Shown: positions 1 to 64,000 of the stretch, piece by piece
Numbering within the stretch: position 1 is the first letter of the stretch
Layout: the number at the start of each line of letters is the position of its first letter
Source: Rhizobium sp. CCGE531
GTDB lineage: Bacteria > Pseudomonadota > Alphaproteobacteria > Rhizobiales > Rhizobiaceae
NCBI RefSeq assembly: GCF_003627795.1
Contig: NZ_CP032684.1
Coordinates: forward strand, 3,718,001 to 3,782,000
Direction: 5' to 3'
DNA length: 64,000 nt
The notes under the pieces: model-generated
The model's input: the letters and a program-made list of their open reading frames with translations, nothing else
Databases searched by the model: none
Told to the model about the DNA's origin: nothing
Program-made: the position numbers and the translations under genes

Positions 1-542
1 ACCGCCAAGATGGTCGCCGTAGCGAAGAGAAGCGTGATCGCTTCTAAGCAAATCCAAAACCAAGACCAATTCGTAAGAGCTTGAGTTATCGTGTGGCTAT
101 CGATTACTGGCTTAGTGCTAGAAACGTAAGCATAAAAGGTCGCGCCCATCAGACTTTTCCGTGATAGTCTTACTTTGTCGAACTGCGCAACCGACAGAGT
201 AGATCCAGACGCAATGGCGAGCGGGTATAGTACATAATTCACATCAAACTCGCTGCGGATACGGAGGAGATCCGAAAGTCTATCATGTAGCTTTACCGCA
301 TGGGCGATAAGCGCGAACAAAATCGCTAAGGCTAGCACGCCGATAAGTGAAATGGGTAAATGCAGAAAATCTGCCGCTTCCTTGGGAAACACGCTATCGA
401 TGTAGTCGCTGAGTTCTGTCATCGGCCGCACGAATTGCCTTAACATGACGATACAGAAAATTGAAACGCCCCAAGTATACCAGCCAAGCTTGGTGAGCAT
501 TTCGCTATAGTTGTTCACGCTTAAGATTGGAAAGAAAGACAT
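1..542 (-). CDS. Partial multi-pass membrane protein of unknown function
   Basis: Reading leftwards from an ATG at 542, the frame stays open for about 180 codons and runs off the window edge, so the C-terminus is missing. The visible protein starts MSFFPILSVNNYSE. It has three hydrophobic stretches, at roughly residues 20-36, 62-82 and 160-178, with a polar region between the second and third. This suggests an integral inner-membrane protein. I do not recognise the family. Codon use and base composition are clearly more A+T-rich than in the neighbours from 736 onward, which suggests acquired DNA. It is transcribed in the same direction as the downstream housekeeping genes but is separated from them by about 190 bp. 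The start has only a weak G-rich ribosome site (GGGGCG). Confidence 0.55.
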   Translation of the reverse strand, partial: MSFFPILSVNNYSEMLTKLGWYTWGVSIFCIVMLRQFVRPMTELSDYIDSVFPKEAADFLHLPISLIGVLALAILFALIAHAVKLHDRLSDLLRIRSEFDVNYVLYPLAIASGSTLSVAQFDKVRLSRKSLMGATFYAYVSSTKPVIDSHTITQALTNWSWFWICLEAITLLFATATILA

Positions 543-735
543 TTTTCGCCCCAAATATGTCTCGCTACTCAAATTGTACCATCTATGGACGCATTTACCT
601 CGGAAATCAATCAACTTTTGGTCGAGACGGCGCTTATCGGTGATCATTATCTGTTGGTGACCACAGGCATAAACTTTCCCTCACTCACCTGTGGGATGCA
701 GTAACACTTACTCCTGAATTCCGAAGAAACCAGCC
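543..735. other. A+T-rich intergenic stretch
   Basis: No gene, tRNA or convincing terminator seen. Base composition resembles the partial gene to its left rather than the housekeeping genes to its right, so a boundary of foreign DNA may lie here. Confidence 0.3.
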
Positions 736-924
736 TCAATCCTCGATGCGGCGTGCTTCCGAAATCAGCATGATCGGAATGCCGTCGCGGATCGGGTAGG
801 CAAGGCGGCCCTTTTCCGAGATCAGCTCGTTCTTTTCCCGATCGTAGCTCAGCCGCCCCTTGGTGAGCGGGCAGACGAGCAGATCGAGCAGTTTCGGATC
901 CACCTTGCTGACCGTGACATCCAT
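736..924 (-). CDS. Trm112 family protein (UPF0434-type)
   Basis: This 62-residue protein begins with about nine residues before the family core ([14 protein letters not shown]), followed by [13 protein letters not shown]. That pattern is typical of bacterial Trm112-like/YcaR proteins. Eukaryotic Trm112 activates methyltransferases; the role of the bacterial version is not settled. Only one cysteine (VCPLTKG) of the four zinc ligands seen in longer relatives remains, which is usual for this short proteobacterial form. It lies 10 bp downstream of the LON-domain gene on the same strand, so the two are probably co-transcribed. The thioredoxin gene lies further upstream. The length matches the family. 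Confidence 0.85.
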
Positions 925-934
925 GAGAAAGCTC

Positions 935-1603
935 CTATTGCATCATGGAATCGGTGTCGCCGGCGCCGGCCAGCACGATCTTGACGATGGCGATGAAGGT
1001 CTCGGCGCGGGTTTTCAGGTCCGGTGCCTCGAGGAGAGCCTGCTTTTCGGCCGGATCGAAGGGCGCCATGATCGACAGCGAATTGACCAGCATCATGTTA
1101 TCGGCCCGCTCGACGCTTTCCCAATCCGCCTCGAGCTTGTTGGCCTCCAGATAGGCCCGGAAAGCCGAAAGCAGCGCCGTGCGATCCACCGTGTCTTCCT
1201 CGTGGTGGGATTTGAGATCCGAGATGAAGGGCGTGATGCGGAATGTGCGATAGGGCAGATGTCCGGTGATTTCATCCATCAGCCGGAAGCGGCATATGCC
1301 GGTCAGCGCGGCGATGTAACGCCCGTCGCCGGTCTCGGCGATGGACGTGATGCGCCCGAGACAACCGACATGCGAGAGATTGGAGGATTCGGCCGGTTCG
1401 GAAAGAGCGGGCTGCACGATGCCGATCAGCCTGTTGCCGGCGATGGCGGCATCGAACATGGCGAGATAGCGCGGCTCGAAGATATTGAGCGGGAGTTGCG
1501 CGCCGGGCAGCAGCAGCGCGCCGGACAGGGGAAACACAACCACCGATTCGGGCAGATCGCCCGGCTTCAGATATCTGGCATTACCGACTTGCATCTCTTC
1601 CAT
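935..1603 (-). CDS. LON peptidase substrate-binding domain protein
   Basis: A 222-residue protein made of the N-terminal (substrate-binding) domain of Lon protease without its ATPase or Ser-Lys protease parts. The signature region [30 protein letters not shown] (written here in pieces: residues about 22-51) is typical of the PUA-like LON domain, followed by the conserved GCLGRI segment near residue 81. Stand-alone LON-domain proteins are widespread in alphaproteobacteria; their function is unknown and proteolysis is not expected. It sits between the thioredoxin gene (about 250 bp upstream) and the Trm112-like gene (10 bp downstream), a common rhizobial gene order. The start is uncertain because an upstream methionine is not available in frame, but the length fits the family. 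Confidence 0.85.
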
Positions 1604-1850
1604 CCCGCTAGATCACCGCGCTGCCGGCCGCAGTGGGCCGCACAGGAACGACACACTCGCGGTCGCCATCCCGCGCCGCGTCGTCAGACAATGTGGGCTC
1701 ATCCGCCGAAAACACAAGAGCATTTTGGCCAATGCCGATGCCTCACGCTCCCGGCCATCCGCGGCCGTTGTCTAACAACCGATCGCGCGGAAGGTTTCGC
1801 ACGATCGTCATGTCCATCGAGAAAACAGGCCCGTCAGCAAAAAAGGCCTA
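1604..1850. other. Intergenic region between LON-domain and thioredoxin genes
   Basis: About 250 bp without a supported gene. It should contain the promoter of the LON-domain gene and the 3' end of the thioredoxin transcript. A short imperfect pairing of AGGCC with GGCCT near 1830-1850 could be a weak terminator, but I do not rely on it. Confidence 0.3.
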
Positions 1851-2825
1851 TTAGGAAAACAGGATCGAAGACAGCTTGCGGCGAGCCGCGATCGTGGCCG
1901 GATCCTTCGGACCCCACACATCGAAGAATTCCAGGAGCTGGCGGCGCGCGCCGTCATCGTCGAAGCCGCGATCTCTCCGCATGATGGTCAGAAGGTGATC
2001 TGCCGCCTCCTCGCGCTTGCCTTCGACATTGCGGATCTTGGCGAGCTTGACGCGCTGCTCGTGATTGTCGGGATTGGCGGTGAGTTCCTGCTCGATCGCA
2101 ACGGGATCGCCGAGCTTGCGGGCCTCGTCGATCTGGTCGAGCTTCTTGACCACGGCCTGGATGCCGGCATCATTGGCGAGCGTCTCCGGCAGATCGGCAA
2201 GCGCCTCGCGAGCGCGCTGGCTCTGGCCAGCGGCGATCATGCATTCCGCCATGCCGGCAAGCGCCTTGGCATTTTCCGGATCGGCCTGCAGCACGGCGCC
2301 GAAGAGTTCGGCCGCGCCGTTGACGTCGCCGTCGGCGAGCAGGCCGCTCGCTTGTTCGAGAACGGCGGCAATCTCCGCCGCCTGATCGTCGGCACCACCC
2401 TCGGGACCGCCGAGACGATCGATGAACTGGCGGACCTGGCTTTCGGGAACCGCGCCCATGAAGCCGTCGGCCGGACGGCCATCGACGAAGGCGATGACAG
2501 CCGGGATCGACTGGATGCCGAGCTGGCCGGCGATCGACGGGTGGTCGTCGATGTTCATCTTGACCAGCTTGACGCGGCCCTGGGCTTCGGTGACGACTTT
2601 TTCGAGGACCGGCGTCAGCTGCTTGCACGGACCGCACCAGGGCGCCCAGAAATCGACGAGCACCGGCTGCTTGCGCGACTCTTCGATAACGTCCTTGGCG
2701 AAGGTCGCCGTCGTCGTGTCCTTGATCGGCGAAGCGCCGCCTGCGGCAGGCGCGCCGCCGTAGGATGCCGTGGCCGACATCTGTCCGCCGAAGGAAGCGT
2801 TATAGGGGTTGTTCGGACCGCTCAT
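1851..2825 (-). CDS. trxA: Thioredoxin with C-terminal TPR region (YbbN/CnoX-like)
   Basis: The 324-residue product has a low-complexity N-terminus (about 40 residues), then a thioredoxin fold with the intact active site WAPWCGPCKQL near residue 65 and the cis-proline segment SIPAVIAF. From about residue 150 it continues into helical repeats with TPR character. This layout matches the YbbN/CnoX class, in which the thioredoxin domain is joined to TPRs and acts as a redox-linked chaperone. Unlike E. coli YbbN (SxxC), this protein keeps both cysteines and may be redox active. Rhizobial genomes usually annotate this gene as thioredoxin. It is transcribed alone, with about 160 bp to the next upstream gene. 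The symbol follows common annotation; cnoX would be more specific. Confidence 0.87.
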   Translation of the reverse strand: MSGPNNPYNASFGGQMSATASYGGAPAAGGASPIKDTTTATFAKDVIEESRKQPVLVDFWAPWCGPCKQLTPVLEKVVTEAQGRVKLVKMNIDDHPSIAGQLGIQSIPAVIAFVDGRPADGFMGAVPESQVRQFIDRLGGPEGGADDQAAEIAAVLEQASGLLADGDVNGAAELFGAVLQADPENAKALAGMAECMIAAGQSQRAREALADLPETLANDAGIQAVVKKLDQIDEARKLGDPVAIEQELTANPDNHEQRVKLAKIRNVEGKREEAADHLLTIMRRDRGFDDDGARRQLLEFFDVWGPKDPATIAARRKLSSILFS

Positions 2826-2984
2826 GAGTGTCTCCCGCCTGCCGGCATCCTTGATCTTATGAAAAACATGCTTCCCAAACGGTCCGGTAAGGTCCGCCCG
2901 GCAGCACGCCCGATGGAATGGTCAAGGCGACCGGACAATCCGAAGAGAAGCCGCCCGCCGTGATATTAGCGCTAAAATCGTACC

Positions 2985-3494
2985 TTAGCTCGTGACTTTC
3001 AAGACTAGCGGCGCATGACCCGTCGCCTCCATGAAGCGAAGCAGATCGGCGCTGGCAATCGACGTCGTCGCATCGTTCGACAGGGGATGGCAATTGACGA
3101 TGTCATGCGCCATCAAATCGGCGTCGAGGATGAAGGTGACGTTGCTGGCCGTATCGTTGATCGCGCCGAAGGCCGTGACCGAGCCGGGAATGACGCCGAG
3201 ATATTCCATCAGCTTTTCCGGCTTGCCGAAGGATACCTTGCTCGCGGCACCGATCAGCGTGTGCACGGTCTTCAGATCGACGCTGGCGTTTTCCTCGACG
3301 GTCAGCAGGAAGAAATTGTCCTTCTTATCCTTCACGAACAGGTTCTTCGTGTGGCCGCCGGGGATTTCGTCGCGCAGCGACACCGATTCGGCGACGGTGA
3401 AGACGGGAGCGTGGTCCTTGGTCGCATGGGCAATGCCGAGCCCGTCCAGGAAGCGGAAAAGATCGTCGCGGGTTTTCGGGTTGGTCTCGGTCAT
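2985..3494 (-). CDS. Prolyl-tRNA editing protein (ProX/PrdX, YbaK-like)
   Basis: A 169-residue single-domain protein of the YbaK/ProX editing family, which hydrolyses mischarged aminoacyl-tRNA such as Ala-tRNA(Pro) in trans. Visible family features are the conserved lysine region GGHTKNLFVKDKK near residue 48, the SFGKPEKLMEYLGVIPGSVTAFG block (in pieces, residues about 88-110), and the C-terminal NCHPLSNDATTSI segment. I start at ATG 3494 (MTETNPKTRDDLF). The open frame extends upstream to 3689, but that extension runs through a hairpin and lacks family similarity. It is a monocistronic gene, divergent from tRNA-Gly. Confidence 0.88.
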   Translation of the reverse strand: MTETNPKTRDDLFRFLDGLGIAHATKDHAPVFTVAESVSLRDEIPGGHTKNLFVKDKKDNFFLLTVEENASVDLKTVHTLIGAASKVSFGKPEKLMEYLGVIPGSVTAFGAINDTASNVTFILDADLMAHDIVNCHPLSNDATTSIASADLLRFMEATGHAPLVLKVTS

Positions 3495-3565
3495 GACGTC
3501 TCGCAATCGAAAATGGTTCGCCCCTGATACGTCGCCCGCAATTTCATTGCAATCTTTGAGACGAC

Positions 3566-3588
3566 AAAGCCCGGCGTTTCCGGGCTTT
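3566..3588. terminator. Perfect 9-bp hairpin upstream of the prolyl-tRNA editing gene
   Basis: AAAGCCCGG, loop CGTTT, CCGGGCTTT. The A/T ends could make it a bidirectional terminator, but it lies on the 5' side of a minus-strand gene and before a plus-strand tRNA. It may instead be a leader hairpin or block read-through between them. Confidence 0.4.
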
Positions 3589-3644
3589 CCGGCGATCGCG
3601 GCAAAGACGCCGAAATTTTTCTTCGCGAACTCGTCATTTCCCTG

Positions 3645-3673
3645 TTGCATTTGAAAAACGGTTAGGCCATATA
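3645..3673 (+). promoter_or_regulatory. Probable sigma-70 promoter of tRNA-Gly
   Basis: TTGCAT (3645-3650), a 17-bp spacer and CATATA (3668-3673), about 65 bp before the tRNA 5' end. The spacing is optimal and no other gene on this strand intervenes. Confidence 0.5.
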
Positions 3674-3738
3674 GCGCCCGTCGCCGCAAGACGACGCCCA
3701 GCGGTCCAACACACTACCCCGGATCGCGACGGGAATGA

Positions 3739-3813
3739 GCGGGTGTAGCTCAGGGGTAGAGCACAACCTTGCCAAGGTTGGGGTCGAGGGTTCGAATCCC
3801 TTCGCCCGCTCCA
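3739..3813 (+). tRNA. tRNA-Gly (anticodon GCC)
   Basis: A full cloverleaf can be folded. The acceptor GCGGGTG pairs with CGCCCGC (one G-T pair). The D-arm contains AGCTCAGGGGTAGAGC, the anticodon arm is AACCTTGCCAAGGTT with anticodon GCC, the T-arm is GAGGGTTCGAATCCCTT, and the discriminator T is followed by an encoded CCA (3811-3813). A T-rich run follows at about 3823-3831 and may end transcription. No integrase or phage-like gene lies next to it, so it does not look like an occupied attachment site here. Confidence 0.97.
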
Positions 3814-4009
3814 GTTTTCCAATTTTTTTCTGAAAAGAAGAAGCCACGGCCCAGGCCGAAGGCTACCTTTTCCGAAAAGACGGGTTTCCATACTCCCGTA
3901 TCCTCCCCCGGCCTATGCTTTGCCCGATGCACCTTAAGGTCTCAAATCAGTCTCAATTGACGTTCAGGTCTGCGCTTCATTCTGACGGCTGGAACGCGGT
4001 ACTCTTCGG

Positions 4010-4651
4010 ATGAAAACAAAGATTTCCCCGCTGATTGCGATGCTGTCGCTTCTGCCGGCGCCTGTGCTTGCCCATCCGCACATTTTCATCGACGCCAAGT
4101 TCGAGGTCGTCGCCGCGCCCGACGGCTCGATCAGCGAGCTGCGCAACGTCTGGAACTTCGATGAGGTATTCTCCTCCTCCGTACTTCTGGATTACGACAA
4201 GGGCGGCAACCAGACGCTGACGGCGAGCGAACTCAAGGCTGTGGGCAAGACGGTCAGGGATTCGCTGGCGCAGTACGGCTACTATACGAATGTCACCAGC
4301 AACGGCAAAGCCGTGCCGATGGCCAAGCCGGACGCGATTGAGGCGGACTACAAGGATGGCTCGCTGATCCTCACCTTTTCGCTGAAGCCGGAGCAGAAGA
4401 CCTTCCTCAAGGGGACGACGATCTTCGGAATCTACGACAAGACGCTTTATACGGCGGTCGATTTCGCCACCGACAACGACCTGGCCACATCTGGATCGGG
4501 CCTCGGCCGCTGCAAGCGCAAGGTGATCAGGCCCAATCCCAAGGAAGTCATGGCGGAGAACCAGGCCGCTCTCACCAGCATGTTCTTCAGCGATCCCAAG
4601 GGCACGGATTATTCGCTGCTCGTGGCGACGCGGCTGGAAGTCGACTGCTGA
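4010..4651 (+). CDS. DUF1007 family periplasmic protein
   Basis: The 213-residue product has a clean Sec signal peptide (about residues 1-21, ending VLAHPH). The mature part starts HPHIFIDAKFEV, the hallmark of DUF1007 proteins, which are often linked to metal (nickel/cobalt) ABC or RcnA-type transport. The acidic stretch DYDKGGNQTLTASEL (residues about 64-78) resembles an EF-hand-like Ca-binding loop. Two cysteines lie near the C-terminus. In many genomes the gene is followed by a nickel/cobalt exporter of the RcnA/HoxN type. Here it is followed by a RIME-like repeat and a convergent PAP2 gene, so that partner is missing. The substrate is unknown. Confidence 0.82.
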   Translation: MKTKISPLIAMLSLLPAPVLAHPHIFIDAKFEVVAAPDGSISELRNVWNFDEVFSSSVLLDYDKGGNQTLTASELKAVGKTVRDSLAQYGYYTNVTSNGKAVPMAKPDAIEADYKDGSLILTFSLKPEQKTFLKGTTIFGIYDKTLYTAVDFATDNDLATSGSGLGRCKRKVIRPNPKEVMAENQAALTSMFFSDPKGTDYSLLVATRLEVDC

Positions 4652-4659
4652 TCCCGTTG

Positions 4660-4760
4660 GAGCAATTCCAGGAAAAGTGCATGGCGGTTTTCCGTCCGGA
4701 ATTGTGGGAAAACAAGAGGATAGAGCCTTTTTCGCGATTCGAAGAAAAGCGGAATACTCT
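4660..4760. repeat. RIME-like palindromic repeat, copy 1
   Basis: The core GAGCAATTCCAGGAAAAG ... CGGTTTTCCGTCCGGAATTG folds as a palindrome, followed by a second shorter imperfect palindrome around ATAGAGCC ... GAAAAGC. Related copies lie at 28067-28110 (inverted), 44319-44416 and 62270-62365. The size and two-palindrome layout match the Rhizobium-specific intergenic mosaic element RIME1 as I remember it. Confidence 0.7.
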
Positions 4761-4788
4761 AGGGCCGCGCCGGAACTGACGCCTTCCC

Positions 4789-5532
4789 TCACTCCGGCGG
4801 CGGAGTATCGCTTCGCGCGCCTTCGCCGTTTCGCAAGGACGATATGGAGCGGCGGGCGATGATCCAGCAGCCGAGCGCCCAGGTCGCGCCGGCGCACCAG
4901 CCGCCGAGAACGTCCGACGGGTAATGCACGCCGAGATAGACCCGGCTCACGCCGATCATCAATGTCAGCAGGATGCCGGCAGCAACAGTGAAGGCGCGCG
5001 TCGAGCGATAGGTTCGCGTGCTTGAGATCAGCGCGGCCAGGGTCAGATAGGTCACCGCCGACACCATCGCATGGCCGCTCGGGAAGCTCAGATCATGCAC
5101 TTCGACCAGATGCGGCACGATATCGGGCCGAGGCCGCGCGACGCCGATCTTCAATAACGCGCTCAGCGCCCATCCGCCAAGCACCGACGCGAGGAGGAAG
5201 ATGGCGATGGCCCGCTGGCGGTCCAGCAGCAGATAGATCGTCACCAAAGCCGTCATCAGCGCCAGCACGGTCGTCCCACCGAGGCTGGTGATGTCCTTGA
5301 CGGCATGGGTGAGCCATCCCGGCCCGATCGGCACGGAAAGATTGCCGGGCTGGCGAAGCGCCAGCAATATCGCCTCGTCGAATCCCCTCGTGCTTCCTTC
5401 GAGAACCTCACCCGTCAGATAGATGAACAGAAGAATTCCGCCCGAAAGAGCGGCGAACATCAAAAGCAGAAAGGGCTCATGCCGCTTCAACCATCCAGGT
5501 ATGCCCGACGTGCCAAATGGCCGATCCTTCAT
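4789..5532 (-). CDS. PAP2 (type 2 phosphatidic acid phosphatase) family protein
   Basis: A 247-residue membrane phosphatase with about six hydrophobic segments. The three PAP2 motifs are present: KIGVARPRPD (KX6RP type) near residue 130, SFPSGHAM near 150 and SRVYLGVHYPSDVLGG near 200. The conserved Arg, Ser-Gly-His and His residues are intact, so it should hydrolyse a lipid phosphate or pyrophosphate (undecaprenyl-PP, phosphatidate or PGP) at the outer face of the inner membrane. It is monocistronic, with its 3' end facing the RIME-like repeat. The substrate cannot be read from the sequence. Confidence 0.88.
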   Translation of the reverse strand: MKDRPFGTSGIPGWLKRHEPFLLLMFAALSGGILLFIYLTGEVLEGSTRGFDEAILLALRQPGNLSVPIGPGWLTHAVKDITSLGGTTVLALMTALVTIYLLLDRQRAIAIFLLASVLGGWALSALLKIGVARPRPDIVPHLVEVHDLSFPSGHAMVSAVTYLTLAALISSTRTYRSTRAFTVAAGILLTLMIGVSRVYLGVHYPSDVLGGWCAGATWALGCWIIARRSISSLRNGEGARSDTPPPE

Positions 5533-5879
5533 GCGCTGAAACCTGCGTGTCGTGCTTTCATATCGCTTCTTTCATGGTCAAAGTCCAAATGGGACAAGGC
5601 CTATCTAGGAATTAAATTTGTCGCTTCCAACCTTGGCGAAGACGAGCGTTGTGCGTTTGGCAGGTCAAGCGCTTCAGGTTCGTGAAATGTTTTTCATCTA
5701 TCCCAGCGCGTATTGCTCGCTCACGCGGCAGCAGGTCGAAAGAATGCAGCGCCACGCTTGCAAAAGCCCTCGGGCCGCAAGTTGAGCGCGGTAATTGTTC
5801 TTTAATTTTCTGCTGTTTTCGGAAGCTTGAGCTGTGCTAGTAATGCGGCAGGGGCGATCAGGGATCGGATGTTGTCAGA
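5533..5879. other. Intergenic region upstream of the MipA-like gene
   Basis: About 350 bp separating two divergent genes. No tRNA, repeat or conserved small ORF recognised. It should hold both promoters; none has convincing -35/-10 spacing by eye. Confidence 0.3.
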
Positions 5880-6728
5880 GTGTTAAGTGTTGGGACATCT
5901 TTCTCCGCTCGCTTGTCGACGCTGGCCGGAATGGGGCTGCTGGCCGCGTCCGTAGCCGGCGCTTTTCCCGTATCGTCCAGGGCGGAAGACGCCGCGAAAT
6001 CCACATCCGATACATGGGTTGTCACCCTTGGAGCGACGGTGGAATACGGCCCCAATTATGAGGGATCGAAGCGCTATTCCTTCAGCGCCCTGCCTTCTTT
6101 CGATTTCCACCGCCTCGGGGAAACCCAGGAATACAGCGCTCCGGATGACAATTTCGACTATCAGCTCTTCGATCTCGGCGGCCTCGAAATCGGTCCCGTG
6201 GTGGGCCTGCGGGATGACCGCTTCGACCTCAACGATCTGCACCTGCAGAGCCAACGCAAAGTGCGCTGGAATTTCGATGCGGGCGGTTTCGCCCAATATT
6301 GGCTGATGGAAAATCGGCTGCGGTTCCGCACGGAACTGCGCCAGTCGCTTTGGGGCGGGGATGGTCTGGTCGGCGATCTCGCGCTCGACTGGTTTCAGCC
6401 GGTCGGCGACAGATGGCTCCTGTCGGCCGGACCTCGCCTGTCGATGGCAAACGACGCCTATATGCGCGCCAACTTTGGCATCTCGGAGAGCGAGGCTGCA
6501 AGACATGGCCATATCAGCGCGTTCGATGCCGGCGCCGGCGTGAAGTCGCTCGGCGTCACGGTGGCGGCGACCTACACCATCTCCCCCGCCTGGAGCGTGC
6601 AGGTCTATGAGAAATATAACCGCCTGGTCGGCAACGCCGCCGATAGTCCGATCACCTCGCGCTTCGGCTCACGTAACCAGAACATCATCGGCTTCACGCT
6701 GAACAGAACCTTCAACGTCAACTTCTGA
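5880..6728 (+). CDS. MipA/OmpV family outer-membrane protein
   Basis: The 282-residue product has a signal peptide (hydrophobic AGMGLLAASVAGAF, cleavage near SSRAED). It then has alternating beta-strand patterns ending in an aromatic residue (FNVNF), as expected for a beta-barrel. The mature start WVVTLGATVEYGPNYEGSKR closely fits MipA/OmpV proteins, which form outer-membrane channels or scaffold murein enzymes. The GTG at 5880 is used as start because the nearby ATG at 5870 is out of frame; no good ribosome site is visible, so the start is uncertain. Its 3' end overlaps the convergent cyclopropane-synthase-like gene by 60 bp. Confidence 0.8.
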   Translation: MLSVGTSFSARLSTLAGMGLLAASVAGAFPVSSRAEDAAKSTSDTWVVTLGATVEYGPNYEGSKRYSFSALPSFDFHRLGETQEYSAPDDNFDYQLFDLGGLEIGPVVGLRDDRFDLNDLHLQSQRKVRWNFDAGGFAQYWLMENRLRFRTELRQSLWGGDGLVGDLALDWFQPVGDRWLLSAGPRLSMANDAYMRANFGISESEAARHGHISAFDAGAGVKSLGVTVAATYTISPAWSVQVYEKYNRLVGNAADSPITSRFGSRNQNIIGFTLNRTFNVNF

Positions 6729-8006
6729 GGCGCTGCGCGCTTCATTCTCGGCTATGTAGTTGCGCGTCAGCGGAATGATGTCGTTTCGCTTGGTCATCTG
6801 AATCTGGAAGACGACGAGATCCTCGTAGCGGAAGGCGGCTTCCGCCGTCGAAAGATAATATTCCCACATCCGGCAGAAGCGCTCGTCATAAAGCTTGGCG
6901 GCATCGTCCCAGCGCGCCATGAAGCGGGCCCGCCAGCTCTCCAGCGTCATTGCGTAATGCAGCCTGAGCACCTCGACATCGGTAATGGCGAGCCCCGCCG
7001 CCTCGATCTCGGGCACGATTTCGGAAAGTGCCGGAATATAGCCGCCGGGGAAGATATATTTGTCGAGCCACGGCGTCGTGAAGCCGGGCGTCGCCGAGCA
7101 GCCGATGGTATGCAGCACCATGATGCCGTCATCCTCGAGCAATTCAGCGCATTTGCGGAAGAAGGTGCGATAGGAGGCCAGTCCGACATGTTCGAACATG
7201 CCGACGGAAACGATCCTGTCGAAATGGCCGTTGAGGCTGCGGTAGTCCCTCAGCGCGAACTGCACCTCCGCCGGCGTTCCCCCGATCTTGTCGGTCACGC
7301 GCTTCGAGGCATAGTCGTGTTGTTCCTCGGAGAGGGTAACGCCAAGCACATAGCCGCCCGGCGCATGCTCGGCCACATGCAGGGCCAGGCCGCCCCAGCC
7401 GCAGCCGATATCGAGAATGCTGTTGTTCGGCTCGATCAGGAGCTTGGCGGCGAGATGCCGTTTCTTGGCAACCTGCGCGTCATCCAGCGATTGGCCGGCA
7501 TGTTCGAAATAAGCACAGGAATATTGCCGGTCCGGATCGAGGAAAAGTTCGTAGAGCCGGCCATCGAGATCGTAGTGATGGGCGACGTTGGCCTTCGAAC
7601 GCCCCGGCAGGTTGCGGTGGCGGAAAATCCGCAGCTTCGTTCGCGCATGATCTATGATGCGGGCGATCAGCGGGTGGGTGCTGTTCTGCGCCTCGCGCAG
7701 CATCATCGCCACGAAATCGTAGAGCGTGCCCCGCTCGACGATGAAGCGCTCATCCATATAGAGTTCACCGAGCCGCATATCGGCATCGATGAGCAGCGCC
7801 CATTGCGCGCGGTCATCGGCAAAGCGGACGTGAACGGGCTCGCCGGTGCCGTCGCCGAATGTCAGCACCCGGCCGCTCGCCGTCGTCACGGTCAAAGCGC
7901 CCCGTGTGACGATCGACGACAGCGCGCGCTTCACGCACCAGTCCACCAGGCCAGAGAAAACGGCATTGCCCTTGGGGCGATTTTCAGCGTGAGAACCTGG
8001 CATCAT
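6669..8006 (-). CDS. cfa: Cyclopropane-fatty-acid synthase-like SAM methyltransferase
   Basis: A 445-residue protein of the CFA synthase/mycolic acid methyltransferase family, which transfers a methylene group from SAM to the double bond of a phospholipid acyl chain. The SAM-binding loop ILDIGCGWGGLALH lies near residue 200, followed by GVTLSEEQ and VSVGMFEHVG. The N-terminal lipid-binding domain (about 1-140) is present. It is the last gene of a nine-gene minus-strand operon and overlaps the upstream 4-TM gene by 4 bp (ATGA), so translation is likely coupled. Because the operon also encodes a desaturase, its substrate may be the unsaturated chain of the operon's own product. A housekeeping cfa role remains possible. 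Confidence 0.85.
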   Translation of the reverse strand: MMPGSHAENRPKGNAVFSGLVDWCVKRALSSIVTRGALTVTTASGRVLTFGDGTGEPVHVRFADDRAQWALLIDADMRLGELYMDERFIVERGTLYDFVAMMLREAQNSTHPLIARIIDHARTKLRIFRHRNLPGRSKANVAHHYDLDGRLYELFLDPDRQYSCAYFEHAGQSLDDAQVAKKRHLAAKLLIEPNNSILDIGCGWGGLALHVAEHAPGGYVLGVTLSEEQHDYASKRVTDKIGGTPAEVQFALRDYRSLNGHFDRIVSVGMFEHVGLASYRTFFRKCAELLEDDGIMVLHTIGCSATPGFTTPWLDKYIFPGGYIPALSEIVPEIEAAGLAITDVEVLRLHYAMTLESWRARFMARWDDAAKLYDERFCRMWEYYLSTAEAAFRYEDLVVFQIQMTKRNDIIPLTRNYIAENEARSASEVDVEGSVQREADDVLVT

Positions 8007-8431
8007 CCATCCTTGCCGACACCACTATGCAGACCATCGCGCTTGGCGTGCCAGTCATCCTGCTCTTCCGGCGCCACATTAGCGCCTGCAATCAGCCAGA
8101 CCCCCAAGAGGATCAAGCCGCTGCCGATCACCTGCAGGGCGACGATCCGCTCGCCGAAGACGAACCAGCCCGTCGCGATGATCAGCACATAGCTGACGCC
8201 TGAAAGCGGAAAGGCGCGGCTGAGGTCGAGCGCCGCAAGCACGTTCATCCAGATGAAGAAGGTCACAATCTCGACGGCGATCGCCGCCAGAATCCAATAG
8301 GACGTGAGCGCCTGCCAGAGCCAACCCTCTACGCTGCCCCCGCCCAGCTGCTCCGCCCCAAGCTTGATGAAGAATTGGAACAGGGTGTTCAGCACCGGCA
8401 CCGCAAGCCACAAAAAGCGCATCGGCATCAC
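8003..8431 (-). CDS. Small 4-TM EamA/SMR-like transporter half (second subunit)
   Basis: The 142-residue protein has four predicted transmembrane helices and the drug/metabolite-transporter features SRAFPLSGVSYVLI and a glycine-rich last helix. The length and topology resemble ArnF/ArnE, the two small subunits that together flip undecaprenyl-phosphate-aminoarabinose in enteric bacteria. A second half-size protein of the same type is encoded in the operon (11228-11581), so a heterodimer is likely. It overlaps the GNAT gene upstream and the cfa-like gene downstream by 4 bp each. The polar C-terminal tail (about residues 118-142) is not shared with the other half. The substrate is inferred from context only. 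Confidence 0.75.
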   Translation of the reverse strand: MMPMRFLWLAVPVLNTLFQFFIKLGAEQLGGGSVEGWLWQALTSYWILAAIAVEIVTFFIWMNVLAALDLSRAFPLSGVSYVLIIATGWFVFGERIVALQVIGSGLILLGVWLIAGANVAPEEQDDWHAKRDGLHSGVGKDG

Positions 8432-9576
8432 GCATCCCCCTCGTCTGAAGAGAACATCGGCGATACCAGCCGCAGCAATCTCTGGAGGAAGGGATTGCGA
8501 TGGCGGAAATACATCGCATTGGCGGTCAGCTTGCTGCCGAGCCGTACCTTGTTTTCATAATATGCCTGGCCGCTCTGGTAACGGCTCAAGCCATTGTCGA
8601 GGCAATAGCGCAAATTGGTGAACCAGCTGAGGAAATAGAGGTTGTAGGGCCGTCCTTTTTCGCCATCCATGCAGAAGAACTTGTCGATCGCGATGCGCTC
8701 GTCATGGACGATCAGGTTGGCGGCCATCAGTCTGTCTTCGACGAAATAAAAGGCGCAGAAGGAGCGGCCGCTCATGCCACTGAGAATGCCCTGGAAATAG
8801 TCTGGCGTCAGCTCCTCGAACTGCCATTCGCTGCGATTGCGCGTGTCGTGATAAAGCGCCATCACCTCGGGCAGGAACTCGCCGAAATCCGTGCGGATCT
8901 CCACCCTCACCTGCTCGAAGGATTTCATCTTGCGGCGCATATCCTTGCGGGTGCCGGATGAAAGCCTGCCGAGATATTCGTCGATCGTCTTGAAATCGAT
9001 GTCGAGCCAGGCCGTCGGAAGGCCGCCGATCGAGGCATAGCCGCGGGTGGCAAAGAGCGCCCCGAATTCAGCAGAGGTTGGTTCGGGAATATCCTTGAGG
9101 CCGATCAGCGCGCAATGCTCCGTCGCGGCAACCTGCTCGAAGAAGGACAGCATCTCCGCCAGCAAGGCGCCGCGGCGCTCGCCCGAAATATCGGGATGAA
9201 AGCCGATCGCTCCTGTCTCCGTGCAGGGCGATCCGAGGCAGGCAAGGCGCAGCTTCAGGAAGTTCGGGAAATAGCGCTGGATCTTGCGCACCGATCTCCG
9301 CAAAAATCCCTCCTCCAGCGTCGTATCGAGCGCATAAAGGCAGAGAAAGGCCGGCATGGCGGCGCTGACCCGCCCATCTTCGACGATGGTGATGTAGCGC
9401 CATTCGAAGCCTTCGAGGCCAGCCTCCTCGATGGCGAGCAGGCAGTCATAATCCTCCACTTGGCCCTGGAAGCAGGCGTTCCATGCATCGCGGCCGATGG
9501 CGCGGATGCTGAAATGAACCTCGGCCATCGGCTTGCCGGCCGGCCGCGGCAGCATTTTAAGCAGCGGCTGCGACAT
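8428..9576 (-). CDS. GNAT/FemAB-like N-acyltransferase (COG3146 type)
   Basis: About 382 residues from ATG 9576 (MSQPLLKMLPR). It resembles the predicted N-acyltransferase group once labelled peptidogalycan biosynthesis, which has a double GNAT/FemAB fold. Recognisable blocks are FEWRYITIVEDGRV, LYHDTRNRSEWQFEELTPDYFQ (in pieces) and YNLYFLSWFTNLRYCLDNGLSRYQSGQAYYENKVRLG near the C-terminus (in pieces). Members are thought to transfer an acyl or aminoacyl group to an amine. It overlaps the upstream alpha/beta hydrolase gene by 20 bp and the downstream 4-TM gene by 4 bp. In this operon it is the best candidate for N-acylating an amine made by the aminotransferase. The substrate is unknown. Confidence 0.72.
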   Translation of the reverse strand: MSQPLLKMLPRPAGKPMAEVHFSIRAIGRDAWNACFQGQVEDYDCLLAIEEAGLEGFEWRYITIVEDGRVSAAMPAFLCLYALDTTLEEGFLRRSVRKIQRYFPNFLKLRLACLGSPCTETGAIGFHPDISGERRGALLAEMLSFFEQVAATEHCALIGLKDIPEPTSAEFGALFATRGYASIGGLPTAWLDIDFKTIDEYLGRLSSGTRKDMRRKMKSFEQVRVEIRTDFGEFLPEVMALYHDTRNRSEWQFEELTPDYFQGILSGMSGRSFCAFYFVEDRLMAANLIVHDERIAIDKFFCMDGEKGRPYNLYFLSWFTNLRYCLDNGLSRYQSGQAYYENKVRLGSKLTANAMYFRHRNPFLQRLLRLVSPMFSSDEGDA

Positions 9577-10369
9577 GACGCGCCTCGAAGAAATCGGCCG
9601 TGAAATCGGCCACCTGGCGATGCTGCCGGTCGACATGGATCATGTGATAGCTGTCCGTGATCCACTTCAACTCGTGCGGAGCGCCGATATGCTCGGAAAT
9701 ATAGCGGGCATGCTTGGGGCTGGCGAGATCGTCGTCTTCCGCATGCAGGATCAGCGTCGGCGTTTGCATCCGCGGCAGCATGCTCTTGAGGGCCTTGCCC
9801 AGCCGATGCATCTCGACCAAGCCCTTGCCGGGGAATTTTTCCAAAACCCCCTCGCTCGCCATGCCTTCGATCAGGCGGCGCATGCGCTCGTCCTTGATCC
9901 CGAGCGACGTCGTCTCGCTGAAGCTCAGGCGATCGAGGAAGGGAACGCGCGACAGCCAGCCGATCTGCGATGCCAGCAGCGGATAGTAAAAGGGAACGTC
10001 CCAGCCGTCATAGCTGAAGCAGGGAGAATAGATCGCCACGGCACTGATCGCCTTTTTCTGCTCGGCAGCCAGCATCGCCAGCTTGCCGCCGACGCAGATG
10101 CCGGCCGCGAAGACTTCCTGCGTTCGCGATGCCAGCAGCGCCGACGCCTCGATGACCGAACCGAGCCAATCTTCCCAGCGGGTCTGACGCAGCGTCTTCA
10201 CATCGACGCCATGACCCGCCAGCAGCGGCGCATAGACGCTGTAGCCCCTGCGGTTGAGATGACGGGCAACCAGCTTCATTTCGGCGGGCGCCCCCGTCAG
10301 ACCATGGATCAGAAGAATGCCTTTGCCGTTTGAGCCCTCCATGAAGAAGCTCAATTCGTCATGCCTCAT
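9557..10369 (-). CDS. Alpha/beta hydrolase (monoacylglycerol lipase-like)
   Basis: A 270-residue alpha/beta hydrolase. The oxyanion region ILLIHGLTGAPAEMK lies near residue 20. The nucleophile elbow is AAGICVGGKLAM (G-x-C-x-G), so cysteine occupies the nucleophile position rather than serine. The acid region PTLILHAEDDDLASP and the final DSYHMIHVDRQ (histidine) are present. It could hydrolyse or transfer acyl groups. I start at ATG 10369 (MRHDELSFFMEG), which overlaps the desaturase stop by 11 bp; a longer start at 10417 would lie deep inside the desaturase. The gene is internal to the nine-gene operon. Confidence 0.75.
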   Translation of the reverse strand: MRHDELSFFMEGSNGKGILLIHGLTGAPAEMKLVARHLNRRGYSVYAPLLAGHGVDVKTLRQTRWEDWLGSVIEASALLASRTQEVFAAGICVGGKLAMLAAEQKKAISAVAIYSPCFSYDGWDVPFYYPLLASQIGWLSRVPFLDRLSFSETTSLGIKDERMRRLIEGMASEGVLEKFPGKGLVEMHRLGKALKSMLPRMQTPTLILHAEDDDLASPKHARYISEHIGAPHELKWITDSYHMIHVDRQHRQVADFTADFFEARHVAAAA

Positions 10370-11231
10370 GAGTGAGCTCCGACTGCCGGTTTTCCTTGGC
10401 CATGAAGCCAAGGGCATGGCAGGTGCTGATCACATGCGTACCGTTCTTTTCCTGCTCGTCCTTGATCTGCTCGTGCAGCGCCGGGAGCTTCGTCCAGTGA
10501 GTGCGCGGACGATAATGATGCTCCGCATGATAGCCATTGCCGAACCACAGCCAGTTGTAGAAAGGCTGGTGGCTCGAAACGCCCCAGGCAATCGGTTCGT
10601 CCGGATCGCCGTTCAGATGCTCGTAATAGCCGTTCAGCGACGACAGGCAGTTGCCGATATAATAGAACGGCACGAAGAACAGCACCGCCTTCCAGTCGTA
10701 AAGCAGCGCAAGCGCCGCAAGACCCAGGAAGAAGTAGAGTTCGAACCGCCCCCAGGCCGCATCGAACGGACGGTTGCGGGCAATGGCCTTGTGAATGTCG
10801 CCAAGGCTGTCGCGAAAGAAGCTCAGGAACGTGTAGGACCAGACGTTTTCCGGCGCGCCGTCATGGCCATGGCGATAGATCGACAGCAGATCGATCGTAT
10901 CACCCTTTTCGTCCGGCCGGTCGCTGTTGCCGGAATGATGGCGCATATGCACCCAATGATAATAGGTCTGCGAAAAGCCGATCGCGACCGACTCCAGCAG
11001 GCTGAAGGCATAGTTCAACCAGCGCGGCTTGAAATAAGGCGTATGGATGAAATTGTGCGATATGCTGTTGATGTTCCAGGAGATCGAAACGGCATAAAGG
11101 CAGCCGAGAGCGGCCGAGAGCCAAAGCGGGCGGCTTTCGAAGCCGACGATCAGATAGACATCGAAGGCGAGATGAGCGACGGCTGCCAGAACCGGCATTA
11201 GATCCCATCGGGTATGCGCAAAGATTTTCAT
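10359..11231 (-). CDS. Fatty acid desaturase/hydroxylase family protein
   Basis: A 290-residue integral membrane di-iron enzyme. The three histidine boxes are visible: HNFIHT near residue 65, HWVHMRHH near 105 and HAEHHYRPRTH near 250, with hydrophobic segments between them. The family includes acyl-lipid desaturases and hydroxylases; which reaction is catalysed cannot be decided by eye. The start at ATG 11231 (MKIFAHTRWDLM) overlaps the stop of the upstream 4-TM gene in an ATGA junction. Together with the cfa-like methyltransferase at the operon end, it suggests the lipid product first gains a double bond and is then cyclopropanated or methylated. Confidence 0.83.
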   Translation of the reverse strand: MKIFAHTRWDLMPVLAAVAHLAFDVYLIVGFESRPLWLSAALGCLYAVSISWNINSISHNFIHTPYFKPRWLNYAFSLLESVAIGFSQTYYHWVHMRHHSGNSDRPDEKGDTIDLLSIYRHGHDGAPENVWSYTFLSFFRDSLGDIHKAIARNRPFDAAWGRFELYFFLGLAALALLYDWKAVLFFVPFYYIGNCLSSLNGYYEHLNGDPDEPIAWGVSSHQPFYNWLWFGNGYHAEHHYRPRTHWTKLPALHEQIKDEQEKNGTHVISTCHALGFMAKENRQSELTHEA

Positions 11232-11581
11232 AATCCTGTAACTCCCACACAAGCCACGCCGGCCGTGACGAGAAACACGCCGGTCGCGTGGCGCAGGTTG
11301 ATGTTTTCCTTGAAGATGACGGCGCCGGCAAGCACGATGACGACATAGCTCAGCGCCATCAGCGGGAAGGCGATGGTTAGGGGGACGCGCTCCAGAACGG
11401 CCGTCCAGGCGAAAAGCTCCACGGCCCAGAACAGAATGCCGAGCCAGGTGATTGGCTTGGCCAACGCCGAAAGCAGAGCGCTCTCGCTGGCCGATTGCTT
11501 GAAGCAGACTTCGCGGGCCGTCTCCGCAAGTACGCAGAACAGGATGAGCCCAAGCATGGGAAGTGTCAGGCTGCCGGTCAT
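11228..11581 (-). CDS. Small 4-TM EamA/SMR-like transporter half (first subunit)
   Basis: The 117-residue protein has four hydrophobic helices, with ETAREVCFKQSA after the first and LTIAFPLMALSYVVIVLAGAV (in pieces) in the third. The pattern is that of small DMT proteins such as ArnE (about 111 residues). It overlaps the arginase-like gene upstream and the desaturase gene downstream by 4 bp each. The paired half at 8003-8431 has only limited similarity, as in ArnE/ArnF, which suggests duplication followed by specialisation. Likely role: inner-membrane flipping or export of the operon's product. An amine efflux role of the SMR type is an alternative. Confidence 0.75.
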   Translation of the reverse strand: MTGSLTLPMLGLILFCVLAETAREVCFKQSASESALLSALAKPITWLGILFWAVELFAWTAVLERVPLTIAFPLMALSYVVIVLAGAVIFKENINLRHATGVFLVTAGVACVGVTGL

Positions 11582-12531
11582 TCCATATACTCCGCCAGGA
11601 CTTCCAGCAGCGCATGATTGGCCGCGCTGTTGATGTTCCTCGTCGTTTCGGCGCCCTGCCGCATGCGCGGCTGATCGATGAAGATCTCCGCCCGCTTCAT
11701 GAACTGGGTCCGCAGACTGCCAGCATAGCTCGGGGTCGAATAATCCCCAATGACATCGGCGCCGATAATGCGGTAGCGGCTGCCGATTTCGCTGAGCAGG
11801 GCCAGGAGGTAAGGCAGCCGCATGCGGCCCTGATCCCAGTTGGTCACGGCATCGTCGGCCGCCAGCACATCCTTGTCGATGGTGACGTAGACGGCCTCGG
11901 TGCGAATGCGGCTAAGCATGCGGTCGATGAAATTTTCCTCGCCGATCTCCGTGATCGATTTCCAGTGCAGCGCGCCCTTTTCCTGCTGATAGCTGGCGCC
12001 GTTGCCGTAATCGGCCAGCACGCGGCTCGGCGGATGTTCGTAAGGGTAGAGCTCCAGCTTGCCTTCTCCGAGCCAGTGCAGGTTCGCTCCCTTGCGCTCG
12101 GGGCTGCGAAGGTCGCTGCTGCAGACCCCGATCGTGATGACCTTCTGGATATTGCGATTGGCAAGCGCCCTGTTGACCCAGGAGCCGCAGTGCATGCCGC
12201 CATCGAATTTCACCCAATCCGGATGATTGTCGAAATGGATCAGCGTCGCCGGGCCGGGCTGCCGTTCCAGCGCGCCTTCAAGCAGCAGCGCCGTGATGTG
12301 ATGGAAATCGCCGGACCCCATGAAGCACAGCTGCGGATCCTTGCTCATCGCAGGACCATTCTTGACGATCTCTCGGCTGAGGTTGTCAAGGGCGCTCTGC
12401 TTGCCCCATAGCCGCACCAGCTGCCCCGCATCCTTGCCGAAATACTGGTGCGCGCCCGCAAATTTGCAGGCACGCACGAAGTCTGGCTGCAACTCCAATG
12501 CATCGTCGAGATGGAGAAGCAGGAGCTGCAC
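11578..12531 (-). CDS. Arginase/ureohydrolase-like protein
   Basis: The 317-residue product carries motifs like those of the ureohydrolase fold: GSGDFHH near residue 112, HFDNHPDW near 138 (in place of the DxHxD of arginases), and TIDKDVLAADDAV near 236 (DxDxxD-like). These would bind two metal ions. True arginases and agmatinases cleave a guanidino group to urea, but the motif variation (DNHPD, DKDVL) places this in a divergent branch. It might cleave a guanidine or another C-N bond. It starts 4 bp after the aminotransferase stop and overlaps the next gene by 4 bp. The exact reaction is not predictable. Confidence 0.65.
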   Translation of the reverse strand: MQLLLLHLDDALELQPDFVRACKFAGAHQYFGKDAGQLVRLWGKQSALDNLSREIVKNGPAMSKDPQLCFMGSGDFHHITALLLEGALERQPGPATLIHFDNHPDWVKFDGGMHCGSWVNRALANRNIQKVITIGVCSSDLRSPERKGANLHWLGEGKLELYPYEHPPSRVLADYGNGASYQQEKGALHWKSITEIGEENFIDRMLSRIRTEAVYVTIDKDVLAADDAVTNWDQGRMRLPYLLALLSEIGSRYRIIGADVIGDYSTPSYAGSLRTQFMKRAEIFIDQPRMRQGAETTRNINSAANHALLEVLAEYME

Positions 12532-12535
12532 CGTC

Positions 12536-13954
12536 TTATCTCCGGGCCGCGCGCGTCAGGAGCTGGTCGAGCAGGGCAAGCGCCAGATCGATTTCCTCGC
12601 GGGTGATGAGCAGATTGGGCGCGAAGGTGATGACGTTCTTGTGATAGCCACCGACATCGAGCACGAGCCCGTAGGTCTTGGAGCCAACCTGCATGTCGCC
12701 CTTCATGCCTTCGTCGCACATCCAGTCCATCGTCGCCTTGTCGGGCGTGTAACTGTCGTCCTTGCAGATCTCCATTCGCAGCGCTAGGCCAAGACCGTCG
12801 ACTTCGCCGACGATGGCATGGCGCTTCTGCAATTGCTGCAGCCCGTCGAGGAAGTAAGCGCCCTTGGCCATGATCGAAGCGCCGAAATCCTCTTCCTCCA
12901 GCATCTTCATCGCTTCGAGCGCCACGGCGGTCCCCATCGGGTTGCTGGCGAAGGTCGAATGCGTGGAGCCGGGCGGGAAGATCTCCGGATTGATCAGTTC
13001 TTCGCGGGCCCACACGCCGGAAAGCGGATTGAGGCCGTTAGTGATCGCCTTGCCGAAGATCAGCGCATCCGGTGAAACGCCGAAATGCTCGATCGACCAG
13101 AGTTTGCCGGTACGGTAGACGCCCATCTGGATCTCGTCGACGACGAGCAGGATGCCGTGATCATCAAGCACCTTCTTCAGTTCGACGAAGAAGTTCATCG
13201 GCGGGATGACGTAGCCGCCGGTGCCCTGGATCGGCTCGACGTAGAAGGCGGCATATTCGGACTTGCCGGCCTTCGGATCCCAGACGCCGTTATATTCGCT
13301 TTCGAACAGGCGAGCGAACTTCTGGACGCAATAATGTCCGTACTCTTCCTTCGACATGCCCTTCGGGCCACGGAAATGATAGGGGAATTCGACGAACTGC
13401 GCACGGTCGCCGAAATGGCCGTAGCGGCGGCGGTAGCGATAGCTCGATGTGATCGCCGAAGCGCCGAGCGTACGGCCGTGATAGCCGCCTTCGAAGGCGA
13501 ACATCAGGCTCTTGCCGCCGGTGTAGTTGCGCACGAGCTTCAGCGAATCCTCGACGGCCTGCGAGCCGCCGACGTTGAAGTGGACGCGGCCCTTGTGGCC
13601 GAACTTGCGCTCGGCGTCCTGGGCGATCATCGCGGCAAGCTCCACCTTTTCACGGTGCAGATACTGCGACGCGACCTGCGGGAGACGGTCGAGCTGGCGA
13701 TGCGCGGCCTCGTTCAGGCGCTCGTTGCGATAGCCGAAATTGACGGCGGAATACCACATCTGCAGATCGAGGAACGGCGTGCCGGTCCGGTCGTAGACGA
13801 AGGAGCCTTCGCATTCTTCAAAGAATTTAGGCTTGTCTGTGTAGTGAACCGTGTCGCCATGCGAGCAATAGAGCTCTTCGAGGGCGCGCAATTCCTCTTC
13901 GGAGCGGACGGACTCGGTCTCGCCGCTGAAGGCTTCGGCTACATTCGTTTTCAT
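12536..13954 (-). CDS. Class III PLP-dependent aminotransferase
   Basis: A 472-residue aminotransferase of the ornithine/GABA/diaminobutyrate group. Conserved features include the cofactor-binding NVGGSQAVEDSLKLVR near residue 128, FEGGYHGRTLG near 155, VVDEIQMGVYRTGK near 272 and the Schiff-base lysine in DALIFGKAITNGLNPLSG near 298. The enzyme is expected to interconvert an amino group and an aldehyde or ketone on an omega-amine substrate. It follows the HAD phosphatase gene by 20 bp and precedes the arginase-like gene by 4 bp. It likely supplies the amine head group in this pathway; the substrate is unknown. Confidence 0.87.
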   Translation of the reverse strand: MKTNVAEAFSGETESVRSEEELRALEELYCSHGDTVHYTDKPKFFEECEGSFVYDRTGTPFLDLQMWYSAVNFGYRNERLNEAAHRQLDRLPQVASQYLHREKVELAAMIAQDAERKFGHKGRVHFNVGGSQAVEDSLKLVRNYTGGKSLMFAFEGGYHGRTLGASAITSSYRYRRRYGHFGDRAQFVEFPYHFRGPKGMSKEEYGHYCVQKFARLFESEYNGVWDPKAGKSEYAAFYVEPIQGTGGYVIPPMNFFVELKKVLDDHGILLVVDEIQMGVYRTGKLWSIEHFGVSPDALIFGKAITNGLNPLSGVWAREELINPEIFPPGSTHSTFASNPMGTAVALEAMKMLEEEDFGASIMAKGAYFLDGLQQLQKRHAIVGEVDGLGLALRMEICKDDSYTPDKATMDWMCDEGMKGDMQVGSKTYGLVLDVGGYHKNVITFAPNLLITREEIDLALALLDQLLTRAARR

Positions 13955-13974
13955 TCAATGCCTCTCGGTCTGTT

Positions 13975-14658
13975 TCACGCCGTCTTGAAATGCGGCAGTG
14001 CACGGGAGCGTCGCTCGACGCTCGGGAGAACGGCTTCCATCTTTGGAAGCAGGTCGGAAAAGTCTTCGAAACCGACATAGGGAATGCCGTTTTCCTCGCA
14101 GTAGTCGACAAGCTTGGCCTTGGCGAAAACGAGGTCGACCTTGTCGGAAACGCAGAAGTCGCTGCGCCCGTCGCCGATGTAGACCTGCAGGTCGTTGCTA
14201 TCGACAACGCGGCATTTGCAGACGCCGGCACCGGACACGCAGCCGGTTGCCGTAAATGGCGGAAAGAGCGAATAGGACTCGCGGCCCTGGGAGACGCTGC
14301 AGGTGAGCACATTGGCGACGATCGGCAAGCCGTCCATGCCATGGCGCGCCAGAATGCGGCGGATGAAGTAATCGACGCCATCGCTGACGATGGTGACAGG
14401 CAGGTCGCCGCGGCTGCAATAGGACAGGAAGCCTTCGAAACCCGGATCGATCGACAGCGTGTCGAGAAACTGGTCGAGCTCGGATCTGGTCGCTTCAATG
14501 AGAGCGATCTGCCGACGCATGCACTCGCCGGAGCCGATCAGCCCCTGCTTCCACAGCCGCTCTATATCTTCCCATTCGGAGCCGGCGAAACGGGACAACA
14601 CCATATCCGTCGCGTCTTCGATGGATATGGTTCCATCAAAATCGCAAAACACCCGCAT
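13975..14658 (-). CDS. HAD-IB family phosphatase (MtnX/SerB-like)
   Basis: The 227-residue protein starts MRVFCDFDGTISIED, the DxDGT nucleophile motif of the HAD superfamily. It continues with VTIVSDGVDYFIRRIL (motif II Ser) near residue 88 and YIGDGRSDFCVSDKVD (motif IV, GDGxxD) near 163. The alpha-helical cap lies between motifs I and II, as in MtnX and phosphoserine phosphatase. A CxC pair (GVCKCRV) precedes motif IV. It is the first gene of the nine-gene operon, 102 bp after the sensor kinase gene. It probably dephosphorylates a small intermediate. The family is too broad to name the substrate. Confidence 0.82.
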   Translation of the reverse strand: MRVFCDFDGTISIEDATDMVLSRFAGSEWEDIERLWKQGLIGSGECMRRQIALIEATRSELDQFLDTLSIDPGFEGFLSYCSRGDLPVTIVSDGVDYFIRRILARHGMDGLPIVANVLTCSVSQGRESYSLFPPFTATGCVSGAGVCKCRVVDSNDLQVYIGDGRSDFCVSDKVDLVFAKAKLVDYCEENGIPYVGFEDFSDLLPKMEAVLPSVERRSRALPHFKTA

Positions 14659-14703
14659 GAAATACCCTTTCGCCTTATCCTAAGTTGCGTCTAACAACCT
14701 CAG

Positions 14704-14740
14704 ATGAGCCGTGCATGAGGTGAAAATGATGCGAAAATGA
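14704..14740 (-). promoter_or_regulatory. Four TCAT repeats with 11-bp spacing (candidate OmpR-type operator)
   Basis: On the minus strand TCAT recurs with exact 11-bp period, reading TCATTTTCGCA, TCATTTTCACC, TCATGCACGGC, TCATCTGAGG (plus-strand ATGA at 14737, 14726, 14715 and 14704). OmpR/PhoB-family regulators bind tandem direct repeats with this period. The array lies between the sensor-kinase stop and the first gene of the nine-gene operon, about 46-83 bp before its ATG. Confidence 0.55.
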
Positions 14741-14760
14741 AAAACGGGGCGGCGTCGATT

Positions 14761-16137
14761 TTAACTCAGGGGCAATCTTAGTTCGACCTGAAGGCCATTT
14801 CCCCAACGCGGCGTGGAAAGCTCCACCGCGGCGGAAAGGCGATCGGCCGTATCCGCAACGATCGCAAGGCCGAGCCCCGCCCCTTCGGTATGAAGGGTGT
14901 TGAGGCGATAGAACCGCTGGAACACCGCCTCCCTCTCGTGTAGCGGAATGCCGGGTCCACTGTCACCGATCGAGATGCGGCCGAAGCCGTCCTCCGATGA
15001 AATCGAAACTTTGATCTCCCCGCCGACGGGCGTGTATTTGATGGCGTTATCGAGCAGATTCGTCACCATCATGCGCAGCAGCGATTCATCGGTCCTGACC
15101 TGGATCTTTTCGTCGCCTTCCAACACCACGCCGAGTTCGCGGTCGGTGATGATATTGCCGAATTCGGCGATCAGCGACGCGATCCAATGGTAAAGCGTCA
15201 CGGATGTCAGATTAAGGGGATGATGGCTGACCCTTGCAAGCCGCAGCAATTGCTCGATCAGGTGGATGGTGCGGTTGTTGCTGGCGACGAGATCGGAAAC
15301 GATCGCCTGCCGCTCATGGTCGCTGTCACTGTTTTCGAGCATGCGCAGCAGCAGCTTCACGCTTGCCTGCGGCGTGCGCAGCTGATGCGCGGCAAGATCG
15401 GAAAAGCGGCGCTCCAGCGTCAGCGACTGGCCGAGCTTTTCCAATAGCTGGTTGATCGACCGGCCGAGCGGTAGCAGATCGCGTGGCAGCCCGTCCACGG
15501 GAATAGCCGAGAGATCGTCCGGCGATCGCGTGCGGATCTGCCGCACCAGCCCGTGGATCGTGCGCAGGCCGCTGTTGATACCGAGCCAGATGAGAAAGGC
15601 GATGACGGGCACCAGCATCAGCAGCGGAAAGAAGAGATTAAGGAGTATGTTGGAGACGAGCGTTTCGCGAAGCGCGATCTTCTCGCCAAGCTCGATCACG
15701 ATGGTGGTGTTGGGGATCGGCAGCGAATAGACGCGCCACTCATCCCCGCCATAGGTCAGGGTCGTGAATCCGACCTTCTGCTGCGGGACGTCGGACAGGA
15801 AAGCCGTGCTGCTGTAGAAGCGGATGCTGCCGTCGACCCAGGCGCGAAACATGTGCGCATCGGCATAATCGTCGGCATCCTCGTTGAATGCCAGCTGATT
15901 GTCCATGTTGAAGTCGATGTCGTCGATCTGCTTTGCCGCATGGCCCGGATTTTTCTCCAAGGGACGGCGCAGCAGGCTCCAGATCACATTGGCATCGTCG
16001 ATCAGCTGAGCGTCATAGATATTGTTGATTTCGCGCGTCGCGCTGTTGAAGGCGAAGGCGGCGATCACGACGATCGTCACCACGACTACGGGCGCGATGC
16101 GCAGAAACAGTTTGCGTGTAAGCGTGGAGTTGTTCAT
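14761..16137 (-). CDS. Two-component sensor histidine kinase
   Basis: A 458-residue inner-membrane kinase. The first TM helix (about residues 14-30) and second (about 165-187) enclose a periplasmic sensor region of about 130 residues. A short HAMP-like linker follows, then the H-box DLAAHQLRTPQASVKL near residue 250, the N-box TNLLDNAIKYTPVGGEI near 370 and G-box motifs SIGDSGPGIP and GAGLGLAIV. It resembles the TctE/QseC class. It overlaps the response regulator gene by 4 bp, and the nine-gene operon follows after 102 bp that carry a candidate operator. The signal is unknown; cationic or envelope stress would fit the context. Confidence 0.9.
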   Translation of the reverse strand: MNNSTLTRKLFLRIAPVVVVTIVVIAAFAFNSATREINNIYDAQLIDDANVIWSLLRRPLEKNPGHAAKQIDDIDFNMDNQLAFNEDADDYADAHMFRAWVDGSIRFYSSTAFLSDVPQQKVGFTTLTYGGDEWRVYSLPIPNTTIVIELGEKIALRETLVSNILLNLFFPLLMLVPVIAFLIWLGINSGLRTIHGLVRQIRTRSPDDLSAIPVDGLPRDLLPLGRSINQLLEKLGQSLTLERRFSDLAAHQLRTPQASVKLLLRMLENSDSDHERQAIVSDLVASNNRTIHLIEQLLRLARVSHHPLNLTSVTLYHWIASLIAEFGNIITDRELGVVLEGDEKIQVRTDESLLRMMVTNLLDNAIKYTPVGGEIKVSISSEDGFGRISIGDSGPGIPLHEREAVFQRFYRLNTLHTEGAGLGLAIVADTADRLSAAVELSTPRWGNGLQVELRLPLS

Positions 16138-16787
16138 CGCTCGATCATGTAGCCGACGCCGCGGATCGACTTGATGAAATCGGTGCCGAGCTTCTTGCGC
16201 AGATTGTAGATCGTCACTTCGATCGTGTTGCTCTCGACGGTATTTTCGGCGTCGTAAAGCGCGTATTCGATATCGTTCTTCGTCACGTAGCGGCCGCTGC
16301 GCTCCATCAGGAGCTTCAGCAGATGGAATTCCTTGGCCGTGGTATGCACTTGAACACTGCCCTTGCGGGCGACCATGGCCGACGGATCGACCTCCACCTC
16401 GCCGCAGCGGATGACGCTTTCGGTCCGCCCATCGCGCCGGCGGATCAACGCGCGCAGGCGCGCCAGCAGCTCATCGAGATCGAAGGGCTTGACCAGATAG
16501 TCGTCGGCGCCCTCGTCGAGACCCTCGACCTTCTGCCGTACGGAATCCATCGCCGTCAGCAGCAGCACAGGCACGGAATTCCCGCGCTGCCGGATGCGCC
16601 GCAACACTTCCATGCCGCTCAGCTGCGGCAGATTGATATCGAGGACGATCGCCGCGAAATGCGAATTCTCCGCCGCCTCTAGGCCGGATTCGCCATCACG
16701 CATCCAGTCGACGCCATAGGCATGCTTTTCCAAGGCCTTCTTGAGCGATGATCCGAGGATATTGTCGTCTTCAACAAGTAGAACCCG
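16134..16787 (-). CDS. OmpR/PhoB-family response regulator
   Basis: About 217 residues from GTG 16787 (MRVLLVEDDNILG), preceded by GAGG at suitable distance; the frame also allows a GTG at 16802. The receiver domain has the acidic pair EDD, the phospho-acceptor in AIVLDINLPQLSG and the conserved lysine in DYLVKPFDLDELL. The winged-helix output domain ends KKLGTDFIKSIRGVGYMIE. It pairs with the kinase at 14761-16137 (4-bp overlap). It probably regulates the downstream operon through the 11-bp repeats at 14704-14740. It resembles the TctD/QseB/PmrA class of regulators. Confidence 0.9.
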   Translation of the reverse strand, partial: RVLLVEDDNILGSSLKKALEKHAYGVDWMRDGESGLEAAENSHFAAIVLDINLPQLSGMEVLRRIRQRGNSVPVLLLTAMDSVRQKVEGLDEGADDYLVKPFDLDELLARLRALIRRRDGRTESVIRCGEVEVDPSAMVARKGSVQVHTTAKEFHLLKLLMERSGRYVTKNDIEYALYDAENTVESNTIEVTIYNLRKKLGTDFIKSIRGVGYMIER

Positions 16788-16961
16788 CACGACCAACCTC
16801 ACTTAGCCGAATTTCATAGCCGATGTGAGCCGCAATTGAAGCGGCCATGTGGCAAAGCTATGACGGATCATTTCCATCTGGCAAGAGCCGCGAGAAAAGC
16901 TCGCCGCCTGTCGGGTATGGTGCTCCCAAGCCGAAAGGACGAAACCACCCGGCCGGCAACA

Positions 16962-17819
16962 TCAAAGCCGCGCATCGATCAGGCATTCGGCAAGATGCAC
17001 TTTGGCCGGATTTCGATCGGGCGACTGCAATATCCCGATCTCGCGATAGAAGGTTTCCTCGGCGAGGGACACCATGCGCACCGGCGCGGCGGGAGGCGGG
17101 CCGCCCTCGACGATCGGCAGGAGCGCCACCCCGAGCCCACATGCGACCAGAGCCGACATCCCGGCTATGTCGTCGATCTCGATCGCCTCGTTGGGATCGA
17201 TCGACTGGGCCTGCAGAAACCGGTCGACTTGCCGACCTCCGAAGGAGCCGCGGTCATAACGGATGAACGGCTGTTCTCTCAACAATGTCCGCCAATCGTC
17301 ACCCTCCAGCCATTCGGGAACCGCCAGTGCATAGGGCTCACGTAGCAGGGGTTGCCATGCGAGGTTCTTCGGCAGGCCAAAAGGAGGCTCGATGAGAACA
17401 GCCAGATCCAGCTCGCCGGCATCGATCAAATCGAGCAGATGAAGGGAAACGCCGGGAATGATACGAACGCGGGTGTTCGAAAACCGGTGCCGAAACGGCA
17501 CGAGCGCACGCGCAAGGATCGCCGACTGAACCGAGGCGATGGCGCCAATACGGAGCTGGCCGCTGGATGCGTCATCGGCCGGATCGGCGAGATGGTCGAA
17601 CATTGCGATGATGGTCTTGGCGCGTTCGAGCGTTCTCAAGCCGGCAGCGTTCAACATCGCGGAACGGCCTGTCCGCTCGAACAGCGTCACGCCGAGCCTT
17701 TCTTCAAGCCGCTTCATCTGGCCACTGACCGCCGCCTGAGTGAGCCCGATCCTCTCTCCCGCGGCGGCAAATGTCCCAAAACGCGCGACCGCGACCAAGG
17801 TTTTAAGTTCCGGAATCAT
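16962..17819 (-). CDS. LysR-family transcriptional regulator
   Basis: The 285-residue protein has the LysR N-terminal helix-turn-helix (ALVAVARFGTFAAAGERIGLTQAAVSGQ, in pieces; residues about 7-35) and a periplasmic-binding-like effector domain in the rest. It diverges from the VOC-family gene at 17925 with about 105 bp between start codons. That is the usual arrangement for a LysR protein controlling its neighbour, so it probably activates that gene and represses itself. The inducer is unknown. Confidence 0.88.
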   Translation of the reverse strand: MIPELKTLVAVARFGTFAAAGERIGLTQAAVSGQMKRLEERLGVTLFERTGRSAMLNAAGLRTLERAKTIIAMFDHLADPADDASSGQLRIGAIASVQSAILARALVPFRHRFSNTRVRIIPGVSLHLLDLIDAGELDLAVLIEPPFGLPKNLAWQPLLREPYALAVPEWLEGDDWRTLLREQPFIRYDRGSFGGRQVDRFLQAQSIDPNEAIEIDDIAGMSALVACGLGVALLPIVEGGPPPAAPVRMVSLAEETFYREIGILQSPDRNPAKVHLAECLIDARL

Positions 17820-17860
17820 GATTCATAATTTTCTCTATATCTCAGCCTCACAATATACAG

Positions 17861-17876
17861 TTTTTCATAGGAAAAA
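17861..17876. promoter_or_regulatory. Inverted repeat in the LysR/VOC divergent promoter
   Basis: TTTTTC-ATAG-GAAAAA lies between the divergent LysR and VOC genes. Its A/T-rich dyad form and position fit a LysR-type operator (T-N11-A-like), but by eye this is only a candidate. Confidence 0.35.
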
Positions 17877-17924
17877 ATGTATCTTATCCATGACTGCATC
17901 GAGTTCGCACCTCAGGAGACGACC

Positions 17925-18353
17925 ATGAGCGCAGCACCACTCCACCCGTTTCATCTCGCATTCCCCGTCAACGACCTTGCCGCGGCGCGTACTTTCTACG
18001 GCGGCCTTCTTGGCTGCCCCGAGGGCCGAAGCTCGCCGGACTGGATCGATTTCAATTTCTACGGCCATCAGATCGTCGCCCATCTGGCGCCGGGCGAAAC
18101 CGGCGAGGTCGCCGCGAATGCCGTCGATGGCCATGGCGTCCCCGTCCGCCATTTCGGCGTGGTTCTATCGATGGACGAATGGGAGGCAGCGGCCGAGAAA
18201 CTGACCAAGGCCAACATCGATTTCGTCATCAAGCCCTATATCCGCTTCCGCGGCGAGCCCGGAGAGCAGGCGACCATGTTCTTCAAGGATCCCAGCGGCA
18301 ACGCCATCGAGATGAAGGCCTTCGCCGACATCAACAGCTTGTTTGCCAAGTAG
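17925..18353 (+). CDS. VOC family (glyoxalase/dioxygenase-like) protein
   Basis: A 142-residue protein of the vicinal oxygen chelate superfamily. It begins [24 protein letters not shown] (in pieces), the standard first beta-alpha-beta module with a metal-binding histidine. A second module ends [18 protein letters not shown], with the glutamate metal ligand. I use ATG 17925, which has AGGAG eight bases upstream, rather than the ATG at 17877. The family includes fosfomycin resistance, glyoxalase I and extradiol dioxygenase enzymes; which one applies here cannot be told. It is probably controlled by the divergent LysR gene. Confidence 0.82.
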
Positions 18354-18367
18354 CGCCGAGCGCTGGC

Positions 18368-18410
18368 GATATGGGCATCCGTGGCCTTGGCACTGCGCGA
18401 TGCTCATATC
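18368..18410. terminator. Imperfect 12-bp inverted repeat between convergent genes
   Basis: GATATGGGCATC pairs with GATGCTCATATC (11 of 12), with about 19 bases between. It lies 15 bp after the VOC stop and 14 bp before the end of the convergent MocR gene. It may terminate both transcripts, though no clear T-run follows. Confidence 0.4.
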
Positions 18411-18423
18411 CCTTATCAATTCC

Positions 18424-19875
18424 CTAGACCGTGGTCGAACCAATGGCATCGACGGCCCGATCACGCGTCCTCAGCTTGCCCATGGCCGCCTCCAGCACAG
18501 CGAAGATCCGTGCATCGGTCGCCTGCGCCACATTGAAGCGCATGAAACGGCCCGCGGTGTCGGACACGCTGAAGGCATTGCCGGGCGCAAGGATGATGCC
18601 TTCGGCAAGGCAGGCGCGGGCGACATCGGCCGCGTCCAGCCCTTCGGGCAGCCGGCACCAGAGGAACATGCCCGCCTGTGGCTTGAGCCAGGGAACGATG
18701 CCGATGGCCTCAAGACGCGCCGCCACCTCGACCATGGTCTTTGCAAGCCGGACGCGCAGTGCTTCGATATGCTTGCGATAACTGCCGTCCTTCAATGCCA
18801 GGTAAACGAGCTCGGCCGACAATTGCCCGCAGCTGAAGCTGCTGGCGACCTTCAGATCGACGAGACCGTCGATCCAGTCCGGCTTGGTGGCGATAAAGCC
18901 GCAGCGCGCGGAGGCCGAGAGCGTTTTCGAAAAACTGCCGATATGGATCACCCGGTCGAGCCCGTCATAGGCGGCGAGGCGCGGCGCCGGAACATTCTCG
19001 AAATCGGCGAAGATATCATCCTCGATGATGATCAGCCCGAAAGCATCCGCCAGCTTCAGTAGCCGGTGCGCCATCACGGGCGAAAGCGCGGCACCCGTCG
19101 GGTTATGAATGGCCGAATTGGTGATGTAGAGCCGTGGCTTATGGCGTTCGAGAGCCTGACCGAACAGCTCGATATCCGGCCCCGTGGGCGTAAATGGCAC
19201 CGAGACGACATTGGCGCGATGGGCTCGCAGCAGCGCATGGAAATTGAAATAGCAGGGGTCGTCCACCAGCACGGTATCTCCGGGCTCGAGCAGAAAGCGG
19301 CAAAGGAGGTCGATCGCCTGCGTGCCGGACTCCGTCAGCATGATCTGGTCCGGAGGCGCATTGATGCCATGTTCACCGAGGCGCCTGGCAAGCAGCTGCC
19401 GCAGCGGCGGCAGGCCGAGCGGTGTCCCGTAATTGGCGAGTGCCCCGATATCGCCGCGCGACAGCGTCCGCATCGCGCGGCGCAAGGCCGCCTGCGGCAG
19501 CCAGGACGGCGGAAGCCAGCCGCAGCCCGGCTTCAAAGCATCATCGCCGACCTCGAGCGATTGCCGCGAGATCCATAGCGGATCGACATTGCGGTCCGAT
19601 CTTGCTCCAGTCTCGGTGAGCGACAGCGGCGGCAATGGCCCGCAGACGTAAAATCCCGAGCCTGGGCGCGAACGGATCGTGCCCTCGGCGGCGAGCCGCT
19701 CATAGGCCTCGACCACGGTGGAAACCGAAACATGCATCGTCTTGGCGAAACCACGCACGGACGGAAGCCGCGCACCCGGCGCCAGGCTGCGGCTGGCGAT
19801 CCGCTCGGAAATCGCCGCCATCACCCCTTCGATCCGCGTACTGCCGCTTGCGCTCGCCACCGAAAGATTGTCCAT
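18424..19875 (-). CDS. MocR-type regulator (GntR HTH fused to class I aminotransferase domain)
   Basis: About 483 residues from ATG 19875 (MDNLSVASASGSTRIEG). The N-terminal winged HTH spans about residues 15-80 (PSVRGFAKTMHVSVSTVVEAYERL, in pieces). The fold-type I aminotransferase domain follows, with the PLP lysine in HIGSFSKTLSASARCGF near residue 313. MocR proteins sense PLP-linked amines or amino acids and usually regulate a divergent gene, here the EamA transporter. An alternative ATG at 19896 lacks a ribosome site. It is probably a regulator rather than an active aminotransferase. Confidence 0.87.
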   Translation of the reverse strand: MDNLSVASASGSTRIEGVMAAISERIASRSLAPGARLPSVRGFAKTMHVSVSTVVEAYERLAAEGTIRSRPGSGFYVCGPLPPLSLTETGARSDRNVDPLWISRQSLEVGDDALKPGCGWLPPSWLPQAALRRAMRTLSRGDIGALANYGTPLGLPPLRQLLARRLGEHGINAPPDQIMLTESGTQAIDLLCRFLLEPGDTVLVDDPCYFNFHALLRAHRANVVSVPFTPTGPDIELFGQALERHKPRLYITNSAIHNPTGAALSPVMAHRLLKLADAFGLIIIEDDIFADFENVPAPRLAAYDGLDRVIHIGSFSKTLSASARCGFIATKPDWIDGLVDLKVASSFSCGQLSAELVYLALKDGSYRKHIEALRVRLAKTMVEVAARLEAIGIVPWLKPQAGMFLWCRLPEGLDAADVARACLAEGIILAPGNAFSVSDTAGRFMRFNVAQATDARIFAVLEAAMGKLRTRDRAVDAIGSTTV

Positions 19876-19897
19876 CCGTACCACGCCTTCAACCATA

Positions 19898-19920
19898 ACA
19901 GTTCGCACGAATTGTACTGT
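19898..19920. promoter_or_regulatory. Inverted ACAGT/ACTGT pair in the MocR/EamA promoter region
   Basis: ACAGT (19898-19902) and ACTGT (19916-19920) form a short dyad between the divergent MocR and EamA genes, a plausible MocR operator. The evidence is short matches only. Confidence 0.25.
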
Positions 19921-19984
19921 ACCGTCTCTGGCTTGACCAGGCAAATGCGCCGATACCCCCCGAACATCAAGAAGGAGCATGCGC

Positions 19985-20848
19985 ATGGACAAGACGACGA
20001 CGGGATGGGTCTACGGTTTGACGGGGGTGGTGATCTTCAGCGGCTCGCTGCCGGCAACGCGGGTGGCCGTCATGGATTTCGATCCGCTGTTCCTGACCGT
20101 CGCCCGCGCCGTGATCGCCGGTCTGCTCGGCCTCTGCCTCCTGCTCGCCTTTCGTGAGAAGCGCCCGGCTCGCGGCGACATCACCGCGCTCGTCATCGTC
20201 GCTCTCGGCTGCGTGGTCGGCTTTCCTCTGCTGACCGCACTGGCGCTGAAGCACGTCACCTCGGCTCATTCGATCGTCTTCATCGGCCTGCTGCCGCTTG
20301 CAACGGCCATCTTCGGCGTGCTGCGCGGCGGCGAGCGGCCACGGCCCGCCTTCTGGATATTCTCCGCGCTCGGCAGCGCGCTCGTCAGCGGCTATGCCCT
20401 GGCGCAGGGCGTATCGGCCTCGCCGGTCGGCGATCTCTTGATGCTGGCTGCCGTTCTCGTCTGCGGCCTTGGCTATGCCGAAGGCGCGGTGCTGTCGCGC
20501 CGGCTCGGCGGCTGGCAGGTCATCTGCTGGGCGCTGGTCCTGTCCCTGCCTGTTACCATCGCGCTCTGCGTCATGACCATGCCGCACAGCATCGACGGCA
20601 TCGGCCGCCCGGCCTGGCTCGGCCTCACCTATGTCTCGCTCTTCAGCATGCTGATCGGCTTCGTCTTCTGGTATCGCGGGCTGGCGCAGGGCGGCATCGC
20701 GGCCGTCGGCCAACTGCAATTCCTGCAGCCCTTCTTCGGCTTCGCGCTTGCGGCAGCACTCCTCAAGGAAAGCGTCAGCTGGTCCATGCTCGTCGTCACG
20801 ATCGCCGTCGTCGGCTGCGTCGCCGGCGCCCGAAAATTCGCGCGCTGA
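19985..20848 (+). CDS. EamA/DMT-family transporter
   Basis: A 287-residue protein with about ten hydrophobic helices in two EamA repeats (GLTGVVIFSGSLPATRVAV at the start; GLTYVSLFSMLIGFVFWYRG in the second half). Such proteins export metabolites, often amino acids or amines. ATG 19985 lies nine bases after AAGGAG and is preferred to the ATG at 19979, which is too close. It is divergent from the MocR regulator, a common pairing in which the regulator senses the substrate and induces its exporter. The substrate is unknown. Confidence 0.85.
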   Translation: MDKTTTGWVYGLTGVVIFSGSLPATRVAVMDFDPLFLTVARAVIAGLLGLCLLLAFREKRPARGDITALVIVALGCVVGFPLLTALALKHVTSAHSIVFIGLLPLATAIFGVLRGGERPRPAFWIFSALGSALVSGYALAQGVSASPVGDLLMLAAVLVCGLGYAEGAVLSRRLGGWQVICWALVLSLPVTIALCVMTMPHSIDGIGRPAWLGLTYVSLFSMLIGFVFWYRGLAQGGIAAVGQLQFLQPFFGFALAAALLKESVSWSMLVVTIAVVGCVAGARKFAR

Positions 20849-20875
20849 GCCATAAAGCCGACTGAAAGCCTCCAC

Positions 20876-20924
20876 TTGACCTTCTAAACCAATCGGTCTA
20901 TTAAAATCTGATCGGTTTAGAAGG
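20876..20924 (+). promoter_or_regulatory. Sigma-70 promoter overlapped by a TetR-type operator
   Basis: The promoter is TTGACC (20876-20881), 17-bp spacer, TATTAA (20899-20904). Overlapping it, CCTTCTAAACC (20880-20890) and GGTTTAGAAGG (20914-20924) form perfect 11-bp arms. The first arm also begins the near-palindrome TAAACCAATCGGTCTA, resembling known TetR-family operators. Binding would block RNA polymerase directly. Confidence 0.7.
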
Positions 20925-20932
20925 AGATCATC

Positions 20933-21397
20933 ATGCCGACCCCTCTCGTCCCGCCTTTCACCCGCGAAACCGCCATCGCCAAGGTCCGCATGGCCGAGGA
21001 CGGCTGGAACAGCCGCGATCCGGAGCGTGTCTCCAAGGTCTATACGGAAGACAGCCAATGGCGGAACCGCGCCGAATTTCCGCGCGGCCGCAAGGAGATC
21101 GTCGAATTCCTGACGCGTAAATGGGCAAGGGAACTGGACTATCGGCTGATCAAGGAACTCTGGGCCTTCGACGGCAATCGCATTGCCGTGCGCTTCGCCT
21201 ATGAATGGCGCGACGACAGCGGCCATTGGTTCCGTTCCTACGGCAACGAGAACTGGGAGTTCGATGCCGACGGCCTGATGCAACGCCGTTTCGCCTCGAT
21301 CAACGACATGCCGATCAGGCAAGAAGACCGGAAATTCCATTGGCCGCTCGGCCGCCGGCCGGACGACCATCCGGGCCTCTCCGAACTTGGCCTTTGA
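20933..21397 (+). CDS. DUF1348/NTF2-like protein
   Basis: The 154-residue protein is rich in aromatic residues and has the SnoaL/NTF2-like DUF1348 pattern: [28 protein letters not shown] (in pieces, residues about 60-90) and [11 protein letters not shown] near 100. NTF2-like folds form a cone-shaped pocket and can be enzymes or binding proteins; the role of DUF1348 is unknown. It has a strong ribosome site (AAGGAG, 6-nt spacing). It lies between a TetR-controlled promoter and the TetR gene itself (5-bp gap), so it is the likely target of that regulator. It may detoxify a compound that the regulator senses. Confidence 0.82.
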
Positions 21398-21402
21398 GTG
21401 AG

Positions 21403-21966
21403 ATGGTGCGCACCGTCTTCGAAAAACCCGATGCCATTGCCCTTGTCGCTGAGGTCTTTCGCGAACTCGGCTACGAGGGAGCGTCGATGAGCGAGATCAC
21501 CGCCCGCACGAAGCTGTCGAAAGGCAGCCTCTATCACTTCTTCCCCGGCGGCAAGGAAGAGATGGCGGCCGAGATCATGGCCCATATCGATGCCTGGTTC
21601 GTCACGGAAATGTTCGAGCCGCTCGAGGAGGGGGAACCGCGCGCGGCCATAGCCCGCATGTGGAAGACGACGGATAGCTATTTCCGTTCCGGCCGCCGCG
21701 TCTGCCTGATCGGCGCCTTTGCGCTGGACGAAACGCGCGATCGCTTCTCGGCCGCCATCCGCGGCTATTTCCATCGCTGGATCGAGGCACTCGCCGGCGC
21801 TTTGCTCAAGGCGGGACTGTCGGGCGCGAAGGCAAAAGCCCTTGCGGAAGAAGCCGTCGTCGGCATTCAGGGCGCATTGACGCTTGCCAGGGCACTTGGC
21901 GATGAGACGATTTTCGGCCGATCCCTTGCGCGGCTGAAGCAAAGGCTGGAAACTGCGCTCGATTAG
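21403..21966 (+). CDS. TetR/AcrR-family regulator
   Basis: About 187 residues from ATG 21403 (MVRTVFEKPDAIAL). The N-terminal helix-turn-helix contains LGYEGASMSEITARTKLSKGSLYHFFPGGK (in pieces, residues about 19-48), a strong TetR signature. The C-terminal ligand domain resembles the LmrA/YxaF-type TetR_C subfamily. The gene starts 5 bp after the DUF1348 gene and should be co-transcribed from the promoter at 20876, so it represses its own operon. The operator matches the TAGACCGATCGGTCTA-like sites bound by relatives. Confidence 0.87.
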   Translation: MVRTVFEKPDAIALVAEVFRELGYEGASMSEITARTKLSKGSLYHFFPGGKEEMAAEIMAHIDAWFVTEMFEPLEEGEPRAAIARMWKTTDSYFRSGRRVCLIGAFALDETRDRFSAAIRGYFHRWIEALAGALLKAGLSGAKAKALAEEAVVGIQGALTLARALGDETIFGRSLARLKQRLETALD

Positions 21967-22217
21967 CACCACCCGGCTGGTACGAATCATTGACAGCGTG
22001 GCGGTACCAGTCGGGACGGATGATTCGCTCGCTCCGACGGCAGAAGACCGCCGAAACCAGCATCCCTTACGACGGGAATGAGGATGACCGGTACAACAAG
22101 GCCTTGATCTTAAGCAATCCTCCATAAATGTATGGCATTATTAACCATGTTTGATTTGCAACTATCCAGGCTCCTATGCTCAGCAGGGAACGGGAGCGCC
22201 GAGGAGACGGATAGAAG
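21967..22217. other. Intergenic region before the glucoamylase-like gene
   Basis: About 250 bp with no gene recognised. It includes the ribosome site GAGGAG ahead of 22218 and an A/T-rich patch near 22120-22150 that could hold a promoter. Confidence 0.3.
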
Positions 22218-23534
22218 ATGCTGCAACAGGTACACGACACCGACGACGCGCTGATCGATCAACTGCAACGTTCGGCATTCGACTATTTCATGCTCTACAC
22301 CAATCCGGAAAACGGACTGGTGGCGGACACCTCCATCAAGACGAGCCATTGCAGCATTGCCGCGGTCGGCTTTGCGCTGTCGAGCTACCCCGTCGCCGTC
22401 GAGCGTGGATGGATCAGCCGCGCCGACGCAGCCACTCGGGTGCTCGCCGCACTCGATTTCTTCGCCAACAGCCAGCAGGGCACCGAGCGCGGCGCCACTG
22501 GCTATCGCGGTTTCTACTATCACTTCCTCTACATGGAGACCGGCAAGCGCGCCTGGAACAGCGAGCTTTCGACCATCGATACGGGCCTGCTGCTGCTCGG
22601 CGTCCTGACGACTGCCGCCTATTTCAATGGTTCCAGCCAGGCCGAACGCGATATTCGCAAGCAGGCGAAATTCCTCTACGAACGTTGCGACTGGCATTGG
22701 GCGCTGAACAAGGGCCAGACCATCAGCATGGGCTGGAAGCCGGCGAGTGGCTTCCTGCGCTGGCGCTATCAGGGCTATGACGAGGCGGTCTTCCTCTATG
22801 TGCTTGCGCTCGCCTCGCCCACGCATGCGGTCCCCTCTTCGAGCTACGACGCCTTTGCCTCGACTTACACATGGATGATGTTCAAGGACGCGCCATTTCT
22901 CTATGCGGGGCCGCTGTTCATCCACCTTTTCTCGCATGCCTGGATCGATTTCCGCGGCATCCGCGACGAGCATGTCGCAGACAAGGATACCGACTACTTC
23001 CGCAACACACAGACGGCAATCGCCGTGCAGCGCGATTATACCGAGCGCAATCCCGGCCATTTCACCGGTTATACCAAGGACATATGGGGCCTTTCCGCCT
23101 GCGACGGCCCGAACCCCACAGGCACCAAGCACAGCCTTCGCTATGCCCCGAAGGTCTTCGGCTATGCCGCCCGCGGCGCTCCGCTCGGCCCCGATGACGG
23201 CACCATCGCCCCCTGGGGGCCGCTGTCCTGCCTGGCTTTCGACCGCCGAGCCGCGCTCGACGGCACGAGGGCGCTATTGTCAACCTATCCCAATCTGCTG
23301 CTCGACGGCCGTTTCCCCGGCGGCTTCAATCCGAGCGTCACGGGCACCGGCCCGGAAGGCTGGATGGACGACCGCTCGGTCGCCATCGACCAGGGCCTGC
23401 TGGTCATGATGATCGAAAACGCCCGCACGGGCATGATCTGGGACCTGATGCGCCAATCTCCGATTCTCCGCAGCGGCCTGGAACGCGCCGGCTTCACCGG
23501 CGGCTGGCTGGACGAGAAGCCGGCTATCGCCTGA
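22218..23534 (+). CDS. Glucoamylase-like domain protein (COG5368 type)
   Basis: The 438-residue protein starts with LIDQLQRSAFDYFMLYTNPENGLVADTS (in pieces), typical of the glycoamylase-like family (PF10091). Later blocks include GYRGFYYHFLYMETGKRAW, STIDTGLLLLGVL, the acidic GYDEAVFLYVLALASPTH and DIWGLSACDGP near residue 295, which together suggest an (alpha/alpha)6 toroid. There is no signal peptide, so it would act in the cytoplasm. Relatives are linked to cyclic beta-glucan synthase (the same domain occurs there). In vitro activity is not established for this branch. It is monocistronic, with an IS4-type element inserted about 80 bp downstream. Confidence 0.8.
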   Translation: MLQQVHDTDDALIDQLQRSAFDYFMLYTNPENGLVADTSIKTSHCSIAAVGFALSSYPVAVERGWISRADAATRVLAALDFFANSQQGTERGATGYRGFYYHFLYMETGKRAWNSELSTIDTGLLLLGVLTTAAYFNGSSQAERDIRKQAKFLYERCDWHWALNKGQTISMGWKPASGFLRWRYQGYDEAVFLYVLALASPTHAVPSSSYDAFASTYTWMMFKDAPFLYAGPLFIHLFSHAWIDFRGIRDEHVADKDTDYFRNTQTAIAVQRDYTERNPGHFTGYTKDIWGLSACDGPNPTGTKHSLRYAPKVFGYAARGAPLGPDDGTIAPWGPLSCLAFDRRAALDGTRALLSTYPNLLLDGRFPGGFNPSVTGTGPEGWMDDRSVAIDQGLLVMMIENARTGMIWDLMRQSPILRSGLERAGFTGGWLDEKPAIA

Positions 23535-23614
23535 TCTTTGCGCGGTAACCCCTTCTCCCCGCAAGCGGCCGGGGAATCGCACACGAAATGAGGTCGTTGC
23601 CGCGTCCCCCTTCT

Positions 23615-25053
23615 CCCCTCGGGGCTATGGCATTCACACATTTGGAATTGCGTATGGAATGAGGTTCTGATTCTGTTGCTGCCGGCAGGAGAATTGAGCG
23701 ATGGATGATTTGAGCTTGGGACGGTTTGGCGACCGTCGGCTGGAAAAAGGGGGGCGTTCTTGCTGGAGCGCCTGGTTTCGACGGCAGGCCAGGGAATGCG
23801 GGTGCGCAAGCTCGGCGGCAATCGGGCCGGAGAGATCCGCTTGAGCCGGTTCTTGCGCAATGGAGCGGTCGATCCGCAGGCGATGATCGATGAGGCGGCC
23901 TTGCGCACGGCTAGCCGCTGCGCGGATCGGCATATCCTGGCCATTCAGGATACGACGGTGGTCCGCTCCGACGGCGGTGGCGGTCTTTATCTGCATGCGA
24001 TGATCGGGGTCGACGCCGACGATGGCGCGATCGTCGGGGCAATCCACGGGCAGTTTCTAAGCCGCGACCAGGGCGAGCGCGGCACGCAGCGCGCGCGTCC
24101 GATCGAGGAGAAGGAGAGCTATCGCTGGCTGGAGGGCGCCGATCGTGCGGCGAAGGTTTGCGCCGCTGCACGCCACATCACCATCATTGCCGACCGTGAA
24201 AGCGATATCTACGAGGCCTTCGCCCGCCGACCCGTCAATGTCGACCTCGTCATCCGGGTTGCGAGGGACCGCAGCCTCGGCAAGGACCAGCCGTCGCTGC
24301 TTTGTCTGGCGGATGCCTTGCCGGTTGCGGTCAACCTAGCCTTTAGCCTGCCGGCCAAGCCGGGCCGCAAGGAGCGCGACACGCAACTGGCGATCCGCTT
24401 CAGCGCGGTGACATTGCTGCCCCCGAAGAACGGCATCTACAGGAAGACCCCGGATGGCGTACGTCTTTATCTGGTGGATGTGCGCGAGACCGCCGCACCA
24501 CCGGGCGAGACGCCGATCCATTGGCGGCTGCTGACAAGCTATGCCGTGTCGGATGCCGACGAGGCGGCGGCGGTCATCGCCCTTTATCGCCGTCGCTGGG
24601 CGATCGAGCAATTGTTCCGCACCCTGAAGACGCAGGGCTTTGATATCGAAGGCCTGCGCATCGAGGACGAGGGCGCGCTGAGCAATTTGGTGATGGCTGC
24701 CTTCGTCGCGGCCGTGATCGTGCAGCAACTGGTCCATGCCCGCGACGGCGCTCCGCCCGGCGCCACCTTGCGCCCCATCGAAGACGCCTTCGAGCCAAGC
24801 GACCAGCCGCTGCTGGAAGCCTTCTGCGCCAAGCTGGAGGGCAAGACCGCCAAACAGAAGAACCCCCATCCCAGAGGGTCGCTGGCCTATGCCGCCTGGG
24901 TCTGCGCCCGCCTCGGCGGATGGACCGGCTACTACGGAAAGCCAGGACCGATCGTCATGCTCGACGGATGGCAACAGTTCCAGGCCGCCAAGCGCGGCGT
25001 AGCACTCCTCCTCTCCGCCGCCGACAATGTGTGAATCCAATAGCCCCGAGGGG
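23615..25053 (+). mobile_element. IS4-type insertion sequence, copy 1
   Basis: Near-terminal inverted repeats are GGGGCTATGGCATTCACACAT (23621-23641, given once) and its counterpart near 25024-25047, which reads GGGGCTATTGGATTCACACAT on the other strand. The inner unit 23625-25043 is flanked by CCCCTCGGGG on the left and CCCCGAGGGG on the right, which are reverse complements. The site is part of the palindromic repeat CCTTCTCCCC-NN-GGGGAGAAGG found elsewhere in the window (26283). It differs from copy 2 by one base noticed in the left end (23662). The right flank has been interrupted by the IS110 element. Confidence 0.85.
23701..25034 (+). CDS. IS4-type transposase, needs -1 frameshift (copy 1)
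   Basis: The DDE transposase is intact from about 23754 (LLERLVSTAGQG...). Motifs are LAIQDTTVVRSD (first D), IIADRESDIYEAF (second D) and the IS4 YREK signature YRRRWAIEQLFRTLK. The family-type N-terminus MDDLSLGRFGDRRLEK is encoded from ATG 23701 in a different frame. Joining the two needs a -1 shift within AAAAAGGGGGG (23744-23754), giving ...EKGGAFLLERL. Because both copies carry the same arrangement, this may be programmed frameshifting on the G6 run rather than a mutation. Without the shift the upstream frame would read on through unrelated sequence. Confidence 0.75.
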
Positions 25054-25055
25054 AG

Positions 25056-28013
<2,958 letters not shown>

Positions 28014-28066
28014 CTTGTTTCCTCTTCCCGTAATGCTGGTTCGATTGTCGTTCTATCTATTTTCTC

Positions 28067-28110
28067 GCAATTCCGGACGGAAAACCGCTGCGCACTTTTC
28101 CTGGAATTGC
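28067..28110. repeat. RIME-like palindromic repeat core, inverted copy
   Basis: GCAATTCCGGACGGAAAACC ... TTTTCCTGGAATTGC, the reverse complement of the core at 4660. It fills the gap between amaA and amaB and touches the amaA stop. Confidence 0.7.
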
Positions 28111-28111
28111 T

Positions 28112-29395
28112 TTAAACCCTGGCGCCGACGAAATGCGCGGCCTGGGCGCCGGCCTCGTACCACATTTCCTTCGCCGCCCTGAAGCTCGGCTCGACGATGT
28201 CGGTCACCGGCAGCGGCAGGTCAGCCTCGGAAATCTGCCCTAAGATATGGCGGGCAAGCACCTTCCCGAACACGGTGCCGGGCGCGATACCGCGGCCATT
28301 ATAGCCGGAGAAGCCGACGACATTCTGAGCCAGCTTGTGGAAGCGTGGCAACGCATTGTCGGTCATGCCGATCTTGCCATACCATTCGCATTCGAAGGGA
28401 ATGTCGCCGAGCTGCGGAAAGAGCTTCCTGATCGACCGCCTGGCCCAACTCTTGTGGATAGCAAGGCCGGTATTGCGCAGCGCGCCGACGCTGCCGAAGA
28501 CGAGCCGGCCGGCCTGATCCATGCGGAAGGACGAGAGCACTTCCTTGGTATCCCAAGCCCCTTCGCGCCCGGGCAGCACGGATTTCTTGAGGTTGTCGCC
28601 GAGCGGCACGGTGGCAAAATTGAAATAGGGCAGATGCACCTGCTCGTTTCGGACCGCCTCCCAGGGGCCGGTGCTGTAGGCATCCGTCGCAACGACGATC
28701 CACTCGGCGCCAACCTTGCCGCCATCGGTCGAAACCACCCATTTCGCGCCGCTTCTTTCGGTCGAAGTCACGCGGCTACCGGTATGAACTGTAACGCCGG
28801 CTTTCACCACGGCATGGGCCAGGCCGCGCGCATAGGCAAGCGGCTGCAGCGTGCCGGCGCGCATGTCGAGCAGCGCTCCCGCGTAAGCCGAGCTGCCGAC
28901 GCGGCGCTCCGTTTCCCGCGCATCCAGTATCGTAACCGGCGCGCCGCGCTTGCCCCATTGCCGGGCGCGCTCCTCGATTTCCTTCAATCCATCCGGCCCG
29001 ACAGCACAGTGCAAGGTGCCATTGCGCTCCAGCTCGCAGGCGATGGCGTGCTTGTCGATCAGCTCCATGACAAGCTTCGGCCCATTGCCGAGCAGTTCGA
29101 GAAGCCGTTCGCCATGGACGGCACCGAGTTCACCCGGCAGATCGTCCGGCATCACCCACATGCCGGCATTGATCAGGCCGACATTGCGCCCAGCGCCGCC
29201 GAAGCCGATCTCATTGGCCTCGAGCAGCACGACGTTCGCGCCGGCCTCGGCCAGATGCAGCGCCGTCGAAAGACCGGTATAGCCGCCACCGACCACCACG
29301 ACATCGGCATAGACATCACCGGAAAGCGGCTTTGTCGCCGGCGGCGGGGGAGCGGTCTTTTCCCAAAGACCATGGGAGCGCGGGTCATTCAGCAT
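28112..29395 (-). CDS. amaA: FAD-dependent amine oxidase (L-pipecolate oxidase-like)
   Basis: About 427 residues from ATG 29395 (MLNDPRSHGLWEKTAP); a GTG at 29425 is possible. The DAO-family FAD-binding motif VVVVGGGYTGLSTALHLAEAG lies near residue 32 (given in part), followed by LLEANEIGFGGAGRNVGLIN, typical of OrdL/PuuB-like oxidases. The C-terminal SGYNGRGIAPGTVFGKVLA block is the second FAD contact. Next to amaB it is best read as L-pipecolate oxidase, forming piperideine-6-carboxylate for amaB. Gamma-glutamylputrescine oxidase is an alternative, but the ALDH7-type partner argues for pipecolate. Confidence 0.78.
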   Translation of the reverse strand: MLNDPRSHGLWEKTAPPPPATKPLSGDVYADVVVVGGGYTGLSTALHLAEAGANVVLLEANEIGFGGAGRNVGLINAGMWVMPDDLPGELGAVHGERLLELLGNGPKLVMELIDKHAIACELERNGTLHCAVGPDGLKEIEERARQWGKRGAPVTILDARETERRVGSSAYAGALLDMRAGTLQPLAYARGLAHAVVKAGVTVHTGSRVTSTERSGAKWVVSTDGGKVGAEWIVVATDAYSTGPWEAVRNEQVHLPYFNFATVPLGDNLKKSVLPGREGAWDTKEVLSSFRMDQAGRLVFGSVGALRNTGLAIHKSWARRSIRKLFPQLGDIPFECEWYGKIGMTDNALPRFHKLAQNVVGFSGYNGRGIAPGTVFGKVLARHILGQISEADLPLPVTDIVEPSFRAAKEMWYEAGAQAAHFVGARV

Positions 29396-29602
29396 GAAAT
29401 CGGTCCGATCGACAGAGATAATCACGCCAATCTAGCGCTATGCTCCAAATTGCGGAAGCGGCAACAGCGACATCCGGTGGACAGAGAAAAACTTGCATGG
29501 CGATGGCGCTTTCGACCATTATAGAGGAAATGCCGGCCGCCATCGCGGTCCCAGGCAAAACCACGCCGCGATCGCGGCTGCCGACAGAAGCAGGACAATC
29601 TC

Positions 29603-29839
29603 ATGAAGCCCATTTTCGTTCAGCTCCAATGCGCCCCCGGCAAGACCTACGAGGTCGCCGATGCAATCTACCAGACGGAACTGGTCTCGGAGCTGTATTC
29701 CACCAGCGGCGATTACGACCTGCTGCTGAAGGTCTACATCAAGGAAGAGCAGGATATCGGCATTTTCATCAACGACAACATCGCCAAGATCCCCGGCATC
29801 GTCCGCTCGCTGACGACGCTGACGTTCCAGGCGTTCTAA
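29603..29839 (+). CDS. Stand-alone Lrp/AsnC RAM-domain protein
   Basis: A 78-residue protein consisting only of the RAM (ligand-sensing) fold of Lrp/AsnC regulators, beginning MKPIFVQLQCAPGKTYEVAD and containing the GDYDLLLKVYI block. It lacks the DNA-binding helix-turn-helix. Such proteins form dimers and may bind amino acids or modulate a full-length Lrp. It diverges from amaA, and its start is about 210 bp from that gene's start. That context suggests it senses lysine, pipecolate or aminoadipate. The start ATG follows CAGGACAATCTC, a weak ribosome site. Confidence 0.82.
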   Translation: MKPIFVQLQCAPGKTYEVADAIYQTELVSELYSTSGDYDLLLKVYIKEEQDIGIFINDNIAKIPGIVRSLTTLTFQAF

Positions 29840-29878
29840 GAGTTCGGGACTTTCGGGTCGGCGCCGCAAGTTCCTTCT

Positions 29879-31317
29879 CCCCTCGGGGCTATGGCATTCA
29901 CACATTTGGAATTGCGTATGGAATGATGTTCTGATTCTGTTGCTGCCGGCAGGAGAATTGAGCGATGGATGATTTGAGCTTGGGACGGTTTGGCGACCGT
30001 CGGCTGGAAAAAGGGGGGCGTTCTTGCTGGAGCGCCTGGTTTCGACGGCAGGCCAGGGAATGCGGGTGCGCAAGCTCGGCGGCAATCGGGCCGGAGAGAT
30101 CCGCTTGAGCCGGTTCTTGCGCAATGGAGCGGTCGATCCGCAGGCGATGATCGATGAGGCGGCCTTGCGCACGGCTAGCCGCTGCGCGGATCGGCATATC
30201 CTGGCCATTCAGGATACGACGGTGGTCCGCTCCGACGGCGGTGGCGGTCTTTATCTGCATGCGATGATCGGGGTCGACGCCGACGATGGCGCGATCGTCG
30301 GGGCAATCCACGGGCAGTTTCTAAGCCGCGACCAGGGCGAGCGCGGCACGCAGCGCGCGCGTCCGATCGAGGAGAAGGAGAGCTATCGCTGGCTGGAGGG
30401 CGCCGATCGTGCGGCGAAGGTTTGCGCCGCTGCACGCCACATCACCATCATTGCCGACCGTGAAAGCGATATCTACGAGGCCTTCGCCCGCCGACCCGTC
30501 AATGTCGACCTCGTCATCCGGGTTGCGAGGGACCGCAGCCTCGGCAAGGACCAGCCGTCGCTGCTTTGTCTGGCGGATGCCTTGCCGGTTGCGGTCAACC
30601 TAGCCTTTAGCCTGCCGGCCAAGCCGGGCCGCAAGGAGCGCGACACGCAACTGGCGATCCGCTTCAGCGCGGTGACATTGCTGCCCCCGAAGAACGGCAT
30701 CTACAGGAAGACCCCGGATGGCGTACGTCTTTATCTGGTGGATGTGCGCGAGACCGCCGCACCACCGGGCGAGACGCCGATCCATTGGCGGCTGCTGACA
30801 AGCTATGCCGTGTCGGATGCCGACGAGGCGGCGGCGGTCATCGCCCTTTATCGCCGTCGCTGGGCGATCGAGCAATTGTTCCGCACCCTGAAGACGCAGG
30901 GCTTTGATATCGAAGGCCTGCGCATCGAGGACGAGGGCGCGCTGAGCAATTTGGTGATGGCTGCCTTCGTCGCGGCCGTGATCGTGCAGCAACTGGTCCA
31001 TGCCCGCGACGGCGCTCCGCCCGGCGCCACCTTGCGCCCCATCGAAGACGCCTTCGAGCCAAGCGACCAGCCGCTGCTGGAAGCCTTCTGCGCCAAGCTG
31101 GAGGGCAAGACCGCCAAACAGAAGAACCCCCATCCCAGAGGGTCGCTGGCCTATGCCGCCTGGGTCTGCGCCCGCCTCGGCGGATGGACCGGCTACTACG
31201 GAAAGCCAGGACCGATCGTCATGCTCGACGGATGGCAACAGTTCCAGGCCGCCAAGCGCGGCGTAGCACTCCTCCTCTCCGCCGCCGACAATGTGTGAAT
31301 CCAATAGCCCCGAGGGG
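29879..31317 (+). mobile_element. IS4-type insertion sequence, copy 2
   Basis: Same orientation as copy 1, offset by 6264 bp. Only one base difference was noticed (T at 29926 versus G at 23662, left end). The inner unit spans 29889-31307. The left flank GGCGCCGCAAGTTCCTTCT matches the reverse complement of the intact repeat near 26283-26310. The right flank GGGGAGAAGGTGG continues it, so this copy interrupts the same repeat family. The two copies bracket the IS110 element and the amaB-amaA-RAM module like a composite transposon. Confidence 0.85.
29965..31298 (+). CDS. IS4-type transposase, needs -1 frameshift (copy 2)
   Basis: Coding content is the same as copy 1: N-terminus MDDLSLGRFGDRRLEK in one frame and the DDE core in the -1 frame, joined across AAAAAGGGGGG at 30008-30018. 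Motifs QDTT, DRESD and YRRRWAIEQLFRTLK are intact. No difference from copy 1 was seen in the protein. Identity of the shift zone in both copies allows either programmed frameshifting or recent duplication of a defective element. Confidence 0.75.
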
Positions 31318-31626
31318 AGAAGGTGGTTCGCGGGAATCCGGAACGCTCCCTCTCCTCGTCCTGAGCCTGTCGAAGGATGGAGAGAGGGCTAGGGTGAGGG
31401 GCCAGGCACTATAATCCGGCATCAACACACTCGCCTGACAAGCTCAAACCTCCCTCGCATATCCCTCCGAAATTAACCCTCTTGCCCAAAACCACGCAGC
31501 TTTCCACACGCGATTAAACCCTTTTTAACCGCCCCGATGATCTGCTTTGCCGACTGATCAACGGGCGGCGCGCTGTAGCGCCGGATTGCCGATGCGTGGC
31601 GCGGCATAAGGGTCGAGGGTGGATCG
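31318..31626. other. Intergenic region with partial repeats before the glycan locus
   Basis: About 300 bp. It contains an imperfect palindrome CCCTCTCCTCGTCC TGAGCCTGTCGAAGGATGGAGAGAGGG (in pieces, about 31348-31388), of a type common between rhizobial genes. An A/T-rich patch near 31495-31530 may hold the promoter of the glycosyltransferase gene. No CDS is supported. Confidence 0.4.
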
Positions 31627-32829
31627 ATGACATCGGCTGTCGCGGATATTCAGGCAAGCAAGCAGGCCGGGCCGCTGATCGTGCATGTCGTGCGCCAGTT
31701 CCTGCCGAACAAGGGCGGCCTTGAAGATGTGGTTGCCAATCTCTGCCGTCAACTGGTCGCCCGCGGCTATCGCGTGCGCGTCGTCACCTGCAACAGCCTG
31801 TTTTCCGATCCCGGCCGGGAACTCGCGGAACACGAAACCATCGATGGCATCGAGATCGTGCGCATCCCCTGGTCCGGCTCCAGCCGCTATCCGCTGGCAC
31901 CCAAGGTTTTCCGCCATCTGGCCGATGCCGATCTCGTTCATGTCCACGCGGTCGATTTCTTCTTCGACGCGCTGGCCTGGGGCAAGCTGATGCATGGGCG
32001 GCCGATGGTCGCCACCACGCATGGCGGCTTCTTCCACACGCGGAAATATGCCGCCATCAAGAAGATCTGGTTCAATACGGCAACGCGGCTTTCCGCACTC
32101 GGCTATGCCTCTCTCATCTGCTGCAGCCAGTCCGATGCACGGCTCTTCTCCCAGATCGCCGACAGCCGCGTGCGCCTGATCGAGAACGGCGCCGACGTCA
32201 GCAAGTTTTCCAATTGCGCTGCGCTGGAAGCCCGCCGCCGCATCGTCACCATCGGCCGCTTCTCGGTCAACAAGCGGCTCGATCGCATGCTCGATGTCAT
32301 GAAGGTGCTGGCGGCCCGCGACGCCGACTGGCATCTCGATATCATCGGCGCTGAATCGGATCTCGATCGCGCGACCTTGGAAGAGGAAATCGCCGCTCGC
32401 GGTCTCGAACATAATGTAACGCTACATGTTTCGATCGACGACGGCTCGATCCGCAATATCATCGCCCGCGCCTCGCTCTTCGCCTCGGCCTCGGAATATG
32501 AAGGCTTCGGCCTGGTGGCGATTGAAGCCATGAGCGCCGGCCTGCTGCCGGTGCTGAACATCAACGAAGCCTATAAGGCGATGGCCGAAACCCATCCGGC
32601 TCTCATGCTCTCGGATTTCTCCGATCCTGAAGCAACCACCGATACCCTGACCGCAGCGTTCGAGCGCCTCGATGCCGACGACCAGACCTTGCGGCAGGAG
32701 CTGCTGCGCGATGCCCGCGCTTACGCATGGGACGAAGTCGCCCAGCGCTACATGGATGTCTATGCCGAAACCCTGACGCCGAAAGGCAAGTCGCCTCAGC
32801 TCCTGCGCCACCGCGGCCAGGTGGCATAA
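31627..32829 (+). CDS. Family 4 glycosyltransferase (GT-B)
   Basis: A 400-residue GT-B glycosyltransferase. The N-terminal domain begins GPLIVHVVRQFLPNKGGLEDVV (in pieces), the GT4 acceptor-domain start with the KGG loop. The C-terminal donor domain contains GRFSVNKRLDRMLDV and the EX7E motif in ASEYEGFGLVAIEAMSAG near residue 290. It should transfer a sugar from a nucleotide-sugar to a lipid-linked glycan at the cytoplasmic face. The ribosome site GAGGGTGG is good. Its 3' end overlaps the convergent GT2 gene by 34 bp. With the flippase at 33836 it forms part of a surface polysaccharide locus. Confidence 0.87.
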   Translation: MTSAVADIQASKQAGPLIVHVVRQFLPNKGGLEDVVANLCRQLVARGYRVRVVTCNSLFSDPGRELAEHETIDGIEIVRIPWSGSSRYPLAPKVFRHLADADLVHVHAVDFFFDALAWGKLMHGRPMVATTHGGFFHTRKYAAIKKIWFNTATRLSALGYASLICCSQSDARLFSQIADSRVRLIENGADVSKFSNCAALEARRRIVTIGRFSVNKRLDRMLDVMKVLAARDADWHLDIIGAESDLDRATLEEEIAARGLEHNVTLHVSIDDGSIRNIIARASLFASASEYEGFGLVAIEAMSAGLLPVLNINEAYKAMAETHPALMLSDFSDPEATTDTLTAAFERLDADDQTLRQELLRDARAYAWDEVAQRYMDVYAETLTPKGKSPQLLRHRGQVA

Positions 32830-33650
32830 CCTTCCAGAATGCCCATAAGCCAGGCCCGCTTGTAGCGGGCGGCATCGCGGTTGAAGCGCGCAAGCGCCGC
32901 CAGCCAGCCGGCGACCGGCCGCAGCAGACGATAACAGACATAATACAGGGGAAAGGCCTGCTTGCGCATCAGCGCGCCGAAGCCGCGTCCATATTTGCGC
33001 GCCCGCTCCACTTGCCGCGGGCCATATTCGCTGGTGACCTGATCGTGATGAACGATGAGGTCGGGAAAGAACATTGCTTGTCTGCCGGCCGCAAGCGCGC
33101 GCAGCAGAAAATCCGCCTCCTCGCCGCTCTGAAAGGGCGACTCCGAGCCGACGCCGAGGTCTTCATCAAAGCCGCCGATGGCATTGAGCGCCGCACGGCG
33201 CACGAAGATGCCGTTGGAATTGCCGCATTTCAGATAGTTCCAGCGCGTCAGCGTAAGCCGCGTCTCGCCCGTCGGGCTGACGGAGGGCGCACCTTCGGCA
33301 TCAAGCGTGCGGCCGGTGACGATCGCCAGGTCCGGATGAGCCGAAAACAGCGCCGCCGCCGTCGAAAGCGTATCGGCTTCGTACCAGCAATCGTCATCGG
33401 GAAAGCAGACATAATCGCCTTCGGCAACCGCCATGCCATTGTTGCGCGCCCGCGAAAGTCCCTTCGGGGAACGGATATGGCGAATGAGGAAGGACGGCGA
33501 GAAACCGTCGATGAGCACACGCAGCCGGTCGTCGACGTTCTGATCGACGACGATCACTTCGAAATCCCGGTGGCTTTGCCCCGCCAGCGAACGGAAGAGC
33601 CGCTCCAGCTGGTCGAACCGATCGATCGTGCAGACGATGAGGCTGAACAC
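32796..33650 (-). CDS. Family 2 glycosyltransferase (GT-A)
   Basis: About 284 residues from GTG 33650 (MFSLIVCTIDRFDQLE), preceded by GGAGGG at five bases; the longer frame to 33734 lacks a comparable site. GT2 features are VVDQNVDDRL, the SRARNNGMAVAEGDYVCFPDDDCWYE stretch (in pieces) with the DDD metal-binding motif near residue 93, and a loop reading SGEEADFLLRALAAGR near residue 200. A polar/aromatic C-terminus follows without TM helices. It likely adds a sugar in exopolysaccharide or O-antigen assembly. It is convergent with the GT4 gene and overlaps it by 34 bp. Confidence 0.87.
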   Translation of the reverse strand: MFSLIVCTIDRFDQLERLFRSLAGQSHRDFEVIVVDQNVDDRLRVLIDGFSPSFLIRHIRSPKGLSRARNNGMAVAEGDYVCFPDDDCWYEADTLSTAAALFSAHPDLAIVTGRTLDAEGAPSVSPTGETRLTLTRWNYLKCGNSNGIFVRRAALNAIGGFDEDLGVGSESPFQSGEEADFLLRALAAGRQAMFFPDLIVHHDQVTSEYGPRQVERARKYGRGFGALMRKQAFPLYYVCYRLLRPVAGWLAALARFNRDAARYKRAWLMGILEGYATWPRWRRS

Positions 33651-33835
33651 TAAAACCCTCCGCACAAGCCCCAGGCGACCAATATCAGAGAGAAAGAATA
33701 TTAGCCGAAGTAAAAAACGAACTTTGGGCAGCATTAAACCCTAAATATTAAGGCATATGAAATAGAGCTGACGCTATCCCCACGAAGAGCCGGAATCTGC
33801 GTAAGTTCCGGCGATTTGAGGAACGGTCTATCTTC

Positions 33836-35350
33836 ATGTCGAAGAGCATAATGGCAAATTCGGTTTTGAACGCGGCGGCGGGATTGACCCTGCTGGCGAC
33901 CGGCTTTGCATGTTCGATCATAGCCGCCCGCTTGCTCGGGCCGGAAGCCAACGGCATCATCGCCTTTTCCCTGTGGCTGACGACGACGGGTGCGCTGATT
34001 GCCGAGCTTGGCGCCGGCGTCACACTGCTGCGTATCCTGCCGCAATTGAAGGGGAACGGCTATTCGGCCGAAGAACGGCTTGGCTTTGCCGCCTATCTCC
34101 TGCAGCCGACGATCCTCGCGACCGTGATCCTGCTCGCCGGCTATGCCGCCTATTATTGGGATGCCGAGCGCCTGCACTGGGCCGGCGATGCATCTGAAGT
34201 CATCGCCATAACAGGCATATTCTTCGTTCTTCAGTCGCTCGGCGCCTACAGCAAGAACTATCTGATCGGCGAACAGCAGGTCGGCGCCTTCCTGCGCATC
34301 ACCGTGGCAAGTTCGGTATTGCAGCTTGCCACCGTGCTCGCCGGCGCCATTTTCTTTGGCGTCAGCGGCGCGCTTGCCGGCTATGCAATCGGTCAGCTGC
34401 CGATGTTCATCGCGACGCTCAGGATCGCGATCGCGCGCAAAAACAGCTGCGGCGTCGGCCTTTCCGCGCTCATCAGCTCATCGCTCATTCTCTCGATCGA
34501 GCTCATCAACAGCTCGATCTTCCTCAACCGCATCGAACTCTTGTTCCTGCAGCGTTACTGGGGGATCGAAGCGGTCGGCTTTTATGCCGTCGGCCTGTCG
34601 CTCGCCAATCTGGCGCTGCAGCTGCCGGTGCAGTTGAGCGGCAGCCTGCTGCCCTATTATTCCGAACAGATGCATGCGCGCGCGTCGGACAAGCTGCCCG
34701 TCGAAGTCTTTGCGGGCGTGGCGCGCAGCATCGCCTATATCACGCTGCCAATGAGCTTCGGCCTTGCGGCGATCGCACCCGAGCTTGTCGTGACGATCTT
34801 CGGCCAGCCGTTTGCTCCGAGCGGCGGCATGGTGTCGCTGCTGTCGCTGACGGCAGCGCCATACGTCTTCATGCAGATCTGCACGCAATATCTCTATTCG
34901 CTTGATCGCATGCGCGAGCGCACCGTCGTCGGCGTCATTGCCAGCTTTATCATGGTCATCGGCTGCCTGGTCGCGGTGCCTTTTTACGGCGGAGAGGGTG
35001 CGGCGCTGGTGCGTTTCCTGGCCTTTACCGCCATGTGCCTTCTGATGGTGCGCCGCATGGAATTCGAGGGCTCGACGCGGGGCATGCTCATCAACCTTGC
35101 AAAAGTTGCAGTTGCTGCCATTCTGTGCGCAATTGCAGCCTATGGTTTTGTTCAGGCGTTGACCGGCGTCGCAGGCCTCGTAAGCGCCATCATTGCCGGC
35201 GCCCTGGCCTACGGTGTCGCGCTCAGACTGCTGAAAGCCGTTCCAGCCGAGGATATCGAGGTGTTGCAGAAGATCGCGACGCGACTGCCTGGCAGGGCTC
35301 ACCCGATTGCGACGCAGGCCTTGGCTCTACTGGCCCCGCGCCGAATGTGA
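33836..35350 (+). CDS. Polysaccharide flippase (Wzx/MATE-like, oligosaccharide flippase family)
   Basis: The 504-residue membrane protein has about 14 hydrophobic helices and starts SIMANSVLNAAAGLTLLATG, typical of the polysaccharide biosynthesis/MOP flippase family. It should move a lipid-linked oligosaccharide across the inner membrane. It follows the divergent GT2 gene and is followed after 10 bp by a two-domain hydrolase gene, probably in the same transcript. A GAGGAACGG ribosome site precedes the start. Substrate specificity cannot be read from sequence. Confidence 0.87.
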   Translation: MSKSIMANSVLNAAAGLTLLATGFACSIIAARLLGPEANGIIAFSLWLTTTGALIAELGAGVTLLRILPQLKGNGYSAEERLGFAAYLLQPTILATVILLAGYAAYYWDAERLHWAGDASEVIAITGIFFVLQSLGAYSKNYLIGEQQVGAFLRITVASSVLQLATVLAGAIFFGVSGALAGYAIGQLPMFIATLRIAIARKNSCGVGLSALISSSLILSIELINSSIFLNRIELLFLQRYWGIEAVGFYAVGLSLANLALQLPVQLSGSLLPYYSEQMHARASDKLPVEVFAGVARSIAYITLPMSFGLAAIAPELVVTIFGQPFAPSGGMVSLLSLTAAPYVFMQICTQYLYSLDRMRERTVVGVIASFIMVIGCLVAVPFYGGEGAALVRFLAFTAMCLLMVRRMEFEGSTRGMLINLAKVAVAAILCAIAAYGFVQALTGVAGLVSAIIAGALAYGVALRLLKAVPAEDIEVLQKIATRLPGRAHPIATQALALLAPRRM

Positions 35351-35360
35351 GGAGACTATC

Positions 35361-37151
35361 ATGGCTGGTTGGGGAGCCGCCGAAGAAGAACGGAACGAAG
35401 GCAAGCAGATAAGATCCGCGGCGGCGGTGACCTTCGCCGGCACGGTCGGCCTGTTTACACCGGCTGCTGCACCTTCGCGCGGCACTGCCGTGCTGTTTCT
35501 CAGCCCCTGGGGTTTCGAGGAAATGTGCGTCCGCAAGTTCTGGCGGATTCTGGCCGAGAATCTTGCCGATATCGGCATATCAAGCCTCCGCTTCGACTAT
35601 GCCGGCACCGGCGATGCGCTTGATATCGCGGATGAAGGCGATGGCCTGACGCCCTGGCAGGAGACCGCCCTTGCCGCTGCCGCAAGGTTGAAAGCACTTT
35701 CCGGCTGCGAACGCCTGATCCTCGTCAGCCAGGGCCTTGGGGGCGCCATTGCCGCCGCGCTCGCCGAACGCCTGCCCGACATCGGCGGCATCGCCTTTCT
35801 TGCGCCCGTCATCTCCGGCCGCGCCTACCTGCGCGAACTGACCGTCTGGTCGAAGATGATCGATGAAGGCATGGGGCTTGCCGAAGCGCTGCGCCAGATC
35901 GAAGGCGTCACAGTCGCCAGCCTGCACATGCCTGATAGCGCCGCCGATGCGGTCAAGAAACTGAACCTGATGACGCTCGAGCGGCTCGGCACGCCGAACT
36001 GCCTTGTACTGACGCGACCCGGCCGCCCGTGGGATGCGGACTTCGCGCGTCATCTCGAGACGCTCGGCCTTCATGTCGAGCAATCCGCCTATAACGGCTA
36101 TGACGATCTCGTATCGAACCCCACCATCGCCATCATGCCGACCGCCGCTGGCCGAAAAATCGTCGAATGGATACGGTCGATCGCCGCCGAGCCCGCTAAA
36201 GTCGCATCGACCGATCCTACGCCGCCTGTTGCGGAGCCTCTCGCCGGCGACGGCTTTCGCGAGACGCCGCTGCGTTTCGGCGCTGAAAGCCGCTTGTTCG
36301 GCATTCTCTGCGAACCCGAGGGTGCCCGCACCGGCGCAACCGCACTGCTCCTGACAACAGCCTATGACAGGCACGCCGGCTGGGGCCGGATGTCGGTCAC
36401 CATGGCGCGCGCGCTCGCTCGCGACGGCATCGCGTCGCTGCGTTTCGATACGGCCAATGTCGGCGACAGCCCGCCGCTTTCCGGCGCCCCCGAGCAGGTG
36501 CTCTATTCCCGCGAACAGCACCTGGATGTCGCCGACGCGCTGGACCTTTTGGAGGAGCGAAATCTGCTGCCGGCCTATGCCGTGGGACGTTGCAGCGGCG
36601 GCTATCTCGCCTTCCAGGCGGCCGTGCGCGATGCGCGGTGTGGTGGCCTTATCACCGTCAACCCCTACAGCTTCCATTGGGATGAGAGCCGATCGGTCGA
36701 CGAAGCGCTGCGCTTCGCGCCCCGGTCGCTGGAAACCTATGGCCGAAAGCTTCTGCAGATGGAAACGCTGAAGCGGCTCCTCGGCGGCCAGATCGATGCG
36801 AAAAGCGCCGTCCTCAACGTGGCGACCGGCATCGGCCGGCGCGCAGCGCGAACGGGCCGCCATCTGCTCGGCACCCTTCCCTTCTTCGCCGCCGCGCAAG
36901 GACCCGTGCTCAGCGGCTTCCGCACGCTCGCCAGGCGCGGCGTCGACATGTCGCTGATCTACAGCGCCCACGATATCGGCCTTGATCATCTGCATGATCA
37001 GTTCGGCGAGAACGGCGTCGGCCTGAAACACTTCCCAGACATACGCCTGACCATCATTCCCGAAGCGGACCACAACCTGACCCCGCCCTATGCGCGCAAG
37101 GTCTATCTGAGGGAGGTCAGGGAGATGGGCCTGAGGCTCGCCAATCGATGA
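35361..37151 (+). CDS. Tandem alpha/beta-hydrolase protein of the glycan locus
   Basis: About 596 residues from ATG 35361 (MAGWGAAEEERNEG), with GAGGAG upstream. It contains two alpha/beta-hydrolase-like domains: residues about 20-290 and about 310-596. Domain 1 has VLFLSPWGFEEMCVRKFW and LRFDYAGTGDA, but its elbow reads VSQGLGG, with glycine where the nucleophile would be. Domain 2 has LLLTTAYDRHAGWGRMS, FDTANVGDS and the elbow GRCSGG, giving a cysteine nucleophile position, and ends PEADHNLTPP (histidine). Similar proteins accompany exopolysaccharide or exosortase-type clusters. Acyl or succinyl editing of the glycan is possible; this is an inference. Confidence 0.65.
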   Translation: MAGWGAAEEERNEGKQIRSAAAVTFAGTVGLFTPAAAPSRGTAVLFLSPWGFEEMCVRKFWRILAENLADIGISSLRFDYAGTGDALDIADEGDGLTPWQETALAAAARLKALSGCERLILVSQGLGGAIAAALAERLPDIGGIAFLAPVISGRAYLRELTVWSKMIDEGMGLAEALRQIEGVTVASLHMPDSAADAVKKLNLMTLERLGTPNCLVLTRPGRPWDADFARHLETLGLHVEQSAYNGYDDLVSNPTIAIMPTAAGRKIVEWIRSIAAEPAKVASTDPTPPVAEPLAGDGFRETPLRFGAESRLFGILCEPEGARTGATALLLTTAYDRHAGWGRMSVTMARALARDGIASLRFDTANVGDSPPLSGAPEQVLYSREQHLDVADALDLLEERNLLPAYAVGRCSGGYLAFQAAVRDARCGGLITVNPYSFHWDESRSVDEALRFAPRSLETYGRKLLQMETLKRLLGGQIDAKSAVLNVATGIGRRAARTGRHLLGTLPFFAAAQGPVLSGFRTLARRGVDMSLIYSAHDIGLDHLHDQFGENGVGLKHFPDIRLTIIPEADHNLTPPYARKVYLREVREMGLRLANR

Positions 37152-37202
37152 CGAGCTGACTGGAAAACCGCCGGAAATGCTCGCCCCGTCCGATACTTGC
37201 TG

Positions 37203-37208
37203 TATAAT
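37203..37208 (+). promoter_or_regulatory. TATAAT -10 box just before the response regulator start
   Basis: TATAAT lies 7 bp before the ATG at 37215; the -35 region is weak. Transcription would start at or next to the ATG, suggesting a leaderless mRNA. Confidence 0.4.
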
Positions 37209-37214
37209 TGCTTC

Positions 37215-37883
37215 ATGAGGCTCCTGATCGTCGAAGACAACCGCGAACTGGCGTCCTGGCTCGGCAAGGCGCTGCGTCAGGCGCAATATGCCGTCGACAT
37301 CGCCTATGACGGCGAGGATGCCGAGCATATGCTGAAGGTTGCGGGCTATGCCGTCGTTATTCTGGATCTGTCGCTGCCGAAGATGGATGGTTTGACGCTG
37401 CTGAAACGCCTGCGCCAGAGCGGTAACAAGGTGCCGGTCATCATTTTGACGGCCAATGCCAGCCTCGACGGGCGGGTCGCCGGGCTCGACAGCGGCGCTG
37501 ACGACTATCTTGCCAAGCCTTTCGAGATTGCCGAACTCGAGGCGCGCATCCGGGCCGCCGTGCGCCGTGGCCATGACCGTGCCGCTCCCGAAATCGCGGT
37601 CGGCGACCTGCTGTTCGACGGCGGAACGCGGCAGTTCTATCTGGCCGGGGAATCCCTGGCACTGACGCCGCGCGAACACGCCGTGCTCGAACATCTCATC
37701 ATGAAGGCCGGCACGACCGTCACCAAGACCACGCTGTCGGAGAGCGTCTTCGGCTTCGACGATCTCGCCGATACCAGCGCCATCGAAATCTATGTGCATC
37801 GCGTGCGCAAGAAACTCGAAGGCAGCACGGTACAGATCGCCACGCTGCGCGGCCTGGGTTATCTCCTTCGCCATGCGCAGTGA
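37215..37883 (+). CDS. OmpR-family response regulator (TctD-like)
   Basis: About 222 residues from ATG 37215 (MRLLIVEDNRELASW). The receiver domain has the acidic pair ED, phospho-acceptor in VVILDLSLPKMDG and lysine in DYLAKPFEIAELE. The winged-helix domain ends IATLRGLGYLLR. Its 3' end overlaps the sensor kinase start by 11 bp. No obvious ribosome site precedes it, and the TATAAT box sits 7 bp upstream, which fits leaderless translation. The target is unknown; relatives regulate tricarboxylate uptake. Confidence 0.9.
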   Translation: MRLLIVEDNRELASWLGKALRQAQYAVDIAYDGEDAEHMLKVAGYAVVILDLSLPKMDGLTLLKRLRQSGNKVPVIILTANASLDGRVAGLDSGADDYLAKPFEIAELEARIRAAVRRGHDRAAPEIAVGDLLFDGGTRQFYLAGESLALTPREHAVLEHLIMKAGTTVTKTTLSESVFGFDDLADTSAIEIYVHRVRKKLEGSTVQIATLRGLGYLLRHAQ

Positions 37884-39288
37884 TGAGGCTTCCCCACCCA
37901 AAGGGCACCTTGGTCGCGTCGGCGGCGCGCTGACGACCAGCCTCCGGGCGCAATTATTCGCCTGGGTGGTGCTGACGCTGATCGGCGCAATCTGCATCAA
38001 CCTTTATCTCAGCTTCCGTTCGGCCAATGCGACGGCCGATCTCGTCACCGATCGCACGCTACTCGCCTCGGCCCGCGTGATCGCGGAGGCCGTGCATGTC
38101 GATGCCAGCGGCTCGGTACAGATCGACATTCCGCCTGCCGCCCTGGAAATGTTCGATACCGGCTATGGCGACCGCGTCTTCTACAAGGCGGTGACCGCAT
38201 GGGGAAATCTCGTTGCCGGTTTCCCCGATCTGCCGCGGCCGAAGCGGGATCTGGTCGGCGAAGACAGGACGTTTCGGAGCGACGGCGTCCGCGTGCTCAT
38301 GCTGAGCCACCCCGTCGTCGGCCTCGATCAGGACAGCACGATCTCCGTGGCGGTCGCCGTCACCCACAACAGCCAATACGCCATGCGCCGCAGGCTGTGG
38401 CTCTCGGACTTCACCAAGCAGCTCGCCCTTGTCCTCCTTGCCGGCGTCGTGACCATTATCGGCCTGCAGCGGGGCCTCGCACCCGTCCTGAGGCTGCGCG
38501 ATGCCGTGCGCGAGCGCGGCCGCCAGCGCCTGGATCCACTGGACCCTCACATGGTGCAGAACGAGCTTCGCCCGCTCGTCCATGCGCTGAACGATCACAT
38601 GGAGCGGGTACAGAACCAGATGGCCGCGCAGCGCCGCTTCGTCTCGAATGCCGCCCATCAGCTGCGCACGCCGCTGGCCCTGATTTCGACGCAGGCGAGC
38701 GTGGCGGCGCGCGAGGTCGACAACGGCAAGCGCGACGAGGCATTGACCGCATTGCGCTCGAGCACGCGGCAGGTGACCCGTCTTGCGAGCCAGCTCCTGA
38801 CGCTTTCGCGGGCCGAACCCGGCAGCCGCCGGCCGCGAAACGACACGATCGATCTCGCGGAAACCGCCCGGCGGGTGCTGGAAACACTGGCCGAGGAAGC
38901 CCTGCGCCGCAATATCGATCTCGGGTTGGAAGCGGACGAGACGCCGGTGCATATCGAGGGCGATGGCACCATGCTGCGCGAGATGCTGGTCAATCTCGTC
39001 GACAATGCGCTGCGCTACACGCAGGCGGGTGGTCGCGTGACGGTCGGCGTCGGCCGCGACGGCGATACGGCCCTGCTATGGGTCGAGGACGACGGTCCGG
39101 GTATTCCCGAAACGGAACGCGCCCAGGTCTTCGAACGCTTCTATCGCATCATGGGCACCGAGCCGGAAGGCAGCGGCCTCGGGCTCGCCATCGTCCGCGA
39201 AGTCGTCGACGGCGCCGGCGGATCGGTCACGCTTGGCGAGGCGGAGGGCGGCGGGCTGCTGGTCAGTGTGAGACTGCCGGCTGTTTGA
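37873..39288 (+). CDS. Two-component sensor histidine kinase (TctE-like)
   Basis: A protein of about 471 residues from ATG 37873. TM1 (about residues 31-50) and TM2 (about 185-200) bracket a periplasmic 2CSK_N-type domain. The H-box is FVSNAAHQLRTPLALIS near residue 260, the N-box MLVNLVDNALRYTQAGG near 375 and the G-boxes VEDDGPGIPETER and GSGLGLAIV. It is translated from a start inside the regulator gene (11-bp overlap), so the pair is coupled. The downstream ABC importer genes are convergent, so control of them is possible but not shown. Confidence 0.9.
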   Translation: MRSDEASPPKGHLGRVGGALTTSLRAQLFAWVVLTLIGAICINLYLSFRSANATADLVTDRTLLASARVIAEAVHVDASGSVQIDIPPAALEMFDTGYGDRVFYKAVTAWGNLVAGFPDLPRPKRDLVGEDRTFRSDGVRVLMLSHPVVGLDQDSTISVAVAVTHNSQYAMRRRLWLSDFTKQLALVLLAGVVTIIGLQRGLAPVLRLRDAVRERGRQRLDPLDPHMVQNELRPLVHALNDHMERVQNQMAAQRRFVSNAAHQLRTPLALISTQASVAAREVDNGKRDEALTALRSSTRQVTRLASQLLTLSRAEPGSRRPRNDTIDLAETARRVLETLAEEALRRNIDLGLEADETPVHIEGDGTMLREMLVNLVDNALRYTQAGGRVTVGVGRDGDTALLWVEDDGPGIPETERAQVFERFYRIMGTEPEGSGLGLAIVREVVDGAGGSVTLGEAEGGGLLVSVRLPAV

Positions 39289-39309
39289 AGATGGAAAATA
39301 TGGTTGTTC

Positions 39310-39475
39310 ACCACCCGCCCTCGTGGTTCGAGGCTTCGGCCTTACAGCCTGCGCGCCTCACCATGAGGGCTAACTTTCTGCGCAAGACCGCATCTTGAAT
39401 TGGCTACATGCTGCGGAGCGCACTCCATCCTCACCCTGAGGAGCGAAGCCTCGAAGGGCGAGGTTGGCCACTGTC
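39310..39475. repeat. Intergenic palindromic repeat (CCACCCGCCCTCG family)
   Basis: ACCACCCGCCCTCGTGG TTCGAGGCTTCGG ... GCGCCTCACCATGAGGGC, then CATCCTCACCCTGAGGAGCG AAGCCTCGAAGGGCGAGG. The two ends are inversely related. A half-copy of the same family lies at 62777-62830 beside the second IS110 element. Confidence 0.65.
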
Positions 39476-39485
39476 TTCCGACCAA

Positions 39486-39513
39486 CAAAAAGGCCGGGCA
39501 AGAATGCCCGGCC
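39486..39513 (-). terminator. Rho-independent terminator of the ABC importer operon
   Basis: On the minus strand GGCCGGGCA, loop TTCT, TGCCCGGCC, then TTTTT. Perfect 9-bp G/C-rich stem with a U-run, 31 bp after the permease stop. Confidence 0.85.
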
Positions 39514-39544
39514 CCGGCCTTGGGAGGCTACGGAAAATAGTCGC

Positions 39545-40426
39545 TTAGTGCGTATCGAGGCTCTGCTGCGGACGCCAGCGGGTGATGCGGTTCTCGATGA
39601 GCGTCATGACGTATTCGGCGCCGAGCGTGACCACCATCACGAGGATGATCGCGGCATAGAGGCCGGCTGCATCGTAGGTGCCCTTGGCGATCGAGATCAG
39701 GTAGCCGATACCGGCCAGTGAACCGACGAACTCGCCGACGATGGCGCCGATGATGGCGAAGGAGAAGGAGATGTGCAGGCTTGCAAAAATCCAGCTCATC
39801 GCCGACGGCAGGATGACGTTGCGCGTGACCTGCCAGTTGGAAGCGCCGAGAATGCGGGCATTGGCGATCATGTTGCGGTCGGCTTCGCGAACGCCCTGGA
39901 AGGCATTGGCGAACACGACGAAGAACACCATGATGAAGGCGAGCGCTACCTTGGAGGCAAGGCCGAGGCCCATGATCATCACGAAGATCGGCGCCAGAAC
40001 GACGCGCGGGATCGAGTTGATCGCCTTGATGTAGATCGACAGGATATCGGAAGCGAGCTTGTTGCGGCCAAGCGCGACGCCGACAAGAACGCCGGTTACT
40101 GAACCGATGACAAAGCCGATCAGTGCTTCTTCCATGGTGACGCCGAGATGATACCAGAGCGAGCCGCTCTCGGTGCCCTCGCTGATCCAGTCCCACAGGC
40201 GCAACGCAATGCCATAGGGGCTCGAATAGAAGAACGGGTCGATCCAGTGCAGATCGGAGGCGAGTTGCCAGAGGCCGAGGATGCCAAGCAGAATACCGAT
40301 CTGCCAAGCCACGACGACGTACTTGCGGCGGCTGAGCGCCTTCAGCGCTGCGGCTTCGATTTCCGCGTCCGAGGTGCCGGCGCGGAAGATCGGGGCGTTG
40401 CCTGCTTCGAGAGCTGTGTTTGCCAT
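39545..40426 (-). CDS. ABC transporter permease (SsuC/TauC type)
   Basis: A 293-residue inner-membrane permease from ATG 40426 (MANTALEAGNAPIF). It has about six TM helices and the cytoplasmic EAA loop (VFANAFQGVREADRNMIANARILGASNWQ, in pieces) near residue 175, which docks the ATPase. The BPD_transp_1 pattern is that of nitrate/sulfonate/taurine importers. It is the third gene after the binding protein and ATPase, 13 bp downstream of the latter. A strong terminator follows. The ligand is unassigned. Confidence 0.88.
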   Translation of the reverse strand: MANTALEAGNAPIFRAGTSDAEIEAAALKALSRRKYVVVAWQIGILLGILGLWQLASDLHWIDPFFYSSPYGIALRLWDWISEGTESGSLWYHLGVTMEEALIGFVIGSVTGVLVGVALGRNKLASDILSIYIKAINSIPRVVLAPIFVMIMGLGLASKVALAFIMVFFVVFANAFQGVREADRNMIANARILGASNWQVTRNVILPSAMSWIFASLHISFSFAIIGAIVGEFVGSLAGIGYLISIAKGTYDAAGLYAAIILVMVVTLGAEYVMTLIENRITRWRPQQSLDTH

Positions 40427-40439
40427 GGTCAATCCTCCC

Positions 40440-41258
40440 TTATGCCGCTTCCGCGGCACGGCGATAGCTGGTTTCGACCTCTTCGCGAAGGTCGTCCCAG
40501 ATCGTCTTGCAATAATCGATGAAGTTCTGCTCGTAGCGAATTTCCGAGACGACGCGCGGGCGCGGCAGGTCGATCGTGTAGACCGATTTCACCGTCGCCG
40601 GGCCGGCTGTGAGAACATAGACCTTGTCGGCAAGCGCCACGGCTTCTTCGAGATCGTGCGTCACGAAGACGACGGAAGCCTTGCGTTCGGCCCAGAGCTT
40701 CAGGAGCTCTTCATGCATGACCGTGCGGGTCTGCACGTCGAGCGCCGAGAACGGCTCATCCATCAAAAGGATTTCCGGCTCGTTGATGAAGGTCTGCGCC
40801 AGCGAGGCGCGCTTGCGCATGCCGCCCGAGAGCTGGTGCGGATAGTGATGCAGGAACTTCGAAAGCCCGACGCGGGCAAGCCAGTCCTTGGCGGTCTTTT
40901 CCGCCTCGGCCTTCGACTTGCCGCGGAACAGCGGGCCGGCCATGACATTTTCGATGACGTTCTTCCAGGGGAAGAGCGCATCCGTCTGGAAGGCGAAGCC
41001 GACGCGCGGATCGATGCCGTTGACCGGGCCGCCCATCAGGCGGACTTCGCCGGCGCTGGGCTTGGCAAGACCGGTGACGAGGTTGAGCGTCGTCGACTTG
41101 CCGCAGCCCGTCGGTCCCACGACGGCGACGAATTCGCCGCGTTCGACGGTCATGTTGAAATCGCGCAGTGCGGTCAGCGACTTGCCGGTCGGCGATACGA
41201 AACGGCGGCTGACATTGATGAGCTCGATCGCCGGGGTGCGGCGTTCATCCTGTTGCAT
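40440..41258 (-). CDS. ABC transporter ATPase (SsuB/TauB type)
   Basis: A 272-residue ATPase from ATG 41258 (MQQDERRTPAIEL). The Walker A is GPTGCGKSTT, the signature LSGGMRKRASLA, Walker B EILLMDEPFSALD and the switch histidine in FVTHDLEEAVA. It powers the permease at 39545. It belongs to the nitrate/sulfonate/bicarbonate-type ATPases. It follows the binding-protein gene after 108 bp that contain a stable hairpin (41328-41355), which probably raises the binding-protein to ATPase ratio. Confidence 0.92.
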   Translation of the reverse strand: MQQDERRTPAIELINVSRRFVSPTGKSLTALRDFNMTVERGEFVAVVGPTGCGKSTTLNLVTGLAKPSAGEVRLMGGPVNGIDPRVGFAFQTDALFPWKNVIENVMAGPLFRGKSKAEAEKTAKDWLARVGLSKFLHHYPHQLSGGMRKRASLAQTFINEPEILLMDEPFSALDVQTRTVMHEELLKLWAERKASVVFVTHDLEEAVALADKVYVLTAGPATVKSVYTIDLPRPRVVSEIRYEQNFIDYCKTIWDDLREEVETSYRRAAEAA

Positions 41259-41327
41259 GGTGCTGATCCTGACGCGTGCCTCTGGGCATGCACGCAAAGC
41301 CCGGTGAACTGCAAAGTCTCTTGAACT

Positions 41328-41355
41328 GCCGCTTCCGGAACCGTCCGGAAGCGGC
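41328..41355 (-). promoter_or_regulatory. Intercistronic 11-bp stem-loop
   Basis: GCCGCTTCCGG, loop AACCGT, CCGGAAGCGGC, a perfect stem 12 bp after the binding-protein stop on the minus strand. There is no U-run, so it is more likely an mRNA-protecting element or partial terminator that favours the first gene, as seen between malE and malF. Confidence 0.6.
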
Positions 41356-41366
41356 GTTATGACTGC

Positions 41367-42380
41367 TTACTTGACGTTCTTGACGAATTCGGTCGTGTAG
41401 GTCTTCGACAGGTCGATCGTCTTGCCCTTGACGTTCTTGGAGAACTGCGAGAGCACGGCGAGAACCGTCTTCGGACCGTCTTCCGGCATCACGCCATCGG
41501 CCGTGAACATTTCCTTGCCGGCGTCGAGAGCCTTGATGTAGCCGTCCTTGTCGCCGACGTAGAAATCTTTCGACATCTTATCGGCGATCTCGGCGCCGGA
41601 ATGCGTATTGATGAAGCGCAGCGTCTTGACGAAAGCATTCGCAAGCTTCTGCACTTCTTCCTTGTGGGCGTCGACCCACGCGGCATCCATGTAGAGCGAA
41701 GCGGCCGGATAGGTGCCGCCGAGCGCTTCCTCGGTGCCCTTCAGCGTACGCAGATCGACGAGGATCCTGGCTTCGCCCGTCTTCAGCAGGCGCGAGATCG
41801 TCGGTTCGGTGGTCATGCCCACCTGGATGGCGTCCTGCTGCATGGCGGCAATGAAGGTCTGGCCCGCGCCGACCGGAACCGGTGTTACGTCAGCCGGCGA
41901 AAGGCCGGCCTTCGATGCCATGTAGAGCGTCAGGAAGTTTGTGGACGAGCCGAGGCCGGTGACGCCGGCGCGCTTGCCCTTCAGGTCGGCGAAGGACTTG
42001 ATATCAGGATATTTGGCCGAAACCAGCTCGACTTCGCCGGGCGCCTGGCTGAACTGCACGACCGACTTGATGAACTTGCCCTTGGCCTGCAGGTCGACGC
42101 AGTGGTCGTAGAAGCCGACGACGCCTTGAACGGCGCCTGCGAGCAGCTGGTTTTCTGCGTCCACGCCGGCGGATTCGTTGAGAAGCTCGACGTCGAGGCC
42201 TTCGTCCTTGAAGTAGCCGAGGGATTCGGCGAGCTTGGCCGGCAGATAGATCTGCTTCTCGTAACCGCCCACCATGATGGAAATCTTGTCAGCGGCATTG
42301 GCCGCGGTGGCTGCAAGGGAAGCAGCTGTCATGACGAGGGAAAGGGCCACGGTATGAAAAAACGCGCGCGATGGACGCAT
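41367..42380 (-). CDS. ABC transporter substrate-binding protein (NMT1/SsuA-like)
   Basis: A 337-residue periplasmic protein from ATG 42380 (MRPSRAFFHTVALSL) with a signal peptide cleaved near ANAADKISIMVGG. The fold is that of NMT1/THI5-like binding proteins: LPAKLAESLGYFKDEGLDVELL (in pieces) near residue 45, DLKGKRAGVTGLGSSTNFLTLY (in pieces) near 130 and GMTTEPTISRLL near 185. Ligands of this group are nitrate, sulfonates, taurine or pyrimidine precursors; which one applies is unclear. It has a strong ribosome site (GGAGGAG). First gene of the importer operon. Confidence 0.87.
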   Translation of the reverse strand: MRPSRAFFHTVALSLVMTAASLAATAANAADKISIMVGGYEKQIYLPAKLAESLGYFKDEGLDVELLNESAGVDAENQLLAGAVQGVVGFYDHCVDLQAKGKFIKSVVQFSQAPGEVELVSAKYPDIKSFADLKGKRAGVTGLGSSTNFLTLYMASKAGLSPADVTPVPVGAGQTFIAAMQQDAIQVGMTTEPTISRLLKTGEARILVDLRTLKGTEEALGGTYPAASLYMDAAWVDAHKEEVQKLANAFVKTLRFINTHSGAEIADKMSKDFYVGDKDGYIKALDAGKEMFTADGVMPEDGPKTVLAVLSQFSKNVKGKTIDLSKTYTTEFVKNVK

Positions 42381-42745
42381 CAATGTCTCCTCCTGTTTGA
42401 ATAGTCGTCGCGCCATACGACGCTGCAGAAATGCGCTTCCTCCACGAAGCTCGGCAAAACTAGCGTGGGCAACCTTTCAGTCAGCTTTCAGTCCCGGATC
42501 TTCCGATACGAAGTCCGAATTTTGTTTCAACGCTGCCGGCAAGGCAAATCGGGTGGTCGTTGCCCGCTTATGCAGCCAGGATGGATGTGAAGGGGAAATA
42601 GGCCTTCTTGGAAGGTCGCCGGCAACATGGTGCGCCTTGCTGAAACATTCACCGTCAGCCGGTATCCGCCGAAAACAGTCGCCTGATCTTGGCGATTTTC
42701 TTCGAGCAACTACTTATGATTGATCGTCGCATGGAGGTGCGATCC
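42381..42745. other. Intergenic region between the ABC importer and a small secreted protein
   Basis: About 365 bp. Apart from the importer ribosome site next to 42381 and GGAGGTG before 42746, I see no repeat, RNA gene or terminator. Confidence 0.3.
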
Positions 42746-43054
42746 ATGAAAACCGCAGCCGCAATCCTGATTCTAGCGACCATCTCGATAGCCGGGCCGG
42801 CATCGGCCATCTCGCGCTACGAGTCGTCGAGCAAGACTTGCGTGTCCGTGCAGCAGCTGATCGCCAGCGAGCGCGCCGCGATATTTCGCTACCCTTCGCG
42901 AGACGGCCGTATCGTCCTGTATGACCGGTACGTCGCCGATGACGGCCAATGTGGCTTGGGTGACTATGCCGCACGCGCCTACATTCCGACGAAAGACAAT
43001 CCGCTCTGCCCGGTCCGTAACTGCAAATCGTCTTCCATTTTCAATCCGCATTAG
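42746..43054 (+). CDS. Small secreted hypothetical protein
   Basis: About 102 residues from ATG 42746 (MKTAAAILILATISIAGPASA), preceded by GGAGGTG at six bases. It has a clear Sec signal peptide ending near ASAISRYE. The mature part of about 80 residues has four cysteines (KTCVS, GQCGL, PLCPV, RNCKS), which could form two disulfides in the periplasm. I recognise no family. It is monocistronic. The pattern is shared by many small rhizobial periplasmic proteins of unknown role. Confidence 0.65.
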   Translation: MKTAAAILILATISIAGPASAISRYESSSKTCVSVQQLIASERAAIFRYPSRDGRIVLYDRYVADDGQCGLGDYAARAYIPTKDNPLCPVRNCKSSSIFNPH

Positions 43055-43263
43055 CGCGCGTTGATACGCATTGACGCGAACCGGATTTTTCTGTGGTTAT
43101 GTGACGGTTGGATTACAAAATATTACAGAAAATGACTCTTGGTTGAATTCTACCCATATTTAACGCACATTTTGCGGGCAGATAGAGCCCGCGAATCTTA
43201 CTCCCGAGTCTCTGGAGTGAGGTCATATCCGCTAGGTCCCCTATTTGATAAGGAGATTGCGCA
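43055..43263. other. A/T-rich leader of the PraR-like gene
   Basis: About 200 bp with a hairpin GCGGGC/GCCCGC (43174-43192) about 70 bp before the start, and AAGGAG (43249-43254) as ribosome site. The A/T-rich part (43080-43165) probably holds the promoter. No gene seen. Confidence 0.4.
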
Positions 43264-43722
43264 GTGAGTGCAAAAGTACCTAACCCGATCGATGCCTATG
43301 TTGGCTCTCGCGTGCGCACGCGTCGACTTATGCTCGGCATGAGTCAGGAGCGGCTCGCTGAGCAGATTGGCGTCACGTTTCAGCAGGTACAGAAATACGA
43401 AAAAGGCACCAATCGCATCGGTGCCAGCCGATTGCAGGCGATAGCCGGCGTGCTGGCCGTGCCGGTTGCCTTCTTCTTCCAGCAGGACAATACGCAGCCG
43501 CTGAACACGGACGGCCTCGGCGCAATCAACGGCCTCGAGGATCTGTCGGATTTCCTGACCTCGAAAGAGGGCCTGAACCTCAACAAGGCGTTCATGAAGA
43601 TCAACGATCCCAGCGTTCGCCAGTCCGTGCTGATGTTGATCAAGTCGCTGGCGAATGCGTCCGACCCCCTGACGGACCATATACCGCAAACGGCGAACAT
43701 GTCGGCGAGCCTTCGCAACTGA
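43264..43722 (+). CDS. PraR-like HTH (XRE) transcriptional regulator
   Basis: A 152-residue protein from GTG 43264 with AAGGAG upstream. The N-terminal Cro/C1-type HTH reads VGSRVRTRRLMLGMSQERLAEQIGVTFQQVQKYEKG (in pieces, residues about 13-48). The short C-terminal helical part ends NMSASLRN. The sequence NRIGASRLQAIAGVLAVPVAFFFQ is characteristic of the alphaproteobacterial group that includes PraR/PhrR, which in Rhizobium represses quorum sensing and attachment genes. Relatives exist in several copies per genome, so this may be a paralogue. It is monocistronic. Its targets are not visible here. Confidence 0.85.
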   Translation: MSAKVPNPIDAYVGSRVRTRRLMLGMSQERLAEQIGVTFQQVQKYEKGTNRIGASRLQAIAGVLAVPVAFFFQQDNTQPLNTDGLGAINGLEDLSDFLTSKEGLNLNKAFMKINDPSVRQSVLMLIKSLANASDPLTDHIPQTANMSASLRN

Positions 43723-44074
43723 CCTGTGGCCTCCCGGCAAACGGGCTACGGGCATAGTGCCTGCGTCAACCCGAAACACGCCATGAGGCCCGACATCCTG
43801 GCCCGGTGCCGAACCGTCCTGCGGGCGGCGGCATGGGTCGGGGCCATGTTGGGCCAGGCATCCGGCGCCGGGATATTGCTTGCCCTTCCTTTCGCCGATC
43901 GCGCTTCAAACCGTTTCTCGTCCTGAAATTGCAAAGACGAGATTTTGCCGCAATCGAGCCTCGTGTCACGCTGCATTGTCACGCGCCAAGCTGCAAAACA
44001 TCCGTTACGGTTTGCTCATGTTCCCGGGCCAGACACGATTCGTCTGCCGGGAACGGGGCAATAGAGGGCATGAA
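43723..44074. other. Intergenic region with a strong stem-loop before the 79-residue ORF
   Basis: About 350 bp with short unsupported ORFs only. GTTCCCGG (44020-44027) pairs with CCGGGAAC (44047-44054), and inside it CAGAC pairs with GTCTG, giving a long two-part stem 20 bp before the next start codon. Confidence 0.5.
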
Positions 44075-44314
44075 ATGACAGCAATACTTCCGATCAGAGC
44101 GGCATACCAGGATCCAGACTCACTCAAGGAACTGGCATCGATCGCTCGGCTCATTACCTATGCGCGGCAGAGCGCCAAGAACCTGAATGCGGAATTCCCG
44201 GTGTGGTGCCTGGATCTGGCGCTTGGGGCCGTCCTGCAGGAAATGTATGCAAATGGCTTGCCGAATCCCTTGTTCGACGAGGGTACGGATATAGCAAACG
44301 TGGTGGCACACTGA
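44075..44314 (+). CDS. Hypothetical 79-residue protein
   Basis: From ATG 44075 (MTAILPIRAAYQDPDS) the protein is mostly helical with no signal peptide or TM helix. An overlapping ATG at 44070 is out of frame and ends at once. Blocks such as ARLITYARQSAKNLNAEF and CLDLALGAVLQEMYANGL are like those in small rhizobial conserved proteins, but I cannot name a family. It is followed after about 140 bp by a perfect terminator, which supports real transcription on this strand. The stem-loop at 44020-44054 sits in its leader and may control translation. Confidence 0.55.
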   Translation: MTAILPIRAAYQDPDSLKELASIARLITYARQSAKNLNAEFPVWCLDLALGAVLQEMYANGLPNPLFDEGTDIANVVAH

Positions 44315-44318
44315 GCTA

Positions 44319-44416
44319 GAGCAATTCCAGGAAAAGTGCGCAGCGGTTTTCTGTCCGGAATTGCTAGGAAACAAAGAGATAGAGCGGTTCGGAGTTTCCG
44401 TGAAAAGCTGAACTGA
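44319..44416. repeat. RIME-like palindromic repeat, copy 3
   Basis: GAGCAATTCCAGGAAAAGTG ... GGTTTTCTGTCCGGAATTGC followed by AAACAAAGAGATAGAGCGG and GAAAAGCTGAACTGATC. Almost the same as the copy at 62270; lies directly after the 79-residue ORF. Confidence 0.7.
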
Positions 44417-44452
44417 TCTAATCTATTCCGGCGTCTGCCGGGATCTCGAACG

Positions 44453-44494
44453 ATGCCGATATGGTTCAACAGGCCATATCGGCATTGTTATTTT
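44453..44494 (+). terminator. Rho-independent terminator with perfect 12-bp stem
   Basis: ATGCCGATATGG (44453-44464), loop of nine, CCATATCGGCAT (44474-44485), then TGTTATTTTG. It ends the 79-residue ORF transcript and, given symmetry, may also act for the convergent TetR gene. Confidence 0.8.
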
Positions 44495-44521
44495 GTGCAG
44501 GAAGATTGCGGGATAAACAGG

Positions 44522-45199
44522 CTACCGGTCGCCCTTGCGCGGCTGCACGCCCGCGACGAAAATCGAGATGCACTGGCGTAGATGGCGCAGCCGCGTTTGT
44601 CGGTCCGGCCAGTCATTCGGATGGCCCGGTTTGGAAATCATGGCACCGAAGATCATGTTCATCAGCATGCGCGCGCCGCTGGCCACATCGGCAATCTCGA
44701 TCAGGCCACGTCTTTGCTGCTGGCTGAGCCAATCCGCCAGCATCTGCTGCGATTGCTTGGCGCCATAAGTGTGCAACAGCATCGCAATCTCCGGAGATTG
44801 TTGCGCTTCGCTGATGGCAAGATGGATGAAAGCCTCGCGTTCGCGCTCCTGGGCTTCATCCATATCGATCATGAAGATCTGCTCAAGCGCCTCGGTAAGG
44901 GGCAGATTCTCGTCGGGATCGCGCGGCAGGGCCAGCATGGATGCGCGGTGTTCGGCAATGATCGCCATGAACAAATCAGCCTTGCGCGGAAACAACCTGT
45001 AGAGGGTCTGCTTCGAAATCCGGCATCGCGCGGCAACGAGATCCATCGTCGTGCCGCCATAGCCCAATTCGTAAAATGTCGCGCGCGCCTCACTGACGAT
45101 CTCCACGCGGCGCGTGTCGTCATTCACGGTTTTCGGGCGGCCGCGCGGTCGCCGCTTGGCGACCTGATCGGCCTTGCCTGCTCGTTCTTTTGTCAGCAC
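44522..45199 (-). CDS. TetR/AcrR-family repressor of the AcrAB-like pump
   Basis: About 225 residues from GTG 45199 (MLTKERAGKADQVAKRRPRGRPK); a longer TTG start at 45250 would lie inside the operator region. The basic RRPRGRPK stretch precedes the TetR HTH (FYELGYGGTTMDLVAARCRISKQTLYRLFPRK, in pieces). The C-terminal domain is of the AcrR-like TetR_C type. It is divergent from the membrane-fusion-protein gene, with about 100 bp between starts holding a dyad (45243-45275). It likely represses the pump genes and itself until a toxic ligand binds. Confidence 0.85.
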   Translation of the reverse strand: MLTKERAGKADQVAKRRPRGRPKTVNDDTRRVEIVSEARATFYELGYGGTTMDLVAARCRISKQTLYRLFPRKADLFMAIIAEHRASMLALPRDPDENLPLTEALEQIFMIDMDEAQEREREAFIHLAISEAQQSPEIAMLLHTYGAKQSQQMLADWLSQQQRRGLIEIADVASGARMLMNMIFGAMISKPGHPNDWPDRQTRLRHLRQCISIFVAGVQPRKGDR

Positions 45200-45229
45200 T
45201 TCCGTCTTGACCCCAACAGCCGAATGCGA

Positions 45230-45275
45230 TTGACATTTGAGGCAGTACAAATATTTTCTGTACGACTTGGTACTG
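45230..45275 (+). promoter_or_regulatory. AcrAB-like pump promoter with TetR-type dyad
   Basis: TTGACA (45230-45235), 16-bp spacer, TATTTT (45252-45257). CAGTAC (45243-45248) and GTACTG (45270-45275) form an inverted repeat around the -10 box, with a further GTAC in the middle. The position between regulator and pump fits a repressor site. Confidence 0.5.
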
Positions 45276-45301
45276 TAAATAAGGCAACAGGAAATAGCAA
45301 C

Positions 45302-46603
45302 GTGCGAAAGCTCGCCAATCCCACTTCCGCGCCCGCGTATACGACGGTATCCAACCGCCTTTCAGCCGGCCGCGCCTCGATGACCGTCGCGGGGATTGCC
45401 CTCGCGATGCTGCTGGCCGGCTGCAACCAGCAGAATACCGCCCAGAACAATGTGCCGGCCGTCAAGACGGAAGTCAGCGCGATGTCGCTGCATCCGCAAT
45501 CCGTCGCGATCACCGCCGAACTGCCCGGCCGCACCAGCGCCTATCTCGTGGCCGAAGTGCGGCCGCAGGTCGGCGGCATCATTCGCAGCCGCAATTTCAA
45601 GGAAGGCAGCGAGGTCAAAGCGGGCGATGTGCTCTATGAAATCGATCCTGCCTCCTACCAGGCATCCTATGACAGCGCCGCCGCTGCTTTGCAGAAGGCG
45701 CAGGGCGCCTTGCCGAGCGCTCAGTCGAAGGTGGATCGATACAAGAGCCTCACGCAGCAGGACGCGGTCAGTAAACAAAATCTGGACGATGCCGTTTCCA
45801 CCCTGGCCCAGGCAAACGCCGACGTGGCATCCGCGAAAGCGACCCTGGAAACGGCCCGCATCAACCTCGATTACACCAAGATGCGTGCGCCGATCGCCGG
45901 CCGTGTCGATGCGTCCGCGGTGACCGTCGGCGCCCTCGTCACCGCCGAGCAAACGACAGCACTGACCACCATTCGCCAGCTCGATCCGATCAATGTCGAC
46001 GTCACGCAGTCGAGCACCAACCTGCTCGAATTCCGTCGAGCCATTGCCGATGGCAGGCTGAAGACCAGCGGCGACAATGTCTCCGTCCATCTGATGCTCG
46101 AAGACGGCAGCCAGTACAAGCAAACCGGCAAGCTGGAATTTGCGGAATCCTCCGTCGCCGAAACCGTCGGCACCATCACGGTGCGCGCCGTCTTCCCCAA
46201 TCCCGATCGTGTTCTGCTGCCTGGCATGTATGTGCGCGCAACTATTCAGGAAGGCATTGCCGAAAACAGCTTCCTGGTGCCGCAGCGCGCCGTGACGCGC
46301 AACACGAAGGGCGAACCGGTTGCCATGTTCGTGACCGCCGACGGCAAGGTGCAGCAGCGGGTGCTGAAAGTTCAGCGCAGCATCGGCAACAGCTGGCTCA
46401 TCGCCGAAGGCGTCAAGGATGGCGATCGCGTCATCGTCGAAGGCATCCAGCGCGTGCGCGACGGGCAGGAAGTCACGGTTTCTCCGGTGACGATCGACGA
46501 TGCCACCGGCGAGGTGAAGCAGGCTGCCGCCGATGGCAAGTCCACGGAGCAGGCCGAATTGGAAAAGACCGATACCAAAGCCGCCTCCGGCGCTCAGAAG
46601 TGA
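45302..46603 (+). CDS. RND efflux periplasmic adaptor (AcrA/MexA-like lipoprotein)
   Basis: A 433-residue adaptor from GTG 45302 (MRKLANPTSAPAY), with AGGAAA seven bases upstream. The lipobox LAMLLAGC ends at Cys41, so it is a lipoprotein anchored in the inner membrane. The MFP core is clear: LPGRTSAYLVAEVRPQVGGII near residue 80 (in pieces), the alpha-hairpin AAALQKAQGALPSAQSKVDRYKSL (in pieces) and the lipoyl return ARINLDYTKMRAPIAGRVD. The tail is lysine- and alanine-rich. It joins the RND pump encoded 9 bp downstream to an outer-membrane channel that is not encoded here. Confidence 0.9.
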   Translation: MRKLANPTSAPAYTTVSNRLSAGRASMTVAGIALAMLLAGCNQQNTAQNNVPAVKTEVSAMSLHPQSVAITAELPGRTSAYLVAEVRPQVGGIIRSRNFKEGSEVKAGDVLYEIDPASYQASYDSAAAALQKAQGALPSAQSKVDRYKSLTQQDAVSKQNLDDAVSTLAQANADVASAKATLETARINLDYTKMRAPIAGRVDASAVTVGALVTAEQTTALTTIRQLDPINVDVTQSSTNLLEFRRAIADGRLKTSGDNVSVHLMLEDGSQYKQTGKLEFAESSVAETVGTITVRAVFPNPDRVLLPGMYVRATIQEGIAENSFLVPQRAVTRNTKGEPVAMFVTADGKVQQRVLKVQRSIGNSWLIAEGVKDGDRVIVEGIQRVRDGQEVTVSPVTIDDATGEVKQAAADGKSTEQAELEKTDTKAASGAQK

Positions 46604-46612
46604 GGTGGTTCA

Positions 46613-49600
46613 ATGTCTCGTTTCTTTATTGACCGGCCGATCTTTGCCTGGGTTATCGCCATCGTCATCATGCTGGCGGGTGCGCTGTCGATCTTCACTC
46701 TATCGATCTCGCAATATCCGCAGATAGCCCCCACCACGGTCAGCATTTCCGCCACTTATTCGGGCGCTGACGCCGCAACCGTCGAAAACTCGGTGACCAA
46801 GGTCATCGAGCAGGGCATGACGGGTATCGACAATCTTGACTACATGACGTCGACCTCGACCTCCACGGGCCAGGCCTCGATCTCGCTGACCTTTAACAAC
46901 AAGGCGGATTCCGACGTCGCGCAGATGCAGGTGCAGAACAAGCTGCAGCTCGTTACCGCGCAATTGCCGACGACGGTTCAGACCAGCGGCATCGTCGTTT
47001 CCAAGTCGACGTCGAACTTCCTGATGGTCGTCGGCTTCGTATCGACGGATGGCAAGCTCAACTCGAACGACCTTGCCGACTATGTTTCGAGCACCCTCAA
47101 CGATACGCTGAAGCGTATCGAAGGCGTCGGCAATACGCAGATCTTCGGTTCCGGCTATGCCATGCGCATCTGGGTGGATCCGGACAAGCTTGCCAAGTAC
47201 CAGCTGATGGTGAGCGATGTCACCAGCGCGATCCAATCGCAGAATTCGCAGGTTTCCGCCGGTCAGCTCGGCGCCCTGCCCCAGCGCAAGGGCCAGCAGC
47301 TCAACGCGACCGTGACGGCCAAGAGCCGCCTGCAGACGCCCGAGCAATTCGAAAACATCATCCTGAAGAGCCAGTCCAACGGCTCGCTGGTCCGATTGAA
47401 CGATGTCGCCACCGTCGAGCTCGGGGCAGAGAGCTACACGACGTCGAGCACCTACAACAGTCATCCTTCGGCCGGTCTCGCCGTTAACCTCGCCTCGGGC
47501 GCCAATGCCATCAACACGGCGGAGGCGGTGCGGACCACCATCAACAATCTGAGCCAGACGCTGCCGCCGAACGTCGAGGTGGTCTATCCCTACGACACGA
47601 CGCCGTTCGTGAAGCTGTCGATCGAGGACGTGGTCAAGACGCTGTTCGAAGCCATCGTGCTCGTCTTCATCGTCATGTTCGTCTTCCTGCAGAACATCCG
47701 CGCCACGCTGATCCCGACGCTCGCCGTGCCCGTCGTCCTGCTCGGCACCTTCGGCGTGCTCTCGCTCTTCGGCTACTCCATCAACACATTGACCATGTTC
47801 GGCATGGTGCTCGCCATCGGCCTTCTCGTCGACGATGCCATCGTCGTCGTCGAAAACGTCGAGCGCGTGATGGAGGAAGAGGGATTGTCGCCGCGCGAGG
47901 CGACGATCAAGTCGATGCAGGAAATCACCGGCGCCCTGATCGGCATCGCGACGGTCCTGTCGGCCGTGTTCATTCCGATGGCGTTCTTCTCCGGTTCGGT
48001 CGGCGTCATCTACCGGCAGTTCTCGGTAACGATCGTCTCGGCGATGGTCCTGTCGGTCATCGTTGCGTTGATTCTGACGCCTGCCCTTTGTGCCACTATT
48101 CTCAAGAAACCTCAGCACGGGGCCAAGGAGAGGGGCGTCTTCGGCTGGTTCAACCGCAACTTCGAGCGCGCGACGCATCGCTACCAGCGCGGCGTCCACG
48201 GCATGATCCGCCTCACCATCGTCTTCCTGCTGGTGTTCGTTGCGATCGGCGGCGGCGTCGCTTACCTGTTCAACCGCCTGCCGAGCTCCTTCCTGCCGGA
48301 AGAGGACCAGGGCATCCTGTTGACCGCGATCCAGCTTCCGCCGGGCGCCACATCCTCTCGGACCTGGACCGTGCTCAACCGGGTGAAGGACTACTATCTC
48401 AACAATGAGAAGGATTACGTGGAAGGCGCATTCGCGGTCGCCGGTTTCGGCTTCAGCGGCCAGGGCCAGAATGTCGGTATCGTCTTCGTCAGGCTGAAGG
48501 ACTTCGACCAGCGCAAGACGCCGCAGTCGAAGGCGCAGGCAATTGCCGGCCGCGCCATGGGTGCCTTCTCGAAGATCAAGGATGGCAGCGTCTTTGCGCT
48601 TGCGCCTCCGGCGATCCCCGGTTTCGGCAGTTCGAGCGGCTTTGACTTCTTCATCAAGGATATCAACGGCGCCGGCCATGCCGCATTGATCCAGGCCCGC
48701 AACCAGTTGCTCGGCGCCGCGGCAAAGAACCCGAAGCTGTTCGGCACCCGTCCGAACGGCCAGGAAGATACGCCGCAATATTCCCTGAACATCGATCAGG
48801 AAAAGGCGAGCGCGCTGAATATCAAGCTTTCCGACATCGACACGACCTTGTCGACGGCCTGGGGCGGCACCTACGTCAACGACTTCATCGACCGCGGCCG
48901 CGTGAAGAAGGTTTACGTACAGGCGGATAAGAATTTCCGCATGCAGCCGGAGGATTTCGGCCGCTGGTACGTGCGCAACTCCGGTGGCGACATGGTGCCG
49001 TTCTCGGCCTTCTCGAACGGCGAGTGGAACTACGGTTCGCCGCGCCTGGAACGCTATAACGGCTCGTCCGCCGTCGAAATCCAGGGTTCGGCGGCGCCGG
49101 GCGTCTCGTCGGGCGACGCCATGAACGAGATCGACAAGGTCATGGCAAGCCTGCCGCCGGGCTTCAGCCACGAATGGACCAGCCTGTCCGCCCAGGAAAA
49201 GCTCTCCGGCAACCAGGCAAGCCAGCTCTATGCCATCTCCATCCTGGTCGTCTTCCTGGCGCTCGCCGCCCTCTACGAGAGCTGGTCGATCCCGCTTGCC
49301 GTCATGCTGTCGGTGCCGATCGGCATCTTCGGCGCGCTGCTGGCCGCAACCCTGTTCGGCCAGTCGAACGACGTCTATTTCAAGGTCGGTCTGCTGACGA
49401 CCATCGGTCTGGCCGCCAAGAACGCCATCCTGATCGTCGAATTCGCCATCGAGCAGCAGAACCAGGGCAAGAACCTGATCGACGCGACGCTGGTGGCATC
49501 CCGCCAGCGCCTGCGACCGATCCTGATGACCTCGCTCGCCTTCATCCTCGGCGTTATGCCGCTGGCGATCGCCAACGGTGCCGGCTCGGGCAGCCAGAAC

Positions 49601-49759
49601 TCGATCGGCATCGGCGTCATGGGCGGCATGATCTCGGCAACCGTACTCGGTATCTTCTTCATCCCGCTGCTCTTCGTCTCGGTGCGCCGCATCTTCAAGG
49701 GCAAGGTCGCATCGACGGCATCGGACACTCCGGCGACCGATACCGGCACTACGCACTAA
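46613..49759 (+). CDS. RND multidrug efflux pump (AcrB/MexB-like, HAE1)
   Basis: A full-length 1048-residue HAE1 pump with 12 TM helices and two large periplasmic loops. It starts [22 protein letters not shown]4 carries [18 protein letters not shown], the proton-relay Asp pair. The late segment [18 protein letters not shown] matches AcrB (TM10 Lys). The mid-protein GAT-type loop [13 protein letters not shown] is intact. It should export hydrophobic toxic compounds, possibly plant phenolics, with the adaptor at 45302. The TetR gene at 44522 is its likely repressor. Confidence 0.93.
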
Positions 49760-49760
49760 C

Positions 49761-49777
49761 GAGCGGGTCGCCCGCTC
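49761..49777 (+). terminator. Short hairpin after the AcrB-like gene
   Basis: GAGCGGG, loop TCG, CCCGCTC, directly after the stop. Only a weak T-tract follows, so it may act with the larger hairpin 47 bp downstream. Confidence 0.45.
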
Positions 49778-49823
49778 TCGATTAAATCAAAGGGCTCCCG
49801 CGACAACGCCCAGCGACTAACGA

Positions 49824-49860
49824 AAATGTGGAACCGATAAAATTTTACGGTTCCACATTT
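49824..49860. promoter_or_regulatory. Perfect 13-bp inverted repeat
   Basis: AAATGTGGAACCG (49824-49836) and CGGTTCCACATTT (49848-49860) with the loop ATAAAATTTTA, itself self-complementary. The very stable structure lies between the pump gene and a low-G+C orphan gene. It could end pump transcription or mark the edge of an inserted segment. Confidence 0.6.
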
Positions 49861-49920
49861 CTGGTCATCGAGGAGAGCTTTAGAACCTTGTCGGCCGACA
49901 CAAAGTCCGGAACGCAAAGC

Positions 49921-50364
49921 ATGAACAACTTCAGTCCATCCCAAGCCTTCGCTGAATTTTTCTTTTTTGCCATCGACCACGGCTTCGCGAGTGTTGAAGA
50001 TGGTGGGGGTCCGCTTATTCCGTTCACAATGCTTGTGGACTCAGCAGGTCAAAAAAAGCTCACTCGTTTTGCCATGGACAAGCTCGAAGATGGTGTTCAA
50101 GCTGCCAAGAATAGTGTCACGCCGACTGGAGCGATAGCGATGTATGCAATAGCTTGGGACGGCTTCATCACAATTGAAGGGCGTAAATGGGATGCTATTT
50201 GCGTTGAAGCTGGCGAAGCCCAAACGGAATTCGGTGTGCTGCTTTGTCAGCGATACACCGCGGAAAAGAAGGGATTGCTGCGAAAGACCCGCTCAGTGCG
50301 CGTGGGCAACCCGGCGCTTATAGAGAGACTCCCGTCTCGACTCTGGGTCGGCAGCGGGCTGTAG
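49921..50364 (+). CDS. Low-G+C orphan hypothetical protein
   Basis: At least 147 residues from ATG 49921 (MNNFSPSQAFAEFFFFAID); in-frame TTG 49888 (with GAGGAG 14 bases upstream) and GTG 49828 would give longer products. There is no signal peptide. The protein has no domain I recognise. It reads as a compact alpha/beta protein with AIAMYAIAWDGFITIEGRKWDAI in the middle (in pieces) and a basic KKGLLRKTRSVRVG stretch near the C-terminus. Base composition is distinctly lower in G+C than its pump-gene neighbours. It lies between the strong inverted repeat and the next operon, so it may be acquired. Confidence 0.5.
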   Translation: MNNFSPSQAFAEFFFFAIDHGFASVEDGGGPLIPFTMLVDSAGQKKLTRFAMDKLEDGVQAAKNSVTPTGAIAMYAIAWDGFITIEGRKWDAICVEAGEAQTEFGVLLCQRYTAEKKGLLRKTRSVRVGNPALIERLPSRLWVGSGL

Positions 50365-50552
50365 TGGTCGGCAGCTCTCCATCCCATCGAGACTCTTATT
50401 ACTCTATGCGGTATCTGTTGGTTCCCTTTCGACCTGTCACGCTGATCCTCCACTACAGCGGCGATGCCGAAGTTCGGACAATGCGGTTTTTGCAAAAATA
50501 AGATTCGTTCCCCGGAAGATCGTGATCTGCGATGAGGGAAACAGAGTGCTCG

Positions 50553-53500
50553 TCAGCTCGACGAAGCCGGAACCGGCGCCGCAGGCTGCGCCTTCGGCGA
50601 CCATTTTGCATGCAGCTTGGCAAGCATCAGGTAGATGATCGGCGTGGTATAGAGCGTCAGCACCTGCGACACGACAAGGCCGCCGACGATGGTGATGCCG
50701 AGCGGGCGGCGCAGCTCCGAGCCCGGGCCGGTGGCGATGATCAGCGGGATGGCGCCCATCAGCGCCGCCAGCGTCGTCATCAGGATCGGCCGAAAACGCT
50801 TGAGGCATGCCTGATAGATGGCTTCCTCCGAAGACAGGCCGAGCGTTCGCTCGCCATGCAGGGCAAAGTCCACCATCATGATGCCGTTCTTCTTGACGAT
50901 GCCGATCAAAAGGATGATGCCGATGAAGGCGATCAGCGTCAGCTCCGTACCGCTGATGGCGAGCGCCAGCAGCGCGCCGAGGCCGGCCGACGGCAGCGTC
51001 GAGATGATCGTCAGCGGATGCGCAAGGCTTTCGTAGAGGATGCCGAGAACGATGTAGACGGTCAGCAGCGCCGCCAGAAGCAGCAGCGGCTGGCTGCCGG
51101 ACGATTGCGTGACGCTCGCCGCGTCGCCGGCAAAATCCGCATGCAGCGTATCGGGCAGGTGCATGTCCAGTACCGCTTTCTGGATGGCATCGTTCGCCAC
51201 CTGCAGCGGCGTATTGAGCGCCAGATTGTAGGAGATGGTCACCGACGGATACTGACCCTGATGGTTGACCACCAGCGGCGCCAGCGTTCGATCGATCGAT
51301 GCGACCGCGTTCAGCGGCACCTGCTTGCCGCCGGAGGCCGGCACATGCAGCTTGGAAATGTCATGGGGATCGAGAGCATAGTTTGGATTCGCCTCCAGCA
51401 CGACGCGATACTGGTTGCGCTGCGTATAGATCGTCGAGATCTGCCGCTGCGCGAAGGCATTGTTTAACGCGGCGTCGATGGACTGGATGCTGACGCCGAG
51501 CTGCGAGGCCATGCTGCGGTCGATATTGACTGTCGCCTGCAAGCCGTTGGGCTGCCTGTCGGTCGCGACATCGGTCAGCTCATGAAGGGTCTGCAGGCGC
51601 AGCATCACCTTGGGCGCCCATTCGACCAGCTCGTCATAGTTCGGGCTCCAGAGCGTGAACTGATATTGCGATTGCGACTGGCGCGCGCCGGCGCGGATAT
51701 CGCCGGGCGAAAACAGGAAGGTGCTGAGGCCCGGAACGGCCATCAGCTGCTTGCGAAGCCGGTCTATGACTTCGGCCGTCGGCGCGCGCTCCGATTCCGG
51801 CTTCAACGAAATAAAGAGCTGCCCGCGATTGGCGGAGCTGGAGAAACCTCCACCGCCCACGGAGGAGCCGAGACCGGAAACCGCCGGATCCTTCGCGGCA
51901 ATATCGGCCGCCTGCTGCTGCAGCTTGACCATGGCCGGATAGGAAATATCGGTCGCCGCCTGCGTCCCGCCCTGGATGAATCCCGTATCGTCCTGCGGAA
52001 GGAAGCCCTTCGGCACCTTGACGTAGAGATAGCCGGACATGAGCACGCAGGCGATGATGACAAGCACGGAAAGCACCCGATGGTGCAGCACGGCTTTCAG
52101 CGTGCGGCCGTAAAATCCGATAATCGCGCCCAATGTGCCCTCGACGAGGCGGCCGAACGGGCCGGGCCGCGCGCCGATGTCATGTGGACGCAGGCGATGG
52201 CCGCAGATCATCGGCGTCAGCGTCAGCGACACCAGGGTCGAAACGACGATCGTAAAGCCGAGCGTCAGCGAAAAGGTCTGAAAGAAGCGGCCGACGATGC
52301 CGCCCATGAAGAACAGCGGGATGAAAGCGGCAAGCAGCGACAGGCTGATCGAGATGACCGTGAAGCCGATCTGCTTCGCGCCTTCGAGCGCTGCCCGCAT
52401 GGGCTTCATGCCGGTTTCCAGGTTGGCGTAGACGTTCTCGATCATGACGATGGCGTCATCGACGACGAAGCCGACGGAGACGGCGAGCGCCATGAGGGAG
52501 AGATTGTCGATCGACAGCCCGAAGAGCCACATCGCGGCAAAGGTTCCGGCAAGCGACAGAGGCACGGTGACGCCGGCGGCAAAGGTCGGCGTGGCGCGCC
52601 GCAGGAAGACGAAGACCACGCCCATGACCAAGCAGATGGTGGCAAGCAGCGTCCATTGCATGTCGTTGACGCTGGCATGGATCGTCGTGGTGCGGTCGGA
52701 AAGGATGGAAATCTTTACCCCGGTGGGAATGAGCCGCTGCAGCTCGGGGATCAGCTGCTTGACGCCCTCGACGGTGGCGATGACATTCGCATCCGCCTGC
52801 TTGGTGATATTGAGCAGCACGGCCGGCTTGCCGTCATACCAGGCATCGGAGCGGCTGTTGCGCACGCCCGGCTCGACGGTGGCGATATCGGAGAGACGAA
52901 CGGCCGTGCCATCGCGGCTTTGCACGATGATCCTTCCATAGGCCTCCGGCGTGCGCAGCTGGCTGTTCATGCCAACGGAGAACGCGCCGGCCGCCCCGTC
53001 GATGGAGCCGAAGGGACCGAGCACATTGGCATTGACGATCGCCGTGCGGATGGTGTCGAGCGACAGGCCCATGGCCGCGAGCCGATCGGGATCGAGCCTG
53101 ACGCGCACGGCCGGCTGGTCGGCGCCGCTGACGGTGACGCCGCCGACGCCATCCACCTGCGCGATCCGCTGCACGACCACCGTGTCGGCCGCATCATAGA
53201 TGGCGCTTGCGGGGACATTGTCCGACGTCAGCGCCAGGATCAGGACGGGCGCTGCCGCCGGATTGATCTTGCGGAAGGACGGCAAGGTCGGCAGATCGCC
53301 CGGCAAATCGGTCGCCGCCGCATTCAGCGCTGCCTGCACATCCTGAGCGGCGCCATCGACGCTGCGCGAAAGGTCGAATTGCGCGATGATGGTGCTCGAT
53401 CCGAGCGAGCTGACCGAGGACAGTTGCGTGATGCCGGCAATCGTGCCGAGATGTCGTTCGAGAGGGGCTGCAACGCTCGCCGCCATGCTGGCGGGATCGG

Positions 53501-53660
53501 CGCCGGGACGGCTGGCTGAGACGACGATGGTCGGCAGATCCACGGTCGGCAGGCTTGCCACCGGCAGGAAACGATAGGCGACGATGCCGAGGATCATCAG
53601 CCCGATCGCCAGAAGCGTCGTCCCGACCGGGCGTTTGATGAACGGCTCGGAGATGTTCAT
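50553..53660 (-). CDS. mdtC: RND efflux pump subunit (MdtC-like)
   Basis: A 1035-residue RND protein starting MNISEPFIKRPVGTTLLAIG. It carries ASLPTVDLPTIVVSASRPGADPASMA (in pieces), FVVDDAIVMIENVYANLE (TM4 proton relay) and the later IVKKNGIMMVDFAL segment. These are typical of MdtB/MdtC/MuxB-type pumps, which form a heterotrimer. It overlaps the upstream RND gene by 4 bp (ATGA). The C-terminus ends with a short alanine/proline/serine tail. With the genes at 53657 and 56773 it forms a three-gene MdtABC-type operon on the minus strand. Confidence 0.88.
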   Translation of the reverse strand: MNISEPFIKRPVGTTLLAIGLMILGIVAYRFLPVASLPTVDLPTIVVSASRPGADPASMAASVAAPLERHLGTIAGITQLSSVSSLGSSTIIAQFDLSRSVDGAAQDVQAALNAAATDLPGDLPTLPSFRKINPAAAPVLILALTSDNVPASAIYDAADTVVVQRIAQVDGVGGVTVSGADQPAVRVRLDPDRLAAMGLSLDTIRTAIVNANVLGPFGSIDGAAGAFSVGMNSQLRTPEAYGRIIVQSRDGTAVRLSDIATVEPGVRNSRSDAWYDGKPAVLLNITKQADANVIATVEGVKQLIPELQRLIPTGVKISILSDRTTTIHASVNDMQWTLLATICLVMGVVFVFLRRATPTFAAGVTVPLSLAGTFAAMWLFGLSIDNLSLMALAVSVGFVVDDAIVMIENVYANLETGMKPMRAALEGAKQIGFTVISISLSLLAAFIPLFFMGGIVGRFFQTFSLTLGFTIVVSTLVSLTLTPMICGHRLRPHDIGARPGPFGRLVEGTLGAIIGFYGRTLKAVLHHRVLSVLVIIACVLMSGYLYVKVPKGFLPQDDTGFIQGGTQAATDISYPAMVKLQQQAADIAAKDPAVSGLGSSVGGGGFSSSANRGQLFISLKPESERAPTAEVIDRLRKQLMAVPGLSTFLFSPGDIRAGARQSQSQYQFTLWSPNYDELVEWAPKVMLRLQTLHELTDVATDRQPNGLQATVNIDRSMASQLGVSIQSIDAALNNAFAQRQISTIYTQRNQYRVVLEANPNYALDPHDISKLHVPASGGKQVPLNAVASIDRTLAPLVVNHQGQYPSVTISYNLALNTPLQVANDAIQKAVLDMHLPDTLHADFAGDAASVTQSSGSQPLLLLAALLTVYIVLGILYESLAHPLTIISTLPSAGLGALLALAISGTELTLIAFIGIILLIGIVKKNGIMMVDFALHGERTLGLSSEEAIYQACLKRFRPILMTTLAALMGAIPLIIATGPGSELRRPLGITIVGGLVVSQVLTLYTTPIIYLMLAKLHAKWSPKAQPAAPVPASSS

Positions 53661-56600
53661 GTCTCGCCACCCGCCAGATCGTTCATTTCAGCGCTCGGCG
53701 TGCCGCTGGTGCGGCCGACGATGCGGGCGCGCAGACGCTCGAAAGCCAGGTAGATCACCGGCGTCGTATAGAGCGTCAGGAGCTGCGAAAGCACGAGACC
53801 GCCGATGATGGTGATCCCAAGCGGAATGCGCAGCTCGGCGCCCGTGCCCTGCGCCAGCGCCAGCGGCAAGGCCCCGAAGAGCGCCGCGAGCGTCGTCATC
53901 ATGATCGGCCGGAAACGCAGGATCGAGGCCTTGAGGATCGCCTCGCGCGGCTCGAGGCCTTCCTTGCGCTCCGCTTCCAGCGCGAAGTCGATCATCATGA
54001 TCGCATTCTTCTTCACAATGCCCATCAAGAGCACTATGCCGATTAGGGCGATGATCGACAGATCCTGCCCGAACAGCATCAACGCCAGCAGCGCGCCGAC
54101 GCCGGCGGAAGGCAGCGTCGAAAGGATCGTCACGGGATGGACTGCGCTCTCGTAGAGCAGGCCGAGCACGATGTAGATCGTCACGACCGCGGCAAGGATC
54201 AGCCAGGGCTCGCCCGCAAGCGACGAGGCGAACTCCTCGGCATCGCCGGAATATTTGCGCTGGATGGTGTCGGGCATGCCGATGTCCAGCTCCGCCGCCT
54301 TGATCTCGGTCACGGCCTCGCTCAGCGACGCGCCCTTGGCGAGGTCGAAGCTGAGCGTGACGGCCGGAAACTGCTCGTCATGGCTGATGACCAGCGGCGC
54401 GGTCGTGAAACTCGCCGTCGTGAAGGCGTTGAGCGGCACTTGCGTATCGCTGGCGCCGGCGACATAGAGCTTGTCGAGCGACTTCGGATCCGACTGGTAT
54501 TGCGGTGCCGCTTCCAGGATGACGCGGTACTGGTTGGCCTGGCCGTAGATCGTCGCGATCTGGCGCTGGCCGAAGGCGTCGTTCAGCGTATCGCCGATAG
54601 CCTGCATCGAGACACCGAGCCGCGAGGCGATCTCGCGGTCGACATCGACGAAGATGCGGCCGCCGCCCATTTCGACTTCGGAGGCGACATCCATCAGCTT
54701 CGGGCTTTGTTGCAGCCGTTGCGCCAGCTTTGCGGCCCAATCGACCACGGTCGCCGTATCCGTTCCCGTCAATGTATATTGATAGGGCGCGCGGCTTGCC
54801 CGGGTGCTGATCGAGATGTCGCGCACGCTCTGGAAGGTCACGTGGATGCCCGGCATGCCGGTGACCTCATCGCGCATCCGATCGATGATCTGATCGGCGG
54901 AAGCGTTGCGCTGGTTTCTCGGTTTCAGCACGAGGCTGAGATTGCCGGTGTTCAGCGTCAGATTGCTGGCGCTGGTGCCGATGACAGAGACGACGCCGCT
55001 GACATCCGGATCTTTGCGCAGCCGGTCGGCGACATCAGCCTGTATCTTCTTCATCGTTTCGAAGGAAGTGGTCGGCTCGGCCTCGATGACGGCGGTGATC
55101 AGGCCGGTATCCTGAGCCGGCAGGAAACCTTTGGGGATGACGACATAGAGCGCGGTCGTCGCGGCCAGCGTGACGATGGTGATCACGAGCATCAGCGCGC
55201 TGCGATCCACCGCCCAGACGAGGCTGCGGCGATAGCCTTCGATCAGCCACTCGGTGAAGCGATCGGCACCGGCCAGGAAGCCGCCTTGCCGCTCCCGAGG
55301 CTTGCGCAGGATGCGCGCGCACATCATCGGCGTCAGCGTCAACGAAACCACGGCCGACACGACCACGGCGATGGTCAGCGTCAACGCGAATTCGCGGAAC
55401 ATGCGCCCCACGATCCCGGTCATGAACAGCAGCGGAATGAACACCGCAACCAGCGAGACGGTGAGCGAAATGATAGTGAAGCCGATCTCGCCGGCACCCT
55501 TCAGCGCCGCCTGCATCGGGTTCTCGCCCTCTTCGATATGGCGGGCGATGTTCTCGATCATCACGATGGCGTCGTCGACGACGAAGCCGGTGCCGATGGT
55601 CAGCGCCATCAGCGAGAGATTGTCGAGGCTGAAGCCGGCGAACCACATGACGCCGAAGGTCGCGATCAGCGACAGCGGCAGCGCGACGCCGGCAATGAAG
55701 GTCGCCGTCATCGTTCGCAGGAACAGCAGAACCACGAGAATGACGAGGCCGATGCTGATGACCAGCGTCCATTGCACGTCATGGATCGAAGCCCGGATGG
55801 TCTCGGTGCGGTCATTGACGATATCGAGCGAAACGCCGGCCGGCATGGCCTGCTTCAGCTTCGGGATCTGCTTCAGCACGTCCTCGACCGTCTGGATGAC
55901 GTTGGCGCCCGGCTGGCGCATGATGTCGATAATGACGGCGGGCTGTCCCTGATACCAGGCGCCGACGCGATTGTTCTCCAGCCCCTCGACAACGGTTGCC
56001 ACGTCCTTCAACTGCACCGGCGCACTGTTGCGATAGGCGACGATGACGGACTTATAGACGTTGGGATCGACGATCTGGTCGTTGGCGGCAAGCGTGAAGC
56101 TCTGCTGCGTGCCGTCGAGCGCCCCCTTGGCGCCGGCGACGCTGGCATTGGTAATCGCGGTGCGGATATCCTCGAGCGCAAGGCCATAGGAGGCGAGACG
56201 CGGCAGATCCACCTGGATGCGGATGGCGGGCTTGACGCCGCCCTGGATGTTGACGTCGCCGACGCCGGATACTTCGCTCAAGCGCTGCGCCATCATCGTA
56301 TCGGCGAAATCGCTGAGTTCGCGGATCGAATAGCTGTTGGAGCGCAACGCCAGCGTCACGATCGGCGTATCGGCCGGGTTCACCTTCGAATAGGTCGGCG
56401 GATAGGGGAGCGTGCGCGGCAACGTCGAGCCGGCGGCATTGATCGCCGCCTGCACGTCCTGCGCGGCGCCATCGATATCGCGGCCGAGATCGAACTGCAG
56501 CGTGATCTGGCTGATGCCGAAGGCGCTCGACGACGTCATGGAGGCGAGCGACGGAATCTGGCCGAGCGGCCGCTCCAACGGCGCCGTCACCAGCGCGGCC

Positions 56601-56776
56601 ATCGTATCGGGATCGGCTCCCGGAAGCTGCGTCGTTACCTGGATCGTCGGAAAATCCACCTGCGGCAACGGCGCGACCGGCAGGAAGAGAAAGCCGAGAA
56701 TGCCGCCCAGCAGAACCGCCACCCCGAGAAGCGAGGTGGCGATGGGCCGGCCGATGAAGAGTGACGAAACGTTCAT
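53657..56776 (-). CDS. mdtB: RND efflux pump subunit (MdtB-like)
   Basis: A 1039-residue RND protein starting MNVSSLFIGRPIATSLLGVA. It has LPQVDFPTIQVTTQLPGADPDTMA (in pieces), FVVDDAIVMIENIARHIEEG in TM4 and GIVKKNAIMMIDFALEAER in the second half. It is clearly paralogous to the adjacent 50553 gene, as MdtB is to MdtC. It overlaps both neighbours by 4 bp, so stoichiometric production is expected. Known MdtABC pumps export bile salts, novobiocin and flavonoids; a role against plant compounds is plausible in a rhizobium. Confidence 0.88.
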   Translation of the reverse strand: MNVSSLFIGRPIATSLLGVAVLLGGILGFLFLPVAPLPQVDFPTIQVTTQLPGADPDTMAALVTAPLERPLGQIPSLASMTSSSAFGISQITLQFDLGRDIDGAAQDVQAAINAAGSTLPRTLPYPPTYSKVNPADTPIVTLALRSNSYSIRELSDFADTMMAQRLSEVSGVGDVNIQGGVKPAIRIQVDLPRLASYGLALEDIRTAITNASVAGAKGALDGTQQSFTLAANDQIVDPNVYKSVIVAYRNSAPVQLKDVATVVEGLENNRVGAWYQGQPAVIIDIMRQPGANVIQTVEDVLKQIPKLKQAMPAGVSLDIVNDRTETIRASIHDVQWTLVISIGLVILVVLLFLRTMTATFIAGVALPLSLIATFGVMWFAGFSLDNLSLMALTIGTGFVVDDAIVMIENIARHIEEGENPMQAALKGAGEIGFTIISLTVSLVAVFIPLLFMTGIVGRMFREFALTLTIAVVVSAVVSLTLTPMMCARILRKPRERQGGFLAGADRFTEWLIEGYRRSLVWAVDRSALMLVITIVTLAATTALYVVIPKGFLPAQDTGLITAVIEAEPTTSFETMKKIQADVADRLRKDPDVSGVVSVIGTSASNLTLNTGNLSLVLKPRNQRNASADQIIDRMRDEVTGMPGIHVTFQSVRDISISTRASRAPYQYTLTGTDTATVVDWAAKLAQRLQQSPKLMDVASEVEMGGGRIFVDVDREIASRLGVSMQAIGDTLNDAFGQRQIATIYGQANQYRVILEAAPQYQSDPKSLDKLYVAGASDTQVPLNAFTTASFTTAPLVISHDEQFPAVTLSFDLAKGASLSEAVTEIKAAELDIGMPDTIQRKYSGDAEEFASSLAGEPWLILAAVVTIYIVLGLLYESAVHPVTILSTLPSAGVGALLALMLFGQDLSIIALIGIVLLMGIVKKNAIMMIDFALEAERKEGLEPREAILKASILRFRPIMMTTLAALFGALPLALAQGTGAELRIPLGITIIGGLVLSQLLTLYTTPVIYLAFERLRARIVGRTSGTPSAEMNDLAGGET

Positions 56777-58272
56777 TGTTGCTGCGTCGGCGCGGCGGAG
56801 GAATTGTTGGATGCAGAGCCGCCGCCCGTATCCGCACCCTGCCCGGCACCGGCGGCAGGCTGACCATCCTGGCCGCGATGACCGCTATGACCCCCGGCAC
56901 CACCCTGGCCGCCTTGACCACCTTGGCCGTTGTGCCGACGATGCGGCCGCTCGCCGCCATCGGCATTGTCCTGGCTCTTCTGCGGATCGTTCTCCGCAAC
57001 CGGCTGCCCGCCACTGCCCGCTGACGGGACGTCCGGCGCAGCCTGGTCCGGATTGGTCGAAATCTGCACCTTCGATCCGTCCTGCAGCCGTGCGAAGCCC
57101 GTGGTCACCACCTTGTCGCCCGGGGATACGCCATCGGCGATGACGGCGAGTGTATCGTCCTGCTGACGCACCTTGACCGGCTTCATGGCAACGGTCTGGC
57201 CCTGGCTGACGCTATAGACGAATGTGCCGTTCGGCCCGCGCTGCACCGCCCCGCTCGGAATGACGGTGACGCCCTTCAGCGTCTCCACCAGCAGGCGGGC
57301 ATTGACGAAGGCGCCCGGCCACAGCGCCAGCTTGTCGTTCGGGAAATTCGCCTTCAGCTTGACCGTACCCGTGGTCGGGTCGACCTGGTTGTCGACCACC
57401 GCCAGCGTGCCGTTGTCGACCACCGTCTGGCCATCGCTTCCCATCGCCTGGACGGTGAGCGTTCCGGCCGCGCTTGCCGCATTGATGCGGGCAAGCTGCT
57501 GCTGCGGAATGGAAAACAGCACAGAGATCGGCCTGATCTGCGACAGCGTCACGATGCCGGTCGTATCCGAGGAACCGACGAGGTTGCCGATGTCGACGTT
57601 GCGGATGCCGGTGCGCCCGTCGATGGGCGCCTTGACCGTCGTATAGTCGAGGGTCGCCTGCGCGCTTTCGATGGCCGCCACATCCACCTGGACCTGCGCC
57701 GTATATTGCGCCACCAGCGAGATCTGGGTATCGACCTGCTGCTGCGTGCCCGAAGCGCTCTTCACCATGAGCTGAAAGCGGGCGAGGTCACGCTGAGCGC
57801 CGGCAAGCAGGGCTTCGTCCTGCGCCTTCTTGGCAACCGCCTGATCACGCTGTGCCTTGTAGACCCCATCGTCGATGCGGGCGATGACATCGCCCCTCTT
57901 GATATCCTGGCCTTCCACGAAGTCGATTTCAACGATCTTGCCGCTGACCTGCGCCCGCACCGTTACCGTGTTCAGGGCTTTCACCGAACCCACGCCATCG
58001 ATATAGACGGGCACATCGGCTGTCTTTGCGTCGGCGGCCAGTACCGGAACGGGGCCGCTGAACTGCGAAAGGCTACGCCGTCCTCCGCCACCGCCTTGAC
58101 CTCGTCCGCCGCCACGGCGTTCACCTTGCGCCTGCTCGGCAGGCGCTGCGGCATTCTGATAGCCGAGCAGCTTCTCCGCCGGACCAAGCCAGCGATCACG
58201 GGTCGCATAAGCCCCGTATCCAACCGCGCCGATGACCGCCAACCACACTACGACCCGAAATGTCCGAGCCAT
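56773..58272 (-). CDS. mdtA: RND periplasmic adaptor (MdtA-like) with long Gly/Gln/His tail
   Basis: A 499-residue adaptor from ATG 58272 (MARTFRVVVWLAVIG), with GGAAGG seven bases upstream. The N-terminal TM/signal anchor is followed by a Gly/Arg-rich linker (QGERRGGGRGQGGGGGRR). The MFP core has GSVKALNTVTVRAQVSGKIVE (in pieces), ARIDDGVYKAQRDQA and KAPIDGRTGIRNVDIGN. After the core, about 85 residues (from about 415) form a low-complexity tail rich in Gly, Gln, His, Arg and Ser, which most MdtA proteins lack. The tail may be disordered periplasmic sequence. First gene of the mdtABC operon. Confidence 0.86.
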   Translation of the reverse strand: MARTFRVVVWLAVIGAVGYGAYATRDRWLGPAEKLLGYQNAAAPAEQAQGERRGGGRGQGGGGGRRSLSQFSGPVPVLAADAKTADVPVYIDGVGSVKALNTVTVRAQVSGKIVEIDFVEGQDIKRGDVIARIDDGVYKAQRDQAVAKKAQDEALLAGAQRDLARFQLMVKSASGTQQQVDTQISLVAQYTAQVQVDVAAIESAQATLDYTTVKAPIDGRTGIRNVDIGNLVGSSDTTGIVTLSQIRPISVLFSIPQQQLARINAASAAGTLTVQAMGSDGQTVVDNGTLAVVDNQVDPTTGTVKLKANFPNDKLALWPGAFVNARLLVETLKGVTVIPSGAVQRGPNGTFVYSVSQGQTVAMKPVKVRQQDDTLAVIADGVSPGDKVVTTGFARLQDGSKVQISTNPDQAAPDVPSAGSGGQPVAENDPQKSQDNADGGERPHRRHNGQGGQGGQGGAGGHSGHRGQDGQPAAGAGQGADTGGGSASNNSSAAPTQQQ

Positions 58273-58378
58273 CAACACACCTTCCTTCAAAGCCTTCGGT
58301 GATCCGCGACCGCCGATATCGATTGCGCGACTTTAGCTTGCATCGCGCCGCTTAGGAATTTGGTATGGCCATTAAATT

Positions 58379-58426
58379 TTGTCCATTTTAGCGCGACTTA
58401 GCGTAACAAACTGTTACATTGGACAA
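58379..58426. promoter_or_regulatory. Nested inverted repeats upstream of mdtA
   Basis: TTGTCCA (58379-58385) and TGGACAA (58420-58426) form an outer dyad. Inside it GTAACAAACTGTTAC (58403-58417) is a second dyad with 5-bp arms. The location, about 105-155 bp before the mdtA start, fits a repressor or activator site for the pump operon. Confidence 0.5.
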
Positions 58427-58484
58427 AAACTAGGGTTGTAGTTGCAAAGATGGGATATGTACGCGTGCTGGCCGATCTAGCAGG

Positions 58485-59594
58485 TCAAAGTACGCCCCAG
58501 CCGCGGTAACGCCCGCGACCTGTCATCTCCCGCAGGCCGAGTTCGGCCACCAGATTGAGCGCGCCTCTCGAGGTAACGCCGACATGGCGGGCGATCATCT
58601 TTGCCGAAACGATTGGCCGCGACAGCACGATATCGATGACCTCGGGCAGGCTGCTGTTCGAACGCCGATCCTTGAGCCTCAGCTCCATCTGCAGCTTGGC
58701 AAGCGACAGCCGATCGAGCTCCTTCAGACCCGAATCCGCCGAAAGCGCCATGGCTTCCAGGAAGGCCGTCAGGCGCGTGATGCGGTCCGACGAGCGCCGC
58801 CGGTCATGCCGGACCGCTTTCAAGCCGACATTCAGACAGAAGAGATGCGAGGTGATCTTGCCGCGGCTGCGCAGATAGGCGCTCACAAGCAAGCCGCCGA
58901 GCCAGTGCTGCCGCCGCAGCGGTTCGATCCGCTCCCAGGCATCGAAAAGCACGGCGGCGCCGAGAACCGGCGGCAGCTGATCCGCATCGCGAATGGCGGC
59001 GCGCCAGCGCTCCAATCGCTCGTCCTCATCCCAATCCTCGTCGCGAACGAGTGCAAGCGGATCATGGACATCGACGGTTGCCTGCCGGACTTCCGGGGCG
59101 GCGCCATTCAGGATCTTGTCGGATCGGGCGAGGATGGCGTCGATTTCAGCGAAATCGACACCAAAATCGCCTTCCTCATCCTCCTGCGCTTCGGGTTCCA
59201 ATGTTCCGGCAGGTGTGGGGCGTGGCAGGATCGCTTCTTCCGCCTCCCCCACATCGCCGCGCAGGACCGCAAGGCCGGCGGCCTCCAGCCCCCAGGAAGG
59301 TCCGGCGGTCCAAAGGCGCCGCCTGGTCCGCAGCACGGCATGAGCGATGGTCAGCTCATGAGTCGGTGTGCGCGTATCCATGCGCGCATCATGCAGGACC
59401 AGATCCTCCACATGCACCAGCTCGCCGCCGACCCAAAGGGCGCCTGCCGCATCGAAGAAATGCCCGCGCTCGCGAAAACCTTCCGCCACGGCATGCCGCA
59501 GAACCCGCTCGTCGAGACGCGCCAGCATGTCCTCCGCCTTGATGATGGCGGGCAGAAGCGTCGGTATCGGGAGTGTGGTCAGATCATATCGCAT
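58485..59594 (-). CDS. RHE_PE00001 family protein (DUF1612 plus HTH)
   Basis: A 369-residue protein beginning MRYDLTTLPIPTLLPAI, followed by a DUF1612-like region (ARLDERVLRHAVAEGFRERGHF, in pieces; DTRTPTHELTIAHAVLRTRRRLW, in pieces) and a C-terminal helix-turn-helix (SRPIVSAKMIARHVGVTSRGALNLVAELGLRE, in pieces) ending GRGRYRGWGVL. The family is named after a Rhizobium etli plasmid gene and is frequent on rhizobial replicons, often near plasmid or mobile functions. It is probably a DNA-binding protein; the function is unknown. It is divergent from the copper ATPase gene. Confidence 0.82.
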   Translation of the reverse strand: MRYDLTTLPIPTLLPAIIKAEDMLARLDERVLRHAVAEGFRERGHFFDAAGALWVGGELVHVEDLVLHDARMDTRTPTHELTIAHAVLRTRRRLWTAGPSWGLEAAGLAVLRGDVGEAEEAILPRPTPAGTLEPEAQEDEEGDFGVDFAEIDAILARSDKILNGAAPEVRQATVDVHDPLALVRDEDWDEDERLERWRAAIRDADQLPPVLGAAVLFDAWERIEPLRRQHWLGGLLVSAYLRSRGKITSHLFCLNVGLKAVRHDRRRSSDRITRLTAFLEAMALSADSGLKELDRLSLAKLQMELRLKDRRSNSSLPEVIDIVLSRPIVSAKMIARHVGVTSRGALNLVAELGLREMTGRGRYRGWGVL

Positions 59595-59699
59595 TGGAAT
59601 CGCTTCATTGAATCAGCCTTACGGAACTTAGCATCGCCCTACGCGATGCGATAGGAAAGGAGCTCTGTGAACTGTGGACGACAATCACTATTTTTCATC

Positions 59700-59730
59700 T
59701 TGACCTTCCAGCAACGGGAAGGTTCATAAA
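59700..59730 (+). promoter_or_regulatory. CueR-type promoter/operator of the copper ATPase
   Basis: TTGACC (59700-59705), a 19-bp spacer and CATAAA (59725-59730). The spacer holds the perfect dyad ACCTTCC-AGCAACG-GGAAGGT (59703-59723). The overlong spacer and the ACCTTCC/GGAAGGT arms are the standard CueR site, where Cu(I)-CueR twists the DNA to activate transcription. Confidence 0.9.
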
Positions 59731-59767
59731 CCTATCCAACACCCGATTCCGGGCAATGGAGTTTAAT

Positions 59768-62269
<2,502 letters not shown>

Positions 62270-62365
62270 AGCAATTCCAGGAAAAGTGCGAAGCGGTTTT
62301 CCGTCCGGAATTGCGCAAAAACAAACAGACGGTTCAGCGATTCCATGAAACGCTGAACCGCTCGG
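62270..62365. repeat. RIME-like palindromic repeat, copy 4
   Basis: GAGCAATTCCAGGAAAAGTG ... GGTTTTCCGTCCGGAATTGC, then ACAAACAGACGGTTCAGCG pairing with CGCTGAACCG. It starts on the base after the copA stop and fills the gap to cueR, so it may end or protect the copA transcript. Confidence 0.7.
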
Positions 62366-62375
62366 GAGATCTCAG

Positions 62376-62762
62376 ATGAACATCGGCGAAGCATCCGGCC
62401 GTTCCGGCCTACCGGCCAAAACCATACGCTACTACGAAGACATCGGGCTAATCCGCCCCGATCGCGGCGGCAACGGCTATCGCGATTATGGCGCCGACGA
62501 CGTGCACAAGCTGCGCTTCCTGCACCGCTCGCGCAGCCTCGGCTTCTCGGTGGAGGAGTGCCGGCAGCTTCTGGCGCTCTACGAGGACAAGAGCCGCGCC
62601 AGCGCCGACGTCAAGGACATCGCCGCCACGAAACTCACGGAGATCGACCGCAAGATCCGCGAGCTTACGGAACTGCGCCGTACGCTGGAACATCTCGTTC
62701 ACTCCTGCCACGGCAATGAACGGCCGGACTGTCCGATCCTGGAGGAGTTGTCTGAGGGGTGA
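62376..62762 (+). CDS. cueR: Cu(I)-responsive MerR-family regulator
   Basis: A 128-residue MerR protein (MNIGEASGRSGLPAKTIRYYEDIGL). The N-terminal winged HTH is followed by a dimerisation helix. The metal-binding loop has Cys111 and Cys119 (CHGNERPDC), the CX7C spacing of CueR. It should activate the copA promoter at 59700, which bears a matching dyad. It lies 106 bp after copA, beyond a RIME-like repeat, so it could be transcribed with copA or on its own. The start has only a weak G-rich site (GGGAG). Confidence 0.9.
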   Translation: MNIGEASGRSGLPAKTIRYYEDIGLIRPDRGGNGYRDYGADDVHKLRFLHRSRSLGFSVEECRQLLALYEDKSRASADVKDIAATKLTEIDRKIRELTELRRTLEHLVHSCHGNERPDCPILEELSEG

Positions 62763-62776
62763 GGTTGCTGAGCCAC

Positions 62777-62916
62777 CCGCCCTCGCTCTTCGAGGCTGCG
62801 GCTTCAGCCTCCGCACCTCAGAGTGAGGGCTGATCTTCTCGCCAGCCGCCCTTGCCGAAAGAGAATAAGCCGCAGCAGCTCTAATGCTTTCCGCTGCACT
62901 CTCTCCGCCTCATCCT
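62777..62916. repeat. Half of the CCACCCGCCCTCG-family repeat, cut by IS110
   Basis: CCACCCGCCCTCGCTC TTCGAGGCTGCGG ... CCGCACCTCAGAGTGAGGGC resembles the left half of the repeat at 39310. The sequence then reads CTCTCCGCCTCATCCT, matching the right-half start, and breaks off at the IS110 left end (CT core at 62915-62916). Confidence 0.6.

Positions 62917-64000
<1,084 letters not shown>

Follow-up and report, generated by a model that had tools for sequence, protein, structure and literature searches.

In Rhizobium and Agrobacterium, the aminoacyl-phosphatidylglycerol synthase-flippase MprF/LpiA is found with the hydrolase AcvB/AtvA, and AcvB is periplasmic (PMC13197417 and PMC5936775, in the extracts available to us). 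We found that a nine-gene operon of Rhizobium sp. CCGE531 resembles this system, as those extracts present it, in having a dual-GNAT protein of similar predicted fold, a putative flippase, an adjacent alpha/beta hydrolase and an apparent link to envelope stress. In contrast to MprF/LpiA, the transferase and candidate flippase of the operon are separate genes, the flippase is an SMR pair, and the GNAT is outside LPG_synthase_C (PF09924; no Pfam match at E up to 0.001). In addition, the operon hydrolase has no predicted hydrophobic segment, unlike the periplasmic AcvB of the extracts, and the MprF/LpiA system has no counterpart of the operon genes HAD, AT and ARG.

Other known systems share parts of this plan. 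Like the Arn pathway, the operon has a pair of SMR halves with ArnE/ArnF as their best matches, PmrAB-like sensor genes and an aminotransferase, but its aminotransferase is of class III and not DegT. The ornithine-lipid (OlsBA) and bacterial sphingolipid (Spt/bCerS) pathways are similar in that they involve amine lipids, N-acyltransferases and further tailoring. However, none of the nine proteins has a Pfam match to what we take to be the Ols-type acyltransferase family. The peptide synthases FemABX/FemX, Sbb17 and AlpF/AlpO differ from GNAT in sequence (just 11-17% identity), and the genomic setting of GNAT is one of lipid and envelope genes. The features are as follows, within a window (the whole stretch of DNA analysed) of 64,000 nucleotides.

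16134..16802, minus strand: OmpR-type response regulator (nearest NCBIfam QseB 215.5 and PmrA 206.6 bits, both under cut-off)
14761..16137, minus strand: sensor histidine kinase with a 2CSK_N domain (nearest QseC 161.5 and PmrB 147.4 bits, each either under cut-off or outscored by another model)
13975..14658, minus strand: HAD, MtnX-like HAD-IB phosphatase (Pfam, NCBIfam, motifs)
12536..13954, minus strand: AT, class III PLP aminotransferase subfamily (Pfam, NCBIfam, alignment)
11578..12531, minus strand: ARG, divergent ureohydrolase of arginase fold (Pfam, metal-ligand motifs)
11228..11581, minus strand: SMR1, 4-TM EamA/ArnE-like half, predicted N-out (Pfam, NCBIfam, TM prediction)
10359..11231, minus strand: DES, membrane fatty-acid desaturase, optional member (Pfam, genome search)
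9557..10369, minus strand: ABH, alpha/beta hydrolase with Cys nucleophile (Pfam, homologue comparison)
8428..9576, minus strand: GNAT, FemAB_like/Acetyltransf_6 transferase with predicted dual-GNAT fold of FemX/MprF type (Pfam, model)
8003..8431, minus strand: SMR2, 4-TM EamA/ArnF-like half, predicted N-in (Pfam, NCBIfam, TM prediction)
6669..8006, minus strand: CFA, cyclopropane-fatty-acid synthase, optional member (Pfam, NCBIfam)
5880..6728, plus strand: mipA, MipA/OmpV-family protein, convergent and overlapping the 3' end of the CFA gene

An initial annotation of this DNA had described nine closely joined minus-strand genes at 6669-14658, and the ORF calls agree. From HAD to CFA, the junctions are gaps of 20 and 4 bp followed by overlaps of 4, 4, 11, 20, 4 and 4 bp, with gene starts taken from the annotated homologue L010. 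The family names that it gave to all nine ORFs were also borne out by Pfam and NCBIfam profile searches. Scans for promoters and terminators gave nothing better than shuffled sequence.

The gene order is conserved beyond chance. The initial annotation had named a lack of synteny in other Rhizobiaceae as refuting its reading, and the order was the same in all nine Rhizobiaceae/Phyllobacterium plasmid loci that we opened, except that DES is absent from three and CFA from five. (A GNAT match was present in 49 plasmid records, of which 16 were opened.) Co-occurrence, also suggested there as a check, pointed the same way: across 398 Pseudomonadota genomes the genes travel together. AT is present in 25 of these genomes, ARG in 16, all with AT, and GNAT in 24, 22 of them with AT. 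The exceptions are G291, G311 and G415, with AT and no GNAT, and G417 and G434, with GNAT and no AT. Synteny and co-occurrence thus support treating the nine genes as one functional unit.

We also compared 80 AT contigs, sampled from at least 573 aminotransferase relatives. HAD, AT, GNAT, ARG, hydrolase and a 4-TM gene were together on 46 of the 80; GNAT was near AT on 56 and ARG on 57. DES and CFA, in contrast, were near AT on only two and three contigs, and we therefore regard them as optional. That is, desaturation and cyclopropanation, which the initial annotation had placed among the steps of the pathway, are not supported as core steps. Judged from gene content, the core consists of HAD, AT, ARG, the hydrolase, GNAT and two SMR halves of predicted opposite charge bias. 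The core is seen across many bacteria, often next to genes for envelope-stress sensors, with a range that takes in Rhizobium, Stenotrophomonas, Xanthomonas, Pseudomonas and bacteria of the insect gut.

A search of 289 alpha-class genomes gave GNAT matches in nine. Of the eight from genomes other than this one, L002 alone is accompanied by further operon genes within ~4 kb; we found none within that distance at L003-L009, and the genome of L003 (G043) has AT and HAD elsewhere. Matches on Streptomyces and Nostoc plasmids (L017, L019) were rejected as members, each having a weak GNAT match, a weak class III match and no operon.

The HAD motifs DFDGT and GDGxSD are retained in 87/87 homologues, and the protein passes the MtnX-like HAD-IB subfamily TIGR01489 (99.8 bits; cut-off 81.55) but fails the NCBIfam equivalog cut-offs for MtnX itself (104.7 of 292 and 88.9 of 303.2 bits). 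AT has Thr in 90/90 sequences at the position that we take to be Arg398 of GABA aminotransferase. Among the best 25 of its 69 matching NCBIfam families, none had its cut-off passed; the top score was 271.2 of 552 bits. ARG has the binuclear metal ligands and the fold of arginases and agmatinases, and its motifs GSGD[FY]HH, DNHPD and DKD are invariant among 25 aligned sequences. As an agmatinase it is under the NCBIfam equivalog cut-off (33.7 of 174.3 bits). In the segment of the guanidinium-binding Glu, presumably Glu277 in rat arginase, ARG reads D-x-x-G-[DE], with Gly in register and an acidic residue at the +1 position (register judged by eye).

ABH, whose Cys nucleophile lies in GICVGG, had been called a Cys-type hydrolase. 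This is true of its clade, in which the nucleophile is Cys in 8/8 scored close homologues; in other homologues it is Ser in 56 of 58, the remaining two being unmatched by the pattern. Its profile is nearest to monoacylglycerol lipases. At E up to 1e-5, the genome has no desaturase match of this kind other than DES. CFA is one of three CFA synthases in the genome; it passes Pfam CMAS and falls narrowly short of the rhizobial NCBIfam CPFASynBruc (587.7 of 600 bits). In a scan for phage-defence genes, the sole match was the methyltransferase region of CFA (mad2), which we read as generic.

The sensor kinase and response regulator genes lie 102 bp upstream of the operon on the same strand. A response-regulator orthologue is upstream in 7/9 opened rhizobial loci (L010, L011, L015, L021, L023, L024 and L025), and a MipA/OmpV gene is the convergent neighbor in 6/9. 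The initial annotation of the operon had noted neither the sensor pair nor mipA.

We tentatively propose, with less than even confidence, that this is a stress-induced, split 'MprF-like' operon whose proteins make a cationic membrane lipid with an amine group and carry it to the outer leaflet. The proposal is based on the gene set, the families, the conserved catalytic motifs, fold predictions, co-occurrence and the adjoining sensor genes; from these we infer the sensor regulation, every substrate, the product, its attachment to lipid, the direction of transport and a protective role. The QseBC/PmrAB-like pair would switch the operon on. HAD and AT, and the arginase-like hydrolase, would provide or trim a small polar group, either an amine or an amino acid, and the FemX/MprF-type dual-GNAT would transfer an aminoacyl group from aminoacyl-tRNA (or, less probably, an acyl group from acyl-CoA) to an amine or a lipid head group. 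ABH may trim or recycle the lipid, and an antiparallel SMR1/SMR2 pair would flip it. In the Rhizobium branch, the desaturase and the third CFA synthase may additionally tune the acyl chains. The net effect would be an MprF whose synthase and flippase are separate proteins, with added head-group enzymes. The host genome already contains a separate, long MprF/LpiA frame, which would make lysyl-PG a superfluous product and counts against the proposal. It also counts against a cationic lipid that none of the nine genes obviously attaches anything to glycerophospholipid, that in six of six Dyella loci HAD and AT were the only core genes seen in the DNA compared, and that AT and GNAT each occur without the other in the genomes named above.

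It is possible, if doubtful, that the product is a new class of cationic amino-lipid. Here a soluble FemX-like enzyme would load a purpose-made amine (HAD, AT, ARG) with an aminoacyl group drawn from aminoacyl-tRNA, desaturation and cyclopropanation would tune the product, and a dedicated SMR heterodimer would flip it, all under PmrAB-like control. Such a system would parallel MprF and Arn in modular form.

The initial annotation had instead suggested, in an order of reactions that is conjectural, that GNAT N-acylates a polar amine, that DES and CFA modify the chain, and that the SMR pair flips the N-acyl amine lipid; the chain would be a fatty acid from acyl-CoA or acyl-ACP. We consider this unlikely. 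GNAT matches PF04339 and PF13480 (E up to 0.001), has no TM segment by hydropathy, and in its predicted model has the dual-GNAT fold of the MprF/LpiA synthase domain. Its residues Lys363, Asp318-Lys319 and Arg230/Arg235 (numbering of a 402-aa frame) are invariant. By VIA-align the model is nearest to FemX, Sbb17, FemA and MprF, all aminoacyl-tRNA-dependent, which argues against fatty N-acylation. Against our own proposal, GNAT lies outside the MprF Pfam family and a sequence search of the PDB gave no FemX match; moreover, Foldseek ranks the CoA-type tandem GNAT 2wpw (E 7e-12) sixth, among the FemX/Sbb17 rows and above MprF, and the lowest MprF rows are level with tandem GNATs by VIA-align (18.2 vs 17.8), so that the fold is compatible with either donor. 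The scarcity of DES and CFA near AT, set against GNAT and ARG on the same contigs, also speaks against this model. So does the comparison with bacterial ceramide synthase (bCerS/Aca), which we had presumed might share PF04339 with GNAT: GNAT is not similar to E. coli YghO (BLASTP best E 0.12), and YghO has no Pfam match, so we rejected the idea of a shared family.

The initial annotation's amino-lipid with its own flippase is partly supported, by the third CFA synthase and the sole desaturase match and by the paired transporter. As it had claimed, both small proteins are predicted to have four TM segments. SMR1 is just under the Pfam EamA cut-off (27.3 of 28.2 bits). The charge bias is -4 for SMR1 and +4 for SMR2 in the window, and -4 to -8 in 9/9 close SMR1 homologues. 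Only 4/9 close SMR2 homologues could be scored (+2 to +5), the other five having only three predicted TM segments; two distant 4-TM SMR2 homologues (L055, L088) have a bias of 0. The two proteins of the operon thus fit an SMR-type heterodimer of 4-TM halves with opposite charge bias.

Such a pair might also serve an Arn-like pathway, in which an amino sugar or other amine is carried on undecaprenyl phosphate, flipped, and passed on to lipid A or a different surface glycan. The top scores of both halves fall on ArnE/ArnF, but far under the NCBIfam cut-offs (SMR1 52.0 of 92 bits for ArnE and 41.8 of 99 for ArnF; SMR2 39.7 of 99 for ArnF). Of the 42 loci used for ORF clustering, 21 have a DegT-type aminotransferase cluster close to the operon; several clusters were antisense ORFs, so only those confirmed by family search or annotation were used. 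At L014, L018 and L113 its DegT identity was checked by family, and the nearest solved relatives are sugar aminotransferases. Neighbors include eptA and, close to the Roseomonas locus, an undecaprenyl-diphosphate phosphatase. However, a DegT gene is beside the operon in 0/9 opened rhizobial loci, and by Pfam none of the nine proteins resembles the transferases ArnC or ArnT; we think this route rather improbable. The sugar-type DegT gene of many non-rhizobial loci would fit an amino-sugar route and counts against a cationic lipid.

SMR proteins mostly transport small cations. The product might be a small cationic substance, similar to a peptide or polyamine, that is synthesized in the cytosol and leaves the cell through the SMR pair and, in some species, a TolC-type exporter, to coat the surface or act on competitors. 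In favor of this are also the TolC-type exporter genes adjoining one X. sacchari, two Agrobacterium plasmid and one Rhodanobacter locus, further ABC genes in the vicinity of L011, L024 and L025, and the FemX-like enzymes that also make peptide antibiotics (Sbb17/Sba18 rows, VIA-align). We consider such a secreted product distinctly improbable: the lipase-like ABH, DES, CFA and the ArnE/F likeness favor a lipid, and a TolC gene is beside the operon in just 2/9 opened rhizobial loci.

If the split 'MprF-like' proposal is true, many Pseudomonadota (rhizobia, Xanthomonas, Stenotrophomonas, Bartonella/Frischella relatives) would share an unrecognized means of altering the charge of their membranes when the envelope is stressed. 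This could account for peptide or acid tolerance unexplained by known Arn, EptA and MprF genes, and would add a new lipid class and give a role to the PF04339/COG3146 family, for which we found no proven function in the CC-licensed literature. The initial annotation knew of no described pathway with this gene set, and we likewise found no description of it in CC-licensed full text. The available extracts of PMC7529437 list phoQ and others as peptide-resistance genes of S. maltophilia, none of which we could connect with this operon.

We confirmed by ORF calls and by Pfam and NCBIfam families the nine minus-strand genes claimed by the initial annotation. Gene starts were transferred from the annotation of a homologous locus in R. 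leguminosarum 23B (L010), and once these were set the intergenic spacing matched that given previously. In transcription order, the operon contains:

HAD, minus strand, MtnX-like HAD phosphatase
AT, minus strand, class III aminotransferase
ARG, minus strand, arginase-family protein
SMR1, minus strand, 4-TM protein, EamA/ArnE-like
DES, minus strand, fatty-acid desaturase
ABH, minus strand, alpha/beta hydrolase
GNAT, minus strand, FemAB_like/Acetyltransf_6 protein
SMR2, minus strand, second 4-TM protein
CFA, minus strand, CFA synthase

Upstream on the same strand, a histidine kinase and a response regulator end 102 bp from the operon. Their best NCBIfam models were QseC/QseB, with PmrB/PmrA a little lower and every score below the cut-off. 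At the other end, mipA is convergent to the operon and overlaps CFA, the last gene. A PAP2-superfamily lipid phosphatase gene (4789-5532, minus strand) lies on the far side of mipA and may be part of the operon's lipid-handling neighbourhood. The 4.04 Mb contig is probably the chromosome. The closest AT sequences were 95-97% identical to that of the window, and those with names were from Rhizobium.

A tblastn search with GNAT gave 49 plasmid records, 16 of which were examined. As the synteny check suggested in the initial annotation, we compared gene order: HAD-AT-ARG-SMR1-(DES)-ABH-GNAT-SMR2-(CFA) was kept in all nine Rhizobiaceae and Phyllobacterium plasmid loci examined, with DES present in six, CFA in four and a convergent mipA in six. 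Seven had a sensor pair of the window's type upstream (the kinase is unannotated in L010); L012 and L022 had a different, divergent pair. No other member was as well conserved as AT, which shares 84-89% identity with the window's AT in the nine rhizobial loci and 69-72% in Bartonella and Xanthomonas. A caspase-domain gene adjoins mipA in R. leguminosarum 23B (L010 13738-16170) and in Rhizobium sp. Pop5 (L024 24901-25113, cut). In L024 (14828-15343 and 23742-25112), the CFA gene is overlapped by a short stretch resembling mipA, whereas the intact mipA, ~9 kb off, is accompanied by a CFA-like fragment with 67% identity; a second sensor pair sits between the two. The locus thus seems to have been split by an insertion.

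The co-occurrence check, also proposed earlier, bore out the association: among 398 Pseudomonadota genomes taken as a fixed sample, those with ARG or GNAT nearly all had AT. AT was found in 25 (E up to 1e-120), ARG in 16 (profile A2, E up to 1e-20) and GNAT in 24 (profile A3, E up to 1e-20). That is, 16 of 16 ARG genomes and 22 of 24 GNAT genomes (not G417 and G434) had AT; nine genomes had AT without ARG, and three (G291, G311, G415) had AT without GNAT. With the window genome removed, Fisher p-values were 2e-21 (AT-ARG) and 1e-29 (AT-GNAT), which overstate the association because species are not independent, although 13, 9 and 13 genera were represented. HAD (profile A4, E up to 1e-30) was in 24 of the 25 AT genomes and in none of 13 genomes lacking AT that were chosen from the window's own family. 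Within that family AT was patchy (6 of 199 genomes, window genome counted).

Scanning one genome per species gave at least 593 pattern matches, at least 573 of them encoding AT relatives, and we analysed 80. These came from Stenotrophomonas, Xanthomonas, Rhodanobacter, Dyella, Luteibacter, Lysobacter, Pigmentiphaga, Frischella, Wohlfahrtiimonas, Bartonella, Tokpelaia, Nevskia, Pseudomonas and others, a list skewed toward Xanthomonas because a Xanthomonas sequence headed the alignment. Among these 80 contigs (of at least 573), HAD was in 75, ARG in 57, GNAT in 56, an SMR gene in 50 and ABH in 56, a count that, like those for kinase and regulator, may hold unrelated paralogues because all three are broad families. 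GNAT and ARG were found jointly in 56, and ARG without GNAT in one. HAD, AT, ARG, GNAT, ABH and an SMR gene were all present in 46 of the 80. When the count is restricted to the 65 contigs for which 20 kb or more was examined, 43 had the whole set.

The best explanation for the operon, which we hold tentatively, is that it modifies the envelope with a cationic lipid bearing an amine. The PmrAB/QseBC-like sensor, the paired flippase, the lipase-like hydrolase, the optional chain-tailoring enzymes and, in some species, neighbours such as eptA, dgkA, mipA and TolC exporter genes point to this reading. We infer the head-group chemistry, donor, acceptor, regulation and role alike. The closest worked precedent is LpiA/AcvB (PMC13197417, PMC5936775). 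The operon system would act like MprF rather than being MprF, because the host genome already contains a separate MprF-like gene (870-aa frame) and the operon's GNAT fails the MprF family test. Full-text searches of CC-licensed literature turned up no paper recognisable as describing this gene set.

Plasmid loci of Aureimonas, Roseomonas and Azospirillum kept HAD, ARG, ABH and GNAT without a window-type AT. There, a divergent class III gene adjoins HAD:

L013 5372-6703, glutamate-1-semialdehyde aminomutase type, by family score
L014 5579-6922, glutamate-1-semialdehyde aminomutase type, by annotation
L020 5529-6947, weak similarity only to AT

This gene is a possible non-orthologous replacement of AT. 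The Xanthomonas sacchari locus had HAD, AT, GNAT, ARG, ABH and both SMR genes, together with a sensor pair and genes for KS, ACP, a DegT aminotransferase and a TolC/ABC exporter. All six Dyella loci had HAD and AT alone of the core in the sequence examined, with a sensor pair adjoining. GNAT matches in Streptomyces and Nostoc were rejected as members, the operon being absent there.

The Bartonella plasmid locus (L016, Bartonella sp. HY328) had only AT, GNAT and ARG of the set. An AlgX/DHHW-like gene and a DltB-like MBOAT gene (160.1 of 375 bits) adjoin them (11910-14437), a hint that the transfer step may differ in this lineage. Three Nevskia MAGs (L079, L081, L082) had HAD-AT-ABH with a CFA synthase, and GNAT, ARG and SMR were unmatched in the contigs examined. 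P. putida 700447 (L127) had two GNAT paralogues in one locus, at 5427-6677 and 12274-13398, one grouped with ARG-SMR1-SMR2 and the other with HAD-AT-ABH, as well as DES and a MipA-like gene.
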